From: Sulfurimonas xiamenensis
GTDB lineage: Bacteria > Campylobacterota > Campylobacteria > Campylobacterales > Sulfurimonadaceae
Direction: 5' to 3'
Length of the DNA: 64,000 bases
NCBI RefSeq assembly: GCF_009258045.1
Contig: NZ_CP041166.1
Span: 1,674,001 to 1,738,000, forward strand
In this document: in pieces, positions 1 through 64,000 of the stretch
How the letters are laid out: every line of letters starts with the position of its first letter
How positions within the stretch are numbered: the first letter of the stretch is position 1
The notes under the pieces: model-generated
The model's input: only the letters and a program-made list of their open reading frames with translations
Database searches by the model: none
Told to the model about the DNA's origin: nothing
Translations under genes and position numbers: made by a program

Positions 1-65
1 ATTTCCTTAAAATTTATATTCTAGAGCATTAGTGCATCAAGATTTTATAGCCGCTAAAAGCAAAC

Positions 66-914
66 TCAATTTTCAAAAGAGTAGAGCAATTTTATTTCAT
101 CTTTCCAAATAGTACTGTCTATAGTTTCAAGTATAAGAGGAATATCGTTCATTCTATCATCATTCATAATAAATTTAAAAGCATCAAGTCCAATTTCACC
201 TTTGCCTAGAGAGTGATGTCTGTCAACATGCGAATCAAATTTTGCTTTTGAATCATTGATATGCATCCCCATCAAATACTTAAATCCTATGATTTTATCA
301 AATTCACTCCATGTTTTATCATAAGCTTCTCTTGTTCTTATATCATAACCTGCACTAAACATATGGCAAGTATCTATACAGACTCCGACACGGCTTTTGT
401 CTTCTATTTTATCAATTATTTGTGCCAAATGCTCAAATCTCCAACCAAGATTACTACCTTGTCCTGCAGTGTTTTCAAGCACTAAACTAACACCTTTTGT
501 TTTTTCAAGAGTGATATTCATAGCCTCAGAAATTTTACTCATACACTCATCTTCGCTTATCTTTTTTAGATGACTTCCCGGATGAAAATTAAGCCTGTCA
601 AGTCCAAGCTGCTCACATCTTTGTACCTCATCCAAAAAAGCATCCATTGATTTTTCTCTTTTATCTGCTTCGGGATGGCCGATGTTTATAAGATATGAGT
701 CGTGCGGAAGTACATGACGGGGCAAAATACCGCTCTCTTGCAGAGCCTTTTTAAACTTATCTATAGTCTCATTATCAAGAGGTTTTGCACTCCATTGTCT
801 CTGGTTTTTAGTAAATAGTGCAAAAGCTTTTGCCCCTATTTCAACGGCATTTTCAACTGCATTAAAAACTCCGCCGCTTGCACTTACATGTGCTCCTACA
901 AACTTATTGCTCAT
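66..914 (-). CDS. nfo: Endonuclease IV (AP endonuclease)
   Basis: This is a 282-residue Nfo-family AP endonuclease, which cuts DNA 5' of abasic sites in base excision repair in the cytoplasm. All nine trinuclear zinc ligands known from E. coli Nfo can be placed: H71, H111, E147, D181, H184, H218, D231, H233 and E263, each two residues later than in E. coli. The family blocks [28 protein letters not shown] and GMHINDSK are intact. Length is normal. The start ATG lies inside the 3' end of the upstream lipoprotein gene (11-bp overlap), so the two are probably co-transcribed and translationally coupled. Function is near certain from family knowledge. Confidence 0.97.
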
Positions 915-1377
915 CTATGCTCCTCATTTTAAAAATTATACTGTTTTTTTTATCTTTAAAGTAAACTGAATATAAATCTACTTTGTAAACTATATCTACA
1001 TCTTCATCTACAATGTGCTGCTCAAAGCCGCTCTCTGTTTTTATTAGATTTTTTCCATCATAAATTGCATAAGAGAGGAGCATATTTTGCATAATATCCT
1101 CAGGATAGGCTTCATCTAAATACTCTTTGTTAAATCCGTTTTTGCCCATGCACCCTTCACTCGTACAAATCAGATGATTTATGGTAATTTTCTCTATGCT
1201 CTTACCCGCCATAAAAAGCTCTAGCTCTATTGATTGATCACTGTTTCTTACATAACCGACATCTGAAAACTTAATCTTTGGCGATTTTATGGTAATAATT
1301 TTTGTTTGCGTATGTTTATAATTTTTTATGCTGCACGCGCTAAAAAAAAGAATAAAAATCAATAGTATGTATTTCAT
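904..1377 (-). CDS. Small predicted lipoprotein of unknown function
   Basis: This 157-residue protein starts with a short lipoprotein signal peptide ending in a lipobox-like FFSAC, so Cys15 is the likely lipidated residue and the mature protein is probably membrane anchored. The rest is polar and beta-rich in appearance, with two further Cys residues (ICTSEGC) that could form a disulfide. I do not recognise a named family. It precedes nfo with an 11-bp overlap in another frame, which implies co-expression but not a repair role. The function is unknown. Confidence 0.75.
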
Positions 1378-1515
1378 AAATGAATTGTATCAACTTAAGA
1401 TTACAAATCACAAAACTTCTGCTTAAATTTAACTGCTTTTTTTGAAAAAATCATTATTTAAAGAGATAATAAAACACTAAATTTGATAAAATTGCAAAAA
1501 AATCAGAGGACTTTT

Positions 1516-2319
1516 ATGTACAGCAAAATCAAATCAGTAGTTGAGAGCAAAAGCTTTGTAAATTTTATAACCTATCTCATTATTTTAAATGGCATAACGA
1601 TGGGATTGGAAACTTCAAAAGAGTTTGTAGCAAGTTTTGGTTTATTTGCTTCACTGTTTAACACATTTGTTATCTCTATATTTACCATAGAGATAGTTTT
1701 AAGAATCTATGTTAACAGAATATCGTTTTTTAAAGACCCGTGGAGTCTTTTTGATTTTACAATAGTTGCTATTTCCCTTGTTCCGCTGAGTGCAGGATTT
1801 GAAATCTTAAGGGTTTTAAGAGTACTTAGACTCTTTAGGCTGGTCACAGTCGTACCGCAGATGAGAAAAATAGTCTCGGCTCTTATAAGCGTTATCCCCG
1901 GCATGCTCTCCATCGCCGCGCTAATGAGTCTCTTCTTTTACATCTTTGCAATTATGGCTACACAACTCTACTCCGAGAAATTCCCCCAATGGTTTGGAAC
2001 GCTCGGCGAATCTTTCTACACCCTTTTTCAAATTATGACGCTGGAGTCTTGGTCTATGGGAATCGTACGCCCAATCATGGAAGTTTACCCGCTGGCATGG
2101 ATCTTTTTTGTGCCGTTTATCTTTGTAGTTACTTTCGTTATGATAAACCTTATAGTTGCCATAGTAGTTGACGCCATGTCAATCATAAACAAAGAGGAGG
2201 AAGAGCACATCGTAGAAGAGGTACATGTTGCCGAAAACCACACAAACAGCGAGCTGGCAATGCTAAGAGAAGAGATAGCGGAGCTAAAAAGTCTGCTAAA
2301 AGCAAACATAAAAAGTTAA
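1516..2319 (+). CDS. Voltage-gated sodium channel, NavAb/NaChBac type
   Basis: This is a single-domain, six-helix bacterial voltage-gated Na+ channel of 267 residues that assembles as an inner-membrane tetramer. S4 carries arginines at 99, 102, 105 and 108, and the selectivity filter TLESWSM is at 175-181 with the key Glu at 177. These numbers equal those of Arcobacter NavAb, which also fixes the start at the ATG at 1516, with AGAGGA ten bases upstream, rather than a TTG 33 bp earlier. S6 ends in a long helix and a C-terminal acidic then leucine-heptad coiled coil (about 225-267), as in NavAb. The family carries Na+ inward; a role in motility or pH homeostasis is known from other bacteria and is only inferred here. 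It is monocistronic. Confidence 0.96.
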
Positions 2320-2436
2320 AGAGCAGTTTTAAAAAGTTCATTCATAGGGGTTGTTATTAGAAAAGTGGAGATTCATTCTCAGGGGCGTTACTCAAAGGAC
2401 TAAAAAGCTGTTTTTTTATTCTATCTCATCTAAGAA

Positions 2437-2889
2437 CTATTTAATTATTTTCTGACAATCAACTTTTTCAACAGTGTAGTTAAAAAGAGGCTTACTGTTA
2501 GTGTCTACATATTTGAACTCTGCTATTACATCTCTTTTCATAACTAGATATTCCCATATAGGTTCATGGCAAATATTTTGCGAATCAAGTTTAAACATAG
2601 CTTCTATAAGTTGATTTTTTTTGTTTGTCCACATATCGCTTATATCTTTATGTTCTATATTTATCTCTTTTTTAACGACCACATTGTTGCCTATACCAAA
2701 AATATTTATCATTTTTGTTAGATAATCTATATGAATCGGTAGGTTTTTAGCAATCTCATTTGACATAACTCTAATAAGTTCATGTGAAGATATTTTGTCA
2801 AATTCGCTGTAATCAATAACATTGTTATTATTTATACCTGCAAAAAGTAAATTTGAGAAGATAAAAACTGCGATTACTATTTTTTTCAT
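2437..2889 (-). CDS. Exported protein of unknown function
   Basis: A 150-residue protein with a clear N-terminal signal peptide (MKKIVIAVFIFSNLLFA, cleavage likely after residue 17) and an Asn-rich start to the mature part. The remainder is predicted soluble and periplasmic, with two Cys residues (about 107 and 145) that could pair. I recognise no family and no catalytic motif. It stands alone between the sodium channel (convergent) and a long non-coding stretch, so context gives no clue to its job. Real coding is supported by the signal peptide and uninterrupted length. Confidence 0.7.
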   Translation of the reverse strand: MKKIVIAVFIFSNLLFAGINNNNVIDYSEFDKISSHELIRVMSNEIAKNLPIHIDYLTKMINIFGIGNNVVVKKEINIEHKDISDMWTNKKNQLIEAMFKLDSQNICHEPIWEYLVMKRDVIAEFKYVDTNSKPLFNYTVEKVDCQKIIK

Positions 2890-3414
2890 ATTATGTAACC
2901 TTTTAATTTATTTTAATACTTTCCTAAAACTATAACAGTTGACTACATTGACAGACTTCTCTGTTCGATACTATGGTTTGTTAGAATGCAAATTTATCGA
3001 TTCATTTTTTTCTACAAAACCCATTTCTTTATTTAAATCATATCTTAACTTTGCAGATTTAAAATATCCATTATAAGAATATGTTAAGTTTTTTTTCATT
3101 TTATTATAGAATAGATTTGCTTAACCTTAAGCTACAATGCTTTTATATTTTAATGTTTGTGGTGAGCCAATGCGAAATCGCTTGCGGGTGTTCATATTGG
3201 CTCCGCGTACTTCTTATCTTTGAAATACAGTTGCTACGATTCATTATTTTGTAAATTATTATTAATACATTCATTTTTTTTACAAATAAATTTTATTACT
3301 AAATTTTGAAGGTATGCTAGTGAAAGAAAAATAAATGGAATAAAAATAGTAATTGTAAATTGCAATTTGCCATATTTTCAACCTCCTCTCTCAAATTTAT
3401 CTATAATTGTATTT
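2890..3414. other. Gene-free intergenic stretch (525 bp)
   Basis: No open frame with a credible start, ribosome binding site or protein-like composition is visible here. The stretch is very AT-rich except for a short GC-rich block near 3160-3212 that holds an inverted repeat. A TACAAT hexamer at 3133-3138 could serve as a -10 box reading toward that block, so a small RNA is possible but unproven. The 5' flank must also hold promoters for the exported protein (minus) and the Y-family polymerase (plus). Confidence 0.6.
3164..3203. repeat. GC-rich inverted repeat (GAGCCAAT / ATTGGCTC)
   Basis: An 8-bp perfect inverted repeat, GAGCCAAT at 3164-3171 and ATTGGCTC at 3196-3203, encloses a 24-nt interior that itself contains the small hairpin GCGAAATCGC. 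It is a GC-rich block in otherwise AT-rich DNA. There is no T-tract, so it does not look like an ordinary terminator. It may be a structured small RNA or the remnant of a repeat element. Confidence 0.5.
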
Positions 3415-4686
3415 ATGAAAATACACATAGATATAGACTGCTTTTTTGTAAGTGCCGCGCGCATTAAAGAGCCGAATTTAGAGGGCAAACCTGTTGCCAT
3501 CGGCGGGCGGAGTGATACGAAAATATTTAACAAAGATGCAAAAGAACAGAGTGTAAACTTTGAAAACTCAGGCTCGTTTGTTCCTACTTTCTACAAAGCT
3601 TATGAAAAAAGTGATGATGATATAAACGCTTTTAAAGATGCAGATGGAAGAGTTCGCGGCATACTAACCACTTCAAGTTACGAAGCAAGAGCCTACGGCA
3701 TTAAGACTGCCATGAGTATAAGAGAAGCGCTCACTCTTTGTTCTCATCTCATTATAAAGGCTCCCGACATGTCGCTTTATCAAAAACTCTCACATGAGCT
3801 TCACGACTTTTTGTCGTCCAAGATTCCGCTTGTCGAGCAGGCGAGTATAGATGAGTTTTACGGGGATCTTAGCGGGTGGATAGATGATGAGGATATACCA
3901 AGATTTATCGATGATTTACGACATGAGATAAAAGAGGTTATAAAACTTCCTGTATCCATAGGAGCAGCTTCAACACGCTACATCGCCAAGCTTGCCACTT
4001 CACACGCAAAACCTTTTGGATGCAGAGCTGTATATCTTCATGAACTGGATGATTTTATAGAGAAAATTCCTGTAGGGGAGTTTGCAGGCATCGGTAAAAG
4101 TATGAAAGCAAAACTCCAAAGTGCTCAGATTCATACATTGGGAGAAATAAAAAGAAGAAGAGGAACGCTTGAGTCGTGGGGACCTTACGCAAAAGAGCTA
4201 TATGCCAGAGTATGCGGAACAAGTGATGATAAGATTCATACAAAACACAAAAGAAAATCTATAGGAATATCCAGAACATTCGACCCCATTTACAACAGAA
4301 ATGAGTTAAAAAGAAGAGTCCATGTCCTTGCCCGCCATCTAAGTTTTGCCATTTTAAAACTAAAAGTGATTCCCACGGTTTTTCATTTATCCATCAACTA
4401 TGAAATGAGTCAAAAATCACATAAAAATATCACTTTGTGTGAAATATTTACAGAAAAAAAATTTGACTCTTTATGTTTAACTCTTTTTAATGAAGCCGAT
4501 ATCTACAAAAGACTGCAAGTGATTCGTATAAGCATCAACTGTTCAAGCTTTACAAGAGAGTCAAAAAAGGAGTTATCGCTTCTAAATTTTGCAGATGAAG
4601 AAAAAATGCAAAAACTAACAGAATATTCACAAAACATACGAGAAAAATACGGCATAGATATGTTGAAATGGGGAAGTGAATTATGA
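3415..4686 (+). CDS. dinB: Y-family translesion DNA polymerase (DinB-like) with insertion
   Basis: This 423-residue protein is a Y-family DNA polymerase, which copies across damaged template bases. The start at 3415 puts the first catalytic block HIDIDCFF at the N terminus, giving catalytic D6; the second block SIDEFYGDL supplies D146 and E147. SSYEARAYGIKTAMS is the conserved fingers motif, and the little-finger region occupies the C-terminal third. Between AIGG and GILTTSSYEAR there is an insertion of roughly 45 residues (about 33-79) that E. coli DinB lacks. No clear ribosome binding site precedes the ATG. The next gene starts 12 bp after the stop. Whether this is orthologous to DinB or to a UmuC/ImuB-like branch cannot be decided by eye. 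Confidence 0.88.
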   Translation: MKIHIDIDCFFVSAARIKEPNLEGKPVAIGGRSDTKIFNKDAKEQSVNFENSGSFVPTFYKAYEKSDDDINAFKDADGRVRGILTTSSYEARAYGIKTAMSIREALTLCSHLIIKAPDMSLYQKLSHELHDFLSSKIPLVEQASIDEFYGDLSGWIDDEDIPRFIDDLRHEIKEVIKLPVSIGAASTRYIAKLATSHAKPFGCRAVYLHELDDFIEKIPVGEFAGIGKSMKAKLQSAQIHTLGEIKRRRGTLESWGPYAKELYARVCGTSDDKIHTKHKRKSIGISRTFDPIYNRNELKRRVHVLARHLSFAILKLKVIPTVFHLSINYEMSQKSHKNITLCEIFTEKKFDSLCLTLFNEADIYKRLQVIRISINCSSFTRESKKELSLLNFADEEKMQKLTEYSQNIREKYGIDMLKWGSEL

Positions 4687-4698
4687 TAGAATAAATCG

Positions 4699-5637
4699 AT
4701 GATAAAAAATAGACTCTTAGAACAATTTCGTTCATTTTACTCAAGAAACACACCTGATGATATGGAGACGCTAATTGAATATTTTTCAATATTCGGCGGA
4801 CTCGGATGGGAAATAGATACAACTAAAGATATAGATTTTTTAATAGAAGAGTTGATTCTAAATAATTTTGTGCTGCTTAGAAAAAAAGTAGAAGATTTGA
4901 CATTAGCAGACAAGGGGTGTCTTCGTCTGCTCAAAGCCTTGGCTGTGGGTGATAGAAAAATATTTTCTGCGTTTAACAGAGCAGGACTTAACAATGCAAA
5001 CGGTGGGAGTGCGCTTAACTTTTTAGAGCAAAAAGGGCTGATTAAAATAGAGTTCTCAAGAGAAGAACCTGCCCGCTCTTTAAATCCAAAAGGTAAATTA
5101 AAAAGAGAAGTGGCAAGATACAGAATCTCTCACAAAGTTCTCTTTACTCACCCGTTTATAAGGTTTTGGTTCTACTTTGTCGCACCGCATGCAAGAGAGA
5201 TCGAAGCGAGCAGATATGAGACTTTTTTTAAAGATTTTCACAAAAGAAGACACAGCTATACCAGTCTGGTTTTTGAAGAGCTGTCTGAAGTTTTGCTCAA
5301 TTACAACCTAAGAGATTCTCAGATTTTAAGTTCAGGAAGTTACTGGGATGCAAATGTTGAGATAGATATTCTTACCATAACAAAAGATGAAAAAGTTTAT
5401 GCGGCAGAGTGTAAATGGTCAAATCACAAGGTCAATAAAAGCGAGTGGCATAAGCTTTTAGACAAGTGTAAAAAACTTGGCATTGAGCCGACTCAAGCTG
5501 TTCTTTTCTCTAAAAGAGGCTTCTCGAAAGAGCTTCTAAGCCATCAAGGAAGAGAACTCTCCCTCTACAGCGCAAATGATTTTAAAGTACTTATAAAAAG
5601 TGCAAAAAAAGAAGAAATAGTAAATAATTTTTTCTAA
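4699..5637 (+). CDS. DUF234-type PD-(D/E)xK nuclease-like protein without ATPase domain
   Basis: A 312-residue protein. The middle (about 70-165) resembles the winged-helix region that follows the ATPase in archaeal-type AAA/DUF234 proteins. The C terminus (about 190-300) has the shape of a PD-(D/E)xK fold: E194, then D223 in VEIDIL, then E237-C-K239 in AECKW. DUF234 proteins usually begin with a P-loop ATPase domain; there is no Walker A or B here and no upstream frame that would supply one, so this is an ATPase-less form. It sits 12 bp after the Y-family polymerase and is probably co-transcribed, suggesting a DNA-related role, but nuclease activity is inference. Confidence 0.75.
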   Translation: MIKNRLLEQFRSFYSRNTPDDMETLIEYFSIFGGLGWEIDTTKDIDFLIEELILNNFVLLRKKVEDLTLADKGCLRLLKALAVGDRKIFSAFNRAGLNNANGGSALNFLEQKGLIKIEFSREEPARSLNPKGKLKREVARYRISHKVLFTHPFIRFWFYFVAPHAREIEASRYETFFKDFHKRRHSYTSLVFEELSEVLLNYNLRDSQILSSGSYWDANVEIDILTITKDEKVYAAECKWSNHKVNKSEWHKLLDKCKKLGIEPTQAVLFSKRGFSKELLSHQGRELSLYSANDFKVLIKSAKKEEIVNNFF

Positions 5638-5692
5638 CTTAATCTTTTAGCACTGGCTCTATCAACTTAGTTTTAAGTTAAGCAAAATATAT

Positions 5693-6166
5693 TTAAAAAG
5701 ATAATGCGCTTAAAAGTGCGTTTGCTATCTCTGGCGATACATACCCTTTTGCATAATCAAGTATAATCGGTGCAAACTGTTTTACCATGGAACCATCCAT
5801 TCCAAGTGCTTCAAATTGACTTTGCGGCGTACTGTTTCCTAAAAGTGAAGTTGCTGCACCACTATTTAGAATATCACCAAAACCCGGAGTTTGTTCTGTA
5901 AGCTGTGAAAATTGATTTGAATCCATTTTACTTTTTGCACTATTTAAAAGAGCAGCACTCCCACCTATTGCTTGAGTCGGGGTAACTCCAAGTGATGAGT
6001 TAAGAGAGTTTATAAGAGTATTGTTTTGCAGTGTTGATGTAGTTTCCGGCGCTACGCTTTGTGCAACTGCCGGAGCAGCAGACTTTAACATTGAACCCAT
6101 ATCAAACGCAAATGATTGTGTTATAAGAACTCCTAAAACTAAAACTACTATATTTATTTTTTTCAT
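5693..6166 (-). CDS. Exported DUF2780-like protein
   Basis: A 157-residue protein with a signal peptide (MKKINIVVLVLGVLITQSFA, 20 residues). The mature part is rich in Ala, Ser, Gln and Leu. The stretch LGVTPTQAIGGSAALLNSAK followed by a short helix and TPGFGDIL matches the DUF2780 (VcgC/VcgE-like) pattern of secreted or periplasmic helical proteins of unknown function. It is monocistronic with its own leader and is convergent with the DUF234-type gene; a weak AT hairpin at 5664-5679 lies between the two stops. The family call is recognition from memory; the function is not known. Confidence 0.75.
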   Translation of the reverse strand: MKKINIVVLVLGVLITQSFAFDMGSMLKSAAPAVAQSVAPETTSTLQNNTLINSLNSSLGVTPTQAIGGSAALLNSAKSKMDSNQFSQLTEQTPGFGDILNSGAATSLLGNSTPQSQFEALGMDGSMVKQFAPIILDYAKGYVSPEIANALLSALSF

Positions 6167-6207
6167 CTTTTCCTCTTTTTCAATAATTTATTAATTATAA
6201 CAAATTG

Positions 6208-7053
6208 CTAATGACAAATAACATCATAAGCATTTGGCTGTCTGTCTCTTATAAGTCCCCAATAATAACGCTGCTTTTGGTTCTCTTCTATATCAAATTC
6301 AGCATATATTATCTCTTCTTTATCTCTTGAAGCTTCAGCGATTTTTGCACCTGTGTAATCGGTTATAAATGATGAACCGTAAAAGGTTAAGCTGCAACTC
6401 TCGCCTGCTTCTTCGCCGATTCTATTTGCAACAACCACAGGAATGGTGTTTGTCGCGGCATGTCCCATCTGAACTCTTTGCCAATGCTCTTTTGAATCAA
6501 GTCCGATTTCAGGTTCGCTTCCAATAGCCGTCGGATAAAAAATTATCTCCGCTCCCATAAGTGTTAAAGCTCTTGCCGTTTCACAAAACCACTGGTCCCA
6601 GCAGATGCCGACACCTATTTTTGCGTACTTTGTATCATAAACTTTAAAACCTGTATTACCAGATTTGAAGTAAAACTTCTCCTCATATCCAGGACCGTCT
6701 GGAATGTGTGTTTTGCGGTAGTTGTCCATAACCCTGCCATCTGCATCCGCAACAACCAAAGAGTTAAAATAACCCTCATCGCTCTTTTCAAAATAGCTAA
6801 TCAAAATAACTGCTTGGAGCTCTTTTGCCAAAGCAGAAAAGCGCTCTATAAGCTTATTTGCTTCTCTTGGCGCTGCCCATGAGAAGTACTTCTCATCCAT
6901 ATCTTTACAAAAGTACAAACCCTCAAAAAGCTCAGGAAGAAGTATAATCTGCGCACCATTTGCGGCAGCCTCTCTCGTTAATTGTTCAGCTTTATCGACA
7001 TTTGCAACTTTATCTTCGCTCATTTGCATCTGAATAGCGCTAACTTTAACCAT
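6208..7053 (-). CDS. aguB: N-carbamoylputrescine amidase
   Basis: A 281-residue nitrilase-superfamily amidohydrolase. The Glu-Lys-Cys catalytic triad is E41 (LLPELFEG), K114 (YRKTHIPDGPGY) and C151 (GVGICWDQWF). The sequence around each residue is that of N-carbamoylputrescine amidase, which releases ammonia, CO2 and putrescine in the agmatine route of polyamine synthesis in the cytoplasm. Length is typical. The start is ATG; the CNNM-type gene ends 11 bp upstream, so both are likely on one transcript. No agmatine deiminase (aguA) gene is in the window. Confidence 0.92.
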   Translation of the reverse strand: MVKVSAIQMQMSEDKVANVDKAEQLTREAAANGAQIILLPELFEGLYFCKDMDEKYFSWAAPREANKLIERFSALAKELQAVILISYFEKSDEGYFNSLVVADADGRVMDNYRKTHIPDGPGYEEKFYFKSGNTGFKVYDTKYAKIGVGICWDQWFCETARALTLMGAEIIFYPTAIGSEPEIGLDSKEHWQRVQMGHAATNTIPVVVANRIGEEAGESCSLTFYGSSFITDYTGAKIAEASRDKEEIIYAEFDIEENQKQRYYWGLIRDRQPNAYDVICH

Positions 7054-7064
7054 CTTTATCCTCG

Positions 7065-8141
7065 TTAAGTATTTTTAGCTTTTTCTATTTTTTTTCTTTC
7101 AAACTTCATTCTATCTTGAAACTGTTTGCTTCTATCCTTTGCAAAAAGCTGCATATCTTCAATCTCATCCATCTCATCTACAATCTCAACACCCAAAAGC
7201 GTCTCAATAGCATCTTCAAGAGTAACTACACCGACTGTCTGCCCATAACTGTCATAAACTATAAAAAGATGAGTTTTACGCTTTACAAACTGATCAATTA
7301 AGTTTGGAACAGGAATATTTTCAGAAACCATGTGCACTTCATGAGAAATGCTCTCCAATGTTATATTATCATTGTCTTCATTGCTCTCTTCAAGAATTCT
7401 TTGACTAAAAACAATACCGACAACATCATCAAGCGTTTCTCTAAAAACAGGAATACGAGAGTGAATATACATACGATCCTCTTCTACTGCTTCTTCAATA
7501 GTTGTTGATGCAGAAAGAGCGAAAACAACGCTTCTAGGCGTCATAATATCTTTTGCTTTGATATTTTTAAGTTTCAAAAGATTTTCTATCAAATCACTCT
7601 CTTTGCTAAGGATTGCCCCTTCTCTCTCGCCCATAGCAACAACAGCCATAATTTCATCTCGCGAAAAATTGCTTTGATGCTTTTTATTTCTTGAAATATA
7701 GCTAGTCAAGAATGATGAAAACCATGTAAAAGGCGCGCTGATAGTCATCATAAACGAGATGATGTATGCAGAGGGAACTAAAAGTTTTTTCCAGTAAAGT
7801 GCGCCTATGGTTTTTGGGATAATCTCCGATAAGTACAAGATAAGAAGCGTTATAACAAAAGCTACAAGCGCCTGCCACTCCTCTCCAAAGAGAATCTGAG
7901 CTTGAGCACCAACACCTGCGGCACCCATTGTGTGAGCAAAAGTATTAACTGTCAAAATTGATGAGATTGGTTTATCAATATTTGATTTTAAGCCTTTTAG
8001 CTTATTGACTAGGCTGTCATTATAGTTTTTTGATAAACTTTCTATATATGAGTTTGTGCTTGAGAGTAAAACTGCTTCTAAGATTGAACACAAAAATGAT
8101 ACTAAAATGGCAAGAGAGAGATAAACAATGAGAAGAGTCAT
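7065..8141 (-). CDS. CNNM-type membrane protein with CBS pair (CorC/HlyC relative)
   Basis: A 358-residue protein. The N-terminal half (about 1-180) is a DUF21/CNNM transmembrane domain with four hydrophobic stretches. It is followed by a tandem CBS pair (about 195-315), recognisable from KDIMTPRSVV and TLEDAIETLLG. The protein ends in a charged tail and lacks the C-terminal CorC_HlyC domain found in longer relatives. Family members are linked to Mg2+ or other divalent-metal efflux, with CBS domains sensing nucleotides; substrate here is not known. It is the first gene of a pair with aguB, with AGGAG upstream of the start. Confidence 0.88.
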   Translation of the reverse strand: MTLLIVYLSLAILVSFLCSILEAVLLSSTNSYIESLSKNYNDSLVNKLKGLKSNIDKPISSILTVNTFAHTMGAAGVGAQAQILFGEEWQALVAFVITLLILYLSEIIPKTIGALYWKKLLVPSAYIISFMMTISAPFTWFSSFLTSYISRNKKHQSNFSRDEIMAVVAMGEREGAILSKESDLIENLLKLKNIKAKDIMTPRSVVFALSASTTIEEAVEEDRMYIHSRIPVFRETLDDVVGIVFSQRILEESNEDNDNITLESISHEVHMVSENIPVPNLIDQFVKRKTHLFIVYDSYGQTVGVVTLEDAIETLLGVEIVDEMDEIEDMQLFAKDRSKQFQDRMKFERKKIEKAKNT

Positions 8142-8350
8142 AGAACTGCTCCTATGTAAACATGGGTGAAACTACGCGAGGCCGGGTCGCTTTGGGTCAT
8201 TTAAAATTTCCTTTAATTTTTTATAGACATTATAACACATTTAAGTTATTTCTTGATTTCAAAATCTCAATAAACATATCTTTATCGTTTTGTATTTTAG
8301 TTGGTTTTTTATGTTATTATTCAAATAGAATATAAAAAAGATAAAAGATA
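8142..8350. other. Divergent intergenic region with GC-rich leader of the CNNM-type gene
   Basis: These 209 bp separate the divergent CNNM-type gene and the molybdate operon. The 60 bp nearest the CNNM start are strikingly GC-rich (8150-8200), including GCGAGGCCGGGTCGC, which can fold as GCGA/TCGC around a 7-nt loop, and CCTATGTAAACATGGG, an imperfect palindrome overlapping the ribosome binding site on the minus strand. The rest is AT-rich and presumably holds both promoters. I could not match the GC-rich block to a riboswitch class I know. Confidence 0.45.
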
Positions 8351-8752
8351 ATGAACACTATAGAAGCCAAAGTTAAAGAGATACAGAGTGTTGAAAATTT
8401 AAATATTGTAAAATTTGATTTTCACAAAACAACACTTATTATGATGAGCTTAGAACTTAATAAAGATGTTAAAATTGAATCAAAAATAAAACTTTCTACA
8501 AAATCAACGCATATTGGCATCGCCAAATCTTTTAACGGCGATATAAGCTACTCAAATCAACTTAAAGCGAAAATTATAAATATCGACAGCGGAAAACTGC
8601 TAAGCAGTGTAACTGTCAAAGTTTATGACAGTTTGCTTGAGTCCATAATCACAAAAGAATCGTGTCAAAAAATGAATTTACAAGTAGGAGAAACTATAAC
8701 AGTTTTTATAGAAGCAAATGAGCTCTCTATACTGGAGATTTTAAATGATTGA
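8351..8752 (+). CDS. Di-MOP (TOBE) molybdate-binding protein
   Basis: A 133-residue protein made of two molybdopterin-binding-like (MOP/TOBE) units. The second, from about residue 70, has the recognisable pattern LKAKIINIDSGKLLSSVTVK and VGETITVFIEANELSIL; the first is more diverged. MOP domains bind molybdate or tungstate oxyanions in storage and regulatory proteins. It is the first gene of the modB-modC operon and overlaps modB by 8 bp. It has no DNA-binding domain, so it is not a full ModE. An intracellular molybdate buffer or sensor role is inferred. Confidence 0.85.
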   Translation: MNTIEAKVKEIQSVENLNIVKFDFHKTTLIMMSLELNKDVKIESKIKLSTKSTHIGIAKSFNGDISYSNQLKAKIINIDSGKLLSSVTVKVYDSLLESIITKESCQKMNLQVGETITVFIEANELSILEILND

Positions 8753-9440
8753 ATCTTTTCAAAATATAGAATTTGAACCATTTTTACTCTCTTTTAAATT
8801 AGCCGGCATAACAACAATTATACTTTTTATTTTATCCTTACCTCTTGCTTGGTACTTATCGCAGACTAAATCAAAACTCAAACCTTTTATTGAGGCTACA
8901 ACTGCTCTGCCCATTGTTTTACCACCATCAGTTTTAGGTTTTTATATACTTTTCTCACTCTCTCATAACTCTCCGCTTGGAGCTTTTTTTGAAGATACCT
9001 TTGGCATAAAACTTGTATTTAACTTTACCGGTCTTGTAATCGCAAGCTGTTTCTACTCTTTGCCTTTTATGGTTCAACCGCTTCAAAGCGGTTTCGAATC
9101 TATCAATAAAAATATTCTTGAAGCATCATATATAAGCGGAAAAAATAAATTTGAGACTATTCTAAAAGTAGCTCTTCCAAATATGAAACCTTCGCTTATA
9201 ACAGCTATTATTGTGACTTTTGCCCATACGGTTGGAGAATTTGGGGTTGTGCTAATGGTTGGGGGAAGCATATCAGGAGAGACAAAAGTAGCATCTGTAG
9301 CAATATATGAAATGGTTGAGATTATGGACTACACATCTGCTCATATCTATAGTGCCATTATGTTGATAATAAGCTTTTTTGTACTTCTTGGAGTCTATGC
9401 TTTTAACCGAAAACAAAAATTTTCCGGATTTATAAAATGA
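8745..9440 (+). CDS. modB: Molybdate ABC transporter permease
   Basis: A 231-residue inner-membrane permease with about five to six hydrophobic segments and a clear EAA loop (EASYISGKNKFETILKVALP) that docks with the ATPase. The early motif TTALPIVLPPSVLGFY and the segment FAHTVGEFGVVLMVGG are typical of ModB. It overlaps the di-MOP gene by 8 bp and modC by 4 bp, a tightly coupled operon. It moves molybdate (possibly also tungstate) into the cell for molybdopterin enzymes such as the formate dehydrogenase encoded later in the window. Confidence 0.95.
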   Translation: MIESFQNIEFEPFLLSFKLAGITTIILFILSLPLAWYLSQTKSKLKPFIEATTALPIVLPPSVLGFYILFSLSHNSPLGAFFEDTFGIKLVFNFTGLVIASCFYSLPFMVQPLQSGFESINKNILEASYISGKNKFETILKVALPNMKPSLITAIIVTFAHTVGEFGVVLMVGGSISGETKVASVAIYEMVEIMDYTSAHIYSAIMLIISFFVLLGVYAFNRKQKFSGFIK

Positions 9441-10294
9441 TAAATATAGATATAAACAAAAGACTTCACGGCATCCAAACAAATATGCTCCTAGAGATAA
9501 AACTCGACATAAAAACCGGTGATTTTGTGGCGCTTGCAGGACAAAGCGGAAGCGGAAAAACAACACTTTTAAGAATACTTGCCGGATTAGAAGATGCTAA
9601 CGGCGAATTAAAAATAGGTAATGATTTTTGGCTAAAAGATAAATTTGCTCTCAGCGCACAAAAAAGAGGAATCGGTTTTGTTTTTCAGGATTATGCACTT
9701 TTTGCAAATATGAGCGTTATTGAAAACCTTCTTTTTGTATCCAAAAACAGAGAGTTAGCCCAGCATCTTTTAGAGATAACAGAACTTAGTAAACTAAAAG
9801 ATAGATATCCAAACACCTTAAGCGGCGGACAGAAACAAAGAGTTGCTCTTTGCCGTGCTTTGATGAACAGGCCAAAACTGCTTTTAATGGATGAACCGCT
9901 CTCCGCGCTTGATCCTTATATGAGAACGAAACTCCAAAATGAGATTCTTTCACTCCATCATGAATTTAAAACAACCACCATTATGGTAAGTCATGACCCA
10001 AGCGAAATATATAAACTCGCTTCGCGTGTTGTAGTTTTGCAAAATGGAAAAATCATAAATGATGGAACACCAAAAGATGTTTTACTGCGAACTCACGGAA
10101 GTCAAAAATTCTCTTTTGAGGGAGAAATACTCGACATAATAAAGGTTGATGTTATTTTTATAGCTGTTATCGCGATAGCAAATCAACTTGTTGAAGTGGT
10201 GGTAAGTCAAGATGAAGCTAAAAACTTAAAAGTTGGAAATATCGTCAACATTGGCACAAAGGCATTTAGCCCTACAATTACATCAATAAAGTAA
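9437..10294 (+). CDS. modC: Molybdate ABC transporter ATP-binding protein
   Basis: A 285-residue ABC ATPase. Walker A is at 35-42 (GQSGSGKT), the Q-loop is in GFVFQDYALF, the signature is LSGGQKQRVAL, and Walker B is LLLMDEPLSALDP. The C-terminal 65 residues form a single MOP/TOBE unit (LVEVVVSQDEAKNLKVG), shorter than the tail of some ModC proteins. It ends the di-MOP, modB, modC operon. No modA (binding protein) lies beside it, which is unusual; modA is presumably elsewhere. Confidence 0.94.
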   Translation: MINIDINKRLHGIQTNMLLEIKLDIKTGDFVALAGQSGSGKTTLLRILAGLEDANGELKIGNDFWLKDKFALSAQKRGIGFVFQDYALFANMSVIENLLFVSKNRELAQHLLEITELSKLKDRYPNTLSGGQKQRVALCRALMNRPKLLLMDEPLSALDPYMRTKLQNEILSLHHEFKTTTIMVSHDPSEIYKLASRVVVLQNGKIINDGTPKDVLLRTHGSQKFSFEGEILDIIKVDVIFIAVIAIANQLVEVVVSQDEAKNLKVGNIVNIGTKAFSPTITSIK

Positions 10295-10300
10295 TTTTTT

Positions 10301-10615
10301 TTAGTAATGAACTGCAAGCCAAATAGTGTCTTCATCTGGCTTTGTCCATGAAACCCTATGTTTTTTATGCGCAGGAATATTGATAAAATCTCCGGCAAAA
10401 AGTTTAACGCTTGCTTCATCTTCAAATGATATAACAGCTTCCCCCTGAAGCAAAATAACCCACTCATCATTGGTTTGATTATACCACTCAAATTGACTGC
10501 TTTTATGTCCATGTGAAATAATTCTTTCTATTTTAATCCCATTTTTTGAGATAAGCTCTTCAAAAAATTCATTTTCTGATGGTTTAGGAATATTTTTAAA
10601 TATATTTTTACTCAT
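10301..10615 (-). CDS. Small cupin-domain protein
   Basis: A 104-residue single-domain cupin. The two cupin motifs are visible as SHGHKSSQFEWYNQTNDEWVILLQGEA and, near the C terminus, GDFINIPAHKKHRVSW; the histidines and Glu are potential metal ligands. Its start lies 8 bp inside the end of the MEMO-like gene, so it is the last gene of the AMMECR1-MEMO-cupin operon. The substrate is unknown. It is convergent with modC, with only 6 bp between stops. Confidence 0.85.
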   Translation of the reverse strand: MSKNIFKNIPKPSENEFFEELISKNGIKIERIISHGHKSSQFEWYNQTNDEWVILLQGEAVISFEDEASVKLFAGDFINIPAHKKHRVSWTKPDEDTIWLAVHY

Positions 10616-11399
10616 ATAAACATGCGCTCACATATCCGACGACACTCTCTGTGTCTCCACTGGCATCTGCACTAGTTCTATAATCAAGCAAAAGAGAGTT
10701 TAATCCAAGTCTTTTAGCGCTCAGCAATAAAGCCTCTACACCCAATATACCACATGCTTCACAACCTTTTTGAAGTTTTTTTATTTCAATATTTTCAATT
10801 GCTTCAAGACAAATATTGTCCAATCTTACAGCATTACTAAGGGTATGAAAATGACTTAAATCAGTGCTTATTATAACTCCGCAATCCTCTTCTTTTAAAA
10901 CAAAATCTATGATTTTAGATAAACTCTCAGCATCTGCATATGAATAAACCAACTCTATTATCTCTGCATCTTCAATATAGTGTTTTATAAAAGGGAATTG
11001 GACTTCCGTGCTGTGTTCCATGTGTGCCTGAGAAGTGCATGAAAGAGAAAACTGCTCTTTTATTTTCTGCAGCAAAAAATTTGAACTCCCTATATCTCCA
11101 AAAGGTGTTTCATAAGAGCTGAAACCACATAAAGAGACTCCCTCAAATGCCATTTTATGAGATGGTCCGATTACAACAAGCTTTTTTATTTTACTTTTTT
11201 GCAAAATTCTATACGCTATATTTGCAGTATATCCAGAATAAATATACCCTGCATGCGGAACTATCAAAGCTTTTATTTTTTTAACAGCCGGTAAAGTTTT
11301 TTCTTCATCATAAACTGCACTAAAATGTTCAAAATATCTCTCTATTTCAACAGCTCTTGCCGGATAAAAAGAACCCTCTACACTCATTTTTCGTTTCAT
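10608..11399 (-). CDS. amrB: AmmeMemoRadiSam system protein B (MEMO1 family)
   Basis: A 263-residue MEMO1-family protein, related in fold to class III extradiol dioxygenases. Metal-site histidines H49 (VPHAGYIYSGYTA) and H81 (GPSHKMAFEG) fall at the same numbers as in human MEMO1, and C213/C216 sit in the region of the human third ligand; STDLSHFHT is a further conserved block. In bacteria the gene usually travels with an AMMECR1 gene and a radical SAM gene. Here AMMECR1 is 24 bp upstream and a cupin overlaps downstream; no matching radical SAM gene is adjacent. The reaction is not firmly established. Confidence 0.92.
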   Translation of the reverse strand: MKRKMSVEGSFYPARAVEIERYFEHFSAVYDEEKTLPAVKKIKALIVPHAGYIYSGYTANIAYRILQKSKIKKLVVIGPSHKMAFEGVSLCGFSSYETPFGDIGSSNFLLQKIKEQFSLSCTSQAHMEHSTEVQFPFIKHYIEDAEIIELVYSYADAESLSKIIDFVLKEEDCGVIISTDLSHFHTLSNAVRLDNICLEAIENIEIKKLQKGCEACGILGVEALLLSAKRLGLNSLLLDYRTSADASGDTESVVGYVSACLYE

Positions 11400-11423
11400 T
11401 TTAAACTCCCTCGATTTTCACTG

Positions 11424-11996
11424 TTAAAGCGATAAAATATCATCAAATTTTTTCTCTATGGCATCAACATGATATCTATATATAATTGGATGCTCTTGAT
11501 ACACCAATGGAGTCAGGCCTGCTTTTATGCTTAAATGCTCTAAAAACTCTTTTGGAGATTTTATCTGCTCCCAAACCTGAGGCAAAAAAGTTCCTTGGTG
11601 ACCGTTGTGATTTAAAATAAGTCCGTCTATATCAGGATTCACTTTTGTAAGCAGATCATCAAAATCATCATACTCTAAAATTTCAGGTTTGCTGAGAACT
11701 GAAACCTCCAAGGATATATTTGGAAATTCCCTTTCATTAAGAGGATGAAATCTTGGGTCATGAAATGCTGCAGAAACTGCATTTTGAACAAGATCATCAT
11801 AAAGTGAACGATGCGCAATTATTGAACCTATACACCCGCGAAGATGATGACTATGTTCTATTGTTACAAATGTCGCCCCCTCCTTTTTTAAAAACGGATA
11901 GTCTCTAAAAAGAGATTCTTTATCAAGTGTATAAGAATTATTAAATTCGTGGAGGATCGCAGTTTTGGCGATTTGCAGTAATATAGGGTCCAACAT
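11424..11996 (-). CDS. amrA: AmmeMemoRadiSam system protein A (AMMECR1 family)
   Basis: A 190-residue AMMECR1-domain protein. The hallmark LRGCIGS is at 52-58 within a glycine-bracketed strand, and the downstream blocks DPRFHPLNEREF and LEVSVLS are also family-typical. It is cytoplasmic. It precedes the MEMO-like gene by 24 bp and forms an operon with it and the cupin. Family function is unresolved; a redox or radical-modification partnership with MEMO and a radical SAM enzyme is proposed for this gene set. The family call is secure, the role is not. Confidence 0.93.
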   Translation of the reverse strand: MLDPILLQIAKTAILHEFNNSYTLDKESLFRDYPFLKKEGATFVTIEHSHHLRGCIGSIIAHRSLYDDLVQNAVSAAFHDPRFHPLNEREFPNISLEVSVLSKPEILEYDDFDDLLTKVNPDIDGLILNHNGHQGTFLPQVWEQIKSPKEFLEHLSIKAGLTPLVYQEHPIIYRYHVDAIEKKFDDILSL

Positions 11997-12051
11997 CTTA
12001 ACTCCCTTTTTAGCCTTTTAATTATTTTACAATTATAAACTTTATAAATAA

Positions 12052-13260
12052 CTAAATTACATTTTTATACATTTCTCCGCTTTTTTTGAGTGCAAACTTT
12101 GTCATAAACGGACCGACAACTTCATGGATAAGTGTCGCCGCAATAACAATATTTAAAAGCGTGGGGGCTAATGACTCAAACCCACTTTGATTTTGCAATG
12201 AGAGTACTAAACCTATAGCTATTCCTGCTTGCGGCATAAGAGCCAATCCCAAATATTTTTTTATTTCTTGGCTGCTTTTAGAAACAAAAGCTCCAACATA
12301 ACTTCCCCCGACTTTTCCAAAAAATCTTAATAAAACATATGCTCCTATAGCCAAAGGGAGAGAGAAAAGTGCTTCTAATTTTAGATGCATGGCAGAGATA
12401 ATAAAAAAAAGCATAAAAATAATCTCAGCCAAATGGTTGTCAATCTCCTCTTCGACTATATCAAAATCTTTGGAAATATTTGTCATTACTATTCCCATAA
12501 CCATAGCGCTTAAAAGCGGCTCCAACCCCCAAAATTCGCTAAGACTGTAAACAATAAATATCAATCCTAATGTAGATATGGTCTCCATTCCTTTATGATG
12601 CGCAAAAAGTTTTTCAAAACTTTTATTTATAAAAGCAGCTACTACTCCTAAAAAAGCACTAAAAGTTATAAGAAAAAGTGCATTGGCAATATTTTCCCAA
12701 CTATAAATATCACTTCCCATAAGCGTAAGACTTACAGTAAGTGCTAAAGAGAATATAATCAAAGAGACGGCATCATCCGCAGCTACAACGGCAAGAAGCG
12801 TTGAAATAAAAATGCCTTTAGCACGAAATTCATGTACAACTGCAAGAGGCGTAGCAGGAGCTGTTGCAGTTGCAATGCCTCCTAAAATTAAAGCTGTTAC
12901 TATCGTTTGAGTAATGGAAAAACCAAAAAAATCACCTATAAAAATAAAGCCTAAGGTTACAACAACAAATGTAGTCATAGATTGAAAAAGAGTTATAGAA
13001 ACAATCTCTTTTGCATGTCCGTTAAGATTTGATATTTTAAGCGTTGCACCCGCTAAAACAGCAATAATAGAAAGTGCCAAATTTGTAATAATATGAGAAT
13101 TTTCCACAAAATAATAAGGTATAATTCCCAAAATTTCAGGACCGACAACTAAACCGGCTATCAAATAACCTACTACTTTTGGAACATACAATGTTGAACT
13201 AAAGCGCTCAACAAGAGCGCCAAGTACAAAAAGAAAACCTATATATAGAAGTGTTTCCAT
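12052..13260 (-). CDS. CPA2-family cation:proton antiporter
   Basis: A 402-residue inner-membrane protein with about twelve hydrophobic helices. The transport-site motif is the Asp-Asp pair D162-D163 in VVAADDAVSLIIF, and the unwound-helix region is TATAPATPLAVVHEF, as in CPA2 Na+(K+)/H+ antiporters. It lacks the C-terminal RCK/TrkA-N domain of KefB/KefC proteins. The two acidic residues favour electrogenic exchange by family knowledge. It starts 6 bp after the TIGR01777 gene ends. Ion choice cannot be read from the sequence. Confidence 0.9.
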   Translation of the reverse strand: METLLYIGFLFVLGALVERFSSTLYVPKVVGYLIAGLVVGPEILGIIPYYFVENSHIITNLALSIIAVLAGATLKISNLNGHAKEIVSITLFQSMTTFVVVTLGFIFIGDFFGFSITQTIVTALILGGIATATAPATPLAVVHEFRAKGIFISTLLAVVAADDAVSLIIFSLALTVSLTLMGSDIYSWENIANALFLITFSAFLGVVAAFINKSFEKLFAHHKGMETISTLGLIFIVYSLSEFWGLEPLLSAMVMGIVMTNISKDFDIVEEEIDNHLAEIIFMLFFIISAMHLKLEALFSLPLAIGAYVLLRFFGKVGGSYVGAFVSKSSQEIKKYLGLALMPQAGIAIGLVLSLQNQSGFESLAPTLLNIVIAATLIHEVVGPFMTKFALKKSGEMYKNVI

Positions 13261-13266
13261 AAATTA

Positions 13267-14136
13267 TTATACAATGCTCTTAAGCGCATCTTCAAATTTT
13301 TCATAATGAAACTTAAACCCATGTTCAAGCAATTTTGTAGGGTAAGCCTCTTTTGAATCAAGAACAACATGCGCACCCTCTCCAAAAATCAATTTAACTA
13401 AAAAAGCAGGAACACAAAAGAATGAAGGGCGATTTAAAACTTTGCCTAAAATTTTTGTCTGCTCATTGTTTGAGAGAGGATAAGGCGTTGTAAAATTCAA
13501 AGAACCTCTTATCTCAGGTGTTTTCATAATAAACTCAATAGCTCTTAGCAAATCATCGATATGTATCCATGAAACCATCTGCTCTCCGCTTCCTAATCTT
13601 CCCCCTACTCCCATCTTAAAAGGTGGCAGCATTTTTTGCATTGCTCCGCCCTCTTTGGCATAAATAACTCCAAATCGCATAATCGCCACTCTTACACCAA
13701 AATCTTCAGCTCTTAAAGCTTCAGCCTCCCAATCTTGGCAAAGCAAAGATAAAAAATCATCTGCAAAATTTTTAGAGTTATCATCGTGAGAGACATTTGA
13801 TGCATATATCCCAACTGCAGAAGCGCTTAAAAAAAGTTTCGGCTTCTCTTTGCAAATCTCCATGGCATCAACAAGTTTTTTCGTAGTATCAATTCGGCTG
13901 CTATAGAGCTTTTTTTTATAATTATCACTCCATCTTGCAAGAATGGTTGTTCCGCTTAAGTTGATAATAATATCACTACTCTCCAACTGCTGTGCTATAC
14001 TCTCCACACTTGTATTTTCTCGTACTTTTAAGCCAATCAATTCATTATGGTTTGCATTAAACAACTCTTCCAATTTTGAGCCGACTAAACCGCTTTTACC
14101 GCATATAACAATTTTCAGCTTATTACCTATCGACAT
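13267..14136 (-). CDS. TIGR01777-family NAD(P)-binding epimerase-like protein
   Basis: A 289-residue extended SDR-type protein. The N-terminal dinucleotide motif is GKSGLVGSKL, followed by NLSGTTIL, and the C-terminal DUF1731 region contains RMPS-like conserved residues around KILGKVLNRPSFF. The central block GGRLGSGEQMVSWIHIDDL is diagnostic of TIGR01777 (YfcH/SDR39U1). The substrate is unknown for the family. It lies 59 bp downstream of the RecD2-type gene and 6 bp upstream of the antiporter gene. Confidence 0.92.
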   Translation of the reverse strand: MSIGNKLKIVICGKSGLVGSKLEELFNANHNELIGLKVRENTSVESIAQQLESSDIIINLSGTTILARWSDNYKKKLYSSRIDTTKKLVDAMEICKEKPKLFLSASAVGIYASNVSHDDNSKNFADDFLSLLCQDWEAEALRAEDFGVRVAIMRFGVIYAKEGGAMQKMLPPFKMGVGGRLGSGEQMVSWIHIDDLLRAIEFIMKTPEIRGSLNFTTPYPLSNNEQTKILGKVLNRPSFFCVPAFLVKLIFGEGAHVVLDSKEAYPTKLLEHGFKFHYEKFEDALKSIV

Positions 14137-14195
14137 TCAAAACTCCTTAAAACAGATATAGTTTTGATTATAAGTTTATGTTTATAAAAAAGTGC

Positions 14196-16433
14196 TTATA
14201 GTTCTAAAAAGACAGTATCTCTTCTTGTCACTTCAAACTTTTTACATGCACTCTCAAAAGCCATGCTTTCACCTATTAAAATACATTTATGCTTTGCCCT
14301 TGTAATAGCGGTGTAGAGTAGTTTTGTATTATGCATAATATAGTGAGAAAATGTCATTGGAATCACAACAATATCGTACTCCATGCCTTGAACTTTGTGA
14401 ATAGTTAAAGCATAAGAGAGCATTAGATATGATTTTAACTCTTCATACTCATATACAACCACCACATCTTCATTCGGATAAAAAACGAACGCTTGTTCAT
14501 CTTCCTCATCTATCCTAAAAAGAAGTCCGCTCATGCCGTTATAGATACGCCTTTGAGCGGAATCTTCACCGTTTTTAAACTCTTCACTGCTCCATGATGT
14601 CATATTTTCATTTTTAATATGGACTACTTTATCCATAAGTCTAAGTTCTAAAGTGCCTTTCTTTACACACTTTTTTGGATTTGGATTAAAGTACTCCTGC
14701 AAAATTTTGTTAAGATTATTTACACCCAGTGTTCCGCCCTTCATGGGAGTTATTACTTGAAAATAGTTTAAATACTCTTTTATCTGTTTGTTGTTAAGTC
14801 TATATCTTGCTTTCTCAATAGAATCTATAACTTTATGAACAATTTCTGCAATAATTTGTGCCGAGTTATTTTCCCTTATCTCTTGGAGTTCATTTTGTGA
14901 GAGCTGATTTTTAAGCGCATAATAGTTGCTGATGCTTACATCTATAAATTCAAAATCTTCATACCTCTTTTTATACTCCGGCACTATACCTTTTCGTATA
15001 TCATTTGCTATAAGCGTAATTGCCTGCTCTTCACTCTGTCTATATATTTTTGTAAGCTTTACAATAGGTGCGAGCTCGAGAGTTAAAACATCACTCAAAA
15101 TATTTCCCGCACCGATGGGAGGTAGCTGCGCATCATCTCCTACAATTATAATAATTGCATTTTTATTGATTTTTGAGATAAGTCTTGCAAAAAGAAAAGA
15201 ATTTATCATGGAAGCTTCATCTATCAATACTACTGAGTATGGAAAATTATCTCTCTCTTCAAACTTCATCAACAACGACTGAATAGTTGCACTTTCATAA
15301 CCGGTTGTATCAGCAATGCGCTGCGATGCTATACCGCTAAGAGCACATGTTATTATCTCTTTTGAATCATATTTTGTATTTAACAGATCAAGGATTGTTT
15401 TAGAAGTCGTACTCTTTCCCGTTCCCGCATATCCGACCAAAAAAAGCAATGAAGCACCCTCGTTTATCTTTTGCACAGCCTCTCTTTGCTGTTCACCGAG
15501 CTCAAGCTCATGCTCTTTTAAAAACATATCCAAATCTTTTACAAATCCGCCGCTGTCCTGATTTGTTCTTCTTTTAAACTCATCATATAAAAACTTCTCC
15601 GCGTCATAAAGACGCGCTGGAGATACTCTATCATTTTTCATCAAAACAATACTTCCCTCGCTCACTCTTTCAATAAGAGTGGCTTCATAAAGATAGTTTT
15701 TGTCGCTAAAAGTAAGAAGTTCATTAAGCTCGCCAAAAAGTATCTCTTTTGAAACACATGAGTTGCCCTGCTGCTCACAATAATTTAAAAGCACATAATC
15801 CATAGCCGAGCTTATACGGTTTTCATCATCTTTTTTCACACCCATCTTTAGAGCCAGTTCATCTGCTCTTTTAAAGCCGATTTGATTTATAGAAGTAAGA
15901 ATATATGGATTGTTTTTTATTTTTGCACATGGTTCATCAACATCTCTCATAGATGTTGCAATAGTGGTCAAAAGCGTAGAGGAGACATCATATGGAGCTA
16001 AAAACTCCCCTATTTTTCGCATAGAACGAAACTTTTTCCATGATGTTTGAATTTTTTTAAGCCGCTTCTCTTTTATACCATTAAATTCTAATAATTTTTC
16101 TATATCGTTATCTAAAATATCAACCAGTTTTTCCGGACCAAAATGCTCAATCAATTCAGCAGAGAGCTTTTTTGTAAAACCTTTTACAATTTTATTTAAA
16201 AAGAAAAAAAGCTCATTTTGATTTACTTTTATATATTCAAACTTAAAGGTTTTACCATACTTTTTATGCTCATGCCAAACACCTCTTAATGTTACGGCAG
16301 AGCCTTTTATATGCTTTATATCGCTCTCATAATAAGAACCGCTGATCTTCTCACTTGTTTTTAAAATAGCTATAAAAAAACCATCTTCTTCAAAGAGTAT
16401 TTTGTCAATCTGACCTATTAGAGTTTCGCTCAA
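14196..16433 (-). CDS. recD2: RecD2-type 5'-3' DNA helicase
   Basis: A 745-residue SF1B helicase resembling RecD2/TraA. The N-terminal third carries an OB-like segment and helix-hairpin-helix repeats (about 80-200). Walker A is GYAGTGKST at 334-342, Walker B is VVLIDEASMIN, motif V is LTIHKVQGMEYD and motif VI is LYTAITRAKHKC. RecD2 proteins act in recombination and fork repair without RecBC. The gene starts a minus-strand run that continues through the epimerase, antiporter and Amr genes; the first downstream gap is 59 bp. The start ATG at 16433 fits the normal N terminus. Confidence 0.92.
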   Translation of the reverse strand: MSETLIGQIDKILFEEDGFFIAILKTSEKISGSYYESDIKHIKGSAVTLRGVWHEHKKYGKTFKFEYIKVNQNELFFFLNKIVKGFTKKLSAELIEHFGPEKLVDILDNDIEKLLEFNGIKEKRLKKIQTSWKKFRSMRKIGEFLAPYDVSSTLLTTIATSMRDVDEPCAKIKNNPYILTSINQIGFKRADELALKMGVKKDDENRISSAMDYVLLNYCEQQGNSCVSKEILFGELNELLTFSDKNYLYEATLIERVSEGSIVLMKNDRVSPARLYDAEKFLYDEFKRRTNQDSGGFVKDLDMFLKEHELELGEQQREAVQKINEGASLLFLVGYAGTGKSTTSKTILDLLNTKYDSKEIITCALSGIASQRIADTTGYESATIQSLLMKFEERDNFPYSVVLIDEASMINSFLFARLISKINKNAIIIIVGDDAQLPPIGAGNILSDVLTLELAPIVKLTKIYRQSEEQAITLIANDIRKGIVPEYKKRYEDFEFIDVSISNYYALKNQLSQNELQEIRENNSAQIIAEIVHKVIDSIEKARYRLNNKQIKEYLNYFQVITPMKGGTLGVNNLNKILQEYFNPNPKKCVKKGTLELRLMDKVVHIKNENMTSWSSEEFKNGEDSAQRRIYNGMSGLLFRIDEEDEQAFVFYPNEDVVVVYEYEELKSYLMLSYALTIHKVQGMEYDIVVIPMTFSHYIMHNTKLLYTAITRAKHKCILIGESMAFESACKKFEVTRRDTVFLEL

Positions 16434-16632
16434 TATTTAAACCTATCTATTTTTGTATATGAACTGTGGATATTTTTACGAATATATTATGCCTTTATAT
16501 AGCTAAAAAGTTAAAGATACATCTCTGTTTTGTATGCTTAATATGATTTTATCAGATTATCTATAATGATCTTAAATATCCAGACATCTTTTTATGTTAC
16601 CATCACAATTCATTTATTTAAAGGGAAATACT

Positions 16633-17340
16633 ATGCAAAATAAAACAATTTTAGTTACAGGTGCAAACGGCGGACTGGGAAATGCTTTTATAGAGGCTCT
16701 TTTGGAACAAAGCCCAAAAAAGATCTATGCGGCAGCAAGAGATATAAAGACTCTTGAGCATTTAAAAAACAGAAACAATATTGAACTTTTAGAGCTTGAT
16801 ATCACTGATGCTGCTTCAGTGCAGGCTGCAAAAGAGAGAGCAAATGATATCGATGTACTTATCAACAATGCAGGCGTCAACTCCAACGCAAGAGTTTTTG
16901 GCGCTAACTATCATGATCTGGAAGTAAATTACAAAGGTACGGCAAATCTCTGCAAAAGCTACTTTGAGTACGCAAAAGAGCATAAAATGCAGATTATCAA
17001 TATCTCCTCCATTGCAGCTCTTTGCAATCTCCCGATTATGGCAGAATACTCCATCTCAAAAAGTGCTCTTCACTCCTTTACTCAGGCTTTGCGAGCAGAG
17101 CTAAAAGCTTATGGCAGCGAAGTATATGAGGTTTTCCCCGGACCAATTGATACAAGGTTGACAGAAGGCGCCGACATGCCAAAAGCAGACCCGATGGATG
17201 TAGCAAAAGAGGTCTTAAAGTGTGTTGCAAAGAGAGAGTTTGAGATATTTCCAGATGGCTTTGCAAAGATGATACAAGAGAGACTTATAGCCGACCCACA
17301 AGGGGTAGAAGCGGATTTTGCCATGTCGGTAGCGGGTTAA
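16633..17340 (+). CDS. Short-chain dehydrogenase/reductase
   Basis: A 235-residue classical SDR. The cofactor motif TGANGGLG is at the N terminus, NNAGVN follows, and the catalytic Ser and Tyr-x-x-x-Lys appear as NISSIAAL and YSISKSALHSF. GPIDTRLTEG closes the active site. The start is the ATG at 16633 with AAGGGA just upstream; a longer in-frame N terminus from 16594 would add residues not typical of the family. The substrate is unknown. It is a single gene ending in a small hairpin that overlaps its stop. Confidence 0.93.
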   Translation: MQNKTILVTGANGGLGNAFIEALLEQSPKKIYAAARDIKTLEHLKNRNNIELLELDITDAASVQAAKERANDIDVLINNAGVNSNARVFGANYHDLEVNYKGTANLCKSYFEYAKEHKMQIINISSIAALCNLPIMAEYSISKSALHSFTQALRAELKAYGSEVYEVFPGPIDTRLTEGADMPKADPMDVAKEVLKCVAKREFEIFPDGFAKMIQERLIADPQGVEADFAMSVAG

Positions 17341-17356
17341 GGTTTTACACCTTAAC
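17336..17356 (+). terminator. Hairpin at the SDR gene end
   Basis: GTTAAGG at 17336-17342 and CCTTAAC at 17350-17356 form a perfect 7-bp stem with a 7-nt loop, overlapping the SDR stop codon. The following bases (TCTCTTGTTTAT) are moderately T-rich. It is probably a weak intrinsic terminator. Confidence 0.5.
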
Positions 17357-17369
17357 TCTCTTGTTTATA
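17344..17369. repeat. Direct near-repeat of the glyQ 3' end, left copy
   Basis: These 26 bp match 18755-18780 (the last codons and stop of glyQ) at 22 of 26 positions in the same orientation. Read on the minus strand in the glyQ register they give Lys-Arg-Val-Lys-Val-stop, against Lys-Arg-Val-Lys-Ala-stop in glyQ. The two copies bracket the DpnI-type gene and its small neighbour. This could be a footprint of insertion at the glyQ 3' end, or chance. Confidence 0.45.
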
Positions 17370-17458
17370 TATTCGCTTTATGCAAGAAAATACACACTAT
17401 TTTTCTGCCGTGCCAAAAGGAGAATATTTGAACGACCTTATTTGGTACAAAACAAATA

Positions 17459-17905
17459 TCAGCTTTTTTTAAATACGAACAAGTGTTCATTTAATATTTT
17501 CAGTGACTCTTCAAAACCTTCTGCCTTACCGCCGACAAATTCATTAAAACCGTACTCTTCTATTTCAACAGATTCACAAATATCTATTTTCCAAAGATTT
17601 CTGTACTCTTTCGCTGCTATCTCAATTTGTTTTAGAGCGTCTGCATAAACTATTTTTTCAATAAAACCTTTTGACATCAATTGCAATGTTTGTAAATCCA
17701 AATGTTGTAAATTTTCTACCAGCTTAAAGTCCTTAAATTCGTCATTATTCAGAACTTCATCAAGCATCTCTTGGGAAACCTCTACATCATATAACTCATC
17801 ATCTTCATCAAAATTTATACAAACAATTTTAAATGGAAAGTAAAAAGATGAATTATCCAATAAGTATTTTAAAATTTTCAGCGCTAATTCTCTTGAAATG
17901 GGCAT
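17459..17905 (-). CDS. Acidic protein of unknown function next to dpnI
   Basis: A 148-residue soluble protein with about 31 acidic and 16 basic residues, hence strongly negative. It appears mostly helical, with a run of acidic residues near 33-41 (DEDDELYD). There is no signal peptide, membrane segment or recognised motif. It begins 57 bp after the DpnI-type gene on the same strand and lies within the interval bracketed by the glyQ-end repeats. It could be a passenger, or a partner or inhibitor of the endonuclease; nothing in the sequence decides this. Confidence 0.65.
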   Translation of the reverse strand: MPISRELALKILKYLLDNSSFYFPFKIVCINFDEDDELYDVEVSQEMLDEVLNNDEFKDFKLVENLQHLDLQTLQLMSKGFIEKIVYADALKQIEIAAKEYRNLWKIDICESVEIEEYGFNEFVGGKAEGFEESLKILNEHLFVFKKS

Positions 17906-17962
17906 TTACTAACTCCTTTTTTGGATCTTAGCAAAAAAAGAATAGAAAACAAAGCGATGTAT

Positions 17963-18730
17963 TTATTTTAATATATATTTTCCTAAACCCTCAAATTTTA
18001 AGTAATTTTTATCTCTTAAAACCTGAAGCTGCTGCCTGATTTTTGCTTTAATATTATTGTTGTCTGGATGTTTGAGTTTAAGATAAGTTTCAAATTGATA
18101 GATATCATGGAGCGTAAAATCTTTTCTATCAAGTTTTTCAATACATTTTAAAATATCAAGTATCCAACCTTTGGATTTAATATTATGAGACTCTTTTAAA
18201 AAACTTGTTTTACGCCACTCTTCTAAAATTTTATCTTTACTTTGTATCTTGGAATCTTTGACATAAAATATTTTACCGCTATTTGGAATAGTGTCGAGAA
18301 GAATATTGCATCCTACCCATCCCGCTCTTCTAGCTGTTGAAGAGAGCGGGTTTCGCTTTTCAATTATTTCTGGAATAAAAAAATGCTTGGGAATAACTAT
18401 AAAATTAGAGATATCAAGAGTGTTTTTATCATAATTCAAAAAGAAGAAGTTAGGATTTGATTCACTTTGCAGGCGTTCAATCATCGTAGCATAAGCACCA
18501 TCGACAATTTTTTTACCCATTTTGTCTTTTTTGCTTTTGAGTTCATAATCTTCGCTGCATTTAGGACAATAAAAATCAGCAACAGGCTTATTATTTTCAT
18601 ATTCACATATACTGCTGCCACAATTGGGACAATAGATAAATTCATTGACCCAATTTTCCGTTAAGACTCGTATTTTTTGTGAGTTACTATGGTAAATATC
18701 CGCTTTTGCTGAGTAAAGATTTAAACTCAT
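17963..18730 (-). CDS. dpnI: DpnI-type methyl-directed restriction endonuclease
   Basis: This 255-residue protein follows DpnI throughout. The zinc cysteines are C34, C37, C55 and C58, and the PD-(D/E)xK site is D52, E63 and K65, each one less than the D53, E64 and K66 of DpnI. Blocks SNSQK, DGAYATM, NPNFFFL and ARRAGWVGCNI are shared, and the C-terminal winged helix (about 182-255) ends like DpnI in IRQQLQVLRDK. DpnI cuts G-m6A-T-C and leaves unmethylated GATC alone, so the host must lack Dam-type GATC methylation. No methylase is nearby, as expected for a type IIM enzyme. It starts 25 bp after glyQ. Confidence 0.96.
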   Translation of the reverse strand: MSLNLYSAKADIYHSNSQKIRVLTENWVNEFIYCPNCGSSICEYENNKPVADFYCPKCSEDYELKSKKDKMGKKIVDGAYATMIERLQSESNPNFFFLNYDKNTLDISNFIVIPKHFFIPEIIEKRNPLSSTARRAGWVGCNILLDTIPNSGKIFYVKDSKIQSKDKILEEWRKTSFLKESHNIKSKGWILDILKCIEKLDRKDFTLHDIYQFETYLKLKHPDNNNIKAKIRQQLQVLRDKNYLKFEGLGKYILK

Positions 18731-18754
18731 TAATTTACCATTTTAAACATAATC

Positions 18755-18780
18755 TTTACGCCTTAACCCTCTTGCTTCTA
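18755..18780. repeat. Direct near-repeat of the glyQ 3' end, right copy
   Basis: This is the genuine glyQ end (last codons and stop). It matches 17344-17369 at 22 of 26 positions in the same orientation. The offset between the copies is 1411 bp, which spans exactly the DpnI-type gene and the acidic protein gene. Confidence 0.45.
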
Positions 18781-19637
18781 TCCTCTTCCTGCGCTTTATA
18801 TAGCTCTGCGCATCCTTTGGATAGTTCACGGATTTTTAGGATGTAGTTTTGGCGCTCTGTTTGGCTGATTGCTTTTCTGGCATCAAGGATATTAAAAGTG
18901 TTTGCTGCCATCATACATAGGTCGTATGCGGGAAGAGGAAGTCCTGCTTCTAGTGCTTTTAAACACTCCTCACTTTTTGCGTTAAACTCTGCAAATAACA
19001 TCGCCGTATCTGCTACTTCAAAGTTGTACTTGCTAAACTCTATCTCTGCCTCTTTGTGAACATCGCGATAGAGTGTTTTTCCGTGCTCATTTTCGCCCCA
19101 AACTATGTCAAAAACAGTATCCACGCCTTGCAGATACATGGCAAGTCTCTCTGTTCCGTAGGTTATCTCAACCGCTACGGGGCTGCACTCTATGCCGCCT
19201 ACCTGTTGAAAATATGTAAATTGTGTCACTTCCATGCCGTTAAGCCAAACTTCCCAGCCAAGTCCCCAAGCACCGAGTGTAGGAGATTCCCAGTTATCTT
19301 CAACGAAGCGGATATCATGATTTTTTACATCAAGTCCGAGATACTCTAACGACTTTAGGTAAAGCTCTTGAATATTGTCGGGAGATGGTTTTATAAGCGC
19401 TTGAAACTGGTAGTAGCTCCCTAAACGGTTTGGATTTTCACCGTATCTTCCATCTGTCGGACGGCGAGAGGGTGCCACATAAGCAACTGACCATGGAGTA
19501 GAGTCCAGTGAACGCAAAAATGTAGCCGGATGAAATGTTCCCGCACCCGCAGGAATGTCGTAAGGCTGAACAATATTGCACCCCTGCTTCATCCAGAATT
19601 CTTGTAGTTTTAGTAACATCTCACTAAAAGTTATCAT
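18756..19637 (-). CDS. glyQ: Glycyl-tRNA synthetase alpha subunit
   Basis: A 293-residue class II synthetase alpha chain of the bacterial alpha2beta2 type, which makes glycyl-tRNA in the cytoplasm. The N terminus ([20 protein letters not shown]) and the blocks [13 protein letters not shown]-like region, [13 protein letters not shown] and [20 protein letters not shown] are characteristic. Length is standard. The beta subunit gene (glyS) is not in the window, which is common in this phylum. The stop lies 25 bp before the DpnI-type gene. Confidence 0.97.
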
Positions 19638-19713
19638 ATTTTTTACCTTAATTTTATAAGTTTGCCAAGACTTCTCAAGTCAAATAGTTGCGCAATTATA
19701 GCAAAGCAATACT

Positions 19714-20394
19714 TTACTTTTTTAAAATCTCCTCCTTAAGCGCACTATGCATAACTTTATGCGTCGCACGATTAAAAATATACTCCTTAGCATTAAATAG
19801 AGTTTCAAACATAATTTTCCATAGTGTGGAAAAATTTTGATCATCCCGCATAGCGCAAAGCTCTTTTTGCATCTTATATTCAAGCTCTGCTAAAATTTTT
19901 GCATGGTGCACATACTTTTTTAAAATAGTATAATCAACTCCTATCTCTTGAAATTTTTTTACAAGATTTACAACAAAAGCTTCTTTTTGCGTAAAATCAT
20001 CATCGCCAAGAGGCATCAAAATATCCTCATTTAGCAACTCATCTAAAAATAGAGTATCAATTTTATACTCTTTTATAAATGCTTTTTTTGTATAATGCTT
20101 TGTATCTTTTGAAATATTGCCAAGAGTCTGCATCAGAGGTGCTATCCTCGAAAAAGAACTTGAAAGTGACTGATTTTTATTTTGCAGTATTGTTTTTATC
20201 TGTTCATTTGAGCTTCCCATCTCCTGTTTCATATACTTTATATATTCTAGAAGCTCAATATGTTCATTGCTATATCTGTGAACATTTGATTTTAGCTTTT
20301 TTGCTTCTGGCAGCAAACCTTCCCTTATATAGTATAAAATTGTTGATTTTGGAATTTGGGTGCGCTTTACAACTTCTGATATTTTATATTCCAT
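19714..20394 (-). CDS. MerR-family transcriptional regulator
   Basis: A 226-residue regulator. Residues 3-70 are a MerR winged helix-turn-helix (ISEVVKRTQIPKSTILYYIREGLLP, then a wing ending near HRYSNEHIELLEYIKYM). The remaining 150 residues are helical and lack the Cys pattern of metal-sensing MerR proteins, so the ligand is not obvious. It is divergent from an AhpD-like gene; the 99-bp gap holds a perfect 25-bp palindrome, the probable operator for both genes. Confidence 0.88.
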   Translation of the reverse strand: MEYKISEVVKRTQIPKSTILYYIREGLLPEAKKLKSNVHRYSNEHIELLEYIKYMKQEMGSSNEQIKTILQNKNQSLSSSFSRIAPLMQTLGNISKDTKHYTKKAFIKEYKIDTLFLDELLNEDILMPLGDDDFTQKEAFVVNLVKKFQEIGVDYTILKKYVHHAKILAELEYKMQKELCAMRDDQNFSTLWKIMFETLFNAKEYIFNRATHKVMHSALKEEILKK

Positions 20395-20440
20395 TTTTTT
20401 GCCTGTTTATTTTTATCTAAGAATTGTACTCTATAATTCT

Positions 20441-20465
20441 AAATGTTAAGTAGTACTTAACATTT
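20441..20465. promoter_or_regulatory. Perfect 25-bp palindrome, candidate MerR-family operator
   Basis: AAATGTTAAGTA at 20441-20452, a single central G, then TACTTAACATTT at 20454-20465 give 12-bp arms with no mismatch. It lies between the divergent regulator and AhpD-like genes and immediately follows a TATAAT hexamer at 20432-20437 on the plus strand. This position fits an operator that overlaps the start region of one or both promoters. Binding by the neighbouring regulator is inferred. Confidence 0.8.
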
Positions 20466-20493
20466 TAAACACATTAGATAAAAAGAGGGGAAA

Positions 20494-21024
20494 ATGGCGC
20501 ATATTAAATTGCCGGAATTTGAAGAGATGGCTCCAAATATTCAAGAAAGAGCGCGTCCAATTTTAGAAAAAACAGGGGAACTTGGTGAAATATTTAAGCT
20601 AATGGCTGTGGATGAAAAGGTATATTTTGCTACCGATATGATGGTTCAAAACTATCTACTCAATGAAACAACACTTCCATATGATATCAAAGAAGCAATA
20701 GCGCTTTTGATTTCAATAGAAAATGGATGTAAAATGTGCGTTGATGTACATAAAAACATAGCAAAGATGCTGGGACTTTCTGAAGAAAAAATCGAGAAAA
20801 TATTACATGGTGTTGATTCCGTAGATACAGATGAGAAAGGAAAATCTCTTCTAAGATTTTGTATCAGAGCCTCTCAAAAAGACAGCTATAAAATATTAAA
20901 AGAGGAGATTGACGCGTTAAAAGATTTAGGCTACAGCGATGTACAAATATTAGAAGCAGTCGCTATTACAGGCTATTTTAACTATATCAATACTCTTTCA
21001 AATGTTTTTGGATTAAGTCAGTAA
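20494..21024 (+). CDS. AhpD-like / carboxymuconolactone decarboxylase-family protein
   Basis: A 176-residue all-helical protein of the AhpD-like superfamily. The active-site pattern is Glu, then C-K-M-C, then His three residues later (ENGCKMCVDVHKNIAKMLGL), which is the peroxidase-type signature using a Cys pair and a proton relay. Length is typical. An AGAGGGG ribosome binding site precedes the ATG. It is divergent from the MerR-family gene and probably its target; the physiological substrate could be an organic peroxide or another reactive species, which is inference. Confidence 0.88.
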   Translation: MAHIKLPEFEEMAPNIQERARPILEKTGELGEIFKLMAVDEKVYFATDMMVQNYLLNETTLPYDIKEAIALLISIENGCKMCVDVHKNIAKMLGLSEEKIEKILHGVDSVDTDEKGKSLLRFCIRASQKDSYKILKEEIDALKDLGYSDVQILEAVAITGYFNYINTLSNVFGLSQ

Positions 21025-21030
21025 AAATTT

Positions 21031-21888
21031 TTATATAACTTTACAGATAATATCGCCTACTTCTTTATTTAAAGAGGAGGCGACAACACCACACTTTACT
21101 TTCAGTAAAAAACAGATATCTTTTCTATGGGACGGGTACATACACTCATAATTTCCCATGCCTTTACTTATAACTAAATCAGCATTGTCAAAAAGTTTTT
21201 GTGAATAAGCATTTGCTCTATTGTAAACGAAACCAGGCGTATTTACACCGCTGTCTACCACTTCACAGATTTTTTCAAATCCGGCTTCTTTTGCTTCTTT
21301 GAGAGTAACATCATTTATAATAGGATTTCCCCTTACCATATAAGAGTATTTTATATCCGGATAAAGCTCTTTCAATGTTTCGATAAAGAGATAATCAAAT
21401 ATATGTTCACCAACATTATCTCCTATAATAAGAACTTTTTTAGCATTTTGCAGCTTCTCTTGAAGCAGATCGATATCATTATCAGCAAAGTGAGTATCAA
21501 ATACTTTATCTAACTCCTCTTCCAGATCAAATCTTACAGCTGCTGCCAAATCTATAACATTTCCGGCTACTGCCATCTTTGTAGCTATTAAAAATTTATC
21601 TTTGGAATTTTGAAGCTTCTCTTTTAAAAACGGCACAAAAGAGAGCGCTTTTTTTGTTGATAACTCTTTGACCTCATCATACAAATCTGTTTTATGTGCA
21701 ATTTTTGCCATTTTCTCATAAACGACAGATGCTACTTCTGGAGGAGTTTCATAAGGAGAAAAGGATTTGCTCATCTCTTTTACTGTAGAAGTTAATTCAT
21801 TTGAGAGAGATGCAGAAGCATGTATTGCATCTGCAACTCTAACACTTTGATTTATAATACACTCAATACAAGCTTCTTCAATTTTCAT
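21031..21888 (-). CDS. DUF89 (ARMT1-like) metal-dependent phosphatase
   Basis: A 285-residue DUF89 protein, a family of metal-dependent damage-control phosphatases acting on damaged or excess sugar phosphates and cofactors. The N-terminal Cys pair is CIEC (8-11). The catalytic core includes IIGDNVGE, YMVRGNPIINDVT and SKGMGNYEC, with the aspartates and Asn that bind the metal in the family. It is convergent with the AhpD-like gene (6 bp between stops) and transcribed toward it. The specific substrate is unknown. Confidence 0.88.
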   Translation of the reverse strand: MKIEEACIECIINQSVRVADAIHASASLSNELTSTVKEMSKSFSPYETPPEVASVVYEKMAKIAHKTDLYDEVKELSTKKALSFVPFLKEKLQNSKDKFLIATKMAVAGNVIDLAAAVRFDLEEELDKVFDTHFADNDIDLLQEKLQNAKKVLIIGDNVGEHIFDYLFIETLKELYPDIKYSYMVRGNPIINDVTLKEAKEAGFEKICEVVDSGVNTPGFVYNRANAYSQKLFDNADLVISKGMGNYECMYPSHRKDICFLLKVKCGVVASSLNKEVGDIICKVI

Positions 21889-21945
21889 ATTATAAAACAG
21901 TTCCTATTTATTCACAGTTTTTTTTTAAAAAGTACTAACTGCACC

Positions 21946-22443
21946 CTAAGAAAGAATAGTCTCTATCTCCATTGAATCCATTTCAACTTTTTTAGCTTTT
22001 GCGATGCGGTCTTCTTTAAGTTTGATTGCAAGCTCTTCGTTATCAAGAGCTAAAATCTGCATAGCCAGATAAGCTGAATTTATCGCTCCTGCTTTTCCTA
22101 TTGCTACAGTAGCAACAGGCATTCCAGCAGGCATCTGAACAGTAGAGAGAAGCGCATCAATTCCGCTAAGCGCAGATCCGCTCATAGGAACACCGATGAT
22201 AGGTTTTACAGTTTTTGAAGATAAAACACCCGCTAAATGAGCAGCCATTCCAGCAGCAGCGATAAAAACTTGAGCGCCTTTTTTCTCCGCTTTTTCAATA
22301 TACTCTTTCGTTCTTTCAGGTGAACGATGTGCTGAAGAGATAATCATCTCGTAACTAACGCCAAAAGCCTCTAATGTATCTGAACAAGACTTCATTACCT
22401 CATAATCACTCTTACTTCCTATCACAATTGAAACAAATTTCAT
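21946..22443 (-). CDS. purE: N5-carboxyaminoimidazole ribonucleotide mutase
   Basis: A 165-residue class I PurE, which converts N5-CAIR to CAIR in de novo purine synthesis. The motifs IGSKSDYEVM, ISSAHRSPERT, IAAAGMAAHLAGV and GVPMSGSALSGIDALLS cover the nucleotide and CO2 transfer site. Length and N terminus are standard. It is separated by 57 bp from the DUF89 gene downstream; no purK is next to it in this window. Confidence 0.97.
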   Translation of the reverse strand: MKFVSIVIGSKSDYEVMKSCSDTLEAFGVSYEMIISSAHRSPERTKEYIEKAEKKGAQVFIAAAGMAAHLAGVLSSKTVKPIIGVPMSGSALSGIDALLSTVQMPAGMPVATVAIGKAGAINSAYLAMQILALDNEELAIKLKEDRIAKAKKVEMDSMEIETILS

Positions 22444-22531
22444 TTTAGCATTCCCTTTATTTTTGATAATAAAATTATATCTCAGTTACTATTTTTAAAT
22501 AATTAAAATTCAAAAATTTTATACATAAATT

Positions 22532-23824
22532 TTAGTTTTTCGGATAAGTTCCCATATCCGGATGAGAAGGAATTCTCAAAAAAGTATATGGCGGAAGTTT
22601 TGTTGGAAGTGTAATAGGATTTGTATTTCCACTATGAACTTCTTCCCAAATTTTATTATTTTCGGCTACAAGTTTTTTTAACTTCATATAAACTCTTCCC
22701 TCTCTCTCATAAGTCATGCCTATTTCATTATTTACAATCTCTATAGATGAGTGCAGTGGAGCTACTATCTCAAGCTCATCGCCGGGCAAAGTTTTATATT
22801 TACACAAAAAGTGTGTTCCCTCTTCATTTACTTGTCCTGTTACCTGATGCGTACCTAACTGCATAGTAAAATCCAGACTCTGCGTATCATGTTTCTCAAA
22901 CGGTCTTGAGATTAGATAAGCATCCGTATATCCGCGATTTTGGAGAGAATTAAGTTCATACTGATACTTTTGAACATCATTTTCGCCTCTATAGTAATCA
23001 TCAATCGCCATTCTGTAGGCTTTTGCAGTAACTGCCGCGTAATAAGCTGTTTTTGTACGCCCTTCAATCTTCAAAGAATCAACAGCTCCGCTGTCCAAAA
23101 TCTCTTTAACATGCGAAGCAAGATTAAGATCTTTTGAGTTCATGATATAGGTTCCAACACCCTCATCCTCTTGAAGCTTAAAAAGTGTCCCTGTTTCTGG
23201 ATTTGCCGCATATATCTCATATGGAAATCTGCAATCATTTGCACAGCTTCCTCGATTTGGAACACGCCCGCTTTGCAAAGTTGAGATAAGACATCTTCCG
23301 CTGTATGCAAAACACATCGAACCATGAACAAAAACCTCCAATTCCAAATCCGGAAGCTCTTTTTTGATCTCCACCAAATCTCTAAGAGAGATCTCTCTCG
23401 CTGTAATAATGCGAGTTGCTCCCATATCATAATAAATTTTTGCATCAAGCACATTCATAACATTTGCCTGGGTTGAGAGATGAAGCGGCATATGAGGCAC
23501 CAATTCATGACAAAGCTTAAGCACACCCGGAGTCGCAACGATAAAAGCGTCAGGTCCAAGATCTGCCATTGCTAAAATATGTTTTTTTAGAAGATTTAAT
23601 TGAGAATTAAAAGGAAAACCGTTTAGCGTTGCGTATACTTTTTTGCCGCGGGAGTGAGCATACTCGATACCCTCTGCAAACTCATCCATACTAAACTCTT
23701 TTCCAGAACGAATACGAAGAGAGAAGTGACTGACTCCGCCATATACAGCATCAGCACCAAAGTCAATCGCTATTTTTAATTTTTCCAGTGTCCCCGCCGG
23801 TGATAAAAGTTCTACTTTTTGCAT
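22532..23824 (-). CDS. U32-family protein (TrhP/YegQ-like)
   Basis: A 430-residue peptidase-U32-type protein. Despite the old name, characterised relatives (TrhP) act with an Fe-S cluster in prephenate-dependent hydroxylation of tRNA U34. The four-Cys pattern is visible in MCFAYSGRC and GSCANDCRFP. The N-terminal barrel begins ELLSPAGTLEKLKIAIDFGADAVY and the C-terminal 70 residues form the small beta domain common to the longer members. Monocistronic and divergent from the HisJ-type gene. The tRNA role is by family; I leave the gene symbol open. Confidence 0.88.
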   Translation of the reverse strand: MQKVELLSPAGTLEKLKIAIDFGADAVYGGVSHFSLRIRSGKEFSMDEFAEGIEYAHSRGKKVYATLNGFPFNSQLNLLKKHILAMADLGPDAFIVATPGVLKLCHELVPHMPLHLSTQANVMNVLDAKIYYDMGATRIITAREISLRDLVEIKKELPDLELEVFVHGSMCFAYSGRCLISTLQSGRVPNRGSCANDCRFPYEIYAANPETGTLFKLQEDEGVGTYIMNSKDLNLASHVKEILDSGAVDSLKIEGRTKTAYYAAVTAKAYRMAIDDYYRGENDVQKYQYELNSLQNRGYTDAYLISRPFEKHDTQSLDFTMQLGTHQVTGQVNEEGTHFLCKYKTLPGDELEIVAPLHSSIEIVNNEIGMTYEREGRVYMKLKKLVAENNKIWEEVHSGNTNPITLPTKLPPYTFLRIPSHPDMGTYPKN

Positions 23825-23928
23825 CTGTCTCCAAATTGAGTTTAAAAATTATCTATATAATTATTTGCTAAATTTAATTTTTTAACATTATAATAACATA
23901 AAAATACATAAATATGGGAATTAATCCA

Positions 23929-24708
23929 ATGATAGTCGACCTGCACAACCATACAAAACTCTGCAACCATGCAGAAGGAGAGATAGACGAGTATATAGAA
24001 AAAGCTATCAAATGCGGTATTAAATATTTTGGTTTTTCCGAGCATGCACCGATGAACTTTGACCAAAAATATCGTATTGGTTTTGAGCAGATGAAAGAGT
24101 ATGAAGAGTCTGTTTTAAAAGCGAAAGAAAAATATAAAGAAAAAATAGAGATCTTTTTGGGATATGAAGTTGATTACCTAAAAAGTTATCTGGATAAAAG
24201 AGTTTTAAATGCCGATGTTGACTATCTTATTGGTTCCGTTCACTTTATAGAAGAGTGGGGATTTGACAATCCTGAATTTATCGGCAATTATGAAAATCAA
24301 GATATAGATGAGATATGGGAAAAATATTTTAATGCTATAGAGGAGATGGCAAAAAGCAGACTCTTTGATATAGTCGGTCACTTAGATCTTATAAAAATAT
24401 TTAAATACATGCCGAAAAAAGATATAAATCAAATAGCAAAAAATGCACTTCTTGCTATCAAAGAAGCTGATATGTCAATAGAGATAAATGTTGCGGGATT
24501 CAGAAAACCTGTAGGTGAAGCATATCCCTCTTTATCTCTTTTAAAAGAGGCTAAAAAATTAGATATTGCCATAACTTTTGCTTCTGATGCACATAAACCC
24601 GAACAAGTCGGATTGTTTAGTGATAAAGTAATTGATATGGCAAAAAATGCAGGATATAACGAGTGCGTTATCTATCGAAAGAGAAAAAAAGAGTTTATAA
24701 AATTTTAG
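23929..24708 (+). CDS. PHP-type histidinol-phosphatase (HisJ family)
   Basis: A 259-residue PHP-domain phosphatase that would dephosphorylate histidinol phosphate in histidine synthesis. The N-terminal metal motif is DLHNHTKLCNHAEG; further ligands are in FSEHAP, GYEVDYL, GSVHFIEE, GHLDLIK and SDAHKPEQVG. I chose the ATG at 23929 because it puts the DLHNHT motif in the usual position and leaves a GGGA upstream; an ATG at 23914 would add five residues with no ribosome binding site and a leader of about 13 nt after the TATAAT at 23889-23894. Other PHP phosphoesterase roles are possible. Confidence 0.85.
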   Translation: MIVDLHNHTKLCNHAEGEIDEYIEKAIKCGIKYFGFSEHAPMNFDQKYRIGFEQMKEYEESVLKAKEKYKEKIEIFLGYEVDYLKSYLDKRVLNADVDYLIGSVHFIEEWGFDNPEFIGNYENQDIDEIWEKYFNAIEEMAKSRLFDIVGHLDLIKIFKYMPKKDINQIAKNALLAIKEADMSIEINVAGFRKPVGEAYPSLSLLKEAKKLDIAITFASDAHKPEQVGLFSDKVIDMAKNAGYNECVIYRKRKKEFIKF

Positions 24709-24746
24709 TACATATAATATAAAGCAATTTTAAAGAGTTAGACTTG

Positions 24747-24752
24747 TATAAT
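24747..24752 (+). promoter_or_regulatory. -10 element upstream of trxA
   Basis: TATAAT preceded by TTG lies 32 bp before the trxA start codon, at a spacing that gives a leader of about 25 nt. No strong -35 hexamer is seen, which is usual for sigma-70 promoters in Campylobacterota. Confidence 0.55.
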
Positions 24753-24784
24753 AGTCCAACTTAAAATTGAAGAAGGAAATAACA

Positions 24785-25105
24785 ATGGGTAAATATATAG
24801 AATTAACAAGTTCAGATTTTGAAGCAACTTTAAATGAAGGTGTCTCTTTAGTAGATTTCTGGGCACCTTGGTGCGGACCATGTCGTATGATCGCTCCAGT
24901 AATAGAAGAGTTGGCTGAGGATTATGACGGTAAAGCTAAAATATGTAAAGTAAATACTGATGAGGAGCAAGACATTGCTGTTAAGTTCGGTATCCGTTCT
25001 ATCCCGACAATAATGTTCTTTAAAGATGGCAAAATGGTAGATCAAGTTGTTGGAGCACAATCAAAAGCTGCATTAGCAGAAAAAATTGACGCTTTATTAG
25101 CATAA
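24785..25105 (+). CDS. trxA: Thioredoxin
   Basis: A 106-residue thioredoxin with the redox-active WCGPC motif (C30, C33), the cis-proline region IRSIPTIMFF and the usual fold length. The start is the ATG at 24785, with AAGGA upstream; an earlier ATG at 24767 would place the ribosome binding site inside the gene. It reduces protein disulfides in the cytoplasm and is recycled by the thioredoxin reductase encoded 230 bp downstream, with a hairpin and separate leader between the two. Confidence 0.97.
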   Translation: MGKYIELTSSDFEATLNEGVSLVDFWAPWCGPCRMIAPVIEELAEDYDGKAKICKVNTDEEQDIAVKFGIRSIPTIMFFKDGKMVDQVVGAQSKAALAEKIDALLA

Positions 25106-25124
25106 TATCTACATAAATCTCTTC

Positions 25125-25156
25125 TAGAAGCAACAGCCCACAAAGCTGTGCTTCTA
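25125..25156 (+). terminator. Hairpin between trxA and trxB
   Basis: TAGAAGC (25125-25131), a bulged A, ACAGC (25133-25137), a 7-nt loop, GCTGT and GCTTCTA form a 12-bp stem with one bulge. A T-rich but broken tail (TACTCTTTC) follows. It is likely the trxA terminator, although leaky. Confidence 0.65.
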
Positions 25157-25335
25157 TACTCTTTCAATATATAAATTTTTAAACTTATAAAATATTCTAA
25201 GCATCTGTAAAATTTTATCTATTTTTTTTATATAAAAAATCAAAGTCTCTCTTTATAAACAAGATAGTATGATATTGCAACTAAATAACTGACCAAAAAG
25301 TTATTGATAAAAATTTAAAGAAAAAGGATATTTTC

Positions 25336-26280
25336 ATGGTTTTAGATTGTGCTATTATCGGTGGTGGCCCGGCTGGATTAACAGCTGGATTATATGCAAC
25401 ACGCGGGGGATTAGAAAATGTGACCATGTTTGAAAAAGGTATGCCTGGCGGTCAAATAACCCAAAGTTCAGAGATAGAGAACTATCCAGGTGTTACAGGC
25501 GAGATAAGCGGCATGGATTTAATGATGCCATGGCCTGAACAGTGTCAAAAATTTGGTTTAAAACATGAGATGGTTGAAGTAAAACGCGTAAGCAAAGATG
25601 GCGATATATTTAAAATCCATAAAGAAGACGGCTCTACTACAGAAGCTCACAGCGTTATTGTTTGTACAGGTTCTTCTCCAAGACGCGCAGGATTTGCCGG
25701 TGAGGATGAGTTATTTGGAAAAGGCGTAAGTACATGCGCTACATGTGACGGATTTTTCTATAAAGGCAAAGAGGTGGCAGTCATCGGCGGAGGTGACACC
25801 GCACTTGAAGAAGCCCTCTACCTTGCTAAAATATGCTCTAAAGTATATCTTATCCATAGACGGGATGCTTTCCGTTCTGCTCCTAATACTATTGAAAGAG
25901 TTAAAAAAACTCAAAATATTGAACTTGTACTAAACACAACTCCTGAAGAAGTTTACGGAGACAATATGGGAGTTACCGGAATTCGTGTCAAAAATAAAGA
26001 GGGTGAAATTCGTGATATAAAAGTACCGGGTGTTTTTATTTTTGTAGGATATGATGTAAATAATCAAACTCTTATTCAAGAAGACGGAAGCTTCTTATGC
26101 GATACCAACAAGCAGGGAGAAGTAGTCGTTGATATAAGCATGAGAACATCTGTAAAAGGCCTTTTTGCAGCTGGTGATATGAGGATTGAAGCTCCAAAGC
26201 AGGTTATAAGTGCTGCGGGGGATGGCGCAGTTGCCGCTCTTCAAGCAATCTCATATGTTGATGAAAAATTAAATTCTTAA
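25336..26280 (+). CDS. trxB: Thioredoxin reductase
   Basis: A 314-residue NADPH-dependent flavoprotein that reduces thioredoxin. The FAD motif is [14 protein letters not shown], the redox centre is CATC at 134-137, the NADPH motif is [14 protein letters not shown], and the second FAD contact is FAAGDMR. An AAAAAGGA ribosome binding site precedes the start. It is followed by dapB after 11 bp, so they share a transcript. Length is typical of bacterial low-molecular-weight TrxB. Confidence 0.97.
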
Positions 26281-26291
26281 AGGATAGTTAT

Positions 26292-27059
26292 ATGATTAAA
26301 GTTGGTGTTTTCGGTGCAAACGGCAGAGTTGGAAAATTAATTATTGATGATTTAAAAGAGAGCGAAGGGGTAAGTTTAAGTTCAGTATTTGTTAGAAATA
26401 CGCTTAACTATTCAGTAGATTCATCTGTGATAGTAAGCACAGACATAGAACTGTTTTTAAACAGTTGTGATATTGTTATAGATTTTTCTCTTCCTGAAGC
26501 TTGTGAAACTCTACTTGAAGCATCTCTTAAAACTCCGAAACCGCTTGTTATCGGAACAACAGGATTAAGTGCTCATCAGCTTAATCTATTAAAACAAGCA
26601 AGTGAAAACATGCCTATTCTTTATGCCACAAATATGTCTTTAGGAGTAGCTCTCTTAAACAAACTCGTATATCAGGCAGCCGCAGCACTTGAAGATTTTG
26701 ATATAGAAATAGTAGAGATGCATCATAAACATAAAAAAGATGCTCCAAGCGGAACGGCACTTACGCTAGGCGAATCAGCGGCACTTGGCCGAGGTGTAGA
26801 CTTGGATAAAGTACGAGTAAGCGGCAGAGACGGCAATATTGGTGAGAGAAGCAAAGATGAAATTGCAGTTATGGCACTTAGAGGCGGAGATATTGTAGGT
26901 CGCCATACGGTCGGTTTTTATAATGATGGAGAGTTTATAGAGTTAAACCATACAGCAACTTCCAGAAATACATTTAGCAAAGGCGCCATAAGAGCTGCAT
27001 CGTGGCTGGTTGACAAAGAAGTCGGGCTTTACTCAATAAGCGATTGTTTAGAAATATAA
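26292..27059 (+). CDS. dapB: 4-hydroxy-tetrahydrodipicolinate reductase
   Basis: A 255-residue DapB, the NAD(P)H-dependent reductase of the lysine and diaminopimelate pathway. The Rossmann motif is [13 protein letters not shown] and the substrate motif is [16 protein letters not shown]. The central GTTGLS block and the C-terminal [10 protein letters not shown]-like block ([15 protein letters not shown]) are also present. It lies 11 bp after trxB. Diaminopimelate feeds peptidoglycan synthesis. Confidence 0.97.
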
Positions 27060-27116
27060 ATTAAAAACACTTTTAAAATTAGAAGTCGCCTTAACTATAT
27101 TTTACTTTGGTTTGAG

Positions 27117-27122
27117 TATAAT
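27117..27122 (+). promoter_or_regulatory. -10 element upstream of purF
   Basis: TATAAT lies 35 bp before the GTG start of purF in the 97-bp gap after dapB. The gap and the hexamer suggest purF has its own promoter. No operator-like palindrome is visible. Confidence 0.5.
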
Positions 27123-27156
27123 TCCATAATTATTATGTATGCTCGAGGAGAGAAAT

Positions 27157-28512
27157 GTGCTAGAAGATATGAATGAAAAATGTGCAGTTGTAGGAATTTA
27201 CGGTAATAAAGAGGCTTCTAAGCTGGCTTATTTTTCACTTCATGCACTTCAACATCGCGGTCAAGAAGCAGCCGGGATAAGTTCTTCAAACGGAACAAAA
27301 CTCCAAACAATCAAGAAACGCGGTTTGGTCATGCGTGTATTTGATGAAAAAAAACTTGAAACTCTAAGAGGTTCAAGCGCTATCGGTCATACCCGCTACT
27401 CTACTGCCGGAGATGATTCTATTTTGGATGCTCAACCGGTTTTTGCTAGATATGATTTGGGTGAGATGGCAATCGTTCATAATGGAAACCTGACAAATGC
27501 AGAAGAAATCCGCAACAAACTTATCGACAAAGGTGCCATTTTTCAAACTTTTATGGACACTGAAAATCTTATTCATCTTATCGCTAAAAGTGAAAAAAGA
27601 AAACTACTTGACAGAATTATAGATGCAGTCCAAAGAATAGAAGGCGCTTTTTCACTTGTATTTTTAAGCAGAACAAAGATGTTTGCTATGCGTGACCGTC
27701 ATGGTTTTCGTCCATTAAGCCTTGGGAAACTTCCAAGCGGAGGCTATATTGTTGCTAGCGAAACATGCGCTTTTGATCTTGTCGGTGCGGAATTTATAAG
27801 AGATGTGGAACCAGGCGAACTTCTTATCTTCAATGAAGGCAGAGAGCCAAAAAGCATAAAAGTTTTTGAACCTACCCCAAAACACTGTATCTTTGAATAT
27901 GTCTATTTTGCAAGACCCGACTCAAAAGTTTTTGGTCAGTCAGTCTACCAAACAAGAAAAAATATGGGAAAAGAGTTAGCACGCATAAAACCTGTTGAAG
28001 CAGATATGGTTATACCCGTTCCCGACGGAGGTGTACCGGCAGCTATCGGCTATGCCCAAGAGAGTGGTATCCCTTATGAGATGGGAATAATGAGAAATCA
28101 TTATATCGGAAGAACTTTTATAGAGCCGACACAAGAGATGAGAGATTTAAAAGTTAAAATGAAACTCTCACCAATGATTGATATCATTAAAGGCAAAAGA
28201 GTTATTGTTGTTGATGATTCTATAGTCCGCGGAACAACCTCCAAAAGAATAGTAAGAATGCTTAAAGAGGCAGGTGCAAGCGAAGTCCATATGAGAGTCT
28301 CTTCTCCTCCAACAACAGATCCATGCTTTTATGGAGTTGATACCCCAGATAAAGATAAACTAATTGCTTCAAAAATGACTCAAGATGAAATATGTAAATT
28401 TATTGAAGCCGATTCACTTGCTTATTTAGATGAAGCATCACTTCTAAGAAGCGTAAATACAGAAGAGGATAACTACTGTACTGCTTGTTTTACCGGAAAA
28501 TATATAGTTTAA
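27157..28512 (+). CDS. purF: Amidophosphoribosyltransferase
   Basis: A 451-residue PurF, which makes phosphoribosylamine in the first step of purine synthesis. The catalytic Cys lies in EKCAVVGIYGN and must be exposed by removing a short propeptide (MLEDMNEK). The start is the GTG at 27157, with GAGGAG six bases upstream; an ATG at 27139 would overlap that ribosome binding site. The PRPP motif VIVVDDSIVRGTT and the Fe-S type C-terminal Cys residues (CFTGKY region and PCFYGVD) are visible. The stop overlaps the next start by one base (TAATG). Confidence 0.96.
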   Translation: MLEDMNEKCAVVGIYGNKEASKLAYFSLHALQHRGQEAAGISSSNGTKLQTIKKRGLVMRVFDEKKLETLRGSSAIGHTRYSTAGDDSILDAQPVFARYDLGEMAIVHNGNLTNAEEIRNKLIDKGAIFQTFMDTENLIHLIAKSEKRKLLDRIIDAVQRIEGAFSLVFLSRTKMFAMRDRHGFRPLSLGKLPSGGYIVASETCAFDLVGAEFIRDVEPGELLIFNEGREPKSIKVFEPTPKHCIFEYVYFARPDSKVFGQSVYQTRKNMGKELARIKPVEADMVIPVPDGGVPAAIGYAQESGIPYEMGIMRNHYIGRTFIEPTQEMRDLKVKMKLSPMIDIIKGKRVIVVDDSIVRGTTSKRIVRMLKEAGASEVHMRVSSPPTTDPCFYGVDTPDKDKLIASKMTQDEICKFIEADSLAYLDEASLLRSVNTEEDNYCTACFTGKYIV

Positions 28513-29471
28513 TGAAACAAGTTTATACCTTTGGCAACTATTTAAAAAATAAGTTCGGTTGTAAAGTTCACAAAGTTGGTATAAATATATCTGGGTTTAC
28601 ATGCCCAAATATAGATGGAACTGTAGCCAAAGGCGGGTGTACATTTTGTGAAAACGACTCATTTAGCGCAAGTACCGGTGAAACCAAAGAGCTAAAAGGT
28701 TTTTATCTAAATCTCAATTCAAAAACAAATCCAAATCTAAATAAACAGCTTGAACAGTTAGAGGCACAATTTAATGCCATAAGCAAAAGACAGCGCCAAG
28801 AGTATGGTGCACAAAAGTTTTTAGTCTATTTTCAATCTTTTACAAATACTTACGCTCCATTTGAAACACTAAAAGCACTTTATGACAAAGCACTCTCATT
28901 TAATGATGTAGTCGGTCTTAGTGTGGGTACCCGTTCAGACAGTATTACAGAAGAGACTCTTGACTATTTGGCACATCTTAATAAAGAAAAAGAGATATGG
29001 GTTGAATTTGGAATACAATCTGTTTATGATAAAACTTTGGAAAAAATCAACAGAGGGCATAATAGCCAAAATGTAAAAGAGTGGATTTTAAAGTCTAAAG
29101 AAAAGGGTTTAAATGTTTGCGGTCATTTGATTTTCGGCTTGCCTGATGAAAGCAAAGAGATGATGCTAGAAACTGCCAAACAAGCTTATGAATGGGGAAT
29201 TGACTCTGTTAAATATCACCCGTTGTATGTAGTGAAAAAAACCGCTCTTGCAAATGATTTTATCAAAGGAAAGTTTACACCAATTAATGAAGATGATTAT
29301 TTAGATGTGCTTGTTAAAGCTATAAGAATGAAGCCGGCCAATGTATCAGTTCAAAGAGTTACTGCGGGAATTGATGACAATTCCCTGCTTGCACCAGATT
29401 GGTGCAGAGACAAAAATCTACAAATTAAAAAAATAAATATGGCGCTAAAACCTTTTAATCTCAAGTATTAA
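28512..29471 (+). CDS. Radical SAM protein, TIGR01212 family
   Basis: A 319-residue radical SAM protein of the TIGR01212 (YtqA/YhcC-like) group. The cluster Cys residues are in CPNIDGTVAKGGCTFC, spaced as C-x12-C-x2-C, the family-specific form of the radical SAM motif. EFGIQSVYDKTLEKINRGH and GHLIFGLPDES are conserved barrel blocks. The function is not established for most members. It starts within the purF stop codon (TAATG), so translation is coupled. It converges on hisIE with a 4-bp overlap of the stops. Confidence 0.9.
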   Translation: MKQVYTFGNYLKNKFGCKVHKVGINISGFTCPNIDGTVAKGGCTFCENDSFSASTGETKELKGFYLNLNSKTNPNLNKQLEQLEAQFNAISKRQRQEYGAQKFLVYFQSFTNTYAPFETLKALYDKALSFNDVVGLSVGTRSDSITEETLDYLAHLNKEKEIWVEFGIQSVYDKTLEKINRGHNSQNVKEWILKSKEKGLNVCGHLIFGLPDESKEMMLETAKQAYEWGIDSVKYHPLYVVKKTALANDFIKGKFTPINEDDYLDVLVKAIRMKPANVSVQRVTAGIDDNSLLAPDWCRDKNLQIKKINMALKPFNLKY

Positions 29472-30145
29472 TTTCTTGAATTTTTTTCTTCTATTCCGCT
29501 CATATTAAATCTGCGGGCTAACTCCTGCTTAATTCTATCAGGGGATATATTTTTTGCAGCAAGCGCTACTAACATGTGATAAGTCAGATCCGCTGCCTCA
29601 TATATCATCTCTTTCTCATCGTTATCTTTATAGGCAAAACAAAACTCTCCAGCCTCTTCTACAACTTTTTTCAAAATTGTATTGTCGCCTTTACTGAGAA
29701 GTTTTGCAGTCCATGAAGATTCAGGATCTGCATTTTTTCTCTCTTGAATAGTATGATATAGAGTATCGATAACGCCATAGAGTGACTCACTGCTCACTTC
29801 AACTTCACTCTCAATCTTTCCTGATTCCAACTCTGTAAAAAAACATGAACGCCGTCCCGTATGACATGCTACACCATGCTGCGTTACTTTTATTAAAAGC
29901 GTGTCATTATCACAGTCAATATTAAAAGAGTGTATCTCTTGAATATGGCCGCTGCTTTCACCCTTTTTCCAAATTCTCTGTTTCGAACGCGAAAAGTAAT
30001 GCGCAATTCTTGTTGAAAGAGAGAGTTCGAGAGCCTCTTTATTCATATACGCCATCATAAGAACTTCGTTGCTGTTTATATCCTGAACAATAACCGGCAA
30101 AAGATCAATCTTTTGCCAGTCTACTCTATTTATAATTTCTTGCAT
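29468..30145 (-). CDS. hisIE: Bifunctional phosphoribosyl-AMP cyclohydrolase / phosphoribosyl-ATP pyrophosphatase
   Basis: A 225-residue HisI-HisE fusion catalysing the second and third steps of histidine synthesis. HisI (about 1-115) shows IVQDINSNEVLMMAYMN and the zinc-binding GVACHTGRRSCFF. HisE (about 125-215) shows the MazG-like helical domain with TAKLLSKGDNTILKKVVEEAGE. The start follows the SPFH gene stop by 1 bp, so the two are co-transcribed. The histidine pathway is also represented by the HisJ-type phosphatase earlier in the window. Confidence 0.96.
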   Translation of the reverse strand: MQEIINRVDWQKIDLLPVIVQDINSNEVLMMAYMNKEALELSLSTRIAHYFSRSKQRIWKKGESSGHIQEIHSFNIDCDNDTLLIKVTQHGVACHTGRRSCFFTELESGKIESEVEVSSESLYGVIDTLYHTIQERKNADPESSWTAKLLSKGDNTILKKVVEEAGEFCFAYKDNDEKEMIYEAADLTYHMLVALAAKNISPDRIKQELARRFNMSGIEEKNSRN

Positions 30146-30146
30146 A

Positions 30147-31256
30147 TTAGTTAGTCAATGATGCTTTTTTTTGTGGATCTTTCATATCAACCCAGATATT
30201 TGGAGTTGACCCGCCAGGTGTTAAGAATATTTTTGCATCTTTGTTTTCTCTAAGTGCTTCATTAAACTTACCTTGTATTTGAATCTGCTCAAGTTTTAAA
30301 AGATCCGGAGTCAATGATTTAGAGATGAGATAATTTGCTTTTGCTTTTGCTTCAGCTTCGATTGTAACCGCATCAGCTAGACCTTGCGCTTCAATCCTTG
30401 CTTTTTCAGCAATACCTCTTGACTCTGCAGCCCTTCTAAGTGCCTCTTGCTCAGCTCTTTGAACTTCTTGCTCAGCTTTTTGAACCTGCTGTTTTGCAAT
30501 TTGGACATTCTCTATCTGCTCTTTTACTTTTGGAGGCAAAATAATTGCACGAAGCTGTATAGACTGAAGATCAGCCGGTGTGTTCTCCAGCTTCTCTATT
30601 TTTTCTCTGATCTGCGTATCAATCTCTGTAGCGATAGAATTTCTCATTTGAGGAAGCATCTCCGCATCATACTTACCGACAACATTTCTTACAATATCTC
30701 TTGCAACAGGGTGAATAATTTTATCCTCCCATGCAAAACCCCAGTTTGAAATTGTTTGAGCTGCGAATTGTGAGTCAAGTCTGTACTGAACAGTAAGCTC
30801 AATAGAAACCGGTAATCCGCGTTTGTCAAGAACTGTAATAGCAGGTCTTACATTTACACCAAGAGCGTCACTCGCGCCTGATTCAATGCTTGAAGCATAA
30901 TTAACAATACGAACTTTTGTATCAACTTTATAAACTTTTTGAATAACCGGAATAATAAAGTGAAGTCCCGGAAGAAGCGCTTGATCTGAATATTTACCGT
31001 TAGTGCTTAAAATTCCTCTTTGACCCTCTTCAATAATTGTAAAAGGTTTTGCTAATACTAACATTACCACAACAGCAATCAAAAAATAAGCTATACCAGC
31101 TTTTCCACCACCAAAGTTAAAATCTAATTTTGGCATTTGTGGACCGCCACCACCGCCGCTTGTGCCAGAAGATTTTTTATCAAATCCTCCGCCTTCGCTC
31201 TTTTTTTTGTTAAAATAATCATTCATATCTGATGCCATTGTTATATTGTCCTTCAT
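30147..31256 (-). CDS. SPFH/Band 7 (prohibitin-like) membrane protein
   Basis: A 369-residue protein with a Gly-rich cytoplasmic N terminus (GTSGGGGGP), one transmembrane helix (about 53-72), an SPFH/Band 7 domain (about 75-235), and an Ala/Glu-rich coiled coil (about 235-310) rich in QKAEQEVQRAEQ-type repeats. It resembles HflK or prohibitin, which form ring assemblies around membrane proteases. No FtsH or HflC partner is adjacent. The ATG at 31256 has AAGGA about seven bases upstream; a second ATG at 31238 also has a possible site. hisIE follows after 1 bp. Confidence 0.88.
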   Translation of the reverse strand: MKDNITMASDMNDYFNKKKSEGGGFDKKSSGTSGGGGGPQMPKLDFNFGGGKAGIAYFLIAVVVMLVLAKPFTIIEEGQRGILSTNGKYSDQALLPGLHFIIPVIQKVYKVDTKVRIVNYASSIESGASDALGVNVRPAITVLDKRGLPVSIELTVQYRLDSQFAAQTISNWGFAWEDKIIHPVARDIVRNVVGKYDAEMLPQMRNSIATEIDTQIREKIEKLENTPADLQSIQLRAIILPPKVKEQIENVQIAKQQVQKAEQEVQRAEQEALRRAAESRGIAEKARIEAQGLADAVTIEAEAKAKANYLISKSLTPDLLKLEQIQIQGKFNEALRENKDAKIFLTPGGSTPNIWVDMKDPQKKASLTN

Positions 31257-31284
31257 TTTTTATTCCTTTTATCTGATGTTACAC

Positions 31285-31365
31285 ACTTAAACGAACGCGT
31301 CCGTTTGAGTGGCAGGGACAAATGTCCCTACAACCCCCTAAAGCTACGAAAAACTTTGTTTTTCG
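31285..31365. repeat. Cluster of three hairpins between ilvE and the SPFH gene
   Basis: Three inverted repeats follow one another: ACTTAAACG/CGTTTGAGT (31285-31310, one wobble), AGGGACA/TGTCCCT (31314-31329) and CGAAAAAC/GTTTTTCG with a TTT loop (31347-31365). The block is GC-richer than its surroundings. It sits after ilvE and before the SPFH gene on the minus strand, so it may combine a terminator with a structured leader or be a REP-like element. Confidence 0.55.
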
Positions 31366-31386
31366 AGAACTACAGGGTTATGCTAT

Positions 31387-32304
31387 TTATATGTATGTTA
31401 GGTAATGTTCATACTTTTTATTGCGTCCAAATACTATATCAAAATATGCACTCTGCAATTTTTCAGTCATATCACCGCGAGCGCCACATCCTATCTCTCT
31501 TGCATCAACTATGCGTACGGGAGTTATTTCCGCAGCAGTTCCCGTTAAAAATGCTTCATCAGCTGTATAAACATCCTCTCTTGAAAGACGGCGACGCTCA
31601 ACTTTTATACCCATATCAACAGCTATTTCAATAACCGTTTTTTGTGTAATCGATTCTAAAGAGTTATCATTTGGAGGCGTTATTAACACACCATTTTTTA
31701 CCATAAAAAAGCTCGCACCGCTTGCTTCTGCCACATAACCTTGATCATCAAGCAAAAGTGCTTCTTCATAGCCGCAGTCTATCGCTTCATACTTTGCCAT
31801 CTGAGAGTTTAAGTAGTTTGCAACTGCTTTTGCTTTACCCATATTTGAAGTGTTTGCAGGTCTTGTCATAGAAACAATTTTAAGTTTTATACCTTTTTGC
31901 ATTCCCTCTTCACCAAGATAAGCACCCCATTCCCATGCAGCTAAAACAGTCTCAACCGGAGCATTTTTGTGGTAAACTCCCATGACACCGTATCCTAAAA
32001 ATGCAAATGGACGAATATAAACATTATCGCCGGTAAATTCATTTTTTCGAATTAACTCTATTTGAGCCTTATTTAACTCCTCAACAGAGTAAGGAATATC
32101 TATCAAAACCATCTTTGCAGACTCTTTTAATCTTGCTGTATGATCTTTTAGACGAAAAATCGCATATCCTTTGTCGGTTTTATATGTTTTTGTTCCCTCT
32201 ATTACGCCATTTCCATAATGCAGAGTGTGTGATAAAACATGAACTTTCGCATCATCCCATGCAACAAACTTACCATTCATCCAAATATATTTGGCAGCAT
32301 CCAT
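31387..32304 (-). CDS. ilvE: Branched-chain amino acid aminotransferase
   Basis: A 305-residue class IV PLP aminotransferase, which makes or degrades Leu, Ile and Val. The PLP lysine is K159 in GKAKAVANYLNS, and HTLHYGNGVIEGTK plus EASGASFFMV and LTGTAAEITPV are the family blocks. GGAG lies upstream of the start. Length is typical of the group. It follows a 250-bp gap downstream of the porin gene and is probably transcribed from its own promoter. Confidence 0.96.
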   Translation of the reverse strand: MDAAKYIWMNGKFVAWDDAKVHVLSHTLHYGNGVIEGTKTYKTDKGYAIFRLKDHTARLKESAKMVLIDIPYSVEELNKAQIELIRKNEFTGDNVYIRPFAFLGYGVMGVYHKNAPVETVLAAWEWGAYLGEEGMQKGIKLKIVSMTRPANTSNMGKAKAVANYLNSQMAKYEAIDCGYEEALLLDDQGYVAEASGASFFMVKNGVLITPPNDNSLESITQKTVIEIAVDMGIKVERRRLSREDVYTADEAFLTGTAAEITPVRIVDAREIGCGARGDMTEKLQSAYFDIVFGRNKKYEHYLTYI

Positions 32305-32475
32305 TTAATTCTCCAATAATTACTACATAAAAATTTTGATATTTTATCTAAAATGATGTTTATGTTGTATTAATAATCAACTATTTAGAAACTTTTAAGT
32401 AAACAAAGTTTTATAAATTTTTATGCAAATAGGATAAAAAATAGTACAAAGTTTTTAAAACTTTGTACTTTAATA

Positions 32476-32483
32476 GGGGGGGG
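32476..32483. repeat. Homopolymer tract of eight G
   Basis: Eight consecutive G bases lie between the porin stop and the ilvE start, about 170 bp before ilvE (they read as eight C on the ilvE strand). Such tracts are prone to slippage in Campylobacterota. It lies outside any gene, so an effect could only be on transcription of ilvE or the porin tail. Confidence 0.6.
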
Positions 32484-32514
32484 AGAGAAAGAAAAAAAGG
32501 ATATAACACTTTCT

Positions 32515-32537
32515 TATTCCGGACTTAGTCCGAAATA
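32515..32537 (-). terminator. Hairpin after the porin gene
   Basis: TATTCCGGAC and GTCCGAAATA around a TTA loop form a 10-bp stem with one mismatch, starting 16 bp after the porin stop on the minus strand. The tail is not T-rich, so termination may be inefficient or assisted. Confidence 0.5.
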
Positions 32538-32552
32538 AATTTTATAAAAGGC

Positions 32553-33734
32553 CTACCAGTGAACCTCAGCAGTTAACATTGCAGAAGTATAATCGCTGCT
32601 GTCACTATTGTCTCTGTTGTATGATTGACCGGAAAGTAACCATTTAAAGTTTTTGTTTTGCTGCCATGCAACACCGTAAATAGCATTTTCTTCAGTATAA
32701 GATACTACTCCTGTTGTTGAGTTTTCATTTTCCCATTCATCATAACGAGCAAATGCAGAGAACTGTTTTTTCTCACCAAAACGGAAAGTTCCGTTTACAG
32801 AGTACCCTTGACCGTTCCAGTCAGTAGTATTAACTTGGTCATTCTCTGATGTAACATATTGAGCAGAAATTAAGAATGAAGGTGTATTATAAACTGTATG
32901 AAAACCATAAAAGTTATAATCTTCTACATTACCTAAAGCATCAGCGTTTGCAGAGTTATCCATATTGTACTGGCCAAAGAAAGATAAATCAAAATAGTCA
33001 TCTTTAAGAGGTTTTCTTTTCTTCTCGCCATTACCAAGAAGTGCAGCAGTTAATCTCCACTCAGCAGAAACACCGTCACCAATCTCTTCATCATCATTAC
33101 CATCGTTTTCACCATGATAACCTTCACCGTTAAAAACACCTAGTTCAGATGTAAAGTATGGAGTTTTTGTTTTAAAGTTAACACCTAAGTCCGCAGAGTT
33201 AGTAAGATGTCCAGCCTCACTTGTCTCTACAAAAACTTTAGAAACAGAGCGCATCCACCATCCTTGGTGCTCTTCATAATCGATCCATGGACGGTGAGCC
33301 ATACCAAACTCCATACCCGTGTATGGTAAAACATTGTTTAAATAAAGATACGCATACTTAACGTAAACATCTGCATGCCCGCCATCGTCAGCAGTTTTGT
33401 TTGAGTACGTAGCATCCAAAGTAACACGAAGATAACTTTTAGGATCATCTAAAACATAAGCTTTTACTTGAACATAATTTCTTCTAACTTCAAAGTTATT
33501 TGTAGAGTCTCCCTCTTTCATATCTTTATTTACAAAACCTAAATAGTGAGTACCGCTAAACTCTAGTTTTGATGTTTTTGAAAACACTGAACTCTCTTTG
33601 TTCTCTAAAGCTTTACGGCCTTCACCTGAAGTTGTAAAAACTTGCCCTTGATCATCTACATAAAACTGTGTAGCGCTTAAGCTTGTCGCACCTACTGCCA
33701 AAGCAGCTATAGCCGATAAAACGATTTTTTTCAT
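32553..33734 (-). CDS. Outer-membrane porin, probable phosphate porin
   Basis: A 393-residue beta-barrel porin with a 21-residue signal peptide (MKKIVLSAIAALAVGATSLSA). The mature protein has alternating amphipathic strands rich in Tyr and Trp and ends in an aromatic residue (AEVHW), as barrels recognised by BAM do. It looks like an OprO/OprP-type phosphate-selective porin, a call supported by its position next to pstS and by a promoter with the same double half-site and spacing as pstS and pstC. It has its own promoter and terminators on both sides. Selectivity is inferred. Confidence 0.85.
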   Translation of the reverse strand: MKKIVLSAIAALAVGATSLSATQFYVDDQGQVFTTSGEGRKALENKESSVFSKTSKLEFSGTHYLGFVNKDMKEGDSTNNFEVRRNYVQVKAYVLDDPKSYLRVTLDATYSNKTADDGGHADVYVKYAYLYLNNVLPYTGMEFGMAHRPWIDYEEHQGWWMRSVSKVFVETSEAGHLTNSADLGVNFKTKTPYFTSELGVFNGEGYHGENDGNDDEEIGDGVSAEWRLTAALLGNGEKKRKPLKDDYFDLSFFGQYNMDNSANADALGNVEDYNFYGFHTVYNTPSFLISAQYVTSENDQVNTTDWNGQGYSVNGTFRFGEKKQFSAFARYDEWENENSTTGVVSYTEENAIYGVAWQQNKNFKWLLSGQSYNRDNSDSSDYTSAMLTAEVHW

Positions 33735-33763
33735 TTTTAAATCCCTTGTTTTGTTGTGGTAAA

Positions 33764-33797
33764 ATTATAGAACTATTAGGTTACATATTGATTACAA
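33764..33797 (-). promoter_or_regulatory. Pho-box promoter of the porin
   Basis: On the minus strand, TTGTAAT (33797-33791) and ATGTAAC (33786-33780) repeat at 11-bp period, then exactly 10 bp separate them from TATAAT (33769-33764). Half-sites at 11-bp period that replace the -35 box 10 bp from the -10 is the known layout of PhoB-dependent promoters. The same layout is found before pstS and pstC. Confidence 0.82.
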
Positions 33798-33829
33798 TTA
33801 TTAAGTACGAGTGTAATATTTTAAAATGT

Positions 33830-33867
33830 AAAAAGCCCTTGCATCAATTAAGAAACAAAGGCTTTTT
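33830..33867 (-). terminator. pstS terminator
   Basis: AAAAAGCCCTTG at 33830-33841 and CAAAGGCTTTTT at 33856-33867 form a 12-bp stem with one mismatch around a 14-nt loop. On the minus strand the descending arm ends in a run of five T, typical of an intrinsic terminator, and lies just after pstS. It separates pstS from the porin. Confidence 0.8.
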
Positions 33868-33907
33868 CAGGAGATTTTTTAGAAGAAAGGTAAATGAAAA
33901 CAGATGA

Positions 33908-34912
33908 CTATTTTATATTGGCTGCCCAATACTCTCTAATCATATTTTTAGTCTCTTGTGGAAGAGGAATATAACCTAATCTTTTAGCACTTTCGTCGCC
34001 ATTTTTAAAAGCATAATCATAAAATTCGATTACTTTTTTATTTGTTTGAGGCTTCTCTTTTGGAAGAAGAATAAATGTCGCCGCTACTATAGGATAAGAA
34101 GTATCACCAGGCTGCAGAGCAAGCATTGCATAAAAATTGTCCTCTTTTGTCCAGCTTGCATATTTTGCAGCAGCTTTGAAATTCTCTTCTGTTGCTTTTA
34201 CCCATTTGCCGTTTGCCGTCTTAAGAACCGCTGCGCTTAAGTTGTTCTTCTCTTTATATGCATTTTCAATATAACCTATAGAGTAAGGTGTCTGTTTTAC
34301 TAAACTAGCAACACCCTCGTTCCCTTTTCCGCCGATACCAACAGCCCAGTCAACTGCTTTACCTGTTCCAAAGTTCTCTTTCCAGTTCTTAGAACTTTTT
34401 GTCAGGTAGTATGTAAAGTTATAAGTAGTTCCTGAACCGTCTGAACGGTGAACAACTATGATTTTTTGATTTGGAAGATTAAGACTTTTGTTATCAGCCG
34501 CAATTGCCGCATCATTCCATTTCGTGATCTTTCCTGCAAAAATATCTGCAACTACCTCGTTGCTAAGTCTTAGAGTTGCATCTGCAATTCCCTCTACATT
34601 AAACGCAACTACGATTGAACCGATAACTGCCGGAAACTGTAAAAGCTTATCTTTTGCAAGTTTTTTAGAATCAAGAGGTTTATCAGACGCTCCAAAATCA
34701 ACTACTCTTTTTGAGATCTGCTTGATTCCTCCGCCTGAACCGATAGATTGGTAGTTTACAAGATTTTTTGTATCTTTTTTGTAGTTAAATGCCCAATCAT
34801 AATAGACTGGAGCGGGAAACGACGCGCCGGCACCGTTTATTTTGTCAGCCGCGAACGAAGAACTAATTGACGCTGCAGTTACTAAAGCAGCTAGAGCTAA
34901 TTTCTTTAACAT
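33908..34912 (-). CDS. pstS: Phosphate ABC transporter substrate-binding protein
   Basis: A 334-residue PstS with a 21-residue signal peptide (ending SSSFAA) and the mature N terminus GAGASFPAPVYYDWAF. Phosphate-binding loops show as SIGSGGGIKQI, DFGASDKPLD and RSDGSGTTYNFTYYL. It captures phosphate in the periplasm for PstCAB. It is transcribed away from pstCAB, from its own Pho-box promoter 28-61 bp upstream, and ends at a strong terminator. The separation from pstC by ppk2 and opposite orientation are unusual. Confidence 0.96.
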   Translation of the reverse strand: MLKKLALAALVTAASISSSFAADKINGAGASFPAPVYYDWAFNYKKDTKNLVNYQSIGSGGGIKQISKRVVDFGASDKPLDSKKLAKDKLLQFPAVIGSIVVAFNVEGIADATLRLSNEVVADIFAGKITKWNDAAIAADNKSLNLPNQKIIVVHRSDGSGTTYNFTYYLTKSSKNWKENFGTGKAVDWAVGIGGKGNEGVASLVKQTPYSIGYIENAYKEKNNLSAAVLKTANGKWVKATEENFKAAAKYASWTKEDNFYAMLALQPGDTSYPIVAATFILLPKEKPQTNKKVIEFYDYAFKNGDESAKRLGYIPLPQETKNMIREYWAANIK

Positions 34913-34939
34913 TTGTTTTCCTTTTTGAATGTTTGCGAA

Positions 34940-34973
34940 ATTATAATTGCTCCTTATTACAAGATGATTACAA
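34940..34973 (-). promoter_or_regulatory. Pho-box promoter of pstS
   Basis: On the minus strand, two identical TTGTAAT half-sites (34973-34967 and 34962-34956) are 11 bp apart. After exactly 10 bp comes TATAAT (34945-34940), and the pstS start lies 28 bp beyond. Half-sites resemble the E. coli Pho box (CTGTCAT-type). Control by a PhoB/PhoR pair encoded elsewhere is inferred. Confidence 0.88.
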
Positions 34974-34984
34974 AAAATACAATA

Positions 34985-35857
34985 TTACTCACCCTCAGAT
35001 GCAAATTTAAATTGACTCTCCATAGCAATCGTCTCGTCTCTTCCAAATATCACCACATCTTTATCTACTACAATCTCGCTCTCATCTATTTTATCCGGAT
35101 ACTCTACAAAATTTAAAATATGTTTTATTGTATTGATCCTCGCCTTTTTTTTATTGTCGCTTTTTACTATCGTCCACGGAGCTACATCCGTATGTGTTGC
35201 ACTAAGCATCATATATTTCGCAAGAGCATAAGCATCCCAAAGCTCTTGAGCCTTGGCATCTACTTCAGAAAACTTATACTGCTTTAGAGGATCCTGCTCT
35301 CTTTTGGCAAATCTTTTTGCCTGCTCTTCTTTTGTAACCGAGAAGTAAAATTTAAAAATCTTTATATCCTCATCTGCTATCATTTTCTCAAATTGCGGCG
35401 CATCTTTTAAAAACTTATGATGCTCTCTCTCGCTGCAAAATCCCATAACAGGCTCGACCATCGCTCTGTTATACCAGCTTCTATCAAAAAAGACTATCTC
35501 TCCGGCACTTGGCAAATGAGCCACATACCTTTGAAAGTACCATTGGGTTCTCTCCTGATCACTAGGTTTACCAAGTGCAACAACCCTTGCTCCCCTTGGA
35601 TTAAGATGCTCGATTATTCTTTTTATGGTTCCACCTTTTCCGGCTGCGTCACGCCCCTCAAAAATCATAATGACTTTAAACCCTTTTTCTTTTACATAGT
35701 TTTGAAATTTTAAAAGTTCAACTTGTAATTTTTTCAGCTCCTCTTGATAAATCAAGGTCTCCTCTTTAACCCATATTTTTACTTTTGCGTCTTTATTTCT
35801 TCGTCTGTCTCTATCAGCTTTTCTTCTGTCTATATCTATTTCTCTTCTTTCTTTCAT
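34985..35857 (-). CDS. ppk2: Polyphosphate kinase 2
   Basis: A 290-residue PPK2, a P-loop kinase that transfers phosphate between polyphosphate and nucleotides. Walker A is GRDAAGKGGT at 68-77, Walker B and the catalytic region are FFDRSWYNRAMVEPVMGF, and the lid is KRFAKREQDPLKQYKFSE. The N-terminal 35 residues are highly charged (RRKADRDRRRN). It sits inside the phosphate cluster between pstS and pstC, divergent from pstC. Whether it prefers ADP or GDP cannot be read from the sequence. No full Pho box was found on its side of the gap. Confidence 0.94.
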   Translation of the reverse strand: MKERREIDIDRRKADRDRRRNKDAKVKIWVKEETLIYQEELKKLQVELLKFQNYVKEKGFKVIMIFEGRDAAGKGGTIKRIIEHLNPRGARVVALGKPSDQERTQWYFQRYVAHLPSAGEIVFFDRSWYNRAMVEPVMGFCSEREHHKFLKDAPQFEKMIADEDIKIFKFYFSVTKEEQAKRFAKREQDPLKQYKFSEVDAKAQELWDAYALAKYMMLSATHTDVAPWTIVKSDNKKKARINTIKHILNFVEYPDKIDESEIVVDKDVVIFGRDETIAMESQFKFASEGE

Positions 35858-35896
35858 AAAAATCCTTTACATTATTATATTAAAAACTTACATTTT

Positions 35897-35930
35897 TAGT
35901 AACCTTTTTGTAATCAAAACAACATAAAAT
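35897..35930 (+). promoter_or_regulatory. Pho-box promoter of pstC
   Basis: TAGTAAC (35897-35903) and TTGTAAT (35908-35914) repeat at 11-bp period, and after exactly 10 bp comes the -10 hexamer TAAAAT (35925-35930). The pstC start is 34 bp further on. The geometry equals that at pstS and the porin. Confidence 0.82.
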
Positions 35931-35963
35931 TCAATACCTAATTAAATTAAAAGGAAAGAATAC

Positions 35964-36824
35964 TTGAGCAATATAATAGATAAAATTTTTGCTAATGCAA
36001 CAAAATTTATAGCTATTGGCATACTATTGCTTGTTGCTTGGATATTTGCCGTACTTTTTGAAAACTCGCTAGAGTCTATTAAAGCTTTTGGATTTAACTT
36101 TATCAGTGAAGACAAATGGGCACCAAATTTAGAAAAATTTGGAGCACTCCCCGCAATTTACGGTTCTGTTGTTTCAACTTTTTTAGCAATGATCTTAGCA
36201 GTTCCAGTTGCTATCGGTGTCGCAATCTTTTTAAGCGAAATAGCCCATGCAAAAATAAAAACACCGGTAGGTGTCTCGATAGAGCTTCTAGCCGCTATTC
36301 CATCAGTAATATACGGTATGTGGGGGCTTTTTTACTTTGTTCCTATTATCCGTGATATATTTGGCGGTATCGGCATCAGCATGCTAACAGCAGGTATAGT
36401 TCTATCCATAATGATACTTCCATTTATGGCAGCTGTAACACGAGATGCAATGAATACAACTCCAGATATCTTAAAAGAATCAGCTTATGCGCTTGGAGGA
36501 ACAAAGTGGGATGTTGTAAAAGACATCATTATTCCTTATGCAAAAGCTGGAATTATCGGTTCTTTTATCTTAGCACTCGGTCGTGCAATCGGTGAAACCA
36601 TGGCTGTTACTTTTGTTATGGGGAATGTTCATAATATATCAACAGACTTAACACAGCCCGCAACATCAATCCCTGTAACACTTGCAAATGAGTTTGCAGA
36701 AGCAGACAGCGGACTTTACTATTCATCTCTATTTGAACTCTCACTTTTATTGCTTGTTATAAGTTTTACAATTATATCAATTGCTAAATTTTACTTTTTA
36801 CGCAGAAGAAGGATTGGACAATGA
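35964..36824 (+). CDS. pstC: Phosphate ABC transporter permease PstC
   Basis: A 286-residue permease with six predicted transmembrane segments. The EAA loop shows as KESAYALGGTKWDVVKDIIIP. The start is a TTG at 35964, chosen because AAGGAAAG lies seven bases before it and the next in-frame residues fit PstC. It is followed by pstA with a 4-bp overlap. Together PstC and PstA form the inner-membrane phosphate channel. Confidence 0.95.
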   Translation: MSNIIDKIFANATKFIAIGILLLVAWIFAVLFENSLESIKAFGFNFISEDKWAPNLEKFGALPAIYGSVVSTFLAMILAVPVAIGVAIFLSEIAHAKIKTPVGVSIELLAAIPSVIYGMWGLFYFVPIIRDIFGGIGISMLTAGIVLSIMILPFMAAVTRDAMNTTPDILKESAYALGGTKWDVVKDIIIPYAKAGIIGSFILALGRAIGETMAVTFVMGNVHNISTDLTQPATSIPVTLANEFAEADSGLYYSSLFELSLLLLVISFTIISIAKFYFLRRRRIGQ

Positions 36825-37663
36825 CACATACGCAAAAAAGAGTTATAGCAAATAAGATAGTCATGTTTCTATCTACCGTCTCTGCCACTATCGGAATAAG
36901 TTTTTTGTTTTGGATACTTGGTGTTTTAGTTATCAACGGCATAGAAGCACTAAATATGACTATTTTTCTTAACGAAGGAGCTCCTCCAGGAAATGATAGC
37001 GGCGGTCTAAAGCATGCACTTATTGGTCAACTTCTTATTGTATTTTATGCATCAATTTTTGGCGTTCCTCTTGGAATATTAGCCGGAACATATTTAAGCG
37101 AATATGGTCTAAAATCTAAACTGGCAGAAACCATACGCGATATTTCAGACATTATGATGTCGGCTCCAAGTATTGTAATAGGTGCTTTTGTTTACGCAAT
37201 CGTTGTTGCTCCAACAGGACAATTTAGCGGCTGGGCAGGTTCTATTGCACTTATGATTATAATGCTGCCTATAATCTTAAGAACAACTGATGATATGCTG
37301 CATTTAGTTCCATCAACTCTGCGGGAAGCAGCTTTTGCTCTAGGTGCGCCAAAATACAAAGTTATTATTCAAGTTGTTTACCGCGGTGCCAAAGCAGGTG
37401 TTTTAACCGGCGTATTGTTAGGAGTTGCGCGTGTTGCTGGAGAGACTGCACCGCTTCTTTTTACTTCGTTCAACGACAACTTTTTAAACACCGATATGAG
37501 CCAACCAATGGCTTCTCTTACAGTTACAATGTACAACTATGCGACAAGCCCATATGAAGATTGGCAGCGTCTTGGCTGGGCAGCCGCATTTATATTAAGT
37601 ATGTTTATTTTGACGCTTAATATACTTGGACGACTATTTTTATTAAAAAAGAAAGGTAGATAA
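36821..37663 (+). CDS. pstA: Phosphate ABC transporter permease PstA
   Basis: A 280-residue permease with the EAA loop [20 protein letters not shown] and the PstA-typical segment [18 protein letters not shown] after the first helix. It overlaps pstC by 4 bp and pstB by 1 bp, so the three are translated as a coupled block. It pairs with PstC to move phosphate across the inner membrane. Confidence 0.95.
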
Positions 37664-38448
37664 TGGCTACTATTGTTGATATAATAGAAGAAAAAGCTTT
37701 AGAAGTAAATAATTTTGAATTTACATATGCAGGTGCAGATGAGCCAAATATAAAAAAATTGAGTATGCCTATCGCAAAACAGAGCATAACTGCACTTATA
37801 GGACCATCAGGATGCGGCAAAACAACACTGCTTAGAAGTTTTAACCGTATGCATGATCTCTATCCGGGCAATAAATACGACGGGGAAATACTTTTTGAAG
37901 AGAGAAATATTTTAGCTCCAAAAGAGGATCTTATACAACTTAGAAGCCAAATAGGAATGATTTTTCAAAAACCTACGGCATTTCCTATGAGCGTATTTGA
38001 CAATGTTGCTTACGGACTTAAACTTCAAGGCTTAAAAAACAAAATGGAACTTCAAGACAGAGTTGAAAAAGCACTTCAAGATGCTGCAATCTGGCAAGAG
38101 GTAAAAGATAGGTTAAAGCATGATGCAAATGGCCTTTCAGGCGGTCAGCAGCAGAGACTCTGCATCGCAAGAGCAATTGCAGTTGAGCCGGAAGTGCTTC
38201 TTTTTGATGAACCGACTTCCGCACTTGATCCGATTTCTACCGCGGGAATTGAGGAACTAGTTGTTCAGCTTAAAGAAAAAGTTTCCATTATCATAGTTAC
38301 CCACAACATGCAGCAAGCCGCTCGAGTAAGTGACTATACTGGATTTATGTATTTGGGTGAACTTGTAGAGCTCGGTCGCACTGAAGAACTTTTTGTAACA
38401 CCAAAAGAGAGACTAACCGAAGAGTATATAACTGGTAAATTCGGTTGA
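37663..38448 (+). CDS. pstB: Phosphate ABC transporter ATP-binding protein
   Basis: A 261-residue ABC ATPase. Walker A is GPSGCGKTT, the Q-loop is [13 protein letters not shown], the signature is [10 protein letters not shown] and Walker B is [12 protein letters not shown]. The N-terminal region and the C-terminal [18 protein letters not shown] are standard for PstB. It starts at the TAATG overlap with pstA and phoU follows 16 bp later. Confidence 0.96.
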
Positions 38449-38464
38449 TAAAAAAAGGAATAAC

Positions 38465-39136
38465 ATGTTAACAAAGTATGATAAAAAAATAGACAATATA
38501 AGAAAAAAGATATCTCACCTCTTAGAGAATATTGCAATGGCTGATGAACTCTCTTTGGAAGCATTTAAACAATCAGATGCAACTAAATTTAAAGAGGTAG
38601 AAACAAAACTTGAAAAAATTGCTTTACAAGGTGATGCCATTGATAATGAGATTATAAAAACTTTTGCACTTTTTGGTCCGGAAGCAAAAGAGCTTAGATT
38701 TTTAGTGGCATATCTAAAGATGACTAACGAAATAGTCCGTACTGGGGAAGGAGTAAAAAAATATGCTCGCAGAATGAATGAACATACGAGTAATGGATGT
38801 AATATTGAACAATTTAAACCAAGCATCTTGCTTCTTCACAAAAGCAGCGTCAATGCTCTTAAATATATTTTAGAGTGTTTTAATCAGTATGAAAATTGCA
38901 ACTATGAAGACACTTATAGAAAAGTGCTTGTTGAAGAGAGCATGAATGATGATCTTTTTGCAGTTCTGGAAAAAGAGATACTTAATAAAATAATCGATGA
39001 AAAAGAACTCTCCATTGATTATGTTAAAATTCTCGGAAGTCTGAGAAAATTAGAGAGATCTTGTGACAGAAGTGTAAATATTGCAAATCTAATGATGTAT
39101 GCAGAACAAGGTGGAGAGATTAAACTTTTTAACTAA
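38465..39136 (+). CDS. phoU: Phosphate signalling protein PhoU
   Basis: A 223-residue all-helical protein with two PhoU repeats (about 10-95 and 115-205). Metal-binding and dimer-facing acidic and basic residues follow the family, for example ALFGPEAKELRFLVAYLKM. PhoU links transporter state to the PhoR kinase and limits phosphate uptake. It is the last gene of pstCAB-phoU, with AAAAAAGGA upstream. No phoB or phoR lies in the window. Confidence 0.9.
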   Translation: MLTKYDKKIDNIRKKISHLLENIAMADELSLEAFKQSDATKFKEVETKLEKIALQGDAIDNEIIKTFALFGPEAKELRFLVAYLKMTNEIVRTGEGVKKYARRMNEHTSNGCNIEQFKPSILLLHKSSVNALKYILECFNQYENCNYEDTYRKVLVEESMNDDLFAVLEKEILNKIIDEKELSIDYVKILGSLRKLERSCDRSVNIANLMMYAEQGGEIKLFN

Positions 39137-39244
39137 TTTATTTAAAATTATCAAAACTGATTAAATTTTAAGCAATTGACTCTTTTTTTTTCATAAATTA
39201 ATAGGGTATACTATTATTAATAAAATTTGATGGAGATATGTATT

Positions 39245-40675
39245 ATGGGAAAATTTGTTAATAATATAGATGAGTTTTTTGCTTTTTGTGAAGAAAATGA
39301 TGTTCAATTTGTAGATTTAAGATTTACAGATATTAAAGGTACATGGCATCATGTCAGTTACCGTATGAGTGCGATAAATAGTGAGCTATTAGAAAGCGGT
39401 CTCCCTTTTGACGGCTCATCAATTGACGCATGGCAGCCGATTAATAGATCTGATATGATTTTAAAACCAGATGTTCCTACAGCATTTTTAGATCCTTTTA
39501 CTGCAGATCCTACTATTATTGTTTTTTGTGATGTGTATGATATATACAAAGAGCGTATGTATGAGAGATGTCCTCGTTCAATTGCAAAAGCTACACTCAA
39601 ACATGCTGAATCTCTAGGAATAGCTGATGCTGCATATTTTGGACCTGAAAATGAGTTCTTTGTATTTGACAATGTTCAATTTGTAGACAATCCTAATGAA
39701 GCTGGATATAAAATTGATACTGAAGAGGGAGAGTGGAACTCAAATACAAACTATGCAGATATGTACAATACAGGTCATAGACCTGGAAACAAGGGTGGAT
39801 ATTTCCCAGTAGCACCTACTGACAGCATGGTTGATTTAAGAGCTGAAATGATGATGGTTTTAGAACAAGTCGGTTTAGAGGTTATTTTGGGTCATCACGA
39901 AGTGGCACAAGGTCAAGGTGAAATCGGTATCGTATTTTCAGATATGATTACTGCTGCAGATAATGTTCAAAAACTAAAGTATGTTGTTAAAATGGTAGCT
40001 CATTTAAATGGCAAAACTGCTACATTTATGCCAAAACCTATTTTTGGAGACAACGGAAACGGTATGCATGTGCATCAATCTCTTTGGAAAGAGGGCAAAA
40101 ATCTTTTCTATGAAAAAGGAAACTATGCAAATATAAGCGAAATGGGTCTTCACTATATTGGTGGTATATTTAAACATGCTCGTTCTATTGCTGCATTTAC
40201 AAACCCTACAACAAACTCATACAAAAGACTTATCCCTGGGTTTGAAGCACCTTCGATTTTGACTTACTCTTCTCAAAACCGTTCAGCGTCTTGTCGTATA
40301 CCTTACGGTGCAGGTGAAAAGTCAACTCGTGTTGAGATGAGATTCCCTGACTCTACAGCTTGTCCATACTTGGCATTTTCGGCATTAATGATGGCAGGTC
40401 TTGATGGTATTAAAAACAAAGATATTCCAATTGGTCCTATGGATATAGATCTATTTGAATTAACCCTAGATGAAATTCGCGAAAAAGGTATCCCTCAAAT
40501 GCCGCACACACTTCGTGGATCACTGGAATCTCTTATCCGTGACAATGATTTCTTAAAGCCGGTATTTACACAGGAATTTGTAAATGCATATAAAAATTAC
40601 AGATTTGAGCGTGATGTTTGGCCGGATGAAGGTCGCCCTACTGCTTACGAATTTAAAACAACATTCCAGTGTTAA
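39245..40675 (+). CDS. glnA: Glutamine synthetase, type I
   Basis: A 476-residue GS-I, which makes glutamine from glutamate and ammonia. [23 protein letters not shown] and [11 protein letters not shown] are active-site blocks. The start is the ATG at 39245, with GGAG nine bases before it. The residue at the place of the adenylylated Tyr of enteric GS is Phe (near 404, in DIDLFELT), so control by adenylylation is not expected; Helicobacter pylori GS is known for the same loss. It has its own leader after phoU. A short CCCGC/GCGGG hairpin follows the gene. Confidence 0.96.
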
Positions 40676-40695
40676 ACATATTTTAAATCTTAATT

Positions 40696-40711
40696 CCCGC
40701 TTTTTTGCGGG
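40696..40711 (+). terminator. Hairpin after glnA
   Basis: CCCGC and GCGGG flank a loop of six T directly after glnA. There is no T-run after the stem, so it would be a weak terminator on its own. Confidence 0.5.
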
Positions 40712-40750
40712 ACAACTTCACTTTTTAAAACAATCAACTAATCACTAATT

Positions 40751-40759
40751 TGCTATAAT
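40751..40759 (+). promoter_or_regulatory. Extended -10 promoter of leuA
   Basis: TGCTATAAT is an exact extended -10 element (TGnTATAAT) 58 bp before the leuA start. The remaining leader of about 50 nt has no leader peptide or T-box pattern, so I see no attenuation. Confidence 0.7.
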
Positions 40760-40817
40760 TTCAAAATAATAACAGTATGTAAGAGTGCGTTATTAAATTC
40801 AAGTTTAAAGGTTTATT

Positions 40818-42476
40818 ATGAAAAATATTCCAGCGGGAAAATATCGTCCCTATCCAAAAATAGATTTGCCAAATAGAAAATGGCCAAACAATACAATAAC
40901 AAAAGCTCCGAAATGGTGCAGTGTTGATTTACGCGATGGTAATCAAGCACTTATAAATCCAATGAACATGGATAAAAAACTTGAACTTTTTTCACTCTTA
41001 CTCAAAATCGGATTTAAAGAGATAGAAGTTGGCTTTCCATCCGCATCAAAAATTGAATTTGATTTTTTGAGACGCTTAGTTAATGACAAACTTATTCCTG
41101 ATGATGTAACGATACAAGTTTTGGTTCAGGCAAGAGAACATCTTATCGCTAAAACTTTTGAAGCATTAAAAGGTGTAAAAAAAGCAACTATTCATCTTTA
41201 CAACTCAACATCAACAGCACAACGCAAAATGGTTTTTAAAAAATCAAAAGAGGAGATAATCGCTCTTGCACTTGAAGGTGTTGATTTGGTTAAAAAATAT
41301 GAGAAAAAACATGATGGAGAGATATTTTTAGAGTACTCGCCTGAGAGTTTTACCGGAACCGAGCTTGAGTTTGCAGCAAAGATATCAAATGCGGTAACTG
41401 CAAGATGGGGCATAAGCGATAAACGAAAAGTCATTATCAACTTGCCGGCAACCGTAGAGATGTCAACCCCAAATGTGTATGCCGATCAAGTTGAATGGAT
41501 GAGCGAGCATTTAGACAACAGAGAAAATGTCATTATCTCAACTCATACACACAACGACAGAGGAACAAGTGTAGCTGCTACAGAGTTGGCACTTTTAGCA
41601 GGAGCTGACAGAGTAGAAGGAACACTTTTAAGCAACGGTGAGAGAACTGGAAATGTCGATATCATAACACTTGCACTTAATATGACAACACAGGGTGTTG
41701 AATCAAATCTTGATTTTAGCAATGTAAATGAAGTCATAGATGTGGTTGAAAGATGCACTGAAATAAAAACCCATGTTCGTCATCCATATGTTGGAGAGTT
41801 GGTTTATACTGCATTTTCAGGTTCACATCAAGATGCAATTAACAAGGGCTTGGCACATAGAAAAGCAAGCAAAGAAGTTTTTTGGGAAGTTCCGTATCTG
41901 CCGATAGATCCTGAAGATGTCGGAAGAAGCTATGAGAGTATTATTCGTATTAATTCTCAATCGGGAAAAGGCGGAGTAGCATATATATTAGAGAAAAACT
42001 TTGGATACCAGCTTCCAAAAGCGATGCATCCTGAAATTGGAAAACTTGTTCAAAATGTTAGCGATAAAAAAGGTCAGGAACTAAGCAGTGAAGAGATTCT
42101 TAAAATTTTTGAAGATAACTATTTTCATGTAAAAGAGCATATCTCTTTAACCGATTTTACCGTTTCATCCGTAAAAGGCATTTCTAAATGCACTTTAACC
42201 TATATCTACAACGGCAAAGAGATTACAGTTGAAGGTGAAGGAAATGGCCCTGTAGATGCATGTAAAGATGCTTTAATGAAAAACTATAAAAATGATTTTA
42301 TTATAAACTCATACTACGAGCACTCTTATGGGAATCAAAGTTCTGCAAAGGCCATAGCATATATTGAAATACAAACCAAAGATACTCTCTCATGTTTTGG
42401 CGTAGGAGCAGATAATGATATAGCGACGGCATCTGTTAAAGCTCTCTTTTGTGCTTTAAATAGAACCTTTCATTAA
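40818..42476 (+). CDS. leuA: 2-isopropylmalate synthase (long LeuA type)
   Basis: A 552-residue enzyme of the first leucine step. CSVDLRDGNQALINPM begins the barrel, THTHNDRGTSVAATELALLAG is the metal and substrate block, and the C-terminal 120 residues form the LeuA dimerisation and leucine-feedback domain (SVKGISKCTLTYIYNGKE). The extended N terminus (KYRPYPKIDLPNRKWP) is that of the long LeuA subfamily also found in actinobacteria rather than the E. coli type. It has its own promoter and ends in a strong hairpin. Confidence 0.96.
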   Translation: MKNIPAGKYRPYPKIDLPNRKWPNNTITKAPKWCSVDLRDGNQALINPMNMDKKLELFSLLLKIGFKEIEVGFPSASKIEFDFLRRLVNDKLIPDDVTIQVLVQAREHLIAKTFEALKGVKKATIHLYNSTSTAQRKMVFKKSKEEIIALALEGVDLVKKYEKKHDGEIFLEYSPESFTGTELEFAAKISNAVTARWGISDKRKVIINLPATVEMSTPNVYADQVEWMSEHLDNRENVIISTHTHNDRGTSVAATELALLAGADRVEGTLLSNGERTGNVDIITLALNMTTQGVESNLDFSNVNEVIDVVERCTEIKTHVRHPYVGELVYTAFSGSHQDAINKGLAHRKASKEVFWEVPYLPIDPEDVGRSYESIIRINSQSGKGGVAYILEKNFGYQLPKAMHPEIGKLVQNVSDKKGQELSSEEILKIFEDNYFHVKEHISLTDFTVSSVKGISKCTLTYIYNGKEITVEGEGNGPVDACKDALMKNYKNDFIINSYYEHSYGNQSSAKAIAYIEIQTKDTLSCFGVGADNDIATASVKALFCALNRTFH

Positions 42477-42484
42477 GTTTGTTT

Positions 42485-42509
42485 GCCAAAAGAATTTAAT
42501 TCTTTTGGC
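42485..42509 (+). terminator. Hairpin after leuA
   Basis: GCCAAAAGAAT and ATTCTTTTGGC form a perfect 11-bp stem with a TTA loop, starting 9 bp after the leuA stop. The tail is not T-rich, but the stem is strong. Confidence 0.7.
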
Positions 42510-42595
42510 GCTAAAACGATAAATTTTACTTTTTATCATATCTAAACTCTTTAGCATCTTTATTTAGATAAAATTCCAAAAAAATTAGGAAATAT

Positions 42596-43573
42596 ATGAT
42601 TCTTTTTTCTTTAGCGATTATTATCGGTTTTGTACTTTTAGTTTGGAGTGCGGATAGATTTGTAGAAGGCGCAGCATCAACTGCCAAACATCTTGGAATG
42701 CCGACACTTTTAATCGGTATTTTGATAGTCGGTTTTGGAACAAGTGCACCTGAAATGGTTGTCTCTGCAATAGCGGCAATGGAGGGCAATCCTGCTCTTG
42801 CACTTGGAAACGCTCTAGGCTCCAATATAGTAAATATTGCACTTATTTTAGGAATAACAGCTATTGTAACGCCCATAGCAGTTCATTCAAAAATAGTAAA
42901 AAAAGAGCTGCCGCTTTTGATCTTAATTGTTTTGGTAACAGGATATCTGCTTTTTGACGATGCACTCACACTAACAGAAGGCATAATTCTCTTAAGTGCT
43001 TTTTTTGCTCTTATCGGATGGTCTATTTTTGCTGCAATTAAAGGCAGAGGGGATACTTTAGAAGATGAATTTGAGAATGAACTGCAAGAGCATAGCATGA
43101 GTTTAAAGCAGGGAATTATCTGGCTTACAATCGGCATTGTTTTATTGATTATAAGTTCTAGAATTCTTGTTTGGGGTGCGGTAGGTATTGCTCATGAGTT
43201 CGGAGTAAGCGATTTAATAATCGGTTTGACGATTGTAGCTCTTGGAACTTCTCTACCTGAACTTGCTGCTTCGGTTGTCGCTGCAAAAAAAGGTGAACAT
43301 GATATAGCGATAGGAAATGTTGTAGGTTCAAATATGTTTAACTTACTGGCTGTTATCGGCATAGCAACTGTTATAAATCCTATGAATAATATTGCACCTG
43401 AAGTGTTACAAAGAGACTGGATAGTTATGCTAGCTCTTACTATAACTCTTTTGATTATGGCTTATGGTTTTAAAGGAAAAGATGGAAAAATAAATAGAGT
43501 TGAAGGGGCTATACTTCTACTTTGTTATGTAGCCTACAATGCCTATCTTGGCACAAGTTTAAGCAGTTTTTAG
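42596..43573 (+). CDS. Calcium/sodium (CaCA-family) antiporter
   Basis: A 325-residue inner-membrane exchanger of the YrbG/CaxA type with ten predicted helices in two inverted halves. The ion-binding alpha repeats are FGTSAPEMVVS with GNALGSNIVNI, and LGTSLPELAAS with GNVVGSNMFNL. A cytoplasmic acidic loop (DTLEDEFENELQEH) separates the halves. TTAGGA lies upstream of the start. Ca2+/Na+ or K+ exchange is by family knowledge. It is a single gene, convergent with the PBP1A gene. Confidence 0.93.
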   Translation: MILFSLAIIIGFVLLVWSADRFVEGAASTAKHLGMPTLLIGILIVGFGTSAPEMVVSAIAAMEGNPALALGNALGSNIVNIALILGITAIVTPIAVHSKIVKKELPLLILIVLVTGYLLFDDALTLTEGIILLSAFFALIGWSIFAAIKGRGDTLEDEFENELQEHSMSLKQGIIWLTIGIVLLIISSRILVWGAVGIAHEFGVSDLIIGLTIVALGTSLPELAASVVAAKKGEHDIAIGNVVGSNMFNLLAVIGIATVINPMNNIAPEVLQRDWIVMLALTITLLIMAYGFKGKDGKINRVEGAILLLCYVAYNAYLGTSLSSF

Positions 43574-43663
43574 AGACAACTATTTCAAAAACTGCTTTAA
43601 TATTCACTTTTTGTAAAATACAATTTCACTAATATCAAATCAATAAATCTTTAAGCGCAAAAA

Positions 43664-45628
43664 TCAAAATAGAAGCATCTCATCAGCATTTACATCACTC
43701 TCTGCACGAGGCGGCTTTGATATATCACTAAAATACTCTTTTCTTCCATTTATATCTACCTCAATAATTCCCTCTGGGGGCTCAAACTTTCTTTGAATCT
43801 GCGGGTAAAGTTTTAACACATTTTCATAGTACATCGAAAAAGCCGGTCCGGCTATCATACCGCCTGTTTCTCTTTTATGCATCGGCGTATTATCATCATT
43901 TCCAAACCACACAACGGTCTCTATAGTGGGCGAATAACCTGCGAACCAGCCGTCTATATTGTTGTTTGTTGTTCCTGTTTTTCCTGCAAGTTCTATACCT
44001 TTAACATCTGCTCGTCTTCCTGTACCTCTTCTTACAACATCTTGAAGTATTGTTGTCATTATATAAGCCTGAGTCTCCTCTGTAATAAAACGGGCCTTTT
44101 CTCTTTTTTCATAAATTGTAGTTGCACCTTTGTTTATATACCGTATCAAATGCGGTTCAACTTGAATACCAGAGTTTGCAAATGATGTATAGTACTTTGC
44201 CAACTGTAGAGGTGAAAGCGTTATACTCCCGAGTGCAATAGACATATTACGAGGAAGATTTGAAATACCAAACTTTTTAAACTCTCTAAGCAGCTGTGAC
44301 AAACCGATATCATTTACAAGATTTACTGTAGCAAGATTTCTTGAGTGAACAAGCGCCTCTCTAAGTGTTAAAAGACCTTTATAGTTTTTTTCATAATTTT
44401 TTGGCTGCCACTTTAACTCTTCCCCATCTTTTTCATATGTGTATGTTCTGGCGATATCAATCAGTTCCGTTGCCCCAGAATAACCCAAATCTATAGCAAC
44501 TTGATATATAAACGGCTTAAAAGCAGAGCCTGGCTGACGGCGACCCTGTGTAGCTCTATTATAGGAGCTTTTTTTATAATCAACACTGCCGACTAGCGCT
44601 AAAATATCCCCAGTTTTTGAATCCAAAGAGACAAGCGCACCGTTTAAAAGAGTAGTATTGCTTTGTGAATTATCATAAGCTTTATAACCCTCAATTCTCT
44701 CCAATGACATCTCATAAGCTTTTTTCAGAGAATCCTTTGCAGCTTCTTGAAGTCTCATATCTATGGTTGTATATATCTCATAACCGCCTGTTTTTATATC
44801 ATCTATGCCTAACTCCGGAGCTCTTCTTAGCACCTCGTCTACTATAAATGGAGCACTGTTTTGTGTTAATGTATCATCATAAACTTCCGGTTTCTCTAAC
44901 AACGCATTGCTATATGTATCTTTATCTATCCAACCAAGATCATACATTCTCGCTATTACACGATTTGCCCTGCCCATAGATATCTCATAATTTTTGGTTG
45001 GGGCATAAGTGCTTGGAGCTTTTGGCAAACCTACTAGCATTGCTATCTCTTTTAAAGTAAGATCACCTAATTTTTTGTGAAAATATCCATCAGCTGCTGT
45101 TTTAATGCCGTAATATCCATGACCGAAATAGATCTCATTTAAATATCTTTCAAGTATCTGCTCTTTTGTTAAAACTCTCTCTAACTTAAGTGAATAGATA
45201 AGCTCTTTTACTTTTCTTGATAATTTTTTCTCTCTTGTCAAAAGTTTATTTTTTACCAATTGCTGTGTAATAGTGCTTGCCCCTTCAACCAGCTTACCTG
45301 CTTTTATATCTTTTATAATTGCTCTAAAAATAGCATCTATATTTATACCGGGATGTTCAAAAAAGGTGGTGTCTTCTATCGCTAAGAGTGCCTCTATTGC
45401 TCTAGGCGGAATCTCATCGAAATATGCATAGTATCTGTGCTCTTTTTCAAAAATATTTGCGATTTTTTCATCATTTTTATCATAAAATCTTGTTGTAACA
45501 GGCGGATTGTAATTAACCAGCGATGATATGTCATAATCTTTTCCGACTAAGAAATATGCAAGCACTGCAAATGGAGTTAAAAAACCAATCAAAAAAAGTG
45601 TAAAAAATATATTTTTAATTATTCTCAT
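43664..45628 (-). CDS. mrcA: Penicillin-binding protein 1A family
   Basis: A 654-residue bifunctional class A PBP with an N-terminal membrane anchor (about 7-28). The glycosyltransferase motif is EDTTFFEHPGI near 85-95 with STITQQLVKN; the transpeptidase motifs are SAFK (SxxK), SRN (SxN) and KTGTTNN (KTG). It polymerises and crosslinks peptidoglycan at the inner membrane. It is the last gene in the chain that starts with alaS and overlaps the ABC ATPase gene by 4 bp. mrcA is used as the general class A name; a paralogue could exist elsewhere. Confidence 0.95.
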   Translation of the reverse strand: MRIIKNIFFTLFLIGFLTPFAVLAYFLVGKDYDISSLVNYNPPVTTRFYDKNDEKIANIFEKEHRYYAYFDEIPPRAIEALLAIEDTTFFEHPGINIDAIFRAIIKDIKAGKLVEGASTITQQLVKNKLLTREKKLSRKVKELIYSLKLERVLTKEQILERYLNEIYFGHGYYGIKTAADGYFHKKLGDLTLKEIAMLVGLPKAPSTYAPTKNYEISMGRANRVIARMYDLGWIDKDTYSNALLEKPEVYDDTLTQNSAPFIVDEVLRRAPELGIDDIKTGGYEIYTTIDMRLQEAAKDSLKKAYEMSLERIEGYKAYDNSQSNTTLLNGALVSLDSKTGDILALVGSVDYKKSSYNRATQGRRQPGSAFKPFIYQVAIDLGYSGATELIDIARTYTYEKDGEELKWQPKNYEKNYKGLLTLREALVHSRNLATVNLVNDIGLSQLLREFKKFGISNLPRNMSIALGSITLSPLQLAKYYTSFANSGIQVEPHLIRYINKGATTIYEKREKARFITEETQAYIMTTILQDVVRRGTGRRADVKGIELAGKTGTTNNNIDGWFAGYSPTIETVVWFGNDDNTPMHKRETGGMIAGPAFSMYYENVLKLYPQIQRKFEPPEGIIEVDINGRKEYFSDISKPPRAESDVNADEMLLF

Positions 45629-46314
45629 ATTCTAAATTCCCTATTTGCAAAATTTGCATCCATTAAAATTTTTGTATATTCAGCAACCGGATTTTGCAAT
45701 ATATCTTCCATTTTTCCACTCTCTACAACTCTGCCCTCTTTTATAATACATATATCTTCACACACTATTTTAGCAGAATTCATATCATGTGTTACAAAAA
45801 GCATTTTAAAACCAAACTCATTTTGAAGAGCTTTTAAAAGGTTTAAAATAACAGTTCTTGTTTTAGGATCGAGTGCAGTTGTGGGTTCATCTAGTAAAAT
45901 AAGTTCGGGCTCACTGCTTAGTGCCATGGCAATGACAACTCTTTGAAGCTGTCCCCCTGAAAGCTCCGGAGGAAACCTCTCTAATAGTTCAATATCCAAT
46001 CCGACTTGAGCAAAAAGTTTTTGAATTTTTGGCAGTGGAATAAAAAACTGTCTCTTTATTTTTGTAAGAGGAGAGAGTGCTGTAAATGGGTTTTGAGGCA
46101 CAAAAGCCAAAGTCTCCCCGGCAGTGAGTTTAAAGCTGTTTTCATACTCCAACTTCACCTCCATACTCTCAGGAAGCATTCCAAGCAACGCTTTAATAGT
46201 CAAACTTTTACCGCTTCCGCTCTGACCTACAAGAGCCAGCGAGGAGGTAATATTAAACGCTATATCTACTAATTTTTTTTTATTAATTGTTATTTGCAAT
46301 TTTGAGATATTCAT
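45625..46314 (-). CDS. Orphan ABC transporter ATP-binding protein (DppD/NikD-like)
   Basis: A 229-residue ABC ATPase. Walker A is GQSGSGKS, then AFVPQNPFTALSPL, signature LSGGQLQRV and Walker B LILLDEPTTALDP. The sequence around the Q-loop is that of oligopeptide, dipeptide and nickel importers. No permease or binding protein is adjacent, so partners must lie elsewhere or it has another role. It overlaps the BioF-like gene by one base (TAATG) and PBP1A by 4 bp. Confidence 0.88.
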   Translation of the reverse strand: MNISKLQITINKKKLVDIAFNITSSLALVGQSGSGKSLTIKALLGMLPESMEVKLEYENSFKLTAGETLAFVPQNPFTALSPLTKIKRQFFIPLPKIQKLFAQVGLDIELLERFPPELSGGQLQRVVIAMALSSEPELILLDEPTTALDPKTRTVILNLLKALQNEFGFKMLFVTHDMNSAKIVCEDICIIKEGRVVESGKMEDILQNPVAEYTKILMDANFANREFRI

Positions 46315-47405
46315 TATTTAATTTTAGCTAAATTTATACATAGCTCTCTTAATTCTTCACAACTATTACCTACTCTTGCTATAAGCCGTATAATTGCAGA
46401 TTCTACAGTCGGCTGTCTAATACCTCCGACCGCATATCCAAGATTTTTAAGTTTATCACGGATTTCTATAACTTTTTTATTATCATTTATAACTATAGGA
46501 ACAATCAAACTATCGGTTTTAATACCCAGCTCCTTATAAATTATCTGTTTTCTTAAACTTATCTCTTTTTTAAGCGACTCTCTATTTTTCAGTATATACT
46601 TCAATGCATTATGCGCTAAAAGTGTATCGTAGAGTGAAAGCGAAGTTGCATAAATAATAGGTTTTGCACGGTTTATCAGATACTCTATAATATGTGAAGA
46701 TGCCAATATAAAAGCCCCAAAACTTCCATACGCTTTTCCAAGAGTTCCCATTTTTATATAGTTTGGTTTTATGACAACACCATAATAATCAAAAACTCCC
46801 ATAAGTTTATCTCCCACAACTCCGCTGCTATGAGCCTCATCTACTATCAATAACGCATCATATCTGTCACAGATAGCAAAGACATCCTGATGAACCAAAT
46901 CACCATCCATAGAGTAGATTCCCTCTACTGCAACAATTTTTCTCTTTGCATCTGATGACTCTAGCAGCTTCTCTAGTTCACTCATATCATTATGAGGAAA
47001 AAATATAACATTTATACTCTTTATTTGAGTTGCCAATACTCCCGAAGCGTGATACTTCTCATCCATAAAAAGAGCATCATCTCTTCGAACCAATGACTCA
47101 ATTAAAGCAATATTTGCATTAAATCCACTTCCTAAAATCACACCCTCTTCAAAACCGTTTGCTTCACATAAAGCCGTTTCAAAATCTTTGTGAATCTGAT
47201 GATATCCATTGACTAAAAGGGAGGCTTTTGAGCTGTGAAACGGTAGTGCTGAAAGGGCTTTGCATGTAGATTCATGAAGTTCCCTTTTATGCGATAAACC
47301 AAGATAATCATTGGATGCAAAATCTAAGATATTTGTATCAACAATCTCTCTTGTTCTATATCTTTTTGATTTTTTTAGTGCCTGCAGCTCTTTATCGTAA
47401 TACAT
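46314..47405 (-). CDS. bioF: 8-amino-7-oxononanoate synthase (BioF-like)
   Basis: A 363-residue alpha-oxoamine synthase, PLP-dependent. The PLP lysine is K224 in MGTLGKAYGSFGAF, and VDEAHSSG at 188-195 is the cofactor-ring motif; NDYLGLS and YHASG are further family blocks. It probably makes 8-amino-7-oxononanoate for biotin. The close relatives Kbl and HemA-type enzymes are alternatives; length and sequence favour BioF. It lies 2 bp after maf and overlaps the ABC gene by one base. Confidence 0.88.
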   Translation of the reverse strand: MYYDKELQALKKSKRYRTREIVDTNILDFASNDYLGLSHKRELHESTCKALSALPFHSSKASLLVNGYHQIHKDFETALCEANGFEEGVILGSGFNANIALIESLVRRDDALFMDEKYHASGVLATQIKSINVIFFPHNDMSELEKLLESSDAKRKIVAVEGIYSMDGDLVHQDVFAICDRYDALLIVDEAHSSGVVGDKLMGVFDYYGVVIKPNYIKMGTLGKAYGSFGAFILASSHIIEYLINRAKPIIYATSLSLYDTLLAHNALKYILKNRESLKKEISLRKQIIYKELGIKTDSLIVPIVINDNKKVIEIRDKLKNLGYAVGGIRQPTVESAIIRLIARVGNSCEELRELCINLAKIK

Positions 47406-47407
47406 TG

Positions 47408-47956
47408 TTATAAAGCAAATCTTTTTAATATTTCAACATTAAGGCCCATAGCTGTGCTCTCATGACCCTTTACACTTTTAATATAGGGCTTGCAAAAACC
47501 CTCAACCATACATGCACCCGCTTTTTGACGCCAATCTCCACTTAAAAGATATCTCTCTATATCATCCAAATCAAATCTCTTAAAAAGATACTCTGTTGTT
47601 GAAATATCAATGATTTTTTCTCTTTTTGAGAGATAAATCATGCATGTAATAATGCTTGTACTATTTCCACTTTGCGTCAGTAAAATATTTCGCGCATCTT
47701 CAATACATTTTGCTTTTCTAAGAATATGACCTTGAGAGGTAACTACGGTATCGGCGACCAAAAGAGGATACTCTTTAAAACCAAACTCTTTTAAATTTGC
47801 TTCAAATTTTCCAAGAGTTGCCTGATATACAAAATTTTTAGGAGATGAGGCAATTATGCTCTCTTCATCAAAATCCACGCTCTGCTGAACAAACTCTATT
47901 CCCGCTTCTAAAAGCAGTTTCGCACGAGTTGATGAGGATGAAGCAAGCCGTATCAT
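47408..47956 (-). CDS. maf: Maf-family nucleotide pyrophosphatase
   Basis: A 182-residue Maf/YhdE-like protein, a pyrophosphatase for non-canonical or noncoding nucleoside triphosphates linked to septum formation. The N-terminal LASSSSTRAKLL and the later LLVADTVV and RQKAGACMVEG patterns are visible. Length is slightly short of 190-200. It overlaps the CopD-like gene by one base (TAATG) and the BioF-like gene starts 2 bp later. The exact nucleotide preference cannot be read. Confidence 0.9.
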   Translation of the reverse strand: MIRLASSSSTRAKLLLEAGIEFVQQSVDFDEESIIASSPKNFVYQATLGKFEANLKEFGFKEYPLLVADTVVTSQGHILRKAKCIEDARNILLTQSGNSTSIITCMIYLSKREKIIDISTTEYLFKRFDLDDIERYLLSGDWRQKAGACMVEGFCKPYIKSVKGHESTAMGLNVEILKRFAL

Positions 47957-48438
47957 TAGAGACTATTTGAGAGGTATGTTCCTATAAATATAGCTATGAT
48001 TCCAAGAGCAATATTTATAGGTACCATAAATTTTCCAATAAATTCTATCTGATTTTTTGCACCGACCATATCGCCTTTGTTTAGCAGTTTTTCACCTCTG
48101 GCTCTTCTAAAAATCATAACCATTAAATTAAGAAACATTAGAGTCCAAATAGCCTCTTTGGCATGCGAAAGCGGCGCCAAATCACTACCATTTAGACTAT
48201 ACCCTTTTATCATAAAAACCGCGGTTATTAAAAGAGTGATTACAAATGGAAGCACTATATTAAAAAGGCGTTTAAGTGCATATGCAATATGTTCTAATCT
48301 TTTTTGCGGGGATTCTATATTTAAAAAAGATTGATGTGCTGCATAACGCATAGCAATCATTCCGCCAACCCAAACAACACCGCTTATTACATGTAAAAAA
48401 ATTATAAGTGTTCTGTACTCTGCAAATATATCTTGCAT
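47956..48438 (-). CDS. CopD-like integral membrane protein
   Basis: A 160-residue inner-membrane protein with four predicted helices (about 9-28, 56-74, 89-106, 135-155). The first begins FLHVISGVVWVGGM, a His-containing pattern shared with CopD and related haem- or copper-linked proteins. Metal or haem binding by these histidines is possible but not shown. It overlaps both neighbours, alaS and maf, by one base each, so it is tightly coupled to alaS translation. Confidence 0.78.
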   Translation of the reverse strand: MQDIFAEYRTLIIFLHVISGVVWVGGMIAMRYAAHQSFLNIESPQKRLEHIAYALKRLFNIVLPFVITLLITAVFMIKGYSLNGSDLAPLSHAKEAIWTLMFLNLMVMIFRRARGEKLLNKGDMVGAKNQIEFIGKFMVPINIALGIIAIFIGTYLSNSL

Positions 48439-50987
48439 TATGATAAAACCTCAGTTATAAATTTCATAGCCTCTTCTTTTGCTTCAGCTATTTTTGAGAT
48501 ATCTTTTCCGCCTGCTTGTGCAAAATCGGGACGACCGCCGCCGCCTCCTCCTAAAATCGGAGCAATTTTTTTAATCCACTCACCCGCCTTGGCGTTTGAA
48601 CCTTTTACACCTGCAGCTATTAAAACTTTATCCCCTTTTACCTGAAAAAGCATTGCACAAAGTTTTTCATTCTGGTTTTTAAGTTCATCAATCTTCTCTT
48701 TGATATCACCGCTTGAGAGCTCATCAACAACAACGCTCACACCGTTGATTTCATTTGCTTTTATCTCAACTTTTATGCTGTGAAGGGCTTCATTAAGCTC
48801 CTCTTTTAACTCAGAAATATTTGATTTTAATCTTGCAATACCTGCAATAACATCAAGATTTTTTACCTCAGATTGAATCTCTTTAATCAGAGTTCTTTGC
48901 TGAGCAAAATGCTTATACGCTGCATGTCCGCAAACTGCTTCTATGCGTCTTACGCCGGCGCTTACACCACTCTCTTTAGTGATGATAAACGAACCGATAA
49001 CTGCCGTGTTGTCTACATGTACACCGCCGCAAAATTCAATGCTTGCATCATCAAAACTTACAACTCTTACCTCATCACCGTATTTTTCGCCAAACTGCGC
49101 TTTTGCACCTGATTTTTTAGCATCTTCTATATTCATAATTTCTGTTTTTCTAGGCAGTGCGCGCATTATTTGGTTATTTACTCTTGTTTCTATTTCAACC
49201 AACTCTGCATGTGTAAGCGCCTTTGGATGTGAAAAATCAAATCGAAGTCTGTCTGCTTCCACCAATGAGCCTGCTTGAGAAATATGATCTCCCAAAACAT
49301 CAAAAAGCACCGCATGAAGCAGATGTGTAGCAGAGTGATGTTTTGTTATCTCATTTCTTGAAATATCTACATGTGATTCAACAATATCTCCAACTTTGAG
49401 CTCTTTTTCTAATGAAATTTTTGAAAGATTCAGTCCAAAAAATTTCTTTGTATCTTCTACTTTTGCGAAACCTTTAAGTTCTCCAATATCTCCACACTGT
49501 CCGCCGCTCTCAGCGTAAAATGGGGTAGTATCTAAAAAAGCCCACCCTTTTGAGCCTGCAATAAGTTTATCTGCATGATGGTAGTTCTCATCTAAAAGCG
49601 CTAAAACCCTGCCTGCGTGGCTTATACTCTCATATCCAACAAAACTGTTTTCGCCAAACTTCTCTAAAAGCTCTTTAAAATCTCCATGAACCACATCATC
49701 TCCACTGCCCTTCCAAGCAGCTTTTGCACGACTTCTCTGCTCTTGCATCAACTCTTCGAATGTATCCAAATCAAGTGTTAAGTTTTTCTCTCTCAACATA
49801 TCTTCAGTTAAATCAAGCGGAAAACCAAATGTATCATAGAGTTTAAACGCAACCTCACCGCTAAAAACATTCCCGGTATTTTTCAACTCTTCATTAAAAA
49901 GTTCAATTCCTGAAGCGATTGTTTTAAAAAATCTTGCCTCTTCAAGTTCTGTCTGCTCTTTTACCACAGCCGCTTTTTGAGCTAAGTAATCATACTCTTT
50001 CCCCATAATAGAGACAACAGTATCGATAAGTTTATACATAAATGGCTCAGTAAAACCAAGAAGATATCCATGTCTAACACCACGGCGAAGAATACGGCGA
50101 AGTACATAGCCGCGCCCCTCGTTTGAGAAATTTACACCCTGCGCAAGAAGAAAAAGCACTGTTCGTATATGATCAGCTATTACGCGATATGATGCCCCTG
50201 TTGCGTAAACATACTCTTTGCCTATAAGCTTTTCAATCTCATTGATTATTGGCATAAATAGCGATGATGAGTAGTTGCTGGTAGCCCCTTCGCTAATAGC
50301 AACAACACGCTCTAGACCCATTCCCGTATCAATTGAAGGCTTTGGAAGCGGAGTCAACTGACCATCAGCGCTTCTTTCATACTGCATAAAGACAAGATTC
50401 CATATCTCTAAAAATCTATCGCCTTCTCCGCCCATATAATCTTCTGATGAGTAAAAATTCTCTGCGCCCTGATCATAAAAGATTTCACTGCATGGTCCGC
50501 ATGGTCCTGTATCTCCCATCTGCCAGAAGTTATCTTTATCTCCAAGTCTCATAATTCTATCTTTGCTTACATGTTTTTGCCAAAGAAGTTCTGCTTCATC
50601 ATCGCTCTCATGCACAGTTATCCATAACTTCTCTTTAGGAAATTTCAAGACCTCGGTTATAAACTCCCATGCATACTCAATAGCTTCTTCTTTGAAATAA
50701 TCTCCGAAACTAAAGTTGCCAAGCATCTCAAAAAAAGTATGATGTCTTGCCGTATACCCTACATTTTCCAAATCATTATGCTTTCCGCCTGCACGGATAC
50801 ATGTTTGGCATGAAACTGCTCTAGGATTTTGCGGAGCCGGTACCTCGCCTGTAAAAATAGACTTAAAAGGCACCATTCCTGCATTATTAAACAGCAGCGA
50901 AGCATCATCAGGGACAAGCGGTGAACTCGCTACTCTATCGTGTTTTTTTGATTCAAAAAATCTTAAAAATTCTTCTCTAATATCCAT
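48438..50987 (-). CDS. alaS: Alanyl-tRNA synthetase
   Basis: An 849-residue AlaRS with the class II core ([19 protein letters not shown]), tRNA-recognition, the editing domain with [12 protein letters not shown] and EFCGGVHV, and a C-terminal oligomerisation segment ending in the Gly-rich [14 protein letters not shown]. The start is the ATG at 50987 because AAGAG lies eight bases before it; the ATG at 50993 leaves too little room. Length is typical. It opens the six-gene chain that ends in PBP1A. Confidence 0.97.
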
Positions 50988-51053
50988 AAACATATCTCTT
51001 GGTGTAAAATTTCGCGATTATATCTAAAAATAACATTGTAACTATTTAAATAC

Positions 51054-51488
51054 CTATATTAATAACTCATCTGCTATATTTATACCCTTATACTCTCTTA
51101 AAAAAATTTCAGCTGCTATGCCGTTTCCAAATTTTAACACCTCTTTTTTTTCATTTAAAATAGGTGTAGTTCCCAGCCCACAGCTAGGCGACTTGGATTT
51201 AAGCACTATTGCGTCGGCTTGCGGATTCTCTTTTATAAAAGAGTTTATCTCATCTCTCAATAATTTTGTTACATCTATATTGCTCTTATCTGTAATAATC
51301 CTATTTTCTCCATCAATTTCAACAACATTTATTCTTTCTCTTGGAGTACCAAAAAGAGGTGCTTCCGGACAAAAAGGGATGATCTTAAAATCTTTATACT
51401 TCTCTACAACCGCATCTACAGCTTTTGTTTTGCCGTCATAGCGGCAGCACTCTCCGAGCAGACATGCACTGATAATTGCCTTTAACAT
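51054..51488 (-). CDS. DUF523-family protein
   Basis: A 144-residue DUF523 protein. SACLLGECCRYDGKTK with its Cys group and LKSKSPSCGLG are the family markers, and the conserved Cys residues suggest metal binding. The function is unknown. It overlaps the aldehyde dehydrogenase gene by 7 bp and is followed by the separate alaS transcript. The fold and motif are convincing, the role is not known. Confidence 0.88.
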   Translation of the reverse strand: MLKAIISACLLGECCRYDGKTKAVDAVVEKYKDFKIIPFCPEAPLFGTPRERINVVEIDGENRIITDKSNIDVTKLLRDEINSFIKENPQADAIVLKSKSPSCGLGTTPILNEKKEVLKFGNGIAAEIFLREYKGINIADELLI

Positions 51489-52897
51489 ATCACTACACTT
51501 TTTATTTCGCTCATCTCTTCGATAGCAAACCGCGGGCCCTCTCTGCCTATACCGCTGAGTTTCACTCCGCCATAAGGCTGAATATCAAATCTAAGTGTAG
51601 GCATATCATTAATAACCACTCCCCCTGCATCAAGCTCATAAATTGCCCGTTGAGTCAATTTTAAATCATTTGTAAAAATTGAAAACTGAAGCCCGTAAGG
51701 AGAGTTGTTCATGCGAGGAAGAGCATCATCAAAACTCTCTACCTTTACCAAAGATACAATCGGAGCGAAAACCTCTTCACAAACAATTGCCATATCGTCA
51801 CGAACATCAGCCATTAAACAAGGGTAAAAAAGTCTGCCTTCAACGCGGGGAGGAAGCATAGCAACCGCACCCTCTTTTATGGCGCTCTCTACCCAGCCCA
51901 TAGCTCTTTGGCACGCATCATCGTCAATAAGCGGACCCATAAAGGTGTCATCATCGTATGGTGAACCTACAATCAGTTTTTTACTCTCCTGCGCCATTTT
52001 AGAAGCAAACTCATCATATATTTCAGCATTAACATAGATGCGCTGCAGAGAAATACAAACCTGCCCGGAATTTACAAAGGCTCCTAAAGCGCATCTTGCA
52101 GCTGCCAAATCCAAATCAGCGCTTTTGTCTATATAAGTAGCTGCATTCCCGCCAAGTTCCAGTGAGACCTTTTTAATCCCGGCACTTTTTGTAATAATAT
52201 TACCAACAGGAACACTTCCCGTAAAACTTATAACACGGGGTATATCACTTCTAACCAATGCATCTCCAACTTCAGCATCACCGTAAACAACACTTAGGGC
52301 ATCTTTTACAGCATATTTGCTCTGGATAAATAATTTTGCAAATTTATACGCGGTGAGCGGTGCTTCGGGAGTTGGCTTAAGCACAACCGTATTACCGGCT
52401 GCAAGAGCCGGCGCCAGTTTATGTGCTATCAAATTAAGAGGAAAATTAAAAGGTGTGATTGCCGCAACGACTCCCGCAGGCTCTCTTATAAAAAATGCCG
52501 TTGTTTTTTTCCCGCTCGCCATTGCATCGGTATTGATTGTCTCACCGTGCATAGTACGCATTGTCTCAGCCGAAAGAGTTATCGTCTCTATACATCTCTC
52601 TACCTCAACTCTGGCAAATGTTATGGGTTTTCCCACCTCATCTGTAATAGTTTTTGCTATATCTTCTTTATTTTGTTTTAACTTTTGTGCAACATCCAAA
52701 AGCCAACTGCATCTTTGGGCAATAGTTGTTTTTCGCGTTTGCTTTAAAGCCTCTTTTGCAATCTCTAACGCTCTTTTCACATCATCTCTATCGCAAACAG
52801 GAGCTTTTGAAACAATCTCCCCACTATAAGGACTTACTCTTTGAGTTACTTTTTCTTTCTCTACTTCTTGTGAACCAAAATATATTTTTGCTATCAT
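51482..52897 (-). CDS. NAD(P)-dependent aldehyde dehydrogenase
   Basis: A 471-residue ALDH. The active-site Glu is E247 (VSLELGGNAA), the nucleophile is C281 (NSGQVCISLQRIYV), and the cofactor blocks FNFPLNLIAHKLAPAL and FTGSVPVGN are present. The start is the ATG at 52897 with AGAGG seven bases before it; an ATG at 52912 would lie upstream of that site. The sequence resembles lactaldehyde dehydrogenase or non-phosphorylating glyceraldehyde-3-phosphate dehydrogenase. Which aldehyde it uses is not decidable here. It is divergent from the thioredoxin-like gene. Confidence 0.93.
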   Translation of the reverse strand: MIAKIYFGSQEVEKEKVTQRVSPYSGEIVSKAPVCDRDDVKRALEIAKEALKQTRKTTIAQRCSWLLDVAQKLKQNKEDIAKTITDEVGKPITFARVEVERCIETITLSAETMRTMHGETINTDAMASGKKTTAFFIREPAGVVAAITPFNFPLNLIAHKLAPALAAGNTVVLKPTPEAPLTAYKFAKLFIQSKYAVKDALSVVYGDAEVGDALVRSDIPRVISFTGSVPVGNIITKSAGIKKVSLELGGNAATYIDKSADLDLAAARCALGAFVNSGQVCISLQRIYVNAEIYDEFASKMAQESKKLIVGSPYDDDTFMGPLIDDDACQRAMGWVESAIKEGAVAMLPPRVEGRLFYPCLMADVRDDMAIVCEEVFAPIVSLVKVESFDDALPRMNNSPYGLQFSIFTNDLKLTQRAIYELDAGGVVINDMPTLRFDIQPYGGVKLSGIGREGPRFAIEEMSEIKSVVIC

Positions 52898-52973
52898 AAA
52901 AAAACCTCTCAATTTTATATTTTACTTTTTGTTTTTATGTTATTATAGTGTAAAAACTAATTTTTGGATATTT

Positions 52974-53381
52974 ATGCATAAAACAAGAGCTGTTTTCATC
53001 TTTTTATTTCTACTATTTTCAACTCTGCAAAGTGCTGAACTGGACTGGTCAAATGACTATAATGCAGCTTTAAAAGAGGCGCAAAAAAAGAGTAAAAATA
53101 TATATCTTTATATCGGTTCTGATAATTGCAGATGGTGTGATAGATTTCAGGATATAACACTCTCGCAAAAGCATGTCATAGAAAAACTAAAAGAGGAGTA
53201 TGTTCTTTTATATCTCTCTAGAGACAAACATAAAATACCAAAACATTTTGAAACAAAAGGGGTGCCAAGACACTATTTTTTAAGAAATGATGGCAAAATT
53301 TTTTATGAAGACAGAGGAAGCAGAGAGGTTGAAGGATTTTTAAATTTGCTCGATGAAGTAAGCTTGAGAAAAAGTAATTAG
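52974..53381 (+). CDS. Exported thioredoxin-like protein
   Basis: A 135-residue protein with an N-terminal signal peptide (about 1-20) and a thioredoxin fold with the redox motif CRWC at 52-55, ending in GVPRHYFLRNDGKIFY, the cis-proline strand. It is predicted periplasmic and may act in disulfide reduction or cytochrome c maturation, which is inferred. The ATG at 52974 is chosen because it places the signal peptide at the N terminus; an upstream in-frame ATG at 52929 would not. Its 3' end overlaps the yraN stop by 4 bp (convergent). Confidence 0.85.
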   Translation: MHKTRAVFIFLFLLFSTLQSAELDWSNDYNAALKEAQKKSKNIYLYIGSDNCRWCDRFQDITLSQKHVIEKLKEEYVLLYLSRDKHKIPKHFETKGVPRHYFLRNDGKIFYEDRGSREVEGFLNLLDEVSLRKSN

Positions 53382-53707
53382 AGTGTTATATTCTCTATAA
53401 ACTCTATATTTTCATCTACAACAATTAAAGCGTCAAAAACAAAATCCGTATCAAGAGAGTTTTTTTTCATATAGACATATGCGGTTTTGATAAGCTTTGC
53501 GAGCTTGCTTTTTGTAATATTTTCAACAGCAGTTTCATATTCAAGAGCGCTTTTTACCTCAATAAAATGCAAAACTCCATCTTTTAGCGCGATTATATCT
53601 ATCTCTCCAAAGCGGGAATAAAAATTTCTTTCTATAACATCAAAACCATGTTTTAAAAGAAACTCATACGCTTTATCTTCTGCTAAGTTTCCTTTGGCTC
53701 TGCTCAT
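53378..53707 (-). CDS. YraN-family (UPF0102) nuclease-like protein
   Basis: A 109-residue UPF0102 protein. AEDKAYEFLLKHGFDVIERNF, then GEIDIIALKDGVLHFIEVKS supply the PD-(D/E)xK type residues Glu, Asp and Glu-x-Lys. The function is unknown; relatives are linked to recombination or Holliday junction processing by fold only. It directly follows the formate dehydrogenase gene with no gap. Confidence 0.9.
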   Translation of the reverse strand: MSRAKGNLAEDKAYEFLLKHGFDVIERNFYSRFGEIDIIALKDGVLHFIEVKSALEYETAVENITKSKLAKLIKTAYVYMKKNSLDTDFVFDALIVVDENIEFIENITL

Positions 53708-55771
53708 TTAGCAGTTAATCACTTCCACTTTTACAGATTTAAAAGCAGCAGTTAAAATCAACTCATCGCTTCTGTCACCAAAAAGTGCATTCACTTTAGA
53801 ATCCGCATAATGAAATGTTACAAAGAGAGTTTTGGGCTCTATCTTTTTGGTAAACTTTACTTTTAGCGGTTTTGTTTCCCCATACTCGGTTTTCAAAATA
53901 ACTCGCTCGCTTTTAAAATCATCGGCATCTTCATCATTGACTAAAAGCAAATCTTCATCATATTTATCAAGCAAACTTTGTGTCTGTTTTGTCTGAGCAG
54001 CATTATTGTACATTGCAATTGTTCTGCCCGTTGTCAAATAATATCCAGTTAAATTTTTATCAATAATCTCTTCTACCATGCCGCGAAGCTTGTATTGATG
54101 ATAATGAAACTCGCCGAGCCCATCATCCGTTCTAAAATCCAATTGATGTAAAATCGGAGTATCTTCCGTATGAACCGGCCACTGAAGCCCTCTTTTTCTA
54201 TGTCTTTGCAATCTTACATAAGATGCTCCGCTAAAGCGGCGATATGCAACTTCTCTTACTTCATCCCAAATTTCATTTGAATTTTTATAGGCATAGTTAC
54301 CGCCCATCTTATTATCAAGAAGTTTGATAACCTCCCAATCATCAGGAAGATCTGATTCTACAAGCGGCTGAGATAGATGCAATCTTCTCATGGCATTAAC
54401 ATAAACACCCGTTTTTTCATACGCTGATTTTACCCCTATAACTATATCCGCTTTAGAGGTTATATCTGTCATAAACAGCTCTTGCACCATTATAAGTTCA
54501 AGATTGCTTATTGCTCTGTCTACTTTATTTATATTTGGATGAATATGAGTTAAATCCTCTCCTATATTTAAAACTGCTTTTATGCGCCCCTCAAGCATCT
54601 CATCAACAAGCTGAGGCGTCATTAAGCCAACCTCTTTTGGCGTTTGATAATCTGGGTCATAATAGGGAAGCATCCCCATATCACAAGCACCTTGAACATT
54701 GTTTTGACCTCGAAGAGGCATAAGCCCGGTACCGGCTTTTCCGATATTTCCAGTCATTAGGGAGAGATGAGTAATTGCCATTACGGCATAAGAGCCATCA
54801 ATATGTTCAGTAATACCAAGTCCCCAAAAAATCATAGATTTTTTGAGAGCATACTCTCTTGCTATCTTTGGAATCATTTTGCTAAGATATTCATACCCCT
54901 CAATATTCTCAAAATATTTTGGATTTGCATAAGGGTCATTTAAAATTTTATCCTTAAACTCTGCAAAACCTTTTGTTCTCTCTTCTATAAAATTCTCATC
55001 ATAAAGCTCTTCATTTATAATTACATATGCAATCATATTTAAAACAAGCAGGTTTGCTTCATGCGGCATAATCGCCTTATATTTTGCAAAGCGGTGAAGC
55101 TTTATCTCTCTAACATCAAATACAGCCAAATTATCATTTTTTTGCGCCATTTCGACAATACGATTCGCTATTATGGGGTGTGCTTCTGTTGTATTTGAAC
55201 CAATCACAATCATAAATTCACAGTTGTAAACATCATTATACGGATTTGTAGCTGCACCCTCTCCGATGGTAGCTTTCATACCCCTTAAGCTTGGTGAGTG
55301 ACAAACTCTCGCACAGTTGTCAACATGAGGGGAGTTTAGAGTGTGACGAGTAAATTTTTGAAAAAGATAAACACTCTCGCATGAGGTTCTTGCGCCGCCA
55401 ATGGAAGCTACGCTTTTTTGCCCATACTTCTCTTGAATCTCTTTTAGCTTCATAGCTGCGGCAGTTGTGGCAGAATCTAAATCACTCTCATACCAAATAT
55501 CATCAAAATCTTTTAATGAAGATGCTACTGCATCTTTTATAGCTGGATTTTTATCTAAAAAACTCTTCTTGATTCTTGGTGTTCTAAGGCGCTCTTTTGA
55601 GTCAACAAAATCAAAACCGTATTTGCCTTTTATGCAGAGCTTTCCTTGTGAGACTACACCGTCTTTATGTGCAAAGATTTTTTGAATCTTATTCTCTTTT
55701 ACATGCACAGCTATATCACAACCGACACCACAGTAGGTACAAACACTATCTATTGTTTCAAAGTTTTCCAT
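53708..55771 (-). CDS. fdhA: Formate dehydrogenase alpha subunit (cysteine type, cytoplasmic)
   Basis: A 687-residue molybdopterin oxidoreductase related to E. coli FdhF. A [4Fe-4S] site is formed by C11, C14, C18 and C46. The metal-ligand residue is C157 in DNCARVCHSP, encoded by TGT, where FdhF has selenocysteine. GMKATIGEGAATN and IGSNTTEAHPIIANRI are cofactor blocks. There is no twin-arginine signal, so it is cytoplasmic. Neither beta nor gamma subunit genes are adjacent, so its electron partner is not evident. It depends on molybdate (modB/modC) and moeA, both in the window. Confidence 0.9.
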   Translation of the reverse strand: MENFETIDSVCTYCGVGCDIAVHVKENKIQKIFAHKDGVVSQGKLCIKGKYGFDFVDSKERLRTPRIKKSFLDKNPAIKDAVASSLKDFDDIWYESDLDSATTAAAMKLKEIQEKYGQKSVASIGGARTSCESVYLFQKFTRHTLNSPHVDNCARVCHSPSLRGMKATIGEGAATNPYNDVYNCEFMIVIGSNTTEAHPIIANRIVEMAQKNDNLAVFDVREIKLHRFAKYKAIMPHEANLLVLNMIAYVIINEELYDENFIEERTKGFAEFKDKILNDPYANPKYFENIEGYEYLSKMIPKIAREYALKKSMIFWGLGITEHIDGSYAVMAITHLSLMTGNIGKAGTGLMPLRGQNNVQGACDMGMLPYYDPDYQTPKEVGLMTPQLVDEMLEGRIKAVLNIGEDLTHIHPNINKVDRAISNLELIMVQELFMTDITSKADIVIGVKSAYEKTGVYVNAMRRLHLSQPLVESDLPDDWEVIKLLDNKMGGNYAYKNSNEIWDEVREVAYRRFSGASYVRLQRHRKRGLQWPVHTEDTPILHQLDFRTDDGLGEFHYHQYKLRGMVEEIIDKNLTGYYLTTGRTIAMYNNAAQTKQTQSLLDKYDEDLLLVNDEDADDFKSERVILKTEYGETKPLKVKFTKKIEPKTLFVTFHYADSKVNALFGDRSDELILTAAFKSVKVEVINC

Positions 55772-55823
55772 AAATATCCCATTTTTTGCTGTTTGCAGCT
55801 GTTATTAAGATTTTTAATCTTTC

Positions 55824-57083
55824 TTACACTATCCTAATCATTACAGGCTTAAAGTTTACAAACTCCAAAGCCTCGAGTGAATTTATAAGTTTTTGAATAT
55901 CTCTTTCATAAGCAGTATGAGTTGAAATCAGAAGATTTGCGCTTTCTTTTGAAGTTGGTCTTTGAAGCATTGTTTCAACTGATATATCATTCTCTTCAAA
56001 AATTTTAGTTACTTTTGCCAAAACGCCTTTTTTATCCGATACATTTATGCGAAGATAATATTTTGATTTTATATCTTCTATAGGCTTAAGTTTAAGCCCT
56101 GCTTCCATAGGTCTGTCAAAACCAAGCATCGGTCTGCTTTTTCCGCTTCTTGCTATATCTATAATATTTGCTATAACCGCACTTGCAGTTGCATCTCCGC
56201 CTGCACCGGGTCCATAGTATAGTGTTTCTCCCACTTTATCGCCAACCACGCTGATGCCATTCATAACACCATCTATTTTTGATATCATCTCATTTTTGCT
56301 TATCATACTTGCATGTACGCGAAGTTCGACCATATTTTTATCTTTTTTGGCAATTCCCAAAAGTTTTATAGCATATCCAAACTCACTTGCAAAATCAACA
56401 TCCTCTTTAGAGATATTTTCAATGCCCTCTATTAAAATATCTTCAGGTTTTGCATCGATACCGTATGCTATAGAGGCGAGTATAAGAAGTTTATGTGCTG
56501 CGTCATATCCACCGACATCAAAAGTAGGATCTGCTTCAGCATATCCTAAATCTTGCGCTTTTTTAAGAATATCATCATAGTTTACACCGTTTTGAATCAT
56601 CTCAGTGAGCATATAGTTACTTGTGCCGTTCATAATCCCCATAATAGACTCTATATGGTTTGCAGAGAGTCCGTCACGAAGAGCATTGATAATAGGGATA
56701 CCACCTGCAACACTCGCTTCATATTCAAAAGCAATGTCTTGTGCTATCTCTTGAAGTTCATAACGGTGATACGCCAAAAGAGCTTTATTTGCAGTTACTA
56801 CCGCTTTACCGTTTCTAAGAGCCTTTTTAACTATTTCAAACGGCTCTTCAACACCGCCCATAAGCTCAACTACGATATCAATTTCGTCGTCGTTTAAAAT
56901 ATCATCCACATTATCTGTCAGTTTTATATCTAAACCTCTATCCTTGTTTAGATTTTTTACTACACCGCTCTTTACGACTATATCAACACCTGCACGGGCA
57001 GATATAACATCTGCATTATCTTTTAAAATATTGACAACGCTTGCCCCTACTGTTCCTACACCGATTATTCCAATTTTTACCAT
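55824..57083 (-). CDS. hom: Homoserine dehydrogenase
   Basis: A 419-residue NAD(P)-dependent homoserine dehydrogenase of the threonine, methionine and isoleucine branch. The cofactor motif is IIGVGTVGASVV, with ALLAYHRYELQ and GIMNGTSNYML-TEM as the catalytic core (ADPTFDVGGYDAAHK contains the substrate contact residues). The C-terminal 80 residues form an ACT domain (SDKKGVLAKVTKIFEEN) for feedback. It lies 1 bp after the aminotransferase gene and precedes fdhA by 52 bp. Confidence 0.96.
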   Translation of the reverse strand: MVKIGIIGVGTVGASVVNILKDNADVISARAGVDIVVKSGVVKNLNKDRGLDIKLTDNVDDILNDDEIDIVVELMGGVEEPFEIVKKALRNGKAVVTANKALLAYHRYELQEIAQDIAFEYEASVAGGIPIINALRDGLSANHIESIMGIMNGTSNYMLTEMIQNGVNYDDILKKAQDLGYAEADPTFDVGGYDAAHKLLILASIAYGIDAKPEDILIEGIENISKEDVDFASEFGYAIKLLGIAKKDKNMVELRVHASMISKNEMISKIDGVMNGISVVGDKVGETLYYGPGAGGDATASAVIANIIDIARSGKSRPMLGFDRPMEAGLKLKPIEDIKSKYYLRINVSDKKGVLAKVTKIFEENDISVETMLQRPTSKESANLLISTHTAYERDIQKLINSLEALEFVNFKPVMIRIV

Positions 57084-57084
57084 A

Positions 57085-58305
57085 TTACTTTTTTTCTTCT
57101 TGAAATTGTTTTAAAAACTCTTTTATATTTCTAGCTGCTTGGCGAATACGGTTGTCATTTTCTATCAAAGCTATACGAACATACCCTTCACCATATGAGC
57201 CAAATCCGATGCCAGGAGCCACGGCAACACCTGCCTCTTTTAAAAGTCTTTTTGAAAACTCTAAAGATCCTAAATGCTGAGCACATTCAGGCAGTTTTGC
57301 CCAAACAAACATACTGGCATGATTTTTTCTTATATGCCAGCCTGCCCTGTCAAATGCTTTTAACAAAACTTCTTGACGGTGATTATATTTATCCGTTATA
57401 TCTTTAACGCAGTGCTGATCTCCGTTTAATGCAACAGTAGCTGCCACTTGAATCGGCGTAAACATTCCATAATCCAACCAAGATTTGATCTTTTGAAGAG
57501 CGCCTATAAGCTTTTTGTTTCCGACAAAGAAGCCAACGCGCCACCCTGCCATATTGTAGCTTTTTGAAAGAGTAAAACTCTCAACTGCCACATCTTTTGC
57601 TCCAGGTACGCTCATTATAGAAGGCGTTACATAACCGTCAAAAGTTATATCACCATATGCTATATCACTGATAATATAAAATCTTCTCTCTTTTGCCATG
57701 GCAACAAGACGAACATAAAATTCCTGAGTAACAGTTGCTGTTGTAGGATTGTGAGGAAAGTTAACCAAAACATATTTAGGTTTTGGCGAACTCTCTTTTA
57801 AGACTCTATCAAGATCTTCAAAAAATTTATCCTCATCAAGTCTGTAATCATCATCAAACTCTATTCCAAATTTAACAACATTCCCGCCTGCCAATATAAA
57901 AGAGTACTCATGAATTGGATAAGTAGGATCAGGAACAACTGCAACATCTCCAGGATTGGTGATAGCATACGCTAAGTGTGCATACCCCTCTTTGGAACCC
58001 ATTGTAGCTACACACTCTGTTTCAGGATCTAAATCACAGTCATATCTTTTTTTGTACCAATCAGCGATAGCGGCTAAAAGTTTAGGAATACCTTTTGAAG
58101 TTGAATAACCGTGTGTTTTTGTTTTTTGCGCAGACTCAATAAGCTTCTCTCTTATATGCTTAGGAGTATCTCCATCAGGATTTCCCATAGAAAAATCTAT
58201 AACATCAGCACCTGCCCTGCGTTCTGCCATTTTAAGGTCATTTACCTCAGCAAACACATACTTCGGTAACCTTTTTATTCTCTCAAATTGTATCTCGTCA
58301 AACAT
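57085..58305 (-). CDS. Class I/II aminotransferase (AlaC/LL-DAP aminotransferase-like)
   Basis: A 406-residue PLP aminotransferase. The PLP lysine lies in SFTLSKSYNMAGWRVGF (K248 from this start), and FSMGNPDGDTP plus NFPHNPTTATV are conserved. The protein resembles AlaC-type alanine and LL-diaminopimelate aminotransferases. The start is the ATG at 58305, six bases after AGGA; the ATG at 58311 touches that site. It is followed by hom with 1 bp, which fits amino acid synthesis from aspartate. Exact substrate is unresolved. Confidence 0.9.
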   Translation of the reverse strand: MFDEIQFERIKRLPKYVFAEVNDLKMAERRAGADVIDFSMGNPDGDTPKHIREKLIESAQKTKTHGYSTSKGIPKLLAAIADWYKKRYDCDLDPETECVATMGSKEGYAHLAYAITNPGDVAVVPDPTYPIHEYSFILAGGNVVKFGIEFDDDYRLDEDKFFEDLDRVLKESSPKPKYVLVNFPHNPTTATVTQEFYVRLVAMAKERRFYIISDIAYGDITFDGYVTPSIMSVPGAKDVAVESFTLSKSYNMAGWRVGFFVGNKKLIGALQKIKSWLDYGMFTPIQVAATVALNGDQHCVKDITDKYNHRQEVLLKAFDRAGWHIRKNHASMFVWAKLPECAQHLGSLEFSKRLLKEAGVAVAPGIGFGSYGEGYVRIALIENDNRIRQAARNIKEFLKQFQEEKK

Positions 58306-58361
58306 GAACATTCCTGCTTAAATAATTAATGACATTCTATCAAAAAAATTTGATAATTAGT

Positions 58362-59225
58362 TTATTTTTTAATTACCGGTTTTAAAACTAAATCATCTTT
58401 GATATTTTTAAGCGTGTATATATCGGAAATTTTTACATAATGGGTGTTTTCATGCATATTTAAAGTTAGATATGTTTTTTTTGTATCTATCTTAATAACT
58501 CTTAGCAAATTTAAAAATTTATCATAAAATGCAATATGCGGATACCAGTTATTTCTAGAAGAACTTATTATATCTATCTTATCTATTTTTGAAACATTTA
58601 ACCAGTAGGAGTAAAGAGATCTTTTTAATCTTATCTCTTCAGAATCTTCAAGAGTAGTAACATCAAGTTTGGCATTTTTCATATCTATCACATAAGACCA
58701 ATCTGTTTGTGACTCTTTTATAACATCAACAATTTCACAACCATTTTTTTTCAGTTCTTGACTAATAACTAAAGGATCAGCAGCATATTCGGAAATCAAA
58801 CTTATTTTCCAAATAAATTCTGAGTCATTAAAACTTGATTCTTTTGTGACATATCTATAATACCCTATATTTCTTAGTGAGTCACTCATTATTTTTACAA
58901 AAAACAGAGGAGCGCCTTTAGTTTTAAAGCTTATATTTGTCTCTTGAGGCTTTTTAAAAAACAGATTTAAAATACCATTCTCTTTAAGTGTTTGAATAAC
59001 TTTAATAGAGTTTACTCTTCCATCACTGTTATAATACTCCTCTTTTGGAGTGAAAATAATATCTATATAAGCTCTATCTTTCTCAAATGTAACTGGATTA
59101 ATTAAATTTCTAATCTTTTTAATCAAAAAATCTTCACTTTTTTCACTTTCAAATTTTTCTGTTTCTAATATATCTGCATAGGAGAATGAGAAAAGCAAAG
59201 TAAAAATAAAAAATACTTTTACCAT
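58362..59225 (-). CDS. Exported protein of unknown function
   Basis: A 287-residue protein with a signal peptide (MVKVFFIFTLLFSFSYA, 17 residues). The mature part is polar and appears to contain repeated beta-alpha units; it has one central Cys (about 172) and no catalytic motif I recognise. It overlaps the RodZ-like gene by 7 bp, so the two are translationally linked and may act together in the envelope. The family seems restricted to this phylum as far as I can tell; that is inference from failure to recognise it. Confidence 0.72.
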   Translation of the reverse strand: MVKVFFIFTLLFSFSYADILETEKFESEKSEDFLIKKIRNLINPVTFEKDRAYIDIIFTPKEEYYNSDGRVNSIKVIQTLKENGILNLFFKKPQETNISFKTKGAPLFFVKIMSDSLRNIGYYRYVTKESSFNDSEFIWKISLISEYAADPLVISQELKKNGCEIVDVIKESQTDWSYVIDMKNAKLDVTTLEDSEEIRLKRSLYSYWLNVSKIDKIDIISSSRNNWYPHIAFYDKFLNLLRVIKIDTKKTYLTLNMHENTHYVKISDIYTLKNIKDDLVLKPVIKK

Positions 59226-60112
59226 CCTTTGCCTTTGTTTAATCTCTTAAACTCTTCCATATCTATCTCTTTTAATTCTGAATTTATATATGAAAATATT
59301 ATATTTTTAGGATTTGAAAATTTTATAATCTCTCCGTTTATCTCTATATCTATATATCCATGCCCAAACAACAGCAACCACTCTTTTTTTGGGTCCAAAG
59401 AAAACTCCCCAGAAAGCGTTTCTTGATATCTTTTATAATTTTTTAAGTCAATATAACCAAGCCATACTTTACTTTTTGGAATAATTTTAAATGAAACTTG
59501 CTGAACTTCTACATCCCCATTTTGAGATTCTACTGATTCTGCTTCATATACTGATTTAAGTTCTTCTGCTAATTCAGACTCTTTGGTTGATTCCAATAAC
59601 TCGGCTGACTCTACAGCTTCTGCTGCTTCTGGAAGTTCTTGTACCTCTTGCGTGTTTAAACTTCTGTTTTCATCAGGCAGAGAACTGTTTTTATCATTTT
59701 GAATCTCTAAAATATTGCTTTTGGCACTCTCTATTACACTATTGTCAATTGTATAAAGTACATCTTCCGAAGACTTTATAATAAAATATGTCAATGCAGC
59801 AATAACAACTATTCCAAAAATTATATACAAAAGTGTGAAATTTCTTTTTTCTTTAATAAGATAACGAGATAAATTAACACTCTCTTCAACAGGTGCATTG
59901 CTTTGAAAATATTCGTTGGCTTTATCTCTTAATTCACTTAAATCAAGAGAATATTCTCTCTCGAGTATAGATAAAAAACCCTTAAGCTGAACACTGTTCA
60001 TACCTTCAAAATTTTCATCTAAAAGTGCCTGAGCATGGATTAAAGAAATATGTGTTTCTTCATGAATTTTTTGAGCGCTAAATTTTTTTAATTTTTCAAC
60101 ATCTTCACTCAT
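59219..60112 (-). CDS. Bitopic membrane protein, RodZ-like in layout
   Basis: A 297-residue protein. Residues 1-90 form a helical cytoplasmic domain, 93-113 is a transmembrane helix (LYIIFGIVVIAALTYFII), 125-205 is a Glu/Ala/Ser-rich disordered linker, and 210-285 is a compact beta domain (VSFKIIPKSKVWLGYIDLKN). This order (cytoplasmic helical domain, one helix, linker, periplasmic beta domain of DUF4115 type) is that of RodZ, which couples MreB to the wall. No helix-turn-helix consensus was recognised in the N domain, so RodZ is a hypothesis. It overlaps rlmB by 4 bp. Confidence 0.72.
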   Translation of the reverse strand: MSEDVEKLKKFSAQKIHEETHISLIHAQALLDENFEGMNSVQLKGFLSILEREYSLDLSELRDKANEYFQSNAPVEESVNLSRYLIKEKRNFTLLYIIFGIVVIAALTYFIIKSSEDVLYTIDNSVIESAKSNILEIQNDKNSSLPDENRSLNTQEVQELPEAAEAVESAELLESTKESELAEELKSVYEAESVESQNGDVEVQQVSFKIIPKSKVWLGYIDLKNYKRYQETLSGEFSLDPKKEWLLLFGHGYIDIEINGEIIKFSNPKNIIFSYINSELKEIDMEEFKRLNKGKGW

Positions 60113-60789
60113 ATTCTCATCCTATCCATCAATATAGCTCCAGCTGCACCTACATTTAAAGAATCAAACTTATGTGACATTTTTATACTTACTATCTCAT
60201 CTAGTTTTGAAGTTACTCTGGCACTCAACCCTTCACCTTCACTGCCTAAAAACAAAGCTCTTTTTTGTTTCACTTTAACATCACGAATATCTTTGCCATT
60301 CATATCTGCCCCATAAGTGTAGAAACCCGACATTTTAAGATCATTCATTACATTATGAACATTTGTTTCTATTGCAAAAGGCATATCCAAAAGTGCTCCT
60401 GTACTAGTTCTGACAATAGCTTCAAGAGGCAGTGTTTTTACCCCGCATGCTATAACTGCTTCAACACCCAAAGCATAAGCACTCCTGATTATTGCGCCGA
60501 TATTTCCAACATCAGTCAAACCTGATAAAACAAGTACAAATTCATAATTTAAAAATGTTTTATAGTCATAGAGTTTATAAGGATCAATTTCTGCGAGTAT
60601 CCCTTGATGAGATGCATTTTTACACATTTTTCCCGCTGCATCAGATGGGATTCTTTTGATTTCAAAATCCATCTTCATAAGACGCGAATACTCTTTTTTA
60701 TCTATCTCTTTTGCTAAATAAAGTGTTTTTATCTTTTGTGGATGATTGGCAATGATATAATTGATTGGTTGTTTTGCATAAATTAACAT
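60109..60789 (-). CDS. rlmB: 23S rRNA 2'-O-ribose methyltransferase (RlmB/TrmH family)
   Basis: A 226-residue SpoU-type SPOUT methyltransferase. The knot motifs are LSGLTDVGNIGAIIRSA, LFLGSEGEGLS and LNVGAAGAIL. The N-terminal 75 residues form the L30e-like RNA-binding domain (IIANHPQKIKTLYLAK). RlmB modifies G2251 of 23S rRNA; the exact nucleotide is by family only. It is followed by the RodZ-like gene with a 4-bp overlap. Confidence 0.9.
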   Translation of the reverse strand: MLIYAKQPINYIIANHPQKIKTLYLAKEIDKKEYSRLMKMDFEIKRIPSDAAGKMCKNASHQGILAEIDPYKLYDYKTFLNYEFVLVLSGLTDVGNIGAIIRSAYALGVEAVIACGVKTLPLEAIVRTSTGALLDMPFAIETNVHNVMNDLKMSGFYTYGADMNGKDIRDVKVKQKRALFLGSEGEGLSARVTSKLDEIVSIKMSHKFDSLNVGAAGAILMDRMRI

Positions 60790-60847
60790 AAAGACATTTT
60801 ATCCAAAAAAGTTAAATATAGAGTGCGTATATAAAAACTCCCTCTAT

Positions 60848-61663
60848 TTAAAGTTTTAATAATCTTTCATAACATGCTTTTGTATTTTCACCAGTTATTT
60901 TGCCAATAAGTTTTGCTTGAACTTTTTTCGGCAAATCAAGCTCTAAAATATCATTTTGAGTTATTGCGCTGCTGTTTTGTGCCTTTGATGCACTAATAAC
61001 GACAACCCACTCCCCTCGAAGATTTGCATCAAGTTTGTGTTTTATCTCATCTGCCGTTCCAAAATAATAATTTTGATACTTTTTTGTAAGCTCTTTTGCT
61101 AAAAATATCTCTCTTTTAGGTTCTTCGTAAGAGAGTTCGTCCAAAAGTTTGGCAAGCCTATGTGGAGATTCATAGAGAACTGTGGTAAATCCGCTTCCAA
61201 GAGCACCTTGAAGCGAGGCTGCTCTCTCTTTACCTTTGTGAGGCAAAAATCCCCAAAAAAGCATCTTTGTATCTACAAATCCGCTTGCCACAAAAGCAGT
61301 TAAAAGTGCATTTGCACCGGGCAGAACATCATAAGCAACACCCATCTCTTGACAATATTTTACTAAAGCTTGTCCGGGGTCACTTATACCGGGCATGCCG
61401 GCATCACTTACATAAATAACATTTTGATCAAAAAAAGAGGGCTCTAGTTTTGCTATAAACTCTTTTTCATTATGAGAGTGGAGTGAAATAAAATTTTGAT
61501 CAGATTTAAAGTCAGTGCTATACCGCTCTTTTAAAATATGGATAAGTTTTTTTGTAACGCGAGTATCTTCGCATAAAAGGGTGTCGGCACTACTTAGAGC
61601 CTCTATGGCTCTAAGCGATATATCGCCTATATTTCCAATCGGAGTTGGAACAAGTGTAAGCAA
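60848..61663 (-). CDS. rsmI: 16S rRNA (cytidine-1402-2'-O)-methyltransferase
   Basis: A 271-residue RsmI. LVPTPIGNIGDISLRAIE is the N-terminal signature and VSDAGMPGISDPG the SAM-binding one; the later EWVVVISASK block is also conserved. It methylates the 2'-O of C1402 in 16S rRNA of the decoding centre. It starts 12 bp after rpmE and rlmB begins 58 bp after its stop. Confidence 0.95.
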   Translation of the reverse strand: MLTLVPTPIGNIGDISLRAIEALSSADTLLCEDTRVTKKLIHILKERYSTDFKSDQNFISLHSHNEKEFIAKLEPSFFDQNVIYVSDAGMPGISDPGQALVKYCQEMGVAYDVLPGANALLTAFVASGFVDTKMLFWGFLPHKGKERAASLQGALGSGFTTVLYESPHRLAKLLDELSYEEPKREIFLAKELTKKYQNYYFGTADEIKHKLDANLRGEWVVVISASKAQNSSAITQNDILELDLPKKVQAKLIGKITGENTKACYERLLKL

Positions 61664-61675
61664 GAAAAATCTTGA

Positions 61676-61876
61676 TTATTTTTTTGCGTAACGCTGGTTG
61701 AATTTCTCAATTCTTCCTGCAGTATCTACCATTCTCTCAGAACCTGTAAAGAAAGGGTGACACTCATTACAGATGTCAATTCTCATCTCATCTTTTTGAC
61801 TTAATGTCTCAAAAGTGTTTCCACATGCACAAGTTACAGTACATGTTACTAATTTCGGGTGGATATCTTTTTTCAT
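61676..61876 (-). CDS. rpmE: Ribosomal protein L31 (zinc-binding form)
   Basis: A 66-residue L31 of the C+ type, with zinc-binding C16, C18, C36 and C39, which match the E. coli positions within one residue. The C-terminal NQRYAKK is typical. Its 5' leader of about 75 nt carries two tandem hairpins with near-identical loops, followed by AAAGG and the start; this suggests regulation at the RNA level. rsmI follows 12 bp later. Confidence 0.97.
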
Positions 61877-61889
61877 TTTTTTACCTTTT

Positions 61890-61947
61890 GATACTCGTTT
61901 GCGTGCGAATATCTATATATTTTTTAAATCCGTATGGGTGCGGATTT
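61890..61947 (-). promoter_or_regulatory. rpmE 5' leader with two tandem hairpins sharing a loop
   Basis: On the minus strand a TATAAT (61964-61959) is followed by hairpin A (61947-61926, AAATCCG/CGGATTT, 7 bp) and hairpin B (61913-61890, GATATTCG/CGAGTATC, 8 positions with one mismatch), 12 nt apart. Loops are CACCCATA and CACGCAAA, each closed by a C-G pair: six of eight loop bases agree although the stems differ. The AAAGG ribosome binding site follows hairpin B. It looks like a protein-binding leader, perhaps for L31 itself. Confidence 0.72.
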
Positions 61948-61976
61948 TTAAGATTGCAATTATAGCTGAATTTATC

Positions 61977-62660
61977 TTAAAGAAGTATTTTAGCTGCTAT
62001 TGCCGCTACAGCGCTCTCTGATCTTAATACCATCGGCGTATCTAATCTAAATGTTTTTAAAGATGAAAGAAGCTCTCTCTCTTTATCAGAAAATCCACCT
62101 TCACACCCTATTAAAACTCTTTTTATACCACTGTAGTCCTGCAATGCATTTTGACAAAAATCAAATACATTTACATCAGGAAACTTCGTTACAAACTCTT
62201 CTATGTTTTTATAGGTGTCAAACTCTATATATGTACTTCTGCCGCACTGCTGCATAGAAGCTTCTAAAATTCTCTCAAATCTTTTAAAATCAAGTTTAAA
62301 ATTTTTCTGACTTCTATCACAAAATATAAATGATATTCTCTCAACTCCTGTCTCACAAAGAGAAGGAAGCACTTTTTCTATAGAATTTGAGTCTATTACG
62401 CACCAACCAAGATGAAGAGACTTTGTGCTTTTAATTTCCTCTTTTTTTGAAAAAAGCAGCGATAACTCTGCACTTCTTGGCTCAACGCTCTCTATTTTGT
62501 ATCTATGTAAAATCTCTAAATTCTGTTTTGCTCTAAAATATAATTCATCACCCTTTTTGTGACGACGAACTTTGATTAAATATTTGTATAAGTCACCTCT
62601 TATACAAAGAGTATCACGACCTGCTTCATCATCAAATATATATATCAATTCCACATCCAA
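61977..62660 (-). CDS. rsmE: 16S rRNA (uracil-1498-N3)-methyltransferase
   Basis: A 227-residue RsmE SPOUT enzyme. The N-terminal PUA-like part shows HKKGDELYFRAK, and the knot has RVLIGCEGGFSDKERELL and LRSESAVAAIAAKILL. It methylates U1498 of 16S rRNA. Its start overlaps the preceding membrane protein gene by 16 bp. A promoter and the rpmE leader begin right after its stop. Confidence 0.95.
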   Translation of the reverse strand: MDVELIYIFDDEAGRDTLCIRGDLYKYLIKVRRHKKGDELYFRAKQNLEILHRYKIESVEPRSAELSLLFSKKEEIKSTKSLHLGWCVIDSNSIEKVLPSLCETGVERISFIFCDRSQKNFKLDFKRFERILEASMQQCGRSTYIEFDTYKNIEEFVTKFPDVNVFDFCQNALQDYSGIKRVLIGCEGGFSDKERELLSSLKTFRLDTPMVLRSESAVAAIAAKILL

Positions 62661-63052
62661 ACAGAGATACTTAATACTAAAAATATTTCAAGAGAGAAAA
62701 TTTTCAGTGCATATGATTTATAGTTTTCAAACGCATTGTTCTCTTTTTTCTTGAGATATTTCAACTTTATAGAGCGTTTAAATTCAAGATAAATTAAAAT
62801 TACGGCAAGAAGAATCATAATAATATTTTCTGCCGTAAAATCTAAATGTTTAGCCGCCATCATAACTACACCCGTAAAAATAATTGCAACTATAACTGTT
62901 CCAACAATTGGTGTAAAAAGCGACATTGTCCTTGTGTATTTTGTTAAATTTTTCATACTTAAAAGTATCAAAACATTTATAAAAATCACGCCCAAAACTG
63001 TAATAACACTATAGTTATGTGTTACAATACTCATATCATACATTTCATTCAT
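62645..63052 (-). CDS. Membrane protein of unknown function
   Basis: A 135-residue protein with four predicted transmembrane helices (about 17-34, 43-62, 72-88, 116-133) and a basic cytoplasmic loop (KRSIKLKYLKKKEN). I recognise no family. Its 3' end overlaps rsmE by 16 bp, so it is transcribed together with rsmE, and it is divergent from moeA. Three in-frame ATGs at the N terminus, none with a strong ribosome binding site, leave the start open. Confidence 0.7.
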   Translation of the reverse strand: MNEMYDMSIVTHNYSVITVLGVIFINVLILLSMKNLTKYTRTMSLFTPIVGTVIVAIIFTGVVMMAAKHLDFTAENIIMILLAVILIYLEFKRSIKLKYLKKKENNAFENYKSYALKIFSLEIFLVLSISVWMWN

Positions 63053-63089
63053 GATGAAATTTTACAATAAATTTAATAAAAGAAGAGAC

Positions 63090-64000
63090 ATGGCAGTTAC
63101 AATAGAAGAAGCATTTGAATATATTTATAAAAATACTACGGCAAAATCAATCAAGATATTACCGATTGAGCAAGTTTTAGGATATGTTTTGGCAGAAGAT
63201 ATTATTGCATCGCACAATCTTCCGCCTTATGACAATTCAGCTATGGACGGTTATGCTGTTAAAGTTGAAGATGCAGGCAAAGAGGTAAAAGTAAATCATA
63301 CAATTTTTGCGGGTGATGATTCAAAAGAGGAGTTAAAAAGCGGATTTGCTATCAAAATAATGACGGGGGCAAGGGTTCCAAAAGGGTGTGAAACAATTGT
63401 TCCAATTGAAGATGCAGTAATTTCACAGGATAAAATAAAACTTCCCAAAAAATTAAAACCATTTAGACATATCCGTTTATGTGGTGAAGATATCAAAAGC
63501 GCAACTACTCTGTTAAAGAGAGGACAAAGACTTCAAGCGCATCATATTACACTCTTAGCTTCACAGGGCATAAGTCACACTAAAGTTTACAAAAAACCAA
63601 AAGTAGCTATATTTGCTTCGGGGAACGAGCTTAAAATGCATTTTGAGAATGTTACATCCTATCAGCTCTACAACACAAATACTCCAACATTTTTTTCAAG
63701 AGTCAAAGAACTCGGATGTGAAGTTGACTTTATCGGAACATCTCAAGACTCTTTAAAAGATATACAAGAACATATAAAAAGTGCTCTTGAGAGCGACCTT
63801 ATCATCACTTCAGGAGGGGTTAGCGTAGGTGATGCAGACTTTACAAAAGAGGCTTTTGGTGCATTCGGTTATGAAATATTTTTTGATAAAATTGACATTA
63901 AACCAGGCAAACCAACAACTTTTGGACGCATAAAAGATACTTTAATTTTAAATCTTCCGGGAAATCCTCTGGCAGCCGCACTCAATTTTGAACTTTTTGG
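63090..64000 (+). CDS. moeA: Molybdopterin molybdenumtransferase, 3' end beyond the window
   Basis: The first 303 residues of a MoeA, which inserts molybdate into molybdopterin. PPYDNSAMDGYAV, IMTGARVPKG, ITSGGVSVGD and the terminal LNLPGNPLAAALNFELF are family motifs. AGAAGAG precedes the ATG at 63090. The frame is open to the window edge and the C-terminal domain (about 100 residues) is missing. It fits the molybdenum theme with modB/modC and fdhA. Confidence 0.96.
   Translation, partial: MAVTIEEAFEYIYKNTTAKSIKILPIEQVLGYVLAEDIIASHNLPPYDNSAMDGYAVKVEDAGKEVKVNHTIFAGDDSKEELKSGFAIKIMTGARVPKGCETIVPIEDAVISQDKIKLPKKLKPFRHIRLCGEDIKSATTLLKRGQRLQAHHITLLASQGISHTKVYKKPKVAIFASGNELKMHFENVTSYQLYNTNTPTFFSRVKELGCEVDFIGTSQDSLKDIQEHIKSALESDLIITSGGVSVGDADFTKEAFGAFGYEIFFDKIDIKPGKPTTFGRIKDTLILNLPGNPLAAALNFELF

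Follow-up and report, generated by a model that had tools for sequence, protein, structure and literature searches.

The PhosR box of Campylobacter jejuni, reportedly defined by Wosten et al. in 2006, is said to read GTTTCNAAAANGTTTC, a GTTTC-type sequence with an 11-bp period. Pho boxes have been defined by direct-repeat half-sites with an 11-bp period (PMC4415409), and a strict spacing between the pho box and the core promoter was reported in E. coli (PMC10294691), as far as the available portions of both sources go. When period and spacer were left free at the phoA, phoB, pstS and phoE promoters of E. coli K-12, a period of 11 and a spacing of 10 bp before the -10 element, written (11, 10) below, came out best at all four.

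An epsilonproteobacterial population genome holds pstSCAB together with phoU and phoB, both regulators adjoining the pst operon; the available part of this source gives no binding site (PMC4674564). Vibrio cholerae deprived of phosphate makes ornithine lipid, for which it requires PhoBR and OlsF, according to the accessible part of PMC12186959. For Sulfurimonas, we found no description of a Pho box, or of Pho control of its olsF, in the titles and abstract openings of the open-licence literature.

Three promoters of one geometry at the pst locus

The window, that is, the whole stretch of 64,000 nucleotides analysed here, corresponds to bases 1,674,001-1,738,000 of the one-contig genome of Sulfurimonas xiamenensis (1,916,242 bases, 1.92 Mb). 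Its pst locus comprises the following features, in window coordinates.

32553..33734, minus: outer-membrane porin gene, 393 aa; porin fold predicted, with a barrel of 16 strands
33797-33764, minus: most likely Pho-box promoter of the porin gene; TTGTAAT caat ATGTAAC ctaatagttc TATAAT; 26.9 bits
33908..34912, minus: pstS, phosphate-binding protein, 334 aa; PF12849, 130 bits
34973-34940, minus: most likely Pho-box promoter of pstS; TTGTAAT catc TTGTAAT aaggagcaat TATAAT; 27.3 bits (matrix from other families)
34985..35857, minus: ppk2, for polyphosphate kinase 2, flanked by pstS and pstC; PF03976, 320 bits; TIGR03707, 364 bits, above cut-off
35897-35930, plus: most likely Pho-box promoter of pstCAB-phoU; TAGTAAC cttt TTGTAAT caaaacaaca TAAAAT; 24.3 bits
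35964..36824, plus: pstC, permease; PF00528; named by position and gene order
36821..37663, plus: pstA, permease; PF00528; named by position and gene order
37663..38448, plus: pstB, ATPase; PF00005; named by position and gene order
38465..39136, plus: phoU; PF01895

The first-pass annotation had proposed that the promoters of pstS, the porin gene and pstC share one exact geometry of the PhoB type, and this holds: by direct reading and by pattern search, all three show a period of 11 and a gap of exactly 10 bp to the -10 hexamer, with TWGTAAY-4-WTGTAAY-10-TAWAAT as their common pattern. Each is a direct-repeat pair of half-sites with an 11-bp period, set in the -35 position at a fixed distance of 10 bp from the -10, and each precedes phosphate-acquisition genes (the Pst transporter genes and the porin) in an arrangement conserved in relatives. 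The start codon follows 27 bp downstream of the pstS site (ATG), 29 bp downstream of the porin site (ATG) and 33 bp downstream of the pstC site (TTG). Since (11, 10) is also the best solution at the four E. coli K-12 promoters, the geometry at these sites is that of classical PhoB promoters.

Exact matches to the common pattern in the whole genome number three, namely the pstS, porin and pstC sites themselves, but this count is circular, as the pattern was derived from the same sites. We therefore used an independent matrix trained on 20 pstS promoters, all from genomes outside the family of S. xiamenensis. With this matrix the three sites rank 1, 2 and 3 among 127,934 window positions, at the scores listed above, and the fourth-best position reaches 10.1 bits. 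The top-scoring positions of 100 Markov-1 windows reached 7.6 bits on average and 22.2 at most, none attaining 24.3. At lower stringency the genome contains one further place with one mismatch and three with two; up to three mismatches, 36 matches were found versus 31 for a reversed-pattern control, so that most of the looser matches are due to chance and weight can be given just to the few best ones.

The same fixed-spacing scan, extended to 60 genomes of the genus Sulfurimonas (S. xiamenensis included), found 140 sites with at most one mismatch versus six for the reversed pattern, or 136 versus six when S. xiamenensis was left out, and 54 of the 60 genomes carry such a site. The idea that the pattern might be equally common at unrelated promoters thus runs against both the 14-bit gap in the window and the counts in the genus. 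The spacing is also kept in most relatives. In 81 further genomes of the order we searched upstream of pstS for a pair of GTWWY words with a TANNNT hexamer, a word class picked after the promoters had been seen, with the period (8-15) and the gap (6-14) left unfixed: (11, 10) was obtained in 59 genomes and (11, 12), the next most frequent, in 11, every remaining combination occurring in two genomes at most, and the exact (11, 10) geometry is absent at pstS in 22 of the 81. The sites, their fixed geometry, the genes downstream and the conservation across the order are thereby established by computation.

Among the products of the locus, PstS has up to 85% identity to Sulfurimonas records, its best named relatives, and sequence searches with the porin in Pfam, NCBIfam and PDB gave no match. 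The structural model of the porin, of modest confidence (mean pLDDT 65.4), contains 16 strands, and nearly all of the matches listed by Foldseek and VIA-align 2 are porins or related outer-membrane channels; on this model the product is predicted to adopt a porin fold. OprO (Z 22.6) and OprP (Z 22.3) are among its top VIA-align 2 matches, level with general porins and a chitoporin, at the modest pLDDT of the model. Selectivity for phosphate is plausible from the regulation of the gene only. Just beyond the porin stop, at window positions 32441-32483, an inverted repeat around AGTACAAAGTTTT/AAAACTTTGTACT beside a run of eight G appears, on inspection by eye, terminator-like on the minus strand. 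On the other side of pstS, the pstC box lies within a short region (35858-35930) divergent from ppk2, with 39 bp between the ppk2 start and the box, so that a regulator bound there could influence expression of polyphosphate kinase 2 as well.

Half-site drift and the candidate regulator

The first-pass annotation had also contrasted these sites with the Campylobacter box and suggested that this group may keep an enteric-like site. This was not borne out, as pstS of a related family is preceded by GTTTC boxes placed in register with the sites described here (L344, L368 and L370). In the family f11, which we infer to be Campylobacteraceae, the pstS promoter reads ATGTTTC caaa ATGTTTC caagttgtat TAAAAT in L344 and TTGTTTC cgtt TTGTTTC caagtatagt TAAAAT in L345, and others of f11 have GTAAY-type sites. 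The exact sequence GTTTCNAAAANGTTTC lies upstream of pstSCAB, 10 bp ahead of TAAACT, in two of five Campylobacter-type loci (L368 and L370); no site of this type was found in the other three (L369, L371 and L372). It is also present upstream of pstS in L344, 10 bp before a -10-like hexamer. Mixed half-sites occur, such as ATGTTTT caat TTGTAAT in L341, and the family f16 has GTTAY half-sites. By their sequences, GTTTC and GTAAY boxes are thus one kind of element, in which the letters drift (GTAAY, GTTAY, GTTTC) and the geometry stays constant. Sulfurimonas is therefore not keeping an enteric-like site of its own, as the two are the same box with changed letters.

Which regulator reads this box? 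The genome encodes 12 OmpR-type regulators above the Pfam cut-off, among which the OmpR/PhoB-family regulator at G000:C1:1432486-1433154 (L033) is the best match to E. coli PhoB. It scores 192.5 bits on the NCBIfam PhoB model TIGR02154, which is its top-ranked family though the cut-off of 296.2 is not reached; similarly, the PhoR model ranks first for the sensor kinase encoded beside it, at 154.3 bits, below the cut-off of 334.2. Because of the TIGR02154 score we name the regulator PhoB/PhosR-lineage, an assignment suggested by sequence similarity, rather than PhoB equivalog. Of 120 genomes in the order, 90 yielded an orthologue, and so did 54 of the 57 genomes having a strong pstS hit; of these 54, 42 lie on the same contig as pstS and 32 within 12 kb of it. 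The presence of the regulator and its synteny with pst are thus matters of observation, and in S. xiamenensis itself the regulator gene is unlinked to pst, with a best upstream site of its own that is weak (1.0 bit). Among 57 regulator genes scored, four have an upstream box above 11 bits (L288, 21.4; L315, 16.4; L255, 12.1; L290, 11.9) and 53 have none, with a matrix of the GTAAY type that is blind to GTTTC boxes.

The regulators vary along with the half-sites. Isoleucine occupies PhoB position 197 in all 14 genomes whose first half-site is GTTTY or GTTGY, and glutamate position 221 in 13 of the 14; neither residue is found at these positions in the remaining 40 genomes or in E. coli. All 14 genomes belong to the single family f11 and the count ignores kinship, so that shared descent could explain the link between residues and half-site type.

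The olsF array and other candidate members of the regulon

About 6 kb before the window, olsF is preceded by an array of four half-sites, TTGTAAT-4-CCGTAAC-4-TGGTAAT-4-TTGTAAC, followed after 10 bp by CAAAAT (G000:C1:1667691-1667746, minus strand; L008:1501-1556). The end of the array was among the looser genome matches (place 1667691, minus strand), two mismatches from the three-site pattern, and its last pair scores 7.1 bits. A 59-aa reading frame comes next and is followed by the gene of a 571-aa protein, which scores above the cut-off of the OlsF equivalog model NF052615 (767.1 versus 620 bits, residues 4-569 of 571). Hits to olsF were obtained in 98 of 121 genomes. Among 30 regions upstream of olsF in the family, that of S. 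xiamenensis included, three or more strict GTAAY words follow each other at period 11 in 13 and four in 10, leaving 17 regions short of three strict tandem half-sites; in the same 30 regions, three-word runs are absent at periods 8-10 and 12-15. Shuffled versions of these regions gave three words at period 11 in 0 of 9,000 cases, and the rest of the same loci contains two such runs in 241,578 bases. The array thus predicts, from sequence, a synthesis of phosphorus-free lipid under Pho control; Pho control of olsF is a new prediction.

This prediction bears on published lipid data. In S. gotlandica, ornithine lipids make up 40% of the lipids, and of three Sulfurimonas species it is almost the only one to have them; the available part of the report puts this difference down to species specificity and does not tie the lipids to phosphate (PMC9789136). 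Phosphate control of olsF offers a checkable alternative.

To describe the regulon in the genus, we considered 79 distinct sites with at most one mismatch in 70 loci. Homologues of five genes follow 46 of them: the porin gene (17), pstC (15), pstS (9), olsF (3) and phoB (2). The others precede arsC (one site), a 133-139-aa protein (four) or none of the tested genes (28). As 40 of the 70 loci were chosen mainly for their solitary sites (38 of these hold a single site), the Pho share is understated by these figures. Where a gene could be assigned, the start codon lies 26-35 bp past the site in 44 of 51 cases. With the matrix, boxes were found at pstS, pstC and the porin gene in Sulfurimonas crateris, and at pstS, phoU and olsF in Sulfurospirillum diekertiae, in which the olsF box is an ordinary two-copy one with TATACT (19.0 bits), divergent from the phoU box.

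Of the 36 places with up to three mismatches in the S. xiamenensis genome, 15 were scored. One of them, at G000:C1:88122-88155, equals the pst sites (25.8 bits) and ends 86 bp ahead of an ArsC-like arsenate reductase gene; apart from this and the three sites of the window, the best score is 16.5 bits (1160989). Within the genus, arsC-like hits were obtained in 51 of 60 genomes, and a conserved place for arsC in the regulon is not supported: of 30 loci, only that of S. xiamenensis (25.8) and L411 (15.9) exceed 9 bits.

A few further sites were encountered in this survey. In four relatives (L047, L052, L059 and L259) a box-like site precedes the gene of the 133-139-aa protein, and the S. xiamenensis copy (L006:1561-1977), which has no NCBIfam match, is preceded by a site with two mismatches. 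In three relatives (L071, L269 and L270) a box-like site precedes a gene that, judged by eye, resembles that of glyceraldehyde-3-phosphate dehydrogenase (GAPDH). In L268 (3441-3543), two sites are placed back to back at a distance of 35 bp and separate a divergent pair of transporter genes; one encodes a PotD-like binding protein, the other an ATPase for which the best model is the aminoethylphosphonate transporter PhnT2, below cut-off.

Proposed mechanism and comparison with known systems

In our main reading, to which we attach a probability of about 0.9, a PhoB-family regulator governs a Pho regulon, and the three sites belong to it as sigma-70 promoters that depend on this activator, olsF being probably included. 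They are most likely Pho-box promoters, predicted to be bound by the PhoB/PhosR-lineage regulator. Phosphorylation, binding and induction are transposed here from PhoB biology, as given in the available parts of PMC4415409 and PMC10294691. At low phosphate, the sensor kinase encoded beside the regulator would phosphorylate the OmpR/PhoB-family regulator (1432486-1433154), a dimer of which would bind the two half-sites head-to-tail. The half-sites, one helical turn apart, would take the place of a -35 element, and the bound regulator would bring RNA polymerase to the -10 element at its set distance of 10 bp further downstream, leading to higher levels of porin, PstS, PstCAB and PhoU. The same regulator would probably drive olsF through the four tandem half-sites, with phosphorus-free lipids replacing phospholipids. 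The identity of the binding regulator, the dependence on phosphate and the lipid response are what we infer here.

Are other explanations compatible with these data? The window is 65% A+T, and real and control matches are alike at three mismatches, as expected if the sites were AT-rich promoter background in which -10 elements meet chance GTAA words. Yet a matrix from outside the family singles out exactly these three sites, 14 bits above the next position, the genus total stands at 140 against six, and the same period and spacer recur at pstS in 59 of 81 genomes; the matrix, genus and geometry tests have already refuted this explanation, which keeps a negligible probability. It could also be argued that another OmpR-family regulator binds the sites and places the phosphate genes under a different signal, given the 12 candidates in the genome and a PhoB-like regulator that is both below the NCBIfam cut-off and unlinked to pst. 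We consider this quite improbable, as the regulator at 1432486-1433154 is the top match to E. coli PhoB among the 12, 32 of its 54 orthologues have pstS within 12 kb, a box is found at the orthologue's own gene in a few relatives, and some letters of the DNA-contact region differ between GTTTC genomes and the others.

A more serious objection concerns olsF: the pst and porin boxes would be real Pho boxes, and the olsF array would serve another tandem-binding regulator, ornithine lipids staying outside Pho control. The usual -10 at olsF is CAAAAT rather than TATAAT, the last pair of the array has a low score, and more than half of the upstream regions (17 of 30) do not show three strict tandem half-sites. 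Against this, the half-site and the 11-bp period are shared with the pst sites, the four-copy arrays also lie 10 bp from a -10-like hexamer, the olsF box of Sulfurospirillum diekertiae is of the common two-copy form beside that of phoU, and ornithine lipid in Vibrio cholerae depends on PhoBR and OlsF, as cited above. On balance a separate control of olsF seems unlikely, and we retain its probable inclusion in the Pho regulon.

At the scale of the order, we lean slightly towards a broader view, in which a single regulator lineage and a rigid geometry (11-bp period, 10-bp gap) persist and the half-site letters move from GTAAY through GTTAY to GTTTC, with a few residues of the regulator changing alongside; the regulon of Sulfurimonas and Sulfurospirillum would take in olsF, by a four-copy array in Sulfurimonas, and ornithine lipids in these bacteria would report phosphate limitation. 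The results define a Pho box for Sulfurimonas and a large part of its order, and join it to the Campylobacter box, from which the first-pass annotation had set it apart. The series of half-sites and regulator residues at constant geometry constitutes a natural set for following the evolution of specificity in the PhoB family.

The PhoBR system of Vibrio cholerae shares an OlsF-family enzyme, which is under phosphate control there, whereas the control proposed here is predicted from tandem half-sites in Sulfurimonas relatives. Like the phosphate and pyrophosphate porins OprP and OprO, which are among its top structural matches, the porin has 16 strands in its model; general porins and chitoporin equal them in Z, however, and the porin gave no match by sequence in Pfam or PDB. 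The Campylobacter jejuni PhosR box has the same period and 10-bp gap at pstS in genomes of the related family, where regulators are retrieved by the same query, and differs by its GTTTC half-site (GTAAY here) and by the letters at PhoB positions 197 and 221 of the Campylobacter-type regulators. Finally, the PhoB promoters of E. coli K-12 likewise have two 7-mers with an 11-bp period replacing the -35 and a -10 that begins after a further 10 bp. They differ by CTGTCAY as half-site instead of the TTGTAAY of Sulfurimonas, and the porin without database matches is a further difference. For a known kind of promoter, the confirmation given here is firm and coherent.
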